From NCBI GenBank assembly GCA_020726335.1, contig DYSU01000023.1:1-35901 (forward strand): a DNA stretch of 35,901 bases, read 5' to 3'. Made by a program: the position numbers and the translations under genes. Shown piece after piece: positions 1 to 35,901 of the stretch (position 1 is its first letter; every line of letters starts with the position of its first letter). The notes beneath the pieces are model-generated. The model did not search any database and was not told where the DNA came from. It worked only from the letters and a program-made list of their open reading frames with translations. Source of the DNA: Thiomargarita sp. (lineage in GTDB: Bacteria; Pseudomonadota; Gammaproteobacteria; Beggiatoales; Beggiatoaceae).

Positions 1-183
1 GTGTACTGTTTGATTCATTGTTTTGCTCTAAAAAATTTTTGTGAATGGTGTTTATTTTGCATTTATTCTATTTAATTATACACCTTTACTAAAAAGGTTG
101 ATGTCAAATCCCACTATGTTATACCGTTTCTTTTAATGATTGGAAACTATATGTTGTGAAATTAGACAACTATAAAACAACTT
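1..183. other. AT-rich intergenic stretch, no gene seen
   Basis: AT-rich sequence at the window edge with no credible ORF on either strand. A short inverted repeat, GTTGT with ACAAC separated by 8 nt near 154-171, lies just past the stop of the minus-strand SPOR gene. It has no convincing T tract, so I do not call it a terminator. Confidence 0.5.
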
Positions 184-900
184 TTAATAGCGGCGAATAA
201 TGACTTCAAAGCGTTGTTGTTCCAGTTGCTGGCTGGCTTGGGTAATTTGGTTGGCAGTTTGATAAGGGCCAACCAACACCCGATACCAATCGCGTCCTGC
301 GATGTTGGTTGATTCGATTTGGGTATTAAAACCATTGTCCAGCAATTGCTGTTTGAGTTCATTGGCTTTTTGCAGTTCACGAAACGAGGACACTTGCAAC
401 ATGACAGAGCCTTGAGGCGGCGTGATGTGTTGCAACATTTCCAATGGCGTTGGCTGGGGTTCGGTTGGCTCTATCGCAGGGGTGTGCTGTCCCCTGTCGA
501 GTTCATCGGGGTTGTCCAACGTGGCATTGGCAACGGGTTCATCAACCACAGGTGGCGGTTCAACAGGCGGTGGAACAATTTCCGCTGGGGTTTGGGGTGG
601 CTTGTCGTTTTTATTCATGCCAATGGCATGGGTAAACTCATCATAAAAAGTGAAAATGGATTTATTGTCCTCTTTTTTAGCGGGGGCATCGTTTTGGGCA
701 ACTTCAGGTTGATTCACTTGCGCGGCGGTCAGTTGGTCGATTTGCCGTTGCAATTTGTTCAATGAAGGCAGTTCACGCAAATAAACCAGAAAAGACAGAA
801 CCATACCGATTAAAACCCCCACCACCAGCCAAGGCCAAACCGAAGGACAAGGCGGTAATAAGGCGGGTTTTTGTGGCGGTACACGCACTTTAATGCTCAT
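184..900 (-). CDS. SPOR-domain membrane protein (FtsN-like)
   Basis: 238 aa. A short cytoplasmic N-terminus is followed by one membrane segment (about residues 22-40), a long low-complexity Pro/Glu/Gln linker (about 60-160) and a C-terminal SPOR domain (about 164-237, including DWYRVLVGPY). This bitopic layout is that of FtsN-like proteins. SPOR domains bind denuded septal peptidoglycan, so a role in cell division or envelope maintenance is likely. The gene starts 31 bp after argS on the same strand, and an argS-SPOR pair is common in gammaproteobacteria, so co-transcription is likely. The sequence upstream of the ATG reads GGGTGAAGTT, an acceptable ribosome site. Whether it is the true FtsN or a paralogue cannot be decided here. 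Confidence 0.85.
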   Translation of the reverse strand: MSIKVRVPPQKPALLPPCPSVWPWLVVGVLIGMVLSFLVYLRELPSLNKLQRQIDQLTAAQVNQPEVAQNDAPAKKEDNKSIFTFYDEFTHAIGMNKNDKPPQTPAEIVPPPVEPPPVVDEPVANATLDNPDELDRGQHTPAIEPTEPQPTPLEMLQHITPPQGSVMLQVSSFRELQKANELKQQLLDNGFNTQIESTNIAGRDWYRVLVGPYQTANQITQASQQLEQQRFEVIIRRY

Positions 901-931
901 AACTTCACCCGTTCATCAGGCCGTTTTTTGG

Positions 932-2683
932 CTACATTTTTTCAGGTGCAGACACGCCTAAAATCGCCAGCCCATTTTTTAAAGCGTGTTGTACCGCAAA
1001 AATCAGATTTAACCGTGCATTGCGCAAAGCCGCATCGGCAACGATAAAAGTGTGTGCGTTGTAATAGGCATGAAATGCTTGGCTGAGTTCACGCAGATAA
1101 TACGCCAATTGATGCGGTTCATAGGCTTTGGCCGCCGTTTCAATCACTTCGGGATAACGCGACACACACCCCAGCAAAAGTTGTTCGTGTTCGTTGCCCA
1201 ACCGTTGCATATCGGCTTCTGCCCGTTGCCATGAATAACCTTTTTCCGTCAATTGGCGTGCCACGCTACAAATGCGCGCATGGGCATATTGAATATAATA
1301 CACAGGATTATCATTGGATTGCGATTTGGCCAGCTCTAAATCAAAATCCAAATGTTGCTCTGATTTACGCAACACATAAAAAAAGCGCGCCGCATCTTTG
1401 CCCACTTCTTTGCGTAATTCGCGCAAAGTGACGAATTGACCACTGCGGGTGGACATGGGCAATTTTTCTTTACCACGGTACAAGTGGGCAAATTGCACCA
1501 ACAGCACGGTTAATTTTTGTTTATCACCGCCCAAGACTCGCATCGCCGCTTTAACCCGTGGAACATAACCGTGATGGTCTGCGCCCCAAATGTTGATCAA
1601 ATGGTCGTATTGCTGTTCCAATTTATACCAATGATAGGCAATGTCGGCGGCAAAATAAGTCATCGCGCCATTTTCACGAACCATTACACGGTCTTTTTCA
1701 TCGCCAAAATCGCTGGAACGAAACCACAACGCGCCGTCTTTTTGATAGACATGCTGGCTTTGTTGCAAGCGCGCCAATGCGTCGGAAATCAAATTTTGAT
1801 CGTGCAATTGACGTTCAAAAAACCAGTTTTGATAAACCACGCCAAATTCAGTCAAATCGGCTTTGATGTTGGCTAAAATGCGATTAAGTGCTGAATCAAA
1901 TACTTGGCGATAAGCGGTTGTTCCCAACAAGGTTTGGCAACGGGCAATCAGCGCGTCAATGTGGGCTTCTTTGTCGCCGCCTTGCGGTTCATCTGCGGGG
2001 ATGCCAGTCAACACCTTGGCGATAGGCTGGTGAAAACATTCACCTTTTTCGCGGTGCAAATCAGCCGCAATGTCCCAGACATAATCACCTTGATAGCCAT
2101 TGCTGGGGAAAATGAACTTTTCATCACACAATTCTAAATAACGCAACCACACGCTGGTGGCTAAAATGTCCATTTGCCGCCCTGCGTCGTTGACATAATA
2201 TTCACGGCTGACTTTAAAACCTGCCGCTTGCAGTAAATCAGCCAACGCTGCGCCATAAGCCGCGCCACGGCCATGACCTACATGCAACGGCCCTGTGGGA
2301 TTGGCAGAAACAAATTCCAATAAAACCGATTGGCCTTGACCCATTGGGCTTTGGCCAAAGCGTTCGCCTTGGTCTAAAGCACGGTCAACCACGGTGTGAT
2401 AAGCCGCAGGATGCAGAAAAATGTTGATAAAGCCTGCGCCTGCGATTTCATAACGGGCAACCCAATCAGTTGCAGGCAATTGGGCGATGATGGCTTGTGC
2501 CAATTGACGTGGATTTTGACGGACAACTTTGGCCAATACCAATGCGATATTGCATGTGAAATCGCCAAATTGTCGTTCTTTGCTCCGCTCTATTTGCAAA
2601 ACAGGATGAATATCGGCAGGCAATGCCTGTTGTTGTAACGCAGTGATTGCCTGAGAAAATAAATAGATTAAATGTTGTTTCAA
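932..2683 (-). CDS. argS: Arginine--tRNA ligase
   Basis: 583 aa, normal for bacterial class I ArgRS. It charges tRNA-Arg with arginine using ATP in the cytosol. The N-terminal Add1 domain (about 1-100) is followed by the signature SANPTGPLHVGHGRG, with HVGH at residues 134-137. A KMSK-like loop appears in the KLPMSTRSGQF segment, and a helical DALR anticodon-binding domain forms the C-terminus. The start codon is TTG at 2683, preceded on the minus strand by AGAGGA at 5-nt spacing. No ATG gives a full-length N-terminus, so the TTG start is well supported. It lies upstream of the SPOR gene in a probable two-gene unit and is divergent from the histidine kinase across 139 bp. Confidence 0.96.
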   Translation of the reverse strand: MKQHLIYLFSQAITALQQQALPADIHPVLQIERSKERQFGDFTCNIALVLAKVVRQNPRQLAQAIIAQLPATDWVARYEIAGAGFINIFLHPAAYHTVVDRALDQGERFGQSPMGQGQSVLLEFVSANPTGPLHVGHGRGAAYGAALADLLQAAGFKVSREYYVNDAGRQMDILATSVWLRYLELCDEKFIFPSNGYQGDYVWDIAADLHREKGECFHQPIAKVLTGIPADEPQGGDKEAHIDALIARCQTLLGTTAYRQVFDSALNRILANIKADLTEFGVVYQNWFFERQLHDQNLISDALARLQQSQHVYQKDGALWFRSSDFGDEKDRVMVRENGAMTYFAADIAYHWYKLEQQYDHLINIWGADHHGYVPRVKAAMRVLGGDKQKLTVLLVQFAHLYRGKEKLPMSTRSGQFVTLRELRKEVGKDAARFFYVLRKSEQHLDFDLELAKSQSNDNPVYYIQYAHARICSVARQLTEKGYSWQRAEADMQRLGNEHEQLLLGCVSRYPEVIETAAKAYEPHQLAYYLRELSQAFHAYYNAHTFIVADAALRNARLNLIFAVQHALKNGLAILGVSAPEKM

Positions 2684-2822
2684 ACCGTTCCTCTTTGTGC
2701 CAAAATGTGTTTATCCTTAAATCGTTGTGAGCTTGGTTGCAGCGCAGTTATCGTCTGCAACCTGCATTTATTCCGTGGTCATTCTAACAGAAAAAAGAAA
2801 AATCGTGCATAAGGCAAGCGTA

Positions 2823-4487
2823 ATGGATTCAAAATTGAGTCAACAATTGCAGAACCTCAACTTAACCGCAAACGAATGCCCACACGACAACGACACTTGG
2901 CAAGCTTTTCTACAGGCCATCGACAATAATTTCCAAGAAAACAATAAAGAAGTCAATCAATTAAAAAAGATTTTAATGGATTTGCCTCAAGCTTTGTGCA
3001 TTTTTAATCCACAAGGCCAATTATTATTTTTCAATACCTTGGCCAAAAAATCAGTCCCCCAACTGCGCACCAATGCCCGCTGTGATTTGGATTTTTTTCA
3101 ATTGCGCCACCCACAATCTAAACAAATTCTCAATAAAAACAATATTTTAGCTTATATGCAACAAGGTGAAACTTTGCACGACAATGCGGCGTTTATCAAA
3201 AACAGCGCGCAGGTTTTACCCATCGCTTGCACCATCAGCCCCATTCAAGTCCAGAAAAAACCGAGTGCTTTTATGATTCTATTTTCCGATGCCAGCGAAC
3301 GCCAACAAGAGAAAAAAGATTTAATCGCGGCCAAAGAAGCCGCAGAAAAAGCCAGTTTGGCCAAATCCAGTTTTTTATCCAGCATGAGCCATGAATTGCG
3401 CACCCCCATGAATGCGATTTTAGGCTATTGTGAATTATTGCAAGAAGATTTAACCGACTTTGGCACAGACTGTGATGACGATGCGCGCAAAGTGGTCAAT
3501 GAATTGCAAAATTATGCCCGCTATATCAATCAAGCAGGTACGCATTTAATGGAGTTGATTAATGAAGTGTTGGATTTGACCCGTATCGAAGCGGGTAAAA
3601 TCAATATTAATATAGATAACATTGATTTAAATACGGTTTTGCGTGAAGTGTTGATTGAAATTCATCCCCAATTGGAACCGTTGTCCTTGATTTTGGACAA
3701 TCAAATCGCGGCCAAACAACGCTTGAGCGTATTGGCTGACCGCGTTTGTTTAAAAAAAATTCTCAGTAATTTGCTGTCTAATGCCGCTAAATATAACCGT
3801 GAACACGGCAACATCACGTTGACCGCCCGTTATGTTTCCAAACAACGCTTGCGTTTGACCGTCAGTGACACAGGCATCGGCATGGAACCTCTGCTGGTTG
3901 ACAGCATTTTTAAACCGTTCACCCGATTGAGCGGCTTGAATTTAATCGAAGGCACGGGCATTGGTTTGACTTTGACCAAGCAATTGGTTGAGCTGATGGA
4001 CGGCGATATGGGCGTGGAGACTGTGTTGAGCCAAGGCAGTGAATTCTGGGTTGATTTGCCCACAGGCGAAGTATTAAATGACCCGCGCAATGTGTTCAGC
4101 AATCCGCGCCGTCACTTGTTGCTGTATATCGAAGACAGCCGCACCAATGTCAGTTTGGTCAGCAAAATTTTGCGCGCACGCCCTGACATGGCTTTGATTT
4201 CTGCCCCCACGGGCGAAATGGGGTTTGAGTTGGCGCAAAAACACAGGCCTGATGTGATTTTATTGGACATCAATTTGCCGGGGATTGATGGTTTTGAAGT
4301 GCTGAATCGCCTGCGTTCACAGGATAAAACGGCGCATATCCCTGTATTGGGTTTGAGTGCAGACGACACGCAAGAAGCCTTAAGCCAAGCCAGACAAGCG
4401 GGCTTTGTGCAATACATGATTAAACCCTTGCAAAAAAAGACTTTTTTACAACATATCAACCAATTGCTACCCTTGCACCCCTTATGA
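2823..4487 (+). CDS. Soluble hybrid histidine kinase (PAS-HisKA-HATPase-REC)
   Basis: 554 aa from the ATG at 2823. The frame is open back to a GTG at 2727, but the ATG has AAGG upstream and gives the simpler N-terminus. Order: helical start, PAS-like domain (about 45-160), coiled linker, HisKA with SHELRTPMN (phospho-acceptor His190), HATPase with N box LLSNAAKYN, G1 DTGIGM and G2 GTGIGL (about 310-412), then a receiver domain (about 431-550) with probable phospho-Asp482 in LLDINLPG. No membrane segment is evident, so it should sense a cytoplasmic signal. The kinase stop overlaps the rapZ start (ATGA), which implies translational coupling. The signal and the downstream partner are unknown. 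Confidence 0.9.
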   Translation: MDSKLSQQLQNLNLTANECPHDNDTWQAFLQAIDNNFQENNKEVNQLKKILMDLPQALCIFNPQGQLLFFNTLAKKSVPQLRTNARCDLDFFQLRHPQSKQILNKNNILAYMQQGETLHDNAAFIKNSAQVLPIACTISPIQVQKKPSAFMILFSDASERQQEKKDLIAAKEAAEKASLAKSSFLSSMSHELRTPMNAILGYCELLQEDLTDFGTDCDDDARKVVNELQNYARYINQAGTHLMELINEVLDLTRIEAGKININIDNIDLNTVLREVLIEIHPQLEPLSLILDNQIAAKQRLSVLADRVCLKKILSNLLSNAAKYNREHGNITLTARYVSKQRLRLTVSDTGIGMEPLLVDSIFKPFTRLSGLNLIEGTGIGLTLTKQLVELMDGDMGVETVLSQGSEFWVDLPTGEVLNDPRNVFSNPRRHLLLYIEDSRTNVSLVSKILRARPDMALISAPTGEMGFELAQKHRPDVILLDINLPGIDGFEVLNRLRSQDKTAHIPVLGLSADDTQEALSQARQAGFVQYMIKPLQKKTFLQHINQLLPLHPL

Positions 4488-5335
4488 AATGGATCATCAT
4501 CACAGGTCTTTCGGGCGCAGGCAAAACCGTGGCTTTACGCGCTTTAGAAGACATGGGTGCGTATTGCATTGATAACCTGCCTGTGGGCTTATTGCCCGAC
4601 ATGGTGCAACAAATACAACCTGTGATTAATCTTTATTGCGCCATCGGCGTGGGCATTGATGCGCGCAACATCGGTTTGCAAAATATTTCACACTTGTTGG
4701 CACAATTAAAAAAACAAGCCATTTGCTATAAAATCATTTACTTAACCGCAGATGACACCACGCTGACTCAGCGTTTTAGCGAAACACGGCGCAAACACCC
4801 GCTGAGCAACCAACAACGCGCTTTAAGCGAAGCCATTCAACAAGAAAAACACTTGTTGCAACCGTTGGCCACGCAAGCCGATTTACACATCGACACGTCC
4901 AAGCTTAATTTATATGATTTGCGGCAACTGATTCACGCCCGTGTTTCCGTTTGTCAAGCCGATAACCGCACCTTGGTCATTCAATCGTTTGGCTTTAAAT
5001 ATGGCGTGCCGGCGGATGCCGATTTTGTGTTTGATGTCCGTTGCCTGCCCAACCCGCATTGGCAAGCGCAACTGCGGCCACTGACCGGCAAAGATTTGCC
5101 CGTGATTGCGTTTTTCCAACAACATGCGCAAGTGGCTGATATGTTACAGAGTTTAATCAATTTTTTACAGCAATGGTTGTTGCAATTTAAACACGACAAC
5201 CGCCATTATTTAACCGTGGCCGTGGGTTGCACAGGCGGCCATCACCGTTCTGTTTATTTTGCTGAACAGTTGTTTGCCCATTTTGAATATTTTTATCCGC
5301 AAGTGCTGTTGCGTCACCGTCAATTGCCGCATTAA
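4484..5335 (+). CDS. rapZ: RapZ nucleotide-binding RNase adapter protein
   Basis: 283 aa, the usual RapZ/YvcJ length. Walker A GLSGAGKT is at residues 8-15. The middle contains GVGIDARN, and the C-terminal domain carries the family block VGCTGGHHRSVYFAEQL. In Escherichia coli RapZ binds small RNAs, directs RNase E to GlmZ and so tunes glucosamine-6-phosphate synthase and envelope precursor supply. Outside enterobacteria the RNA partner is often unclear. Here the start overlaps the histidine kinase stop by 4 nt, and the usual ptsN/hpf/hprK neighbours are absent. The family call is firm; its regulatory target in this organism is inference. Confidence 0.94.
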   Translation: MKWIIITGLSGAGKTVALRALEDMGAYCIDNLPVGLLPDMVQQIQPVINLYCAIGVGIDARNIGLQNISHLLAQLKKQAICYKIIYLTADDTTLTQRFSETRRKHPLSNQQRALSEAIQQEKHLLQPLATQADLHIDTSKLNLYDLRQLIHARVSVCQADNRTLVIQSFGFKYGVPADADFVFDVRCLPNPHWQAQLRPLTGKDLPVIAFFQQHAQVADMLQSLINFLQQWLLQFKHDNRHYLTVAVGCTGGHHRSVYFAEQLFAHFEYFYPQVLLRHRQLPH

Positions 5336-5381
5336 TTTGTTTTTGCTGGGGGATGAAGTGGGCTGATGGCCTAAAAAAATT

Positions 5382-5409
5382 TTGACAAAAAGCCGCAACT
5401 GGGTTAAAT
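5382..5409 (+). promoter_or_regulatory. Candidate sigma70 promoter of gcvPB
   Basis: TTGACA at 5382-5387 and TTAAAT at 5404-5409 are separated by 16 nt. The -35 is a perfect consensus match and the -10 matches 4 of 6. Transcription would begin near 5416. That excludes the upstream in-frame ATG at 5408 and supports translation from 5441. Confidence 0.5.
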
Positions 5410-5440
5410 GCTGGTGTTTTTGTCTACGTTAGATTCATCC

Positions 5441-6892
5441 ATGCTGATATTTGAACAATCACAAACAGGGCGCACCGCCGCCGCTGTATTGCCTACAACA
5501 ACCCAAAGCCCCGTTTTTACTGATATTCCCGCTCATTTATTGCGCACCCAGCCTGCAAGCTTGCCAGAGGTGTCCGAAATGCAGGTGGTGCGCCATTACA
5601 CCCGATTATCGCAGAAAAATTTTTCCATCGACAGCCATTTTTACCCCTTGGGTTCATGCACCATGAAATACAATCCCAAGGTTTGTCATGATTTGGCTCT
5701 GTTGTCAGGTTTTGCCAACCGCCATCCCAGCACGCCCGATGAACACAGCCAAGGTTTTTTGGCCTGTTTGCATGAACTGCAACAGATTTTGGCCGAAGTC
5801 ACAGGGATGCACGCCGTCTCTTTGACCCCTGCGGCAGGCGCGCAAGGCGAATTTGCAGGCATTGCCATGATTCGCGCCTATCATCAAAGCCGCAACGACG
5901 GGGCGCGCACCGAAGTGTTGGTGCCTGATGCGGCGCACGGCACCAATCCCGCCACCGCCACCATGTGCGGCTATCAAACCCGAGAAATCCCCACCGATGC
6001 CCATGGCGATGTCGATTTGAGCGTGTTGCGGCAAAGGGTGGGTTCACACACTGCCGCCATCATGTTGACCAATCCATCAACCATCGGCGTGTTTGAACGC
6101 AATATTCAAGAAATTGCCGCCATTGTCCATCAAGCGGGCGGCTTGCTGTATTACGACGGCGCAAACCTCAACGCGATTTTAGGCAAAACCCGCCCCGCTG
6201 ACATGGGGTTTGATGTGATTCACATGAATTTGCACAAAACTTTTTCCACGCCCCACGGCGGCGGCGGGCCGGGCGCAGGGCCTGTCGGTGTCAGTCAACG
6301 GCTGACCCCGTTTTTACCTGTGCCAACCGTGACCTATGACGGTGAATTGTATCGGTTAAAAACCGATTTGCCCCACAGCATAGGCCCATTGAGCGCGTTT
6401 GCAGGCAACGCAGGCGTGTTGTTGCGCGCCTATGTTTATGCGCGGCTGTTGGGCAAAACAGGCATGGGTCGCGTGGCCGAATACGCCTGTTTGAACGCCA
6501 ATTATTTGCTCAAACGCTTGACTGACGCGGGTTTTCAAGCGGCTTATCCTGAACGACGCGCTTCACATGAGTTTATCATCACCTTGCGCCAGCAAAAGCA
6601 AATGTTCGGTGTCAATGCCATGGATTTTGCCAAACGGCTGTTAGACTATGGCTATCACGCGCCGACCACTTATTTTCCGCTGTTGGTGGCCGAATGTCTG
6701 TTGATTGAGCCGACCGAAACCGAAAGTTTGGACATGCTCGATGGTTTTGTCGATACCTTGATTAAAATCCAAAACGAGGCAAAAAACGAAGCACAAACCC
6801 TGAAAACCGCACCCCATCATTTGCCCGTTAAACGGCTGGATGATGTGCGTGCTGCGCGGCAATTGGACCTGCGTTGGCAACCGCAGACCTGA
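5441..6892 (+). CDS. gcvPB: Glycine dehydrogenase (decarboxylating) subunit 2
   Basis: 483 aa from the ATG at 5441, which gives the family-typical N-terminus MLIFEQS. An in-frame ATG at 5408 lies inside the promoter -10 and is rejected. This is the PLP-bearing half of the split glycine cleavage P protein, which decarboxylates glycine and passes the aminomethyl group to lipoyl GcvH. The PLP lysine is Lys266 in HMNLHKTFSTPHGGGGPG; SHFYPLGSCTMKYNPK near residue 65-80 is another family block. The partner gcvPA and the gcvT/gcvH genes are not adjacent and must be elsewhere. It is convergent with the P-type ATPase gene across 42 bp. Confidence 0.94.
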   Translation: MLIFEQSQTGRTAAAVLPTTTQSPVFTDIPAHLLRTQPASLPEVSEMQVVRHYTRLSQKNFSIDSHFYPLGSCTMKYNPKVCHDLALLSGFANRHPSTPDEHSQGFLACLHELQQILAEVTGMHAVSLTPAAGAQGEFAGIAMIRAYHQSRNDGARTEVLVPDAAHGTNPATATMCGYQTREIPTDAHGDVDLSVLRQRVGSHTAAIMLTNPSTIGVFERNIQEIAAIVHQAGGLLYYDGANLNAILGKTRPADMGFDVIHMNLHKTFSTPHGGGGPGAGPVGVSQRLTPFLPVPTVTYDGELYRLKTDLPHSIGPLSAFAGNAGVLLRAYVYARLLGKTGMGRVAEYACLNANYLLKRLTDAGFQAAYPERRASHEFIITLRQQKQMFGVNAMDFAKRLLDYGYHAPTTYFPLLVAECLLIEPTETESLDMLDGFVDTLIKIQNEAKNEAQTLKTAPHHLPVKRLDDVRAARQLDLRWQPQT

Positions 6893-6908
6893 AGCATGGC
6901 AGATGCTT
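6892..6908. terminator. Small hairpin between convergent genes
   Basis: Perfect 6-bp inverted repeat AAGCAT / ATGCTT with a 5-nt loop, starting on the last base of the gcvPB stop codon. No T tract follows on either strand, so terminator activity is doubtful. Confidence 0.25.
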
Positions 6909-6934
6909 GAAGCGGCGATACAAACTTTGTTGCC

Positions 6935-9421
6935 TCAAATTGTGGGGCTGTTTTCATGTGACGACGGCCCTTGGCGAAACACGGTTTTAATCCGTGCCGC
7001 GTTGCCGATGACCAACAGCGAACTGATGGGCATGGCAATCGCCGCAACCAAGGGCGTGATAAAACCCGCCATGGCCAGAGGCACCATAACCATGTTATAA
7101 ATAATTGAAATGCCAATGTTTTGTTTAATGGTTTGTAAAGTGCGTTGTGACAACTGGCTGGCCAGCAAAATATTGTGCAGTTCATCGTGCATCAGCACGA
7201 TGTCTGCGCTTTCCACCGAAACATCCGTGCCTGAACCGACCGCAATGCCGACATCGGCGCGAACCAACGCAGGCGCGTCATTGACCCCATCGCCAATCAT
7301 GGCCACTTGTTGCCCCTGTTTTTGCAATTGGGCGATGACTTTGTTTTTGTCTTCGGGCAACACGTCGGCAATCACCGCCATGTGGTCGCTCAGTTGGCGG
7401 GCAATCGCTTCGGCCACAGGTTTTTGGTCACCTGACAGCAAGGTCAATTGAATGCCGTTGTGTTCCAGTTGTTGAATCAACGCTTTGGCTTGCGGACGCA
7501 ATTGGTCGGCGATGCTGAACACCCCGATGTGTTGGCCGTTTTTGGCGCAATGGACACAGGTTTGCGCTTGGTTTTGCCAGTTTTCAGCCTGTTGTTGCAA
7601 GCTGGGGTCTATGGCGATGTCATGCTGTTGCAACCACGCCAACGTGCCTGCCCAATAGGTTTCACCCGCGACTTTGCCGATAATGCCTTTGCCCGTCTGG
7701 CTTTGTACGCTGTCAACCGTCAATTGCGCCATCAGCCCTTGTTGTTTGGCATAGTGGACAATCGCTTGTCCCACGTTGTGTTCTGAATATTGCTCCAACG
7801 CCGCGATGGCTTGGATAAAATACTCTCGATTTTCAAGAACTTGTATGTGTTGCACTTGGCGTTTGCCTTGGGTCAAGGTGCCTGTTTTGTCAAACACGAA
7901 GTGTTTGATTTTAGACAAGTTTTCCAATACTGCGCCGTTTTTGACTAAAATGCCGTGTTTCGCCCCTTGTCCAGAAGCCACTGCAATCGCCATCGGTGTG
8001 CCCAAACCAAAAGCGCATGGGCAAGTGATGATGAGTACCGCCGTGGCATTCATCAACGCCGTTTCAAAACCCGCGCTGAACCAAAACAGCAAAGTGAGCG
8101 CGGCCAAACCCAAGGTGAAGGCGACAAACCACGGCACGATTTTGTCGGCGGTGCATTGAATCGGGGCTTTGGAGGCTTGTGCTTCTTCCACCAAGCGAAT
8201 GATGCGCCCCAGCGCGGTTTGCTTCAAGATGCCTGTGACTTTAACCTCTAAACTGCTGTGGGTATTGTAGGTGCCAGCCGACACTTTATCACCGCTGGTT
8301 TTTTCCACGGGTACCGATTCGCCGCTGAGCATGGCTTCATCCACTGCGCTACACCCCGCCAACACCACGCCATCGACAGGCACTTGACTGCCTGCTTTAA
8401 TCAAGACCACATCACCCACTTTTAAGCTGCGTACAGGTACAATATCTTCTTGATTATTCTTCCATTTTATAGCGACTTTGGGTTGCAATTCCATCAAGCG
8501 TTGGGTGGCCATCACCGCATGGCGTTTGGACATCCCTTCCAAATAGCGACCGATGAGAATCACAAAAATGAAATTGACCACGGTATCAAAATACACCGCC
8601 CCACCACTGCCACCCAAAAAAGTATCGACATAAGTGACATAAGCGGAATAGAGATAACTGGTGGTTGCGCCGAGGGCAATGGGCAAATCCATGCCCAAAT
8701 GACGCGCTTTCAAACCTGTCCACGCACCTTTGAGAAACGGCCAGCCTGAATAAAACAAAGTGGGCGTGGCCAGCACAAAACCGACCCAATAAAACAAGGT
8801 TTTGTATTCGCCTTGGTCTGCGCCTGCATACAAGGCGATGGAAATCCACAATAAATTCATCATGGTAAACCCGGCGAACGCCATGCGAAACAAAAATGCG
8901 CGGTTTTGCCGTTTTAATTGACCCTCAGCGGCTTCAGGGTCAAACGGCGCGGCGGCATAGCCAATTTTAGCTAACTGATTGAGAATATTGGATAATTTGA
9001 TTGAGTTGTTGTTCCATCGCAACAACAGCTGTTTGGCGGTTAAATTGACTTTGGCCGACACCACGCCCGTCATTGGGCGCAGACGGTGTTCGATCAACCA
9101 GACACAGGCGGCGCAATGGATGCCTTCCACCAGCAGATGAATTTCGCGCACCGCACCCATGTCGGTGACGAATTCTTGTTGCACTTCATCCAAATCGTAC
9201 AGCGCGCTGTCTTGCGGCAATTGTGCAGGTGGCGCAAGCACTTGGCCTTCGGGTGTGCGTTGATAAAAACCTTCCATGCCCGCTTCGTAAATCGCAGCAC
9301 AAACCGATTGGCAGCCCAAACAACAAAATTGTCGGGTTTGGCTTTGAATTTCGGCTGTAAACCGTTGATTTTTAGGTAAAGGCAAGCCACAGTGAAAGCA
9401 AGTTGAGGAATCAGTTATCAT
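6935..9421 (-). CDS. ccoI: Heavy-metal P1B-type ATPase, CcoI/FixI-like copper exporter
   Basis: 828 aa from the ATG at 9421, preceded by ACGGA. The frame is open to 9550, but the extra 43 residues resemble no family N-terminus. A Cys-rich N-terminal metal-binding segment (CFHCGLPLP, then CCLGC near 33-37) is followed by an HMA domain with GIHCAACVWLIE (Cys103, Cys106). Then come membrane helices, the CPC ion motif (467-469), phosphorylation motif DKTGTLT (Asp511) and hinge GDGVND. The N-terminal arrangement is typical of CcoI/FixI, which export copper to the periplasm for cbb3 oxidase assembly. No ccoS or ccoNOQP gene is adjacent, so the specific cbb3 role is inferred from the protein alone. 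It is divergent from dsrA. Confidence 0.88.
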   Translation of the reverse strand: MITDSSTCFHCGLPLPKNQRFTAEIQSQTRQFCCLGCQSVCAAIYEAGMEGFYQRTPEGQVLAPPAQLPQDSALYDLDEVQQEFVTDMGAVREIHLLVEGIHCAACVWLIEHRLRPMTGVVSAKVNLTAKQLLLRWNNNSIKLSNILNQLAKIGYAAAPFDPEAAEGQLKRQNRAFLFRMAFAGFTMMNLLWISIALYAGADQGEYKTLFYWVGFVLATPTLFYSGWPFLKGAWTGLKARHLGMDLPIALGATTSYLYSAYVTYVDTFLGGSGGAVYFDTVVNFIFVILIGRYLEGMSKRHAVMATQRLMELQPKVAIKWKNNQEDIVPVRSLKVGDVVLIKAGSQVPVDGVVLAGCSAVDEAMLSGESVPVEKTSGDKVSAGTYNTHSSLEVKVTGILKQTALGRIIRLVEEAQASKAPIQCTADKIVPWFVAFTLGLAALTLLFWFSAGFETALMNATAVLIITCPCAFGLGTPMAIAVASGQGAKHGILVKNGAVLENLSKIKHFVFDKTGTLTQGKRQVQHIQVLENREYFIQAIAALEQYSEHNVGQAIVHYAKQQGLMAQLTVDSVQSQTGKGIIGKVAGETYWAGTLAWLQQHDIAIDPSLQQQAENWQNQAQTCVHCAKNGQHIGVFSIADQLRPQAKALIQQLEHNGIQLTLLSGDQKPVAEAIARQLSDHMAVIADVLPEDKNKVIAQLQKQGQQVAMIGDGVNDAPALVRADVGIAVGSGTDVSVESADIVLMHDELHNILLASQLSQRTLQTIKQNIGISIIYNMVMVPLAMAGFITPLVAAIAMPISSLLVIGNAARIKTVFRQGPSSHENSPTI

Positions 9422-9773
9422 CACAGTTTCCGTTTTAGTTAAATGGGAACCCCTTTTGGGCAAAAATTCAATTACGCCAAAAAGATTCTGCACAACATTA
9501 AAAACAATTTTAGCCCAGATGTCCATTTGACTTTGTCGTTGATAGGGCATGTCTTGAGAATAAAATTATTTTATTTTCTCTCGGATAAAATCTATAAAAA
9601 TTTTGCTGTCTTTGTTGTGGAAATCATTTGACCTTGACACATCATTTGAGTATATTAGCTCACCTTAATGTAGTTTGAAAAATACCCGCAAACAGGTTAA
9701 TATTTAAGGATTATTCGAGTATTTTACTTGGATAATAACTTCAACTTGTTTTATTTTGAACGGAGTAAATAAA
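9422..9773. other. Divergent intergenic region between the ATPase gene and dsrA
   Basis: About 350 bp with no independent gene. The part next to the ATPase start is an open extension of its frame without family similarity. The AT-rich half nearer dsrA carries a strong sigma70-like promoter, listed separately, and a 5' untranslated region of about 110 nt for the dsr transcript. I saw no convincing FNR, ArcA or copper-regulator palindrome. Confidence 0.6.
9628..9656 (+). promoter_or_regulatory. Candidate main promoter of the dsr operon
   Basis: TTGACC at 9628-9633 and TATATT at 9651-9656 are exactly 17 nt apart, each matching the sigma70 consensus in 5 of 6 positions. Transcription would start near 9663, leaving about 110 nt of leader before dsrA. 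A second TTGACA at 9634-9639 is only 11 nt from the -10 and is less likely to be used. Confidence 0.55.
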
Positions 9774-11018
9774 ATGGCTAAACCCATGCATGTAACTGAA
9801 AACTTAGACCAATTGGAAAGCGGTCCTTGGCCAAGTTTTGTCACTGGATTGAAGCGTCTGGCGAATGAAGGCCCAAAACAAAACATGGTGGTCGACTTAT
9901 TGGGTCAACTCGAACATTCCTATAAAACTAAAAAAGGCTACTGGAAAGGCGGCACTGTCGGTGTGATCGGTTATGGCGGCGGCATTATTCCTCGTTTTTC
10001 TGAAGTGGCTTCTCAATTCCCCGAATCCAGTGAATTCCATACAATCCGTATTATCCCACCTGCGGGTATGCACTACGACACCAAAGTGATGCGCGAATTG
10101 TGCAATGTTTGGGAAAAATACGGCTCCGGCTTGATCGCTTTCCACGGTCAAAGTGGTGACATCATGTTTCAAGGTGTCAGTACCGCCAATGTACAACCTT
10201 GTTTTGACGAACTCAACGAAATGGGTTTTGACTTGGGTGGCGCAGGCCCTGCGGTGCGTACAGGCATGTCTTGTGTGGGTGCTGCCCGTTGTGAACAATC
10301 TTGTGCCGATGAACAACGCATCATGCGCAGTTTGGTCAACGAATTCTTGGACGACATGCACCGTCCTGCCTTGCCCTACAAAATGAAATTTAAAGTCTCA
10401 GGTTGTCCAAACGACTGCATGAACGCCATTGAGCGCGCTGACTTTGCGGTGATTGGCACTTGGCGCGATGACATGAAAGTTGACCAAGAACAAGTACAAG
10501 CGTTTGTTGCCAGCAAAGGGCGCAAATATGTGGTTGACAATGTGATCACCCGTTGCCCAACCCATGCGTTGTCATTGAACGATGACAACACTTTAGATGT
10601 GGATAACCGCAACTGTGTCAGATGTATGCACTGCATCAACGTCATGACCCGTGCCTTGTCTGTCGGTGATGACAAAGGCGTGACGGTGTTAATCGGTGGC
10701 AAACGCACGTTGAAAATCGGCGATTTGATGGGAACTGTGATTATACCTTTCAAAAAATTGGAAACCGATGATGATTATGAAGAATTGGTGGGTTTAGCTG
10801 GTGAAGTCATTGATTTCTTTGCAGAAAATGCGCTGGAACATGAACGTACAGGTGAAATGATTGAACGCATCGGTTTGACCAACTTTTTAGAAGGCATTGG
10901 TGTTGAGGTTGACCCGAACATGATCAGCGAACCTCGCAACATTTCTTATGTCCGTATGGATGACTGGGACGAAGAAGCCGAGAAATGGAGACAACGCCAA
11001 GCTGAAAAAGCTGCGTAA
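9774..11018 (+). CDS. dsrA: Dissimilatory sulfite reductase alpha subunit (reverse type)
   Basis: 414 aa from the ATG at 9774, with GGAG in good position upstream; the frame also opens at a TTG at 9756. DsrA pairs with DsrB as the cytoplasmic siroheme enzyme, which in sulfur oxidisers runs in reverse and oxidises sulfane sulfur to sulfite. Cluster cysteines are visible as CVGAARC (167, 173) and CPNDC (211, 215). An inserted ferredoxin domain has Cys261 and CVRCMHC (281, 284, 287). Length and motifs match DsrA. It is first in the operon, 92 bp before dsrB. The oxidative direction is inferred from the dsrEFH and dsrL context rather than from DsrA itself. Confidence 0.97.
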   Translation: MAKPMHVTENLDQLESGPWPSFVTGLKRLANEGPKQNMVVDLLGQLEHSYKTKKGYWKGGTVGVIGYGGGIIPRFSEVASQFPESSEFHTIRIIPPAGMHYDTKVMRELCNVWEKYGSGLIAFHGQSGDIMFQGVSTANVQPCFDELNEMGFDLGGAGPAVRTGMSCVGAARCEQSCADEQRIMRSLVNEFLDDMHRPALPYKMKFKVSGCPNDCMNAIERADFAVIGTWRDDMKVDQEQVQAFVASKGRKYVVDNVITRCPTHALSLNDDNTLDVDNRNCVRCMHCINVMTRALSVGDDKGVTVLIGGKRTLKIGDLMGTVIIPFKKLETDDDYEELVGLAGEVIDFFAENALEHERTGEMIERIGLTNFLEGIGVEVDPNMISEPRNISYVRMDDWDEEAEKWRQRQAEKAA

Positions 11019-11039
11019 ATTTATTTGAATAATATGGTG

Positions 11040-11062
11040 GAGACGTTATACTGTAACGCCTC
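11040..11062 (+). other. Intercistronic stem-loop between dsrA and dsrB
   Basis: CGTTA (11044-11048) pairs with TAACG (11054-11058). After one A/C mismatch the stem continues as GAG/CTC, around a 5-nt loop. No U tract follows. It may act as an mRNA end stabiliser or processing site between the two subunit genes; function is not shown. Confidence 0.3.
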
Positions 11063-11110
11063 TGCCCCCGAATCTGAATTTGTACCGACAATCTTAACTT
11101 GGAGGCTCTC

Positions 11111-12181
11111 ATGGCAGCACCCCGTATGCCAATCGAATCTGGTGTACCAGACCCAATGCAATACATGCACCCCACAATGAAAGCAAACTACGGCAAATGG
11201 CATTACCATGACCGTCCACGTCCAGGGGTGTTGCATCACGTTGCTCATAGCGGTGATGAAATCTGGACCGTGCGTGCAGGTACTCAGCGTCAAATGGATT
11301 TATATACTGTTCGTAAACTCTGTGATATTGCGGATGACTATGCAGAAGGTCATATCCGTTTCACCATTCGCAGTAACATCGAATTTATGGTGAGTGATAA
11401 AGCCAAAGTTCAACCCTTAATTGATGCTTTGGGCAAAGGCGGTTTTCCCGTCGGTGGCACAGGTCCTTCTGTGAGCATGATTTCTCATACCCAAGGTTGG
11501 TTGCACTGCGACATCCCCGCTACAGACGCATCGGGCGTGGTCAAATCCTTAATGGATGAATTACATGAAGAATTTATTCGTGAAGACATGCCCAACCGTG
11601 TACACATCACCACGTCGTGTTGCCAAATTAACTGCGGCGGTCAAGGCGACATCGCCATCAACATCCAACACACCAAACCCCCTAAAATCAACCATGCCCA
11701 AGTGGCCAATGTGTGCGAACGCCCTTCTGTGGTGGCTCGTTGCCCTGTGGCGGCGATTCGTCCTGCGATGGTCGATGGCAAACCTTCTTTGGAAGTGGAT
11801 GAGAAAAAATGTATTTGTTGCGGCGCGTGTTTCCCCCCTTGTCCCCCAATGCAAATCAACGACCCAGAGCATTCTAAATTGGCCATTTGGATTGGCGGCA
11901 ACCACTCCAATGCCAGAAGCAAACCTTCTTTCCATAAATTGGTGGCCGCAGGCATTCCCAATAACCCGCCCCGTTGGCCAGAAGCCGCCGCTGTGGTGAA
12001 AAAAATTCTCAAAGTCTACAAAGAAGATGCCAAAGATTGGGAACGTATCAATGACTGGGTTGACCGTATCGGTTGGCCACGTTTCTTTGAATTGACCGAA
12101 TTGCCTTTCACCAAATACCATATCAATAATTGGCGTGGTGCGCGTCAAAGCTTGAACGCATCAACTCATATTCGTTTCTAA
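11111..12181 (+). CDS. dsrB: Dissimilatory sulfite reductase beta subunit
   Basis: 356 aa. The ATG at 11111 follows TTGGAGGCTCTC, a strong ribosome site; the in-frame TTG at 11099 overlaps that site and is rejected. DsrB binds the catalytic siroheme and [4Fe-4S] cluster through Cys133 and the block TTSCCQINCGG (Cys170, 171, 175). A ferredoxin domain has Cys211 and CICCGAC (234, 237, 240). It forms the alpha2-beta2 enzyme with DsrA and presents the active-site channel to DsrC. The gap to dsrE is 10 bp, filled by a strong AAGGGGGG ribosome site. Confidence 0.97.
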   Translation: MAAPRMPIESGVPDPMQYMHPTMKANYGKWHYHDRPRPGVLHHVAHSGDEIWTVRAGTQRQMDLYTVRKLCDIADDYAEGHIRFTIRSNIEFMVSDKAKVQPLIDALGKGGFPVGGTGPSVSMISHTQGWLHCDIPATDASGVVKSLMDELHEEFIREDMPNRVHITTSCCQINCGGQGDIAINIQHTKPPKINHAQVANVCERPSVVARCPVAAIRPAMVDGKPSLEVDEKKCICCGACFPPCPPMQINDPEHSKLAIWIGGNHSNARSKPSFHKLVAAGIPNNPPRWPEAAAVVKKILKVYKEDAKDWERINDWVDRIGWPRFFELTELPFTKYHINNWRGARQSLNASTHIRF

Positions 12182-12191
12182 GGGGGGTGTT

Positions 12192-12584
12192 ATGAAATTT
12201 GGTATTCAAATCAATGAAGGCCCTTATCAGCATCAAGCATCTGATACAGCTTATCAATTCACCAAAGCTGCTTTAGAAAATGGCCATAAAGTCTATCGGG
12301 TGTTTTTTTACCACGATGCGGTGAACAACGCCACCCGTTTGGCCGTGCCACCGCAAGATGACCGCAACATCACCAAAAATTGGCAGGCTTTGGCCAAAGA
12401 ATATAATCTGGATATGGTGGTGTGTATTGCGGCCGCGCAACGTCGGGGTTTGTTGGATGAAAACGAAGCCAAACGCCAAGGCAAAGATGCCAGCAATATC
12501 GCTGAAGGCTTTCGCATCTCTGGTTTAGGCCAGTTGATTGAAGCAGGTATTCAATCTGACCGTTTGGTTGTTTTTGGTGACTGA
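12192..12584 (+). CDS. dsrE: DsrE sulfurtransferase subunit
   Basis: 130 aa, matching the family. The conserved cysteine is Cys78 in VVCIAAAQRRG, the same number as the persulfide-carrying Cys78 of Allochromatium vinosum DsrE. DsrEFH is a cytoplasmic alpha2-beta2-gamma2 complex that receives sulfane sulfur from the TusA/rhodanese relay and passes it to DsrC. dsrEFH is a marker of sulfur oxidisers and is absent from sulfate reducers, so it fixes the direction of this pathway. Translation is tightly packed with dsrF, 13 bp away. Confidence 0.96.
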   Translation: MKFGIQINEGPYQHQASDTAYQFTKAALENGHKVYRVFFYHDAVNNATRLAVPPQDDRNITKNWQALAKEYNLDMVVCIAAAQRRGLLDENEAKRQGKDASNIAEGFRISGLGQLIEAGIQSDRLVVFGD

Positions 12585-12597
12585 TTAAGGAATAACG

Positions 12598-12990
12598 ATG
12601 TCTGAAGAAATGATGGATGATGAAGAAGGCGTGATCAAAAAGTTCATGTATGTGAACCGTAAAGCACCTTATGGTAGCATCTATGCGTTGGAATCTTTAG
12701 AAGTGGTATTGATTGGTGCCGCTTTCGATCAAGATGTGAGCTTGGCTTTCATTGATGACGGTGTTTATCAATTGATGAAGGGCCAACGCACCAGCGGTAT
12801 TGGCATGAAAGATTTTTCGCCCACTTACCGCGCCTTAGAAATGTATGATGTGGAAAAATTATACGTTGATCAAGATTCTTTAGCGGCGCGTAATTTAACA
12901 GCCGATGATTTAATTGTACCTGTTGAAGTATTAAGCTCCGCAGAAATGGCTGATTTAATGGAAGACCAAGACGTTGTTTTGAGTTTCTAA
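12598..12990 (+). CDS. dsrF: DsrF subunit of the DsrEFH complex
   Basis: 130 aa, DsrE-fold family, between dsrE and dsrH. I find no cysteine in the whole protein, so it cannot carry sulfur itself; a structural role in the hexamer is implied. The acidic N-terminus (MSEEMMDDEEG) precedes a conserved YVNRKAPYGS block. An AAGGA ribosome site lies just before the ATG. Confidence 0.94.
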   Translation: MSEEMMDDEEGVIKKFMYVNRKAPYGSIYALESLEVVLIGAAFDQDVSLAFIDDGVYQLMKGQRTSGIGMKDFSPTYRALEMYDVEKLYVDQDSLAARNLTADDLIVPVEVLSSAEMADLMEDQDVVLSF

Positions 12991-13000
12991 GGGGAAATAG

Positions 13001-13306
13001 ATGTTATTACACACTGTTAATAAATCGTTTGAACGCAATTCTTTGGATGCTTGTTTGCGTTTAGCTAAAGCAGGCAGCACAGTATTGTTGATTGAAGATG
13101 GCGTTTATGCCGCTGTCCAAGGCACCTGTTTAGAAGGCAAACTAAAACAAGCCATGGATACAGGGATCAATTTATGTGTATTAGCCCCCGATTTGCTGGC
13201 GCGTGGTTTTGCCACAGATAAAGTGATCGCGGGTATTAATGCCGTTGATTATGCGGGTTTTGTCCAATTAGCGGCTGACCACAGTTCAGTGCAATCTTGG
13301 TTATAA
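13001..13306 (+). CDS. dsrH: DsrH subunit of the DsrEFH complex
   Basis: 101 aa, DsrH/TusB family. Cys18 in LDACLRLAKAGS corresponds to Cys20 of Allochromatium vinosum DsrH. A second conserved block is LLIEDGVYAAV. It lies 10 bp after dsrF, preceded by AAGGGGAAA. It completes the DsrEFH sulfurtransferase. A terminator-like hairpin follows immediately, separating it from dsrC. Confidence 0.95.
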   Translation: MLLHTVNKSFERNSLDACLRLAKAGSTVLLIEDGVYAAVQGTCLEGKLKQAMDTGINLCVLAPDLLARGFATDKVIAGINAVDYAGFVQLAADHSSVQSWL

Positions 13307-13316
13307 GCGATTTTAC

Positions 13317-13349
13317 TGCTGGATTTGCCCAGCATTTACTTATTTTTTT
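13317..13349 (+). terminator. Terminator-like hairpin between dsrH and dsrC
   Basis: TGCTGG (13317-13322) pairs with CCAGCA (13329-13334) around a 6-nt loop, followed by a U-rich run ending in seven T residues. This has the shape of a weak intrinsic terminator or an attenuation/processing site, placed just upstream of the dsrC ribosome site. Confidence 0.45.
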
Positions 13350-13367
13350 AACATGAGGGACTAAAAA

Positions 13368-13715
13368 ATGCCAATGTTTGAACAAGGCGGTGTCAGCGTT
13401 GAAGTGGATGAAGAAGGCTACTTGGTCAATTTGAATGATTGGACACCTGAAGTTGCAACAGCTTTTGCGGCCACAGGTGACGACAAAATCGAAGGTGGTT
13501 TGACCAGTGAACACTGGGAAATCATTAATTTCTTGCGCAAATACTACGAAGAATATCAAATTGCCCCTGCAGTTCGGGTTTTGACCAAAGCGATTGGTAA
13601 AAAAATGGGTGCAGATAAAGGCAACAGCAAATACCTTTACAGCTTATTCCAATACGGTCCTGGCAAACAAGCTTGTCGTTATGCAGGGTTGCCCAAACCT
13701 ACTGGCTGTATCTAA
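13368..13715 (+). CDS. dsrC: DsrC sulfur carrier protein
   Basis: 115 aa. The flexible C-terminal arm ends KQACRYAGLPKPTGCI, with the two redox cysteines Cys103 and Cys114 (11 apart, the second penultimate), so this is a true DsrC rather than a one-cysteine TusE. DsrC is the substrate carrier: it takes sulfur from DsrEFH, presents it to DsrAB, and its trisulfide or disulfide is processed by DsrMKJOP. GAGGGA lies upstream of the ATG at 13368; a second ATG six bases on is possible. Hairpins on both sides suggest a discrete, abundant transcript, fitting the high DsrC levels known in sulfur oxidisers. Confidence 0.97.
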   Translation: MPMFEQGGVSVEVDEEGYLVNLNDWTPEVATAFAATGDDKIEGGLTSEHWEIINFLRKYYEEYQIAPAVRVLTKAIGKKMGADKGNSKYLYSLFQYGPGKQACRYAGLPKPTGCI

Positions 13716-13732
13716 TCCGCTGGCGTGAGATA

Positions 13733-13748
13733 AAGAGAGCGATCTCTT
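13733..13748 (+). other. Short stem-loop 3' of dsrC
   Basis: Perfect inverted repeat AAGAGA / TCTCTT around GCGA, 17 bp after the dsrC stop. It stands in tandem with the stronger terminator hairpin that follows. Possible 3'-end stabiliser. Confidence 0.35.
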
Positions 13749-13750
13749 AA

Positions 13751-13779
13751 AAGGGCAATCTTCTGGTTGCCCTTTCCTT
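13751..13779 (+). terminator. Intrinsic terminator or attenuator downstream of dsrC
   Basis: Perfect 8-bp stem AAGGGCAA (13751-13758) with TTGCCCTT (13767-13774), an 8-nt loop, then a short pyrimidine-rich tail (TCCTT). It should end a fraction of transcripts after dsrC, with read-through into dsrM. Confidence 0.6.
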
Positions 13780-13791
13780 AATCAAAATGTG

Positions 13792-13819
13792 TTAAAGCAT
13801 ACGCTCTGTTTCTTATACT
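13792..13819 (+). promoter_or_regulatory. Candidate secondary promoter for dsrMKLJOP
   Basis: TATACT at 13814-13819 (5 of 6 matches) lies 16 nt after a weak -35, TTAAAG (13792-13797, 3 of 6). Its position just beyond the post-dsrC hairpin makes an internal promoter for the membrane-complex genes plausible, but the -35 is poor. Confidence 0.3.
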
Positions 13820-13873
13820 TTAGGTATATAGATGACCCTGCAGTTTCACTGAACTAGAGAATTGGTAACAACT

Positions 13874-14638
13874 ATGTCGTTTCTAACTGGGTTTTTCGCG
13901 GTTTTTTTCTATGTAGCAACGTTTATTTTCATTGCTTTTACGGGCTACAAAATAGTCCAATATGTACGCACCCCCGCACCATTAAAAATTCCTGCCATGC
14001 CTGCCCCTTTAACCCAAGGTGGGGTGGTTGTTCGTTTAATAAAAGAGGTCGTTTTATTTTATAGTTTATTTCGTTCCAATAAATGGATTTGGTTGTTCGG
14101 CTGGGTTTTCCACTTCTCCTTGTTTTTGGTGTTATTGCGCCATTTCCGTTATTTTCTCGACTTATCCAATCCAATTTGGTTTTGGGTGCCTTTAATCCAG
14201 CCTTTTGGCAAATACGCAAGTTTTACCATGATCATTGGTTTAACAGGTTTGTTAATCCGTCGTATCTATGTAGAACGCCATAAATACATCAGCAGTCCTT
14301 CTGATTATTTGCACTTGATTTTATTGCTGTTTATTGCTTTTTCAGGTTGTATGATGACCTTTGTTGTCCATACCGACATTGTACAACTCAAAGCTTTTAT
14401 TCAAGGTGCGATCACGTTTGGCTTAACCAGCACAGGCTGGCAACCAATACCCGCTTCACCGATTTTATTTTTACATTTGACTGCTGTGTTTTTACTGATG
14501 ATCGTCTTTCCTTTTAGCAAATTGCTCCATGCGCCGGGAGTTTTCTTCAGTCCCACCCGCAATCAGGTCGATAACGCCCGTGAAAAACGTCATATCGCGC
14601 CTTGGGCGGCCAAACTTGATGCAACACGTCAACCATAA
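13874..14638 (+). CDS. dsrM: DsrM membrane cytochrome b subunit
   Basis: 254 aa from the ATG at 13874; an in-frame TTG at 13862 is less likely. Related to the NarI gamma subunit of nitrate reductase. About five to six hydrophobic helices are visible, with histidines such as those in WVFHFSLFLVLLRHFRYF and in the later FLHLTAVF helix available as heme b ligands. DsrM is the quinone-interacting subunit of DsrMKJOP and partners DsrK. The gap to dsrK is 14 bp, carrying a GGGGGA ribosome site. It starts the membrane-complex half of the operon, after the dsrC hairpins. Confidence 0.94.
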   Translation: MSFLTGFFAVFFYVATFIFIAFTGYKIVQYVRTPAPLKIPAMPAPLTQGGVVVRLIKEVVLFYSLFRSNKWIWLFGWVFHFSLFLVLLRHFRYFLDLSNPIWFWVPLIQPFGKYASFTMIIGLTGLLIRRIYVERHKYISSPSDYLHLILLLFIAFSGCMMTFVVHTDIVQLKAFIQGAITFGLTSTGWQPIPASPILFLHLTAVFLLMIVFPFSKLLHAPGVFFSPTRNQVDNAREKRHIAPWAAKLDATRQP

Positions 14639-14652
14639 CGGGGGAATTAAAT

Positions 14653-16164
14653 ATGGCAGCACCCAAAGTTATTGCACCTGAATTTAGAGAATACCCAGTT
14701 ATTCCTATCATTAAAGTGGACGCTATGAAAGGCAATGGTCCTTTTATCGCTGCGCCACAATACCAACAGCCTTTGAATTTTCCAAGTGAATTGGTGGATA
14801 ACTGGCAAGAGAAAGCCATTGAAAAAATGGGAGATTTGCTCAGCCGTTATCGCAGTTTCCAAGTGTATATGGATTCTTGTGTTAAATGCGGCGCATGTAC
14901 CGATAAATGCCATTATTTTATCGGCACCAATGACCCGAAAAACATGCCTGTCGCACGCCAAGATTTGTTGCGCAGTGTTTATCGCCGTTATTTCACCTTG
15001 GCGGGCAAATATTTTCCCAAATTGGTCGGTGCGCGTGATTTGGATGAAGATGTTCTCAACGAATGGTACAACTATTTTCACCAATGTTCCCAATGTCGCC
15101 GTTGTTCTGTGTTTTGTCCTTATGGCATTGATACGGCTGAAGTTTCAATGGCCGCACGCGAAATCATGGACAGCATCGGCAAAGGACAAAAATATTGTAA
15201 TGAAATCATCGCCAAAGTATTTAAAATCGGCAATAATTTGGGTTTGCCCGAACCTGCGTTGCGCGATACGTTAGAGGGTTTAGAAGAAGACATTGAAGAT
15301 ACCACGGGCGTGGCAGTGCGCTTGCCCTTGGATGAAAAAGGCGTGGACATTTTATTGGTCACGCCTTCGGCTGACTTTTTCGTAGAACCCCATGTTGATG
15401 GCTTAATGGGTTATGCCAAAGTCTTCCATGAATCGGGCGTGAGCTGGACCCTCAGTTCATATGCGTCCGAAGGGGCAAACTTCGGCATGTTCATCGGCAG
15501 TTACGAAAACATGCAGAAAATTGCCCTGCGCATCCGCAAAGCCGCATTAGATTTAGGGGTTAAACGCATCGTGTTTGGCGAATGCGGCCATGCGTGGCGG
15601 GTGGCTTACAGCTTTTTGAACACGTTGGCAGGGCCTTTTGATTTTTTAGACCCCAATTATCCCGTACCCCAACACATTTGTGAATTTACCTATAATTTGA
15701 TTCAAGAAGGTAAACTCAATTTTGATAAATCAAAAAACGATGACATGGTGTTGACTTTCCATGATTCCTGTAATGTCGCCCGCGCCACCCGCATGGGTGA
15801 TAAACCGGGGGGACAAATGGAAATCCCCCGTGCAGTGATCAAAGCGGTGTGCAATCACTATTACGATATGCCTAAAGACACCATCGGCGACCAAACTTTC
15901 TGTTGTGGCGGCGGTGGCGGTTTATTGACCGACGACTTGATGCCGTTGCGGGTAAAAGGCGCGTTGCCACGGATGGAAGCTTTAAAGCAAGTGGTCGATG
16001 AACACCAAGTCACCCACTTGGCGGCTATTTGTGCTATTTGTAAAACCCAGTTTGCTAAAGTATTGCCGTATTACGGTTTTAGTATGGACCAAATTGTCAG
16101 CGTACATCAACTGGTCAGTAATGCCATCATCTTGACGGGACAAGAAACCGACGATGATGAATAG
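14653..16164 (+). CDS. dsrK: DsrK, HdrD-like iron-sulfur subunit
   Basis: 503 aa. Two [4Fe-4S] ferredoxin motifs: Cys76/79/82/86 in CVKCGACTDKC and Cys145/148/151/155 in CSQCRRCSVFC. The C-terminal half has CCG-domain cysteines: Cys311 (GECGHAW), Cys373 (FHDSCN), Cys417-418 (FCCGGGGG) and Cys460/463 (CAIC). This is the heterodisulfide-reductase-type catalytic site thought to act on the DsrC disulfide or trisulfide on the cytoplasmic face. The protein is peripheral, held by DsrM. The DDE-rich C-terminus is acidic. A 68-bp gap to dsrL follows. Confidence 0.96.
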   Translation: MAAPKVIAPEFREYPVIPIIKVDAMKGNGPFIAAPQYQQPLNFPSELVDNWQEKAIEKMGDLLSRYRSFQVYMDSCVKCGACTDKCHYFIGTNDPKNMPVARQDLLRSVYRRYFTLAGKYFPKLVGARDLDEDVLNEWYNYFHQCSQCRRCSVFCPYGIDTAEVSMAAREIMDSIGKGQKYCNEIIAKVFKIGNNLGLPEPALRDTLEGLEEDIEDTTGVAVRLPLDEKGVDILLVTPSADFFVEPHVDGLMGYAKVFHESGVSWTLSSYASEGANFGMFIGSYENMQKIALRIRKAALDLGVKRIVFGECGHAWRVAYSFLNTLAGPFDFLDPNYPVPQHICEFTYNLIQEGKLNFDKSKNDDMVLTFHDSCNVARATRMGDKPGGQMEIPRAVIKAVCNHYYDMPKDTIGDQTFCCGGGGGLLTDDLMPLRVKGALPRMEALKQVVDEHQVTHLAAICAICKTQFAKVLPYYGFSMDQIVSVHQLVSNAIILTGQETDDDE

Positions 16165-16232
16165 GAATCTAGCACAGCCTTTTCCTAACCCTTATTCTTA
16201 ATCTTAGATAACAAGTGACAGGAGATACACCC

Positions 16233-18179
16233 ATGTCAGTCAGTATTGGTGAAGCAAAACTTACTTTTCGACGTTATGCGGATAACGACGATAGAACCGA
16301 AGCTTGGGATAAATACATCTTTCAAGCGGGTTGGTCACACAAATGTCCAACTTATGTCCACCGTACCCCACCCTGTCAAGGCAGTTGCCCTTCTGGTGAA
16401 GATATTCGCGGTTGGTTAGGTATCGTCCGTGGCATAGAAAAACCTGTAGACAAAAACATGGCATGGCAAGAATACGCTTTTCGCCGTTCCACCGATGCCA
16501 ATCCTTTCCCTGCCATCATGGGACGGGTGTGTCCTGCCCCTTGCCAAAGCGGTTGCAACCGCAACGAAGTGGAAGACTTTGTAGGCATTAATTCCGTAGA
16601 GCAATACATTGGCGATTATGCCTTGGCCAACAACTACCGCTTTGCCCCTGCCGCCACTGAAACAGGCAAAAAAGTCGCCATCATCGGTGGTGGGCCTGCC
16701 GGCTTGGCTGCCGCTTATCAATTGCGCCGCAAAGGCCATGCTTGCACTGTTTTTGATGACCATGCAGAACTCGGCGGCATGATGCGCTATGGCATCCCCG
16801 GTTATCGTACCCCACGCGACGCATTAGATGGCGAAATCAAACGCATCACTGACATGGGTGTGGAAGTGCGTTGCAATGTTCGCGTGGGCAAAGACATCAC
16901 CGTGGCACAATTAGAACAAGACTACGATGCCATTTTGTGGGCATTGGGTTGTAAAGCAGGCCGTGGATTGCCTTTGGCGGGCTGGGCAAACACCCCCAAC
17001 TGCGTCAGCGGCGTGGCCTTTTTGGAAGCCTTCAACCAAGGCAAATTGCAATTGGTTTCAGGTCGGGTGATTGTGGTCGGTGGTGGCGATACCTCCATTG
17101 ACGTGGCTTCCGTTGCCCGCCGCTTGGGTCATATCAAAACCATGAACCCCAATGACCGCCCTGAAAATGTAATTTTAGGCCACACCGCGCATGATGTGGC
17201 TTCCAGTGCGATTCGTGAAGGCGCAGCCGTCACTTTGACTTCTTTATTCCCTGTGAAAAACATGACTGCCGCTGAGCATGAAGTCAACGATGCGATGCGT
17301 GAAGGCATCGACATTCAAGGCAGTGTGATGCCCATTGAAGTCTTGAAAGACGAAAATGGCCGCGCCACAGGCTTGCGTATGGCTCAGTGCGAAATGGTCA
17401 ACGGTATTCCCGAAAAAATTGACGGCACTGAATACACCATTAAAGGCGATCTTATCGTATCCGCTATCGGTCAATTGGGTGATTTTGAAGGCATAGAAGG
17501 TTTTAACAACGGTCGCGGTTTCATCAACGCCGATAAAAACTTTCAAGTCAAAGACAAACCCGGCCACTTTGCCGCAGGCGACATCATTCGTCCTCATTTA
17601 TTGACCACCGCCATTGGTCACGCTTCCATTGCCGTCGAAGGCATTGATGCCTACTTAAAAGCCGCTGATTTACCCAAACGTCCCAAAGTTGACGTGCATC
17701 ACTTCAATTTGCTGGAAAAATTGCGTGAAACAGGTCACGAACCTGAAGCCTATAGCCAAGGCGAAACCCGTGGCACATTTTCAAGTAAATTTGCCATTCA
17801 CAACTACGAAAACCGCTCTTTTGCCGAAATCATTCCCGCTGACCGTCTGTTTTTAGGTCATTTTGGGTATACGCCGCGCCATGTCCGCGAAGACGTGCCT
17901 GTCAGTGCAGAAGAAGTATTGGGTCATTTTCAAGAAAGGATGCGCGGCTTAAGCACGCAACAAGCGCAAGCTGAAGCCAAACGTTGTATGAGTTGCGGTT
18001 TGTGTTTTGAATGTGATAACTGCGTGATTTTCTGTCCACAAGATGCCGTTTATCGGGTGAAAAAAGCAGATGCGACCACAGGCCGTTATGTGGCTACAGA
18101 CTATAGCAAATGTATCGGTTGTCATATCTGCTCTGATGTTTGTCCTACGGGCTACATCGACATGGCGATGGGCGATTAG
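16233..18179 (+). CDS. dsrL: DsrL, NAD(P)H:acceptor iron-sulfur flavoprotein
   Basis: 648 aa from the ATG at 16233, preceded by CAGGAGA; the frame opens at 16215. The N-terminal Fe-S region has Cys38, 48, 52, 100, 104 and 108. An FAD Rossmann motif (GGGPAG, 152-157) and an NAD(P) motif (GGGDTS, 283-288) follow, as in the GltD small subunit of glutamate synthase. The C-terminus carries a two-cluster ferredoxin domain ending CIGCHICSDVC (627-637). DsrL associates with DsrAB and is essential for sulfur globule oxidation in Allochromatium vinosum, passing electrons to NAD+. Placement between dsrK and dsrJ is that of purple sulfur bacteria and supports an oxidative pathway. Confidence 0.95.
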   Translation: MSVSIGEAKLTFRRYADNDDRTEAWDKYIFQAGWSHKCPTYVHRTPPCQGSCPSGEDIRGWLGIVRGIEKPVDKNMAWQEYAFRRSTDANPFPAIMGRVCPAPCQSGCNRNEVEDFVGINSVEQYIGDYALANNYRFAPAATETGKKVAIIGGGPAGLAAAYQLRRKGHACTVFDDHAELGGMMRYGIPGYRTPRDALDGEIKRITDMGVEVRCNVRVGKDITVAQLEQDYDAILWALGCKAGRGLPLAGWANTPNCVSGVAFLEAFNQGKLQLVSGRVIVVGGGDTSIDVASVARRLGHIKTMNPNDRPENVILGHTAHDVASSAIREGAAVTLTSLFPVKNMTAAEHEVNDAMREGIDIQGSVMPIEVLKDENGRATGLRMAQCEMVNGIPEKIDGTEYTIKGDLIVSAIGQLGDFEGIEGFNNGRGFINADKNFQVKDKPGHFAAGDIIRPHLLTTAIGHASIAVEGIDAYLKAADLPKRPKVDVHHFNLLEKLRETGHEPEAYSQGETRGTFSSKFAIHNYENRSFAEIIPADRLFLGHFGYTPRHVREDVPVSAEEVLGHFQERMRGLSTQQAQAEAKRCMSCGLCFECDNCVIFCPQDAVYRVKKADATTGRYVATDYSKCIGCHICSDVCPTGYIDMAMGD

Positions 18180-18195
18180 AAGTCAGGCATTGGGA

Positions 18196-18215
18196 ATGGG
18201 CGTAAACCCGCCCAT
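18196..18215 (+). other. Intercistronic stem-loop between dsrL and dsrJ
   Basis: Perfect 7-bp stem ATGGGCG (18196-18202) with CGCCCAT (18209-18215), 6-nt loop, flanked by a possible outer pairing of GGGAA and TTCCC. No U tract, so it looks like an mRNA stabiliser or partial attenuator rather than a terminator. Confidence 0.4.
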
Positions 18216-18257
18216 CCTGTTCCCCGTCTTCTATTTCTTAAACGAATGAGAAATGTT

Positions 18258-18677
18258 ATGAAAACAAAACTTTTCCAATGGCGGTGGCTGTTGACAGTGG
18301 GTTTGTTCATCAGTGCGCCGACCCTGCAAGCCGATGAAAACGGTTTATATTCGCCGCCGCACGCTGAACCTGAAAAACAAGTTTCTGCCAGCCAAGCGTG
18401 CGTTAAGCCTGTGCCTGAAATGCGTCGTGAGCATATGAACTTGATTTTACATCAACGCAATCAAACCATGCATCACGGGGTGCGTACCACGGATAACAGT
18501 TTACAAGGCTGTGTCAACTGTCATGTGACCCAAGATGATGCGGGAGAACCCATTGATTTCACAAATGAAAAACACTTTTGTAACAGTTGTCATCAATATG
18601 CCGCTGTGACGATCGATTGTTTTCAATGTCACAACAGCAAACCCACCGAACCTGTGGTTAAGGGAGGAAATCAGTAA
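18258..18677 (+). CDS. dsrJ: DsrJ triheme cytochrome c
   Basis: 139 aa from the ATG at 18258, which has GAGAA upstream; an in-frame ATG at 18246 is possible. An N-terminal signal or anchor helix (about 8-24) exports the protein. Three CXXCH heme sites are present: CVNCH (85-89), CNSCH (108-112) and CFQCH (121-125). Cys48, in the conserved segment before the first site, corresponds to the unusual Cys heme ligand described for Allochromatium vinosum DsrJ. It is the periplasmic cytochrome of DsrMKJOP. Its TAA stop shares one base with the dsrO start (TAATG). Confidence 0.95.
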   Translation: MKTKLFQWRWLLTVGLFISAPTLQADENGLYSPPHAEPEKQVSASQACVKPVPEMRREHMNLILHQRNQTMHHGVRTTDNSLQGCVNCHVTQDDAGEPIDFTNEKHFCNSCHQYAAVTIDCFQCHNSKPTEPVVKGGNQ

Positions 18678-19432
18678 TGTCTCATTCGTCTCAACCACAA
18701 AATGAAAGTCGCCGCCAGTTTTTGACAGGCGCGGCCATGACTTCGGTCACATTGGCTTCAGGCGCATTGCTCTATACCAGCGCGCAAGCCAAAAATGCCG
18801 CCGATACCGTCAGCGACAAAGTGCGCTGGGGTTTGCTGATTGATGCCAATCAATGTGCATCAGGTTGCAGTGATTGCGTCGATGCTTGCAGTCAAATCAA
18901 TGGTTTACACAGTGCAGACCCCCATTCAGCCGCTTCACAACAACCGCAATGGATTCGCAAAGTGACCATCAAAGACAAACAAACAGGCAAAGAAAACAGC
19001 TTGCCCGTGATGTGTCAACACTGCGAACATCCGCCTTGTGTCGATGTTTGCCCCACCACTGCATCGTTCAAGCGCGCAGATGGGGTGGTTTTGGTTGACC
19101 GCCACTTGTGTATCGGTTGTCGCTATTGCATGATGGCTTGTCCCTACAAAGCCCGCTCATTCGTTCATGAAACCTTAACCGACCAAAAAGGCCACGCGCC
19201 ACGCGGTAAAGGCACAGTGGAAGCCTGTAATCTCTGCACCCACCTCATAGACCAAGAGGGCGGCTTGCCTGCCTGTGTCCAAGCGTGTAGTCAAGCAGGT
19301 CACAATGCCATGATTTTTGGCGATTTAAACGATCCCAACAGTGAAATTGCTCAACGCTTGGCCGCAGAAAACAGCACGGCTTTGCGCCCTGATTTGAAAC
19401 TCAATCCCGGTGTGCGTTACCAAGGTCTATAA
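18677..19432 (+). CDS. dsrO: DsrO periplasmic iron-sulfur protein
   Basis: 251 aa. The N-terminus has a Tat signal (SRRQFLTGA, twin Arg12-13, then a hydrophobic stretch), so it is exported folded. Four ferredoxin-type cysteine groups follow: CASGCSDCVDAC, CQHCEHPPCVDVC, CIGCRYCMMAC and CNLC...CVQAC, the pattern of four [4Fe-4S] clusters in the NrfC/DmsB family. It links DsrJ and the membrane subunit DsrP in the periplasm. A strong AGGGAGGAAA ribosome site lies inside the end of dsrJ, with a one-base overlap of the two genes. Confidence 0.96.
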   Translation: MSHSSQPQNESRRQFLTGAAMTSVTLASGALLYTSAQAKNAADTVSDKVRWGLLIDANQCASGCSDCVDACSQINGLHSADPHSAASQQPQWIRKVTIKDKQTGKENSLPVMCQHCEHPPCVDVCPTTASFKRADGVVLVDRHLCIGCRYCMMACPYKARSFVHETLTDQKGHAPRGKGTVEACNLCTHLIDQEGGLPACVQACSQAGHNAMIFGDLNDPNSEIAQRLAAENSTALRPDLKLNPGVRYQGL

Positions 19433-19441
19433 AGGAGCGGT

Positions 19442-20647
19442 ATGAAAAGAATGACTTACAGCGAACTTGACGGCAAAAGTCGAGGCTTTTATGCCTTGCT
19501 GGCCGGTTTAGGCGCAATCATCGCCATTGCGTTGGGTGCGGCTTATTATATGGAGCATCACGGCCATTATGTGACGGGCATGAACAACCAAGTGGTTTGG
19601 GGTATGCCGCATGTGTTTGCAATTTTTCTGATTGTCGCCGCTTCGGGTGCATTGAACATCGCTTCTATCGGCACAGTGTTCAAACGCAAAATTTACCAAC
19701 CCTTGGGGCGGTTATCAGGCATTTTTGCCATCGCTTTATTGATCGGCGGGTTGACCGTTTTGGTGTTGGATTTGGGCAGACCTGACCGCCTCATCATCGC
19801 CATGACCACCTATAATTTTAAATCCATTTTTGCGTGGAACATCATTTTATACAACGGGTTTATCGCGGTGGTGGCGGTTTATCTGTGGTTTATGATGGAA
19901 CGGCAAATGAAAAAATATTACCTCTATGCAGGCACGTTGGCCTTTATTTGGCGGTTGATTTTGACCACAGGCACGGGTTCTATCTTCGGCTTTTTGGTGG
20001 CGCGTCATGCCTATGATGCCGCGATTTTAGCCCCCATGTTCATCATCATGTCGTTTGCTTTTGGGTTGGCCGCTTTCATTTTGCTGTTGATTCCCGCCTA
20101 TCAATGGAGCAACCGTGCGTTGGGCGATGGGGTGTTGTTGCGCTTGAAAAGCTTGTTGAGCCTGTTCATCGCGGCGGTGTTTTTCTTCACTGTGATTTAT
20201 CATCTGACCAACCTGTATATCACCCAACACCATGATTATGAACATTTTATTTTGATCAGCGGCGGGGTTTATACCTTGTTGTTTTGGTTGGGTCACATCA
20301 TTTTAGGCTTGTTGGTGCCATTTGCCCTGCTGTATTTGCCCCTAGGCCAAACCCGCCAAGGAATGTTAATCACATCAGGTTTGGTGGTTTTAGGCGGTTT
20401 TGCCCAATTATATGTCATCATCATCGGTGGCCAAGCCTTCCCCATTGAAGTTTTCCCCAACAAAGAAATCATCGCCACAGGCTTTTTTGATGGCGCAGTG
20501 GGACAATACAGCCCCAGCTTGCCCGAATTTTTATTGGGTTTGGGCGGCGTGGCCGTGGCTTTGGTCATGACGGTTTTGGCCGCACGGGTTTTGCCTTTTA
20601 TGCCCGACAGCTTGGCCGACCAATACATCGACCCGCACGCTAAATAA
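19442..20647 (+). CDS. dsrP: DsrP, NrfD-type membrane quinone subunit
   Basis: 401 aa. Very hydrophobic, with roughly ten membrane helices spread from about residue 15 to 390. It belongs to the NrfD/PsrC family, integral subunits that exchange electrons with quinone without heme b. With DsrJ and DsrO it forms the periplasmic-side module of DsrMKJOP. The start follows AAAGGAGCGGT, 9 bp after dsrO. It is the last recognisable dsr gene here; dsrN, dsrR and dsrS do not follow. Confidence 0.95.
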
Positions 20648-20693
20648 TGGCTCACACATACGCTTTGGCGCATGTCTTCAACCAAGGTATTGC

Positions 20694-21758
20694 ATGTCTG
20701 GAAACAGTTTTGGCAAATTATTTGTCACCACCACGTTCGGTGAAAGCCACGGCGTAGCCATCGGCGGCATTGTCGATGGCTGTCCTGCGGGCTTGCCGCT
20801 GAATGAAGCTGATTTACAAGTTGATTTAGACCGCCGCCGTCCCGGCACATCGCGCCACACCACCCAACGCCAAGAAGCCGATAAAGTGAAGATTTTATCA
20901 GGCGTGTTTGAAGGTGTGACCACAGGCACGCCGATTGGCTTGTTGATTGAAAACACCGACCAACGCAGCAAAGACTACAGCGACATCATGGACAGATTTC
21001 GCCCCGGTCATGCCGACTACACCTATCAAAAAAAATACGGCATCCGCGATTATCGTGGCGGCGGACGTTCTTCAGCACGGGAAACGGCTGTGCGCGTGGC
21101 CGCAGGTGCGATTGCCAAAAAATATTTAGCCTGTCATTATCATATTGAAATTCGAGGCTATTTGGCACAATTGGGTGATATTCGGTGTGAACTCAAAGAT
21201 TGGTCTGCGGTCAACAACAACGCTTTTTTCTGTCCCGACCCCAGCAAAGTGGCGCAATTGGAAGCGTATATGGATGCGTTGCGCAAAGAAGGCAATTCCA
21301 TCGGCGCACGGGTCAACGTGGTGGCCAACAACGTTCCCGCAGGCTTGGGCGAACCGATTTTTGACCGTTTAGATGCCGACATCGCCCACGCGCTGATGAG
21401 CATCAATGCGGTTAAAGGGGTAGAAATCGGTGCAGGTTTTGACAGCATCACCCAAAAAGGCACGCAACACCGTGATGAAATTTTGCCTGATACGGGTTTT
21501 CAATCCAACAATGCAGGCGGTATTTTGGGCGGGATTTCGTCAGGCCAGCCGATTTTAGCCAGCATCGCGCTTAAACCCACCTCCAGTTTGCGCATTCCAG
21601 CGCGCACCATCAATTTAGAAGGTGAAGCCGTGGAAGTGATTACGAAGGGCCGCCACGACCCTTGTGTGGGTATTCGCGCCACACCGATTGCTGAAGCCAT
21701 GTTGGCCTTGGTGTTGATGGATCATATGCTGCGCTTTAAAGCACAAGCATACCTTTAA
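20694..21758 (+). CDS. aroC: Chorismate synthase
   Basis: 354 aa. Starts [20 protein letters not shown], the family signature, with further FMN/EPSP-site blocks including [18 protein letters not shown] and [14 protein letters not shown]. It converts 5-enolpyruvylshikimate 3-phosphate to chorismate in the last step of the shikimate pathway, using reduced FMN. It begins 46 bp after dsrP with no terminator between, so read-through from the dsr operon is possible. This location is chance linkage rather than a sulfur function as far as I can see. Confidence 0.97.
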
Positions 21759-21807
21759 GCCGTTGTATTTAAAGCAAAAAAACACAATAATAGCAATAGC
21801 CGCACAT

Positions 21808-21838
21808 TTGCCTATTGGGTAAGATTGCCCGTGGGTAA
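21808..21838 (+). repeat. Two tandem imperfect palindromes upstream of the alkylation-repair gene
   Basis: TTGCCTATTGGGTAA (21808-21822) and TTGCCCGTGGGTAA (21825-21838) are near copies with a 2-nt gap. Each is nearly self-complementary (TTnCC...GGnAA). They sit 37-68 nt before the ATG at 21876 and could be a double operator; no regulator is known. Confidence 0.3.
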
Positions 21839-21875
21839 CAATACGCCCTTTAATATCTTATTAAAAATCAACATC

Positions 21876-22622
21876 ATGGCTCAAAAACTGGCTGAACTTT
21901 ATAGCCCAGAATTAATCAAAAAACTGGCTTTGGCCATTGGTCAACTGCATCCGTTTGATGCGGAAGGATTTTACCAAAAAATCTTTGCTATGGATTGGCC
22001 AAACAAAGGTTTAAAGCAACGTATTCAACACGTTGCTGTGTGTTTGCACGCATTTTTGCCCGCAGATTATGCCCACAGCCTGCAAATTCTCACCGCAGTT
22101 GCACCCCCGTTCAAAAACTTTAACTATTTGTTTTTCTGTGATTTTGTTGAACGTTATGGGTTGGATGATTTTGAAGCCTCCATGCAAGCGTTGGCGGTTT
22201 TCACCCAATATGCCAGCGCGGAATTTGCCATTCGTGCCTTCATTCGTTTAGATGAAGCACGCACCATGCAACAACTTTTTCAATGGAGTCAATCAGATAA
22301 CCATCATTTGCGCCGCCTGTCCAGCGAAGCGTGTCGGCCACGTTTGCCATGGGCAAGTCAACTTCAACGTTTTCGCCGCAATCCGCAACCGATTTTGCCG
22401 ATTTTGACCCAATTGAAGAACGACCCCAGCCGCTATGTGCAAAAAAGCGTGGCCAACAACCTCAACGACATCAGCAAAGACCATCTACAGTGGGTGGTTG
22501 ATTTGGCCCAACAGTGGCATGGACAAACGCCCATCACCGATTGGATTGTGCGCCACGCTTGCCGCACCTTATTGAAACAAGCCGAGCCGCAAACGCGGGC
22601 TTTGTTGGGTTTTTCAATATGA
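21876..22622 (+). CDS. AlkC/AlkD-type DNA alkylation repair protein (HEAT-like)
   Basis: 248 aa from the ATG at 21876, in a frame that opens at TTG 21825; no strong ribosome site. All-helical. Family blocks are visible: LRRLSSEACRPRLPWA (about 158-173), YVQKSVANNLNDISKDH (about 187-204) and the C-terminal WIVRHACRTLLK. These are typical of HEAT-repeat DNA glycosylases that excise alkylated bases such as 3-methyladenine. It lies 117 bp after aroC and is convergent with htpG. The fold call is good; the exact subfamily and whether the glycosylase residues are intact were not resolved. Confidence 0.75.
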   Translation: MAQKLAELYSPELIKKLALAIGQLHPFDAEGFYQKIFAMDWPNKGLKQRIQHVAVCLHAFLPADYAHSLQILTAVAPPFKNFNYLFFCDFVERYGLDDFEASMQALAVFTQYASAEFAIRAFIRLDEARTMQQLFQWSQSDNHHLRRLSSEACRPRLPWASQLQRFRRNPQPILPILTQLKNDPSRYVQKSVANNLNDISKDHLQWVVDLAQQWHGQTPITDWIVRHACRTLLKQAEPQTRALLGFSI

Positions 22623-22669
22623 ACGGGTACACAACACAAGGCCAAACCATTATTCGCCAAGATTTTGAA

Positions 22670-24562
22670 TTAATGACTTAAAATCATGTCGTTCATTTTG
22701 GCGATAAAGCCCGCAGGGTCAGCCACTTTAGCCCCTTCGCTGATTAACGATTGGTCAAACAAAATGTCTGCCCAGTTGTTGAATTTAATCTCGTCGGTTT
22801 CGGCCTGAATTTTGTGAATCAAAGCGTGATCGGGGTTGAGTTCCATAATGGGTTTGCTGGCGGAAACCACTTGCCCCGCCGCTTGCAACATCCGCTCTAA
22901 ATTGGCATCCATCGCACCGCTGTCGGCCACCAAACAGGCGGGCGAACGGGTCAAACGTTGCGAAACACGCACGTCTTTGACTTTATCCGCCAACGCGGTT
23001 TTGACCCGTTCAATAAAAGGTTTGAGGTCTGTGCTGATTTTTTCCGCCGCTTTTTTATCTTCTTCGCTGTCTAATTTGCCCAAATCCAGTACGCCTTTGG
23101 TCACTGATTGCAAAGGTTTGCCGTCGAATTCGTGTAAATGGCTGATCATGAATTCATCGATTTGTTCATGCAACAGAATGACTTCTATGCCTTTTTTGCG
23201 GAAAATTTCCAAATGCGGGCTGTGGCAGGCGGCATTAAAATCGTCGCTGGTGAGGTAATAGATTTTATCTTGGCCTTGTTGCATACGGCTGACATAGTCA
23301 TCCAACGACACCGCAGGCGTGGTTTTGTCATCATAAGTCGATGAAAAACGTAATAATTTGGCGATTTTTTCTTTATTGCTGTAATCGTCCAAAATGCCTT
23401 CTTTCATCACCCGCCCGAAGTGCTTCCAGAAAGTGGCGTATTTTTCGGCTTCAGTTTCTGCCAATTTAGCCAACGCGCCGAGAATTTTTTTCACTGTGCC
23501 ATTGCGAATGGTGTCGATTTGGCGGTTGCTTTGCAAAATTTCGCGTGACACATTCAGCGGCAAATTATTGCTGTCGATGATGCCACGCACAAAGCGCAAA
23601 TACGGCGGCAACAATTGTTCGGCATCGTCCATGATAAACACCCGTTTTACATAGAGTTTTAGGCCATGGCGGTTGTTTCTGTCCCATAAATCATAGGGGG
23701 CTTTGCTGGGTATGTAGAGCAATGAAATGTATTCATTGGTGCCTTCCACGCGGTTGTGGATTTGCATCAGCGGATTTTCAAAATCGTGGGAAATGGTTTT
23801 GTAAAATTCGTGGTATTCTTCGTCGCTGATGTCGGCTTTGTTTCTCGTCCACAAGGCGGTGGTGCTGTTGACCGTTTCTTCTTCAATCGTGGTTTCGTCT
23901 TTATCATCGGTGCTGGTTTTTTGCATGACAATGGGCAACACGATGTGGTCAGAGTATTTTTTGATGATGCTGCGAATGCGGTAATTTTCCAGCAAATCTT
24001 CTTCGCTTTCACGCAAATGCAAGGTGATGGTGGTGCCGCGTGCTTCACGGTGGTAATTTTCAATCGTATAATCGCCCGTCGCTTTGGATTCCCAAATCAC
24101 GCCTTTGTCTGCACTTTCACCTGCTTTGCGCGTGGTCAACATCACTTTATCGGCCACGATAAACGCAGAATAAAAACCCACGCCAAATTGACCGATTAAT
24201 TGACTGTCTTTGGCTTCATCGCCTGTCAATTTGCTGAAAAAATCTTTGGTTCCTGATTTGGCAATGGTGCCGATGTTTTCCATCACTTCTTCGCGGGTCA
24301 TGCCGATGCCATTGTCGCGCACCGTGATGGTTTTGCGCTCTTTATCGACATCCACCCAAATTTTTAAATTCACATCGCCTTCATACAAACCGTCATCCGC
24401 CAAGGCGATAAAACGCAATTTGTCCGCCGCATCTGACGCATTGGAAATTAATTCGCGTAAAAAAATCTCTTTATTGCTGTACAAAGAATGGATAATCAAA
24501 TCCATCAATTGGCTGATTTCTGTTTTAAAACCAATGGTTTCTTTGTGCGCTTCTACCGTCAT
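22670..24562 (-). CDS. htpG: Molecular chaperone HtpG (Hsp90)
   Basis: 630 aa, full length. The N-terminal GHKL ATPase motifs are clear: LRELISNASDAADKLRF, then DNGIGMTREEV, then IGQFGVGFYSAFIVAD, with the middle-domain LYVKRVFIMDDAEQLLPPYL following. The C-terminal dimerisation domain is complete. It is an ATP-dependent cytosolic chaperone that acts with DnaK. The ATG at 24562 follows CAGGAG. The gene is divergent from the DUF945 gene and convergent with the alkylation-repair gene. A heat-shock promoter is expected, but the only candidate I saw has poor spacing. Confidence 0.97.
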   Translation of the reverse strand: MTVEAHKETIGFKTEISQLMDLIIHSLYSNKEIFLRELISNASDAADKLRFIALADDGLYEGDVNLKIWVDVDKERKTITVRDNGIGMTREEVMENIGTIAKSGTKDFFSKLTGDEAKDSQLIGQFGVGFYSAFIVADKVMLTTRKAGESADKGVIWESKATGDYTIENYHREARGTTITLHLRESEEDLLENYRIRSIIKKYSDHIVLPIVMQKTSTDDKDETTIEEETVNSTTALWTRNKADISDEEYHEFYKTISHDFENPLMQIHNRVEGTNEYISLLYIPSKAPYDLWDRNNRHGLKLYVKRVFIMDDAEQLLPPYLRFVRGIIDSNNLPLNVSREILQSNRQIDTIRNGTVKKILGALAKLAETEAEKYATFWKHFGRVMKEGILDDYSNKEKIAKLLRFSSTYDDKTTPAVSLDDYVSRMQQGQDKIYYLTSDDFNAACHSPHLEIFRKKGIEVILLHEQIDEFMISHLHEFDGKPLQSVTKGVLDLGKLDSEEDKKAAEKISTDLKPFIERVKTALADKVKDVRVSQRLTRSPACLVADSGAMDANLERMLQAAGQVVSASKPIMELNPDHALIHKIQAETDEIKFNNWADILFDQSLISEGAKVADPAGFIAKMNDMILSH

Positions 24563-24736
24563 GAATTATTGCTCCTGTGTTCAATCATAACAACTGGCGA
24601 CTATATAAGGCTTTACGGGCAAATTTAAAGTTTTAAGCCTCGCTGTTTTATCGCATCAGAATAAAAGTCTGCTAATATGCCCGCTTTGCAGGGTTTTTGC
24701 TTGCGTTTATTTTTTTTCTCAAACGGGGAATTCACC

Positions 24737-26209
24737 ATGAAATTTATCAATCCGTTGCTGTTGTGTTGGCCGTTGTTGTGTTACAGCATCGCCAGCGAAA
24801 GTGCCAATAAAACTGAACCCGCCAAGCCAGAGCCAAACAAATGGCAATGGCATTATCAAATCGCCGATCAAGCGATGCAAACCGCTGTCGCTAAAAGTCA
24901 TGCACCGTGGTTGCCGATCAAACAAATTTTGGAGCAAAGCATTACCCACGCGCAACAAAGCCAAAAACCGATTAAAACCACGGTCAAGTTGCCGTCATGG
25001 AATGAATTGGAACAAAGCATCGGTGCGTTGCCGCCGTTGCAGATATTGACCCAAGTATCACCACAAGGCCAAGGCATCAGTCAATTGCATATGGACGCGA
25101 TACAACATTCTTTCACCGAAAAGGAGATCAAAGGGGTTTTGACCTTCAAAGGTTTGCAAGGTGAAATCGAATATGTGCAACAATTACAACAACCTAAGAT
25201 TGATTTATTGCTGGCGGGTTTGGAGATAAAAACCGACCAAGCCGCGCAATTGTCATTGGATGCCGTCAAACTAAAATTGAGTTTGGATGCGGCACAAAAT
25301 TGGAAATCATTGCAATTTCAACTACCTGCGATGCGTTTACTTGACAAGAAAGAAGCACTGTCGCTTAAAAATTTAACGGTTCAAGGCGAAAATCAAACCA
25401 CGCCCACGGGTTTAATTTTGAGCAACAACCAAATGAATTTGGAACGTCTGGCGGTGAAAAGCACCGAAGGCGATGGCCAAATTGAGGGCATTGCGATGCA
25501 AATGCGAAGTCAATTGGCGGACAATTTAGTCAATTATGTGTTTGATATTGCAGTAAAACGGTTGTCTCTTCCTCCCAGCGTCAGTGACATCAATCAATTC
25601 AGTTATCAATCGCAGTTTTTGTTGCACAAAATTGACGGCGAAGCGTTGAAAGCGATTCAGCAAAATTGGCGCGAATTGGAAAAACAATATCAATTGGGTA
25701 TGCCTGAAGAATTGCTCAGCATCAGTTTTATGGGCAAACTGGTGGAAGTGTTGCCCAAAATCTTGGCCCATTCGCCTGAATTTCACTGGAAAACCCTTAA
25801 AATCCACAGCAACCAAGGTGATTTGGTCGGCGAATTTAAATTGAAAATTGATGGCAATCAACCGCTGGATTTTGAAAATCCTGTGTTATTGCTGTCGGCA
25901 TTGACCGCTCATGGGCAATTTTTTATGGATGACACTTTGCTCAAAAGTTTGGTCAAAACCCAAATGCAACACAATTTGGCCGCCGCGCCGCAAAAATTCA
26001 GCCCAGCGGAATTGGATAAGTTGATTGATGCTGAAATTGGGCATTATATTGCGGCTAATCAATTGGTTAAGGCGGGCAAACGCTATCAAACGACGCTGGC
26101 TTTTCAAGACAATGTGTTGACTGTCAATGGTCAACCTGTGGCTTTACCGCCAAGCATTGCCTTGGAGCAACAAAGCTTGACGGTTAAAAACCCTAAAAAA
26201 ACGCCTTAA
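24737..26209 (+). CDS. DUF945 (YdgA) family exported protein
   Basis: 490 aa from the ATG at 24737, preceded by ACGGGGAA; the frame is open upstream to 24677 without family similarity. The N-terminus is a signal peptide (about 1-20: MKFINPLLLCWPLLCYSIA). The rest is soluble and beta-rich with repeated LxLxxL-type strands; the order and length fit the DUF945/YdgA family of gammaproteobacterial periplasmic proteins. Function of the family is not established. The stop is 9 bp from the convergent stop of the beta-propeller gene. Confidence 0.7.
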   Translation: MKFINPLLLCWPLLCYSIASESANKTEPAKPEPNKWQWHYQIADQAMQTAVAKSHAPWLPIKQILEQSITHAQQSQKPIKTTVKLPSWNELEQSIGALPPLQILTQVSPQGQGISQLHMDAIQHSFTEKEIKGVLTFKGLQGEIEYVQQLQQPKIDLLLAGLEIKTDQAAQLSLDAVKLKLSLDAAQNWKSLQFQLPAMRLLDKKEALSLKNLTVQGENQTTPTGLILSNNQMNLERLAVKSTEGDGQIEGIAMQMRSQLADNLVNYVFDIAVKRLSLPPSVSDINQFSYQSQFLLHKIDGEALKAIQQNWRELEKQYQLGMPEELLSISFMGKLVEVLPKILAHSPEFHWKTLKIHSNQGDLVGEFKLKIDGNQPLDFENPVLLLSALTAHGQFFMDDTLLKSLVKTQMQHNLAAAPQKFSPAELDKLIDAEIGHYIAANQLVKAGKRYQTTLAFQDNVLTVNGQPVALPPSIALEQQSLTVKNPKKTP

Positions 26210-26218
26210 ATCATTGTG

Positions 26219-28729
26219 TTATGGTGCATTACCATAGTCCAGCAATTGAAAATGGCCGTTTTTCCAACCCAAATTGACCCAATAATTTTGGCCTTGTGCT
26301 TGGATACAAGGCAAGGTCACGCTGTTATTTTGTGCGTTGTATTGAATCTCACAATGGGGGGAAAAATAATCCACGGCCAATGGTTGGGCTTGGGTCACTT
26401 GCAAGCCATTGTTCAGCGTGGCATGAAATTGTTGGTCTGCCACATTGACGCAAGGCAATTCCAATTCGCCTGTGTCTGCACGGTAATGACCTTGGCACAC
26501 ATCGGGGCTAAAAGGGCTGTCACGCTCAGGGGCATAAGGAGGCAATTCACATTGGTTTTCTTGCCATAAGCCGCCGCGTTTGGCACATTCTTCAAGGATT
26601 TGGCACAAGTCCACATGGCTTTCATCGCATTGAGCGGTGTCAAAATGGATGACGGCCACATCTTGGTTTAATTGAGCCAGCGCATTGGCTTTTATCGCAT
26701 CTTCAGTCACTGAAAACACAAAATCATCCATAAACACGGAACGTTTGACATAGGAATTGGCTTGGGTCCACCAGTTTCCACAACTGTAGCGAAAATTTTG
26801 CATACTTTCAGGCGCAACATGGGGTACACCGCCGATCAATTCAAAACCTTTGGTGGTGTCAATTTTATACACCAACAAGCCGCTGAAAGTCATTAAATCT
26901 GGGTAATACGGGTCTGGCTCAGGTTTGGCCAGCCCTTTTTCGCAAATGGTCATCGGAATGGCCAGCAGTTTTTGGGGCGCAAAATAGTTGAAAGCCAGAT
27001 GGTTGGTCACCGCTTCTGAACTTGAACCACGGGTGCCAATCACTTCTTTATGCAATAACAGCGGTTTTTTCATGTCAGAGACATCGAACAATTGCAAGCT
27101 AATCCCTTGAAATAACGAGAAATTGCCTTCATCGCTGGCATCATAGCCGATGCTGAGCAAATGTTCTGCATCCAACGGGTGGATGTAGGTGGAGAAGCCC
27201 GGAATTTTCAATTCGCCCGCAATTTTAGGGTCAGTGGGTTGCGATAAATCGAACACAAACAAGGGGTCAGTTTTTTTGAAAGTGACCACATAGGCTTTCT
27301 CGCCGACAAAGCGCGCAGAACGAATGTCTTCACCCACCGCGATGTTGTCTACTTGGCCTGTGGGTTGCAGTTCTTTGCCATTTTGTTTTAATACGGTCAA
27401 CGTGCTGTGAACTTTTTCGTTGCCCAGTTGTCCCGTGGTGGTGGCGATGCGAAAATGGTCTTGGTATTCATCCATGGAAAATTGATTCAAGACCCGCCCT
27501 TTGACTTCGCCGCTGGCAACGTATTCGGTGCTGATGGGGTTGGTTTTGAGCGCAAATTTATAAAGGGTGGACACTTCTTTGCCTGTTTCCCAATGGTTGT
27601 CATGGGGCGCGCTTAAATACAACGCTGAATCAGACGCATAAATCGCCCCTGATTTGCCATACAAGCTGGTGGTTTGTAAAGCATCGCTTTGGTTTAAATC
27701 CAAACTGACCAAAGCAATGAACTGTTGGCTGTCATCGGTGGGTGCGCGATAGGCTTGTTCGCAATCAACCAGCGTTTGATTTTGTTGGCGGCTGTGGTCA
27801 TAAACATGGGGCAATAAATCATCGTTGCCAACGGCTTTAATCACGGCTTCATTTTTGGCGGTCAATTCATCAAACAAGCTTTCTATTTTGCCGCTGGATA
27901 AGGTTTCTTTGCCATCGCAATGAGGTTGCAATTGGGAGTCATCGGGCCAATATTGCAAGCCTTTGATTTCTAATTTAGGGAACACCACCGCTGAATACAC
28001 TGCGTTATCAACGCGGCGTGCATTCAAATAACTGCCTGAAAAAGTCCACTGTTGCATCACCTGCGGTTTATTGACATCGCTGATGTCGAGCAAGGTCATT
28101 TTCAGCGGTAAGCCATCGCCGTTGAATGCGCAATCATAGCCATAAGTGCATTCTTGCGGTTGATAAACGGGCATAAACGCCAGTCGTTTATCATCTTGAT
28201 TTTGGGCTTGCACATCCAGCGATGAATAAATCAGCACTTTATTTTGATAAACAAACATTTTTTTTGCTTGGCCTTCGATGTCCAATTGTGCAATTTCACG
28301 CGCTTCTGACACAGGCCACGCTTGGACGATGCGAAATTTATTTTTGGCCAGAACATAAATGTATTTGCCATCGTTTTGGATGAAATCGGCTTCAGCCACA
28401 CCCGCCACTTGGTTGTTGGTGTCCGAATATTCGCTGGCTTGGTCATCACCGCCTTGGGTGCTGGTTTCAGCGGCGGGGGCGGGGGTAATGGCAGTCACCA
28501 CCATGTCTTTATTCAACATCACATCATCATAATAGCGGTAACGGCAAACACCCCAGCGCAATGCGTCTTGTTTGTTTTGCGCCATTTGTTGTTGCATCGC
28601 TTTCAGTTGTGCCGCTTTGACTTCAGCCAACAACGCATCGCATTGCATGGGTTGCAAGGTGTCCGCAGAGCTGTGGCAAGCAAACAACAACAGCCCGCAA
28701 TAAATCAGTTTTTTGCTCAGCAAATTCAT
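26219..28729 (-). CDS. Secreted C-terminal beta-propeller family protein with Cys-rich tail
   Basis: 836 aa. The signal peptide is near residues 5-22 (LIYCGLLLFACHSSADT); LFAC could be a lipobox, but Phe at -2 is unusual. Residues about 85-690 resemble the bacterial secreted beta-propeller family (Pfam Beta_propel), with repeated blade-like motifs such as VAGVAEADFIQNDGKYIYVL and SARFVGEKAYVVTFKKTDPL. The tail is Cys-rich and ends with two copies of a short module having identical cysteine spacing (745/760 and 793/808). Function is unknown; a scaffold or binding role at the cell surface is likely. GAGGTGA precedes the ATG. Confidence 0.75.
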   Translation of the reverse strand: MNLLSKKLIYCGLLLFACHSSADTLQPMQCDALLAEVKAAQLKAMQQQMAQNKQDALRWGVCRYRYYDDVMLNKDMVVTAITPAPAAETSTQGGDDQASEYSDTNNQVAGVAEADFIQNDGKYIYVLAKNKFRIVQAWPVSEAREIAQLDIEGQAKKMFVYQNKVLIYSSLDVQAQNQDDKRLAFMPVYQPQECTYGYDCAFNGDGLPLKMTLLDISDVNKPQVMQQWTFSGSYLNARRVDNAVYSAVVFPKLEIKGLQYWPDDSQLQPHCDGKETLSSGKIESLFDELTAKNEAVIKAVGNDDLLPHVYDHSRQQNQTLVDCEQAYRAPTDDSQQFIALVSLDLNQSDALQTTSLYGKSGAIYASDSALYLSAPHDNHWETGKEVSTLYKFALKTNPISTEYVASGEVKGRVLNQFSMDEYQDHFRIATTTGQLGNEKVHSTLTVLKQNGKELQPTGQVDNIAVGEDIRSARFVGEKAYVVTFKKTDPLFVFDLSQPTDPKIAGELKIPGFSTYIHPLDAEHLLSIGYDASDEGNFSLFQGISLQLFDVSDMKKPLLLHKEVIGTRGSSSEAVTNHLAFNYFAPQKLLAIPMTICEKGLAKPEPDPYYPDLMTFSGLLVYKIDTTKGFELIGGVPHVAPESMQNFRYSCGNWWTQANSYVKRSVFMDDFVFSVTEDAIKANALAQLNQDVAVIHFDTAQCDESHVDLCQILEECAKRGGLWQENQCELPPYAPERDSPFSPDVCQGHYRADTGELELPCVNVADQQFHATLNNGLQVTQAQPLAVDYFSPHCEIQYNAQNNSVTLPCIQAQGQNYWVNLGWKNGHFQLLDYGNAP

Positions 28730-28811
28730 AAGTCACCTCGTTAAGTGTGTAGCTACGGGGGCATTGACGTGTCCGATCAAGGCTTTTGTCGAGAAAAACC
28801 TAAGCTGTCAA

Positions 28812-28820
28812 TGTTATACT
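28812..28820 (+). promoter_or_regulatory. Candidate extended -10 promoter
   Basis: TGTTATACT: TG, one base, then TATACT (5 of 6). No -35 at normal spacing. A start near 28827 would be 26 nt before the ATG at 28853. Confidence 0.35.
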
Positions 28821-28852
28821 GAACGCTTTTAAATGCTTTGTACCATGTCAAT

Positions 28853-29962
28853 ATGATGATGTCTGTTCTTTTTGTTTGTTTAATGGGTCTGTTCAGTTAT
28901 TCGGAGGCTGCGACCCGTTTTAGCGTCGATGATTTAAGCAAGGATAATCAACAATCCGAAGTGTTGGCCATCTTGGGTGCAGCGGGGTTGACAGCGAGCA
29001 TCGAAGGCGCGTTTCATCCTATGGCCGAAGGTATAGAATCGTTGCGCATTTATCGCTATACCAATGGCAAAAGCCACGAAGAAATTTTACTGCGGAAAAA
29101 CGATGATAACAAAGCTTTAATCTTGAGCCAAAGCTTATCAGTCAATACTTCAACGATTAAAGTCACTTTCAATTCAAGCATTAAAAAAACCCGTGCGCAA
29201 CCGATTGTGGTGCAAATTTTTCCGATTTCACCGTTGGAGCGGTTAAATAAAATTAAAACCCCGTTGTTGGACAATATCAATAACATTTTATCCTATGGCG
29301 CGGCGCAAGTATCCAAAAATATTGAGAAAAATGTCACGTTAATCAATGAATTGCAACAAAAACAAACCCAATCACAAAATAGCGATGTCGATTTAAGGGC
29401 TTATCGTTCACAAGTTGCCGCTGTGTTTCATGATTTATCCGTCAGTTATGCCAGTGCGCAAGACATTAAAAAACAATCCCAAGCAGGCATTGATCAAGCT
29501 TTCAAATCAATTAAAGGCCATGCCAACAGCACACAAAAAGAATTAAACCATGTGCAACAAAAAATTAACCACAGCCAAAATAAAATAACGCTTTTACAAC
29601 AAGGGGATGGCGACATTGATGAAAATAAACGGCAACTGACGCTGACCGCTGAACAGCGCATTTTAAGTTCGTTGGAAATTCAACAACAAGCGTGGCAGGC
29701 GTTTTACCAAAATCAAGTGGCGATTTATCCGCTGTTGCAAGAACACGTCAAAAAAACCAATTTATTGCTTGATATATTAAGCATTTACGCCAATGTTTAT
29801 CTGGAGTTCAGTTATGCGATACAATTGGGGCAAGATATTGATTCGGCATTGAAAATTTTGAATAATGTGGTTGAATTAGACACCGCCATTAATAACATGA
29901 TGCAAAATATGAAAAAAATTAAAGTGATTCAACAAAAATTGGACACTTTATCGCTACAATAA
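28853..29962 (+). CDS. Exported helical/coiled-coil protein of unknown function
   Basis: 369 aa from the first of three consecutive ATGs at 28853; the frame opens at TTG 28838. I do not recognise the family. Residues about 1-22 form a signal peptide (SVLFVCLMGLFSYSEAA). Residues about 25-135 look globular, with a beta-rich segment (ESLRIYRYTNGKSHEEILLR). From about 140 to the end the protein is Gln/Lys/Asn-rich and strongly helical, with probable coiled coils (for example HVQQKINHSQNKITLLQQ). It lies 25 bp upstream of the FimX-like gene on the same strand, so the two probably form an operon; a link to type IV pili or surface motility is inference only. Confidence 0.7.
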   Translation: MMMSVLFVCLMGLFSYSEAATRFSVDDLSKDNQQSEVLAILGAAGLTASIEGAFHPMAEGIESLRIYRYTNGKSHEEILLRKNDDNKALILSQSLSVNTSTIKVTFNSSIKKTRAQPIVVQIFPISPLERLNKIKTPLLDNINNILSYGAAQVSKNIEKNVTLINELQQKQTQSQNSDVDLRAYRSQVAAVFHDLSVSYASAQDIKKQSQAGIDQAFKSIKGHANSTQKELNHVQQKINHSQNKITLLQQGDGDIDENKRQLTLTAEQRILSSLEIQQQAWQAFYQNQVAIYPLLQEHVKKTNLLLDILSIYANVYLEFSYAIQLGQDIDSALKILNNVVELDTAINNMMQNMKKIKVIQQKLDTLSLQ

Positions 29963-29987
29963 CCGCAATGGATTGAGAGGTTTCGCA

Positions 29988-32093
29988 TTGATTAATATAA
30001 AGAATAAAATCATTGAATTAATGGTCATCCATCGGGATGAAAATGATGCAGAAATTGTTCTCAACAACTTACGCAAAGCACGTTTGCCGATTCGACCCAA
30101 ATACATCGCGGGGTTGGAAGATTTACAAGATGCACTGAGTACCGACAAATGGGATTTGTTGTTAAGCATTCCTGCCACTAAGCAATTGAATATTATACAA
30201 ATTTGTCGCACCATTGCCAAGTCAAAACAAGACATTCCTGTCGTTGTCATCAGCCCCAATATGCAAACAGCCACGGTGGAAAAATTGCTCAGCACGGGAG
30301 TCAACAGCGTGGTTCCCGATAAAAGTGCGTTGGCATTGCAACGGGTGGTCAAAAGCGAATTACGTTATTTGGCTGACAGGCGCAAGCTGGCAGAATTGAA
30401 GCGTTTATACGCTGAAGCATGTACGTTGAATAAACAATTGCTGGCCACCTCACGCGATGCCATCGCCTATGTTCACAGCGGTATGCACATTTATGCCAAC
30501 CCATCTTATATGGAATTGTTTGGTTACCGCGACATCGACAGCTTGCTGGAGCAACCCATGCTCAATTTAATTGCGCCCAAGCAACAAGCGAAATTCAAAG
30601 AATTCATGCGCAATTTCGATGAAGACAGCACGCCTTTTGATAATCAAGAAATTCAAACCATTGGCATGACCAGCAAGCACAAACCATTAAAACTCAAATT
30701 AGAACTGTGCAATGCCAATTACGATGAAGAACGTTGTTTGCAAATCATCATCCGTACCCAAGACACCGCTGAATATGAACACAAAATCAAAGAAATGGCG
30801 CGTTTAGACCAATTAACAGGTTTGTTCAATCGCCACTATTTCATTGAATTATTAGAAAAATCTTTATCTGACCAAACCTTATCCAACACCGAACAAGAAA
30901 ACCATAAACGTTCAGCGGTGTTGTTTATCAGTTTGGATAAACTTGAGACGGTGCGCGCCCAATTTCAATTGGCCGTATTGCATATTGATGAGCTGACCAA
31001 AAAAGTGGCCGAAGTGTTGAAAAACCATCTCAGTGAAGGCATCTTGGCGCGCTTTGGCGAAGGGGCTTTTATGCTGTTGCTCAAAGAAAAAAACAAAGAT
31101 TACGCGCTGGAAGTGGCTACTGATTTGTGTGTTGGGGTTAAAAATGCCTTGTTGGAAGTGGCGGAGCGTTCAGTGCTTGTGACCATCAGCATCGGCATTG
31201 CTCATGTGTTGGCGGGCGATGCCAGCAGTGTTCTCGCCAATGCCAAAGAAGCTTGTCAAGAAGCTGAAAACCAAGGCGGCAATACCATTTATGTTTATAA
31301 ACCCAAACTAGAAGCCCACGATAGCCGCGTTGATCGCCTCAATAAATTGGCTAAAATGATTGAACCGTCCATGGAAGAAGGCAGAATTTTCTTGGTTTTT
31401 CAAGCGATTGTCAATTTACAAGGCAGCGCAGACGAAATTTATGATGTTTATTTGCGCATGGTTGATGAAAAAGGCAATCAAATTTCGACATGGGATTTAT
31501 TCACCGCCGCAGAAAAAACAGGACAAAATTCACGTTTAGATTGTTGGGTGGTCAATGAAGTGGCGCGTTTGGTGTTGATGCGGCTGAAACAAGGACAAAA
31601 AGTCCAATTTTTCATTCGCTTATCTGACCATGCGATTGAAGATATTGAATTATTACGAACCGTTCGCCAATTGATGACCAAAGCACCCGTTTTGGCGCAA
31701 TATATGATTTTTCAAATCAATGAACCCAGTGCATTGGGCAATCTACAAAAACACACGCCCGCCTTTTTAGGGCAACTGAAAAAATTCAGTTGTCGCACGG
31801 CGTTAGAGCATTTTGGCAGCACGGTGCAACCCGATGCCGTATTGGAAAAATTGCCCGTCGATTTTGTCAAAATTGATGGCAATTTCACCAAAAACTTGGG
31901 CAACAACAGCAATAATCAAGCGATGATTCAAAAACTGGTGGCCTTAACCCACCGCATGAACCGCCAAATCATTGCCGAAGGCATTGAAGATGCCGACAGC
32001 TTGGGCTTTTTATGGCAAAACGCAGTGGATTTTGCCCAAGGTCATTATTTGCAAATGCCCAGCAAAGAATTGAATTATGACTTTAATAACTGA
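29988..32093 (+). CDS. fimX: FimX-like protein: degenerate REC-PAS-GGDEF-EAL
   Basis: 701 aa from the TTG at 29988, chosen because GAGAGG lies at 29974-29979; an ATG 11 codons later is an alternative. Receiver-like domain (about 8-125) without a recognisable phospho-Asp at the expected strand end (WDLLLSIPATK), then PAS (about 145-265). The GGDEF domain (about 270-440) has GEGAF (357-361) in place of GGDEF. The EAL domain (about 460-695) has DVYLR (486-490) in place of EALLR and lacks other catalytic acidic residues. This order, length and double degeneracy match Pseudomonas aeruginosa FimX, a c-di-GMP effector for type IV pilus assembly. It is therefore probably a c-di-GMP receptor, not an enzyme. 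Confidence 0.85.
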   Translation: MINIKNKIIELMVIHRDENDAEIVLNNLRKARLPIRPKYIAGLEDLQDALSTDKWDLLLSIPATKQLNIIQICRTIAKSKQDIPVVVISPNMQTATVEKLLSTGVNSVVPDKSALALQRVVKSELRYLADRRKLAELKRLYAEACTLNKQLLATSRDAIAYVHSGMHIYANPSYMELFGYRDIDSLLEQPMLNLIAPKQQAKFKEFMRNFDEDSTPFDNQEIQTIGMTSKHKPLKLKLELCNANYDEERCLQIIIRTQDTAEYEHKIKEMARLDQLTGLFNRHYFIELLEKSLSDQTLSNTEQENHKRSAVLFISLDKLETVRAQFQLAVLHIDELTKKVAEVLKNHLSEGILARFGEGAFMLLLKEKNKDYALEVATDLCVGVKNALLEVAERSVLVTISIGIAHVLAGDASSVLANAKEACQEAENQGGNTIYVYKPKLEAHDSRVDRLNKLAKMIEPSMEEGRIFLVFQAIVNLQGSADEIYDVYLRMVDEKGNQISTWDLFTAAEKTGQNSRLDCWVVNEVARLVLMRLKQGQKVQFFIRLSDHAIEDIELLRTVRQLMTKAPVLAQYMIFQINEPSALGNLQKHTPAFLGQLKKFSCRTALEHFGSTVQPDAVLEKLPVDFVKIDGNFTKNLGNNSNNQAMIQKLVALTHRMNRQIIAEGIEDADSLGFLWQNAVDFAQGHYLQMPSKELNYDFNN

Positions 32094-32100
32094 CATAAAA

Positions 32101-32125
32101 AAAGGGTTGTAAATCACAACCCTTT
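32101..32125 (-). terminator. Strong intrinsic terminator of the cold-shock gene
   Basis: Perfect 10-bp stem AAAGGGTTGT / ACAACCCTTT with a 5-nt loop. On the minus strand the stem is extended by a run of T residues, the classic terminator form, 23 bp after the csp stop. On the plus strand it begins 8 bp after the fimX stop and may also end that transcript. Confidence 0.85.
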
Positions 32126-32147
32126 AAAATTCTTAAAAAATTATTGC

Positions 32148-32357
32148 TTAAGCAGCTTCAACATTTTCAGCTTGCGGCCCTTTGTTGCCCTGAATAATGT
32201 TCATGGTTACTTTTTGTCCTTCATGCAATGTTTTACGACCTGCGCCACTGATGGCACTGTAGTGGACGAACACATCTTTGCCACCTATATGTTCAATGAA
32301 TCCAAAACCTTTTTCATCATTAAACCACTTAACAATACCTTCGACTCTATTTGACAT
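32148..32357 (-). CDS. CspA-family cold-shock protein
   Basis: 69 aa from the ATG at 32357, preceded by GAGTAAG; the frame is open to 32396 but the family starts at MSNRVEG. RNP1 KGFGFIEH and RNP2 VFVHYSAI are both present in the single OB-fold domain, with [14 protein letters not shown] at the N-terminus. It binds single-stranded RNA/DNA and melts mRNA structure, cytoplasmic. The long structured leader and strong terminator mark an independent single-gene unit. Which Csp paralogue (cold-induced or constitutive) cannot be told. Confidence 0.95.
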
Positions 32358-32385
32358 ATTACTTACTCTATAACTTAAAAATACC

Positions 32386-32428
32386 ACACACTGCATGTGT
32401 GTTAAAACAATTGGTAAAACTTACCAAT
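32386..32428 (-). promoter_or_regulatory. Two hairpins in the csp 5' leader
   Basis: ACACAC / GTGTGT (32386-32402, 5-nt loop) and ATTGGTAA / TTACCAAT (32410-32428, perfect 8-bp arms, 3-nt loop). They lie 29-71 nt upstream of the csp ATG. They are candidates for a temperature-responsive leader like that of cspA, or the second could be an operator. Confidence 0.4.
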
Positions 32429-32471
32429 AACACAAGGTTATCATGAAAAATTCATTGCATGTAACGTTCAC

Positions 32472-32500
32472 TATTCTATGCGTTTATTATCAAATAAGCA
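32472..32500 (-). promoter_or_regulatory. Candidate csp promoter
   Basis: Read on the minus strand: TTGCTT (32500-32495), 17 nt, TAGAAT (32477-32472). The -10 matches 5 of 6, the -35 only 3 of 6. It would give a leader of about 108 nt containing both hairpins. Confidence 0.3.
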
Positions 32501-32602
32501 AATGAAAAATGAAAAATAATACTGATGAACTCAAAACAAAGTTGCGTTCAATTGATAGCTGGATTATCGTAACGCTTTTGTTTTCATTTTAGGCCAAGCA
32601 AG

Positions 32603-35488
32603 ATGAAATTAAGCCACACCCTGCTGACCAGTTTATTGGGTTTTTATGCCTTAAACTGCCAAGCCATTGATTACCAAATTAATTTAACCATAAGCCCCGA
32701 AAAATCCCAATTGACCGCCGTGGCCCACATCAGCGCGCCCAATCTTGACGACATCACCTTGGATTTAACCGATTTAACCGCAGTCCAGATTGCAGGCAAA
32801 CCCCTATTATCTGATCACATCAAAGTGGCCTTGCCCGTTGAAATTCACTATCAAATCAATAACAAAGATTTAATCAACCCGACAAACGTGGTGTTATTGG
32901 ACAACTGGTATCCACAGCCACAAGGTTTGGCACACTATCAATTAACCGCCAACTTACCCGCTGATTTTAAAGCAATTTCTGAAGCCGATAACAGCACAGT
33001 TCAAGCACAAAACCAACGCAAAACCCACGTTTTCCATTTTGACCATCCGCTTGACCACCTGACCTTTATCGCCTCCAATCAATACCAAGTGGAACAGCAA
33101 AACCACAACAATATCCGCCTGCACAGTTATTTTTTGCCCGACAACGCACCCTTGGCCAAAACCTATCTGCAACGCAGCATCGACTATTTACGGCTTTATG
33201 AACAACAACTGGGCGCATACCCTTATCAACAACTGAATCTCGTCGAAACCCCACTGCCTGCGGGTTCTTCCATGCCAACCTATACTTTATTGGGCAGTAA
33301 AGTGATTCGCCTGCCGTTTATTCTGGACAACACCATTTTAGACACCTCATTGGGGCATGAAATTTTGCATCAATGGCTGGGCAACAGCGTCTACATTGAC
33401 CACTCACAAGGCAACTGGGCAGAAGGCTTGACCAATTACTTGGCCGAACACTTTTTTGCCGCCCAACGACAACAAGACGCGGCCTATCGCCAACAAATCA
33501 TGGCCGATTACCAAGCCTATGTCCATCAACCAATGGCGGTCAAAGACTTTCGCCAACGGCAAAACAAAGCACAAAGCGCGGTGGGCTATGGCAAAGTGGC
33601 CATGATATTTCACCAACTCAAACAACGTTACGGCGAAAAACAATTTCTCCAAACCCTGCGCCAGCTCATACAAAAAAACACAGGGAAAAAACTCAATTGG
33701 CAACAAATTCAACAACAATTTGAACAAGATACAGGCGATAATTTAAGTGGCTATTTTCAACCATGGCTCAACGGCCAAGACATCCCCAACCTACAAGCGA
33801 CAGCCGTCAAAATCAACGTTCAACGCGGCCAAATCCATGCTCAATTTGAACTGCGCCAAGACAACGACACACTTTACCCCCTGTCCGTGCCGCTGACGAT
33901 TCACACCGATGGCGGCATTATCCAAAAAACCTTACAAATAACCCAGAAAAAACAAACGGTTGACCTCATTTTACCCGCACGCCCCCATCACATGGTATTG
34001 GATGAAAATTATGACCTCATGCGCCAGCTCAGCCCCGCCGAAACGCCATTGAGCCTAAACCGTCTATTGGGTGATGATGCCGTACTGGCCGTGGTTGAAC
34101 CTGCGCAACGTGCTGATTATCAAGCCATAATCAATGCTTTAACGCCCAACGCCACCCTTGTCAGCCCCGATAAAATCACCTTTGCCCAAATGCAAAAACA
34201 CAGTTTACTGCTGTTGGGCAAAAATTCCCTTCTAAAACAACTGTTTGCCCACGAAAACCACCGTGGCCTGTGGTTACAAGTCAATGCCAACCCCTATAAT
34301 GACAAAAAAATCATCGTATTAGCCCAAACTGACAGCCCCACACAAACCCAAGCCGCACAACGCAAACTCAGCCATTACGGCCCCTATCAAACCCTGCAAT
34401 TTAACCAAGGCCAATTGGTGCAAAAACAAAAACCCCAACCCCAACGCGGCCTCTTAATATTTGAACAAACGCAAAACCATGTATTACAACCACAAAAAAC
34501 CCAAACCATCAGCCAACTGATCAAACAACTGCAAAATCAACAAATCATCTACATCGGCGAACAACACGACCAAATGGCGCACCACCTCAACCAATTGGCC
34601 ATCATCCAAGGCTTGGCCCAAACGGGAAAAAAAATCGCCGTCGCCATGGAAATGTTCCAACGCCCCTACCAAACGGCGATTGACGACTATATAAGCGGCA
34701 AAACCGATGAAGCCCAATTTCTCAAACAAACACAATACTTTGACCGCTGGCGATACGATTACAACCTATACAAACCCATCATTGACCATATAAAACAACA
34801 ACATATACCCCTGTTAGCCCTCAACATTGCAGGCGACATCAACCGCAAAATCGCCCACCAAGGCATCGCCGCCCTAACCCAAGCCGAACAACACCACCTG
34901 CCGCGCCAGCTTGACTTCAGCAACCGCCGCTACCAAAGCGACTTATTTGAAATCTATCAACAACATAAAAGCAAAAACCCCTTTGCCTACTTTCTCCAAG
35001 TGCAAACCGTTTGGGACGAAATCATGGCGCAAACCGTGGTTGACCACCAAAAACAACACCCCGACACCACCCTCATCGTATTGGCGGGCAACGGCCATTT
35101 ACAACAACGTTACGGCATCGTCAACCGCGTACAACGCCAATTGCCCGAAGTGCGCCAACAAACCATACTCCAAGATGAAGACATCAGCCCCAACCGCGCC
35201 GACCACGTCATTTTCAGCCAACCGATTGAATTTTCAGAAGAAATCAAACTGGGCGTTTATCTTAATGAAGAAAATCAACAACTTAAAGTTAAACAAATCA
35301 ACCCCCAGAGCTTGGCCGCCAAAATCGGCATCCAACAGGGCGACATCCTGTTGCAACTCAACCAACAGCCGTTGACCTCTGTGGCGGATTTAAAAGGGGC
35401 GTTATACCACCAGCCAACGGCCAAACCCCTACAAATAATGTGGAAACGCAAAAACAAAAAAATGCAAAAAACAGTGAAAATACCCTAA
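32603..35488 (+). CDS. Secreted M1-like metallopeptidase - ChaN - PDZ fusion protein
   Basis: 961 aa. Signal peptide (about 1-21). An M1-type N-terminal beta domain is followed by a gluzincin core with HEILH (252-256) and a probable third zinc ligand Glu274 in NWAEG. No GAMEN exopeptidase motif is seen; AGSSMPTYTLLG occupies that region. Residues about 615-860 are a ChaN (DUF399) domain: IIYIGEQHDQMAHH, VAMEMFQRPYQ, FDRWRYDY, VLAGNGHLQQRYGI. ChaN in Campylobacter is a heme-binding iron-uptake lipoprotein. Residues about 880-958 form a PDZ domain (AAKIGIQQGDILLQLN). The combined protein could bind and degrade exported hemoproteins or peptides, but that is inference. Leucine codon use (more CTG/CTC/CTA) and a C-rich strand differ from neighbours. 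Confidence 0.82.
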   Translation: MKLSHTLLTSLLGFYALNCQAIDYQINLTISPEKSQLTAVAHISAPNLDDITLDLTDLTAVQIAGKPLLSDHIKVALPVEIHYQINNKDLINPTNVVLLDNWYPQPQGLAHYQLTANLPADFKAISEADNSTVQAQNQRKTHVFHFDHPLDHLTFIASNQYQVEQQNHNNIRLHSYFLPDNAPLAKTYLQRSIDYLRLYEQQLGAYPYQQLNLVETPLPAGSSMPTYTLLGSKVIRLPFILDNTILDTSLGHEILHQWLGNSVYIDHSQGNWAEGLTNYLAEHFFAAQRQQDAAYRQQIMADYQAYVHQPMAVKDFRQRQNKAQSAVGYGKVAMIFHQLKQRYGEKQFLQTLRQLIQKNTGKKLNWQQIQQQFEQDTGDNLSGYFQPWLNGQDIPNLQATAVKINVQRGQIHAQFELRQDNDTLYPLSVPLTIHTDGGIIQKTLQITQKKQTVDLILPARPHHMVLDENYDLMRQLSPAETPLSLNRLLGDDAVLAVVEPAQRADYQAIINALTPNATLVSPDKITFAQMQKHSLLLLGKNSLLKQLFAHENHRGLWLQVNANPYNDKKIIVLAQTDSPTQTQAAQRKLSHYGPYQTLQFNQGQLVQKQKPQPQRGLLIFEQTQNHVLQPQKTQTISQLIKQLQNQQIIYIGEQHDQMAHHLNQLAIIQGLAQTGKKIAVAMEMFQRPYQTAIDDYISGKTDEAQFLKQTQYFDRWRYDYNLYKPIIDHIKQQHIPLLALNIAGDINRKIAHQGIAALTQAEQHHLPRQLDFSNRRYQSDLFEIYQQHKSKNPFAYFLQVQTVWDEIMAQTVVDHQKQHPDTTLIVLAGNGHLQQRYGIVNRVQRQLPEVRQQTILQDEDISPNRADHVIFSQPIEFSEEIKLGVYLNEENQQLKVKQINPQSLAAKIGIQQGDILLQLNQQPLTSVADLKGALYHQPTAKPLQIMWKRKNKKMQKTVKIP

Positions 35489-35662
35489 AAACCCTGAAAA
35501 ATCAATGTGTTCGGTAGATGGCCTACTGATTCAGTCCAGTTTATCGTAACTTATTGAAAAATAAGGAAACGTTCTTGAGCAAAAAAGGCAAAAAAGCATG
35601 ATTTTCTCGGTAGAAAAAAAAGGCTTGACTTTTACCAGAAAAATCAGCAGAATGCGCTTGCA
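35489..35662 (+). promoter_or_regulatory. CRISPR leader with candidate promoter
   Basis: A-rich gene-free stretch directly before the first repeat. TTGACT (35625-35630), 17 nt, CAGAAT (35648-35653) gives transcription starting near 35660, at the edge of the first repeat (35663). Because the repeats end in ATGAACC on this strand, as in type I-E arrays read 5' to 3', this side is the leader. Confidence 0.6.
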
Positions 35663-35901
35663 GTATTCCCCACACACGTGGGGATGAACCGACGCGCAAC
35701 AAACCCATTGCCGCTTCCCGAACGTATTCCCCACACACGTGGGGATGAACCGTACGGCCCGTTGTAGAGTCCCAGCGGGACTGAGTATTCCCCACACACG
35801 TGGGGATGAACCGCGCAAAACTTCCAGCCATGCTTTTGTTGAAAAGTATTCCCCACACACGTGGGGATGAACCATCTCCATCGAAGACCGAGACAGCGGC
35901 T
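35663..35901 (+). CRISPR. Type I-E-like CRISPR array, leader end (4 repeats, truncated by window)
   Basis: Four repeats start at 35663, 35724, 35785 and 35846, an exact 61-bp period. The repeat begins GTATTCCCCAC and ends GTGGGGATGAACC; the CCCCAC/GTGGGG arms form the crRNA stem and the 28 core bases are identical in all four. The 29th base is G after repeats 1-3 and A after repeat 4. Spacers of 32 nt: 35692-35723, 35753-35784, 35814-35845, plus a cut spacer from 35875. Length, stem and the ATGAACC(G) handle are type I-E (Escherichia-like). No cas gene lies in the window. Confidence 0.97.

Follow-up and report, generated by a model that had tools for sequence, protein, structure and literature searches.

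What could a protein do in which an M1-like metallopeptidase, a ChaN domain, and a PDZ domain are joined in one putatively exported chain? The question is raised by an open reading frame (ORF) at positions 32603 to 35488 (+ strand) of the window, i.e., the whole stretch of 35,901 nucleotides of Thiomargarita sp. DNA that was analyzed.

Domain organization of the fused protein

Analysis of the locus revealed a single ORF of 961 amino acids (aa) with an ATG start. The entire ORF (32603..35488, +) was identified as an M1-like/ChaN/PDZ fusion from Pfam matches and joined relatives. It encodes, in this order, a signal-peptide-like start, an M1-like gluzincin, a conserved unannotated segment, and then the ChaN and PDZ domains. 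The Pfam matches for M1, ChaN, and PDZ each lie beyond the curated cutoff of the respective family, and the profile search thus confirmed the three domains named in an initial annotation of this DNA. The single chain that it had described is borne out by the one 961-aa ORF and by joined relatives in the family, and its export signal by the N-terminus MKLSHTLLTSLLGFYALNCQA, which resembles a signal peptide by eye and in a crude script. A chance ORF is ruled out by the domain matches and the conservation.

The putative signal peptide comprises aa 1 to 22 (32603..32668, +), with a predicted cleavage site, and the sequence suggests export to the periplasm or the cell surface. Residues 1 to ~180 resemble the beta domain of M1 enzymes in a weak HMMER match to M1 structures, and this domain was placed at aa ~23 to 180 (32669..33142, +), with putative boundaries. 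The M1-like gluzincin catalytic region follows at aa ~181 to 400 (33143..33802, +). Within it, PF01433 (Peptidase_M1) matches aa 250 to 388 with an E value of 1e-10 and 42.1 bits against a cutoff of 27.7, and an alignment profile (A1) retrieved M1 aminopeptidases with a top E value of 4.2e-16. No M61 family was among the Pfam matches of the window protein at E values up to 1.

Between the M1 and ChaN parts lies a segment of ~135 residues (aa ~490 to 625; 34070..34477, +) that is conserved and unannotated. It contains H591-Y592, kept in 58/58 alignment rows, and no Pfam family was found for it at E values up to 5 with the four proteins tried. The ChaN domain (Cofac_haem_bdg, PF04187; aa 639 to 843; 34517..35131, +) was matched with an E value of 1.2e-59 (2.6e-61 in a second search) and 202.3 bits against a cutoff of 27.7, as well as by the ChaN structure 2G5G. 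The PDZ domain (aa 883 to 960; 35249..35482, +) is HtrA/DegP-like and was recognized by PF13180, PF17820, and PF00595 and by DegP chains. The PDZ_2 match covers aa 883 to 960 with an E value of 4.2e-8 and 33.8 bits against a cutoff of 27, and the nearest relatives in PDB searches were DegP and DegQ. AlphaFold2 models predicted from the window sequence alone had mean pLDDT values of 34.7 (aa 22 to 625) and 38.6 (aa 627 to 961) and were set aside.

Active site of the M1-like domain

The M1-like domain carries the zinc motif HEILH (aa 252 to 256; 33356..33370, +), whose residues H252, E253, and H256 are present in 59/59 rows of the M1-like alignment. The third zinc ligand, Glu274 (33422..33424, +), is likewise found in 59/59 rows, and its spacing from HEXXH is X17 in 58 rows and X16 in one. 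Tyr329 (33587..33589, +), also present in all 59 rows, occupies what we take to be the position of the M1 catalytic tyrosine. The stretch equivalent to the GAMEN motif is GSSMPTYT (aa 221 to 228; 33263..33286, +), in which Pro225 takes the place of Glu. HMMER alignment with ERAP1 and ERAP2 set GSSMPT on GAMEN, pairing the Met residues with each other and Pro with Glu; at the position of the GAMEN Glu, 57 of the 59 rows have Pro and two have Ala.

In the available text of PMC13039773, the M1 zinc site is given as HEXXH-X18-E, and the GAMEN Glu is described as binding the N-terminus of the substrate. Since the zinc and catalytic residues are invariant and the GAMEN Glu is missing, these M1-like enzymes are probably active but not ordinary aminopeptidases. 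Because of the Pro or Ala at this position, the domain was classed as M1-like and kept apart from the M1 aminopeptidases. The other M1 protein of the same genome (867 aa) has an intact GAMEN motif.

Distribution and phylogeny of the fusion

Within the order, 42 genomes were searched, every one from the family of the window. The fusion was found in 19 of them and was always joined: 17/19 genomes encode the M1 and ChaN parts in a single open frame, 2/19 have them split across overlapping frames, and in none of the 19 matching genomes are the halves two separate, intact genes. Joined relatives occur in other genera of the family, with 38 to 45% identity over long matches. The join is therefore not an assembly artifact, an explanation ruled out by M1-ChaN linkage in 19/19 matching genomes. 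The frame-split copies were found in G022 (L019 and L029) and G026 (L017), where sequencing error and decay are indistinguishable. Another fused relative, L016 (G015), has a long charged insertion within its ChaN domain.

Phylogenetic trees were computed by a "quick" method without bootstrap and took in 17 fused loci, with one frame-split copy included and the other excluded. In the M1-like tree (59 rows), the 17 fused loci form one clade (SH-aLRT, 100). The fused loci are one clade in the ChaN tree (75 rows) as well (SH-aLRT, 97), and there they share a branch with 23 rows that adjoin an M1-like gene and three PDZ-bearing rows that do not. Outside the family, no match covering both halves was present among the matches listed from samples of the class and the phylum. 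A search of genome contigs with the window protein gave a distant ChaN in a Comamonas metagenome-assembled genome as the sole match, and a plasmid search gave 25 matching records, none of which covered more than 80% of the query.

Separate M1-like and ChaN genes in other genomes

A search of 369 genomes of the class yielded 93 matching genomes at 1e-12, and the counts rest on 89 listed genomes, that of the window being excluded. They score as M1 any match starting before residue 600, a rule that also lets in some ordinary M1 enzymes, and as ChaN also ChaN without PDZ. Among the matches listed, both halves occur in 59 genomes, the M1-like half only in 9, and ChaN only in 21; 276 genomes of the class have neither (co-occurrence Fisher value of 3.5e-40, computed ignoring relatedness). 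The halves lie within 3.5 kb of each other in 36 of the 59 listed genomes with both. These adjacent pairs are spread over 22 families, against ~0.2 expected by chance, and comprise 21 divergent pairs, 13 tandem pairs in the order ChaN-M1, and 2 in the order M1-ChaN; divergent pairs need not be cotranscribed. The halves are not adjacent in 23/59 listed genomes, being on different contigs in 20 and far apart on one contig in 3. In a search of the phylum (398 genomes, of which 59 matched), both halves are listed for 11 genomes and, counted by eye, are adjacent in 2/2 genomes of the same class and in 0/9 of other classes. Because of the latter count, the link between M1-like and ChaN genes is best supported within the class. 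On plasmid pAZKH of Azoarcus sp. KH32C, the genes annotated as "ChaN family lipoprotein" and "M1 family aminopeptidase" overlap by 4 nt; AZKH_RS23795 and AZKH_RS23800 make up this pair.

The window protein is thus a fusion of a conserved gene pair, since it is joined within the family, forms one clade, and has its halves as separate but often adjacent genes elsewhere. Because relatives so often have the halves as neighboring genes, the two probably work together, and their common substrate would more likely be peptides or proteins than heme. The statement of the initial annotation that ChaN proteins normally act alone was too strong. A PDZ survey of 2019 (PMC6411480) had, according to the part of its text available, already catalogued ChaN-PDZ two-domain proteins (37 proteins in 37 bacteria), and an M1-like gene lies beside ChaN-PDZ in the 36 of 59 listed genomes. 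Its hunch that the combination of domains matters was right.

A second kind of partner was observed in the M1-like alignment. Twelve of the 59 rows are ~1,100 aa long, and all 12 bear an M28 peptidase and PDZ tail (Pfam domains were displayed for two of the 12), which is present in 0/30 short and 0/17 fused rows. M1, M28, and PDZ lie on one chain in L072 (4950-8330, −), L055 (275-3598, +), and the 10 other long rows; in L072, a PD40/TolB-like gene adjoins the M1-M28-PDZ gene. Since M28-PDZ tails occur besides ChaN-PDZ, the M1-like domain is joined to two different PDZ-bearing domains of predicted hydrolase type.

Active site of the ChaN domain and proposed function

The ChaN domain shares with TIKI hydrolases (RRSP, EreC, and Tiki) the ExH motif, a Glu 30 residues on, and a final His. 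The corresponding residues are E653-x-H655 (34559..34567, +) and E683 (34649..34651, +), each conserved in 74/74 rows with letters, and H832 (35096..35098, +), conserved in 75/75 rows. This 2His/2Glu set is invariant in every examined ChaN row with letters, and the E653-E683 spacing of 30 is the same as in RRSP. RRSP is described as a TIKI endopeptidase whose 2His/2Glu motif is needed for Ras cleavage (PMC6254334, available text). The fold of Campylobacter jejuni ChaN (2G5G) is shared by profile (E value of 1.7e-22). Because this heme-binding protein has the same 2His/2Glu set, the set does not separate a hydrolase from a heme binder. Unlike the window protein, C. jejuni ChaN is a stand-alone protein without a PDZ or M1 partner and has Lys at the position of W804.

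W804 (35012..35014, +) lies 28 residues before H832, where Arg stands in EreC and RRSP by spacing and alignment. In the available descriptions of these two enzymes, the conserved Arg is 28 to 29 residues before the last His; it is reported to be essential in RRSP (PMC6254334) and, for EreC, is located at the transition state. The position is Trp in 58/60 PDZ-bearing rows and Arg or Lys in 11/15 rows without PDZ. The window protein was not classed as an active TIKI hydrolase because W804 replaces the conserved basic residue; it further differs from the TIKI hydrolases in being PDZ-linked and, as predicted, exported.

We tentatively propose, with a confidence somewhat short of an even chance, that the window protein works as an exported enzyme of the envelope in peptide or protein processing and arose from a fused pair of M1-like and ChaN-PDZ genes. 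In such an enzyme, the PDZ domain would hold substrate C-termini, the M1-like domain would cut peptides by some means other than the usual N-terminal anchoring, and ChaN would be a second, TIKI-type hydrolase or a substrate holder. Recognition of C-termini can fairly be expected by analogy with HtrA-type PDZ domains; peptidase activity and the division of labor among the domains are what we infer from residues and architecture. The M1-like domain is read as the cutter because of its invariant residues and its peptidase partners, and the role suggested for ChaN follows from membership in the TIKI superfamily and is weakened by W804. Evidence against the proposal is given by the nonadjacent halves in 23/59 listed genomes, by the absence of adjacent halves in the nine genomes outside the class, and by W804.

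In a wider form, which we regard as possible but doubtful, ChaN-PDZ proteins with M1-like genes would not carry heme but would supply the second active site to an envelope peptidase that is widespread and made up of two enzymes. Its cutter would be the M1-like protein lacking GAMEN, its other enzyme a TIKI hydrolase of the Trp type, and M28 would sometimes be added as a third; in one bacterial family the two would be fused. If this two-enzyme reading is true, the label "heme-binding uptake" is wrong for a large branch of ChaN; the heme-binding annotation carried by most ChaN proteins goes back to a single structure. The repeated link of ChaN-PDZ with M1-like and M28 domains, together with the fusion, is a testable reason to re-examine this branch, and in the single-chain fusion both activities could be assayed at once. 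The data also point to a GAMEN-less branch of M1-like proteins with its own unannotated C-terminal segment.

Alternatively, ChaN could be passive, binding a substrate or cofactor or aiding assembly, with the M1-like domain as the sole enzyme. We judge this unlikely. It would account for the Trp that replaces the Ere/RRSP Arg in nearly all PDZ-bearing rows, given the essential and transition-state roles reported for that Arg, and PDZ and ChaN could jointly read the substrate; however, the invariance of E653, H655, E683, and H832 exceeds what a bare scaffold needs, yet it is found in the heme binder too.

Heme binding and quality control as alternatives to the proposed processing enzyme

The capture of heme or hemopeptides suggested by the initial annotation has no support of its own, as ChaN also belongs to the TIKI superfamily and its partners are peptidases (M1-like, sometimes M28). 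We consider it quite improbable that ChaN takes heme while the M1 part trims hemoproteins or hemopeptides. According to a structure paper of 2006, the heme ligand of ChaN is reportedly a tyrosine. Tyr723 of the window protein, conserved in 17/17 fused rows, aligned with a Tyr of 2G5G, but it is the only one of the eight Tyr residues of the 2G5G stretch that is Tyr in the window protein. The genome has three TonB-receptor matches. Heme binding by C. jejuni ChaN is cited in the available text of PMC7979712 and PMC7412671, and a Bacteroides ChaN lipoprotein is reported to have fallen together with heme-uptake proteins (PMC10102347, available text). Against this, the M1 and M28 peptidase partners need no heme.

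The neighbors of the gene pairs were compared with those of a ChaN control, with gene calls that are crude, above all in GC-rich genomes. For 100 of the 118 called neighbors of 33 pair loci, no heme or TonB family was among the 25 of 192 Pfam families listed; PD40 was found in four neighbors and FemAB_like in three. The control consisted of 67 of the 74 called neighbors of mostly stand-alone ChaN genes, mostly without PDZ (19 loci with the ChaN gene found, of 20), and equally had no heme-uptake family among the 25 of 116 Pfam families listed. The absence of heme families near the pairs says little because the control neighbors lack them likewise. In a crude script, a lipobox-like Cys was scored in 9/33 separate ChaN genes and in 1/16 fused genes, the sole fused case being the atypical ALNC of the window protein itself.

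General envelope quality control, in which PDZ would capture damaged proteins and two hydrolase domains would degrade them with no dedicated substrate, is very improbable: the PDZ domain is nearest DegP/DegQ and an M28 exopeptidase is fused in relatives, but the patchy presence in 19/42 family genomes is unlike a housekeeping role.

Comparison with known systems

The ChaN-PDZ proteins of the EreA-ChaN-like PDZ family (PMC6411480) correspond to the C-terminal third of the window protein, with an HtrA-like PDZ domain after ChaN. The available text of that survey treats them as nonproteases and uncharacterized and mentions neither an M1 partner nor a fusion. M61 glycyl aminopeptidases and M28-PDZ exopeptidases, as described in the same text, likewise combine a metallopeptidase and PDZ in one exported chain; unlike the window protein, they have no ChaN domain, and M61 of the PF05299 type is unmatched in the window protein. 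With M1 metallopeptidases such as aminopeptidase N, ERAP1, and NosP, the protein shares the Pfam M1 match, HEXXH with the third Glu, and the position of the catalytic Tyr. It differs from them in the replacement of the GAMEN Glu by Pro (Pro or Ala in relatives), in X17 instead of X18, and in the attached ChaN-PDZ (M28-PDZ in some relatives). No description of an M1-ChaN pair or fusion was found in the literature searched, whose coverage left out most subscription journals and bioRxiv preprints. ChaN-PDZ proteins are known by sequence, and the M1 link and the fusion are new as far as we found.

Genomic surroundings of the fused gene

The ORF list shows no same-strand gene overlapping the fused ORF or closely following its 3' end, and for this reason the gene looks monocistronic. 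Upstream, on the opposite strand, lies a gene for a 69-aa cold-shock (CspA-like) protein (32148-32357, −), the family being named by eye. A large beta-propeller protein is encoded at 26219-28729 (−; PF09826, Beta_propel, 2.7e-137). Downstream, a CRISPR array at 35662-35874 runs onward to the contig end, with four repeats of 30 nt listed, a period of 61, and repeats that are 97 to 100% alike. The repeat presumably resembles those of type I-E.
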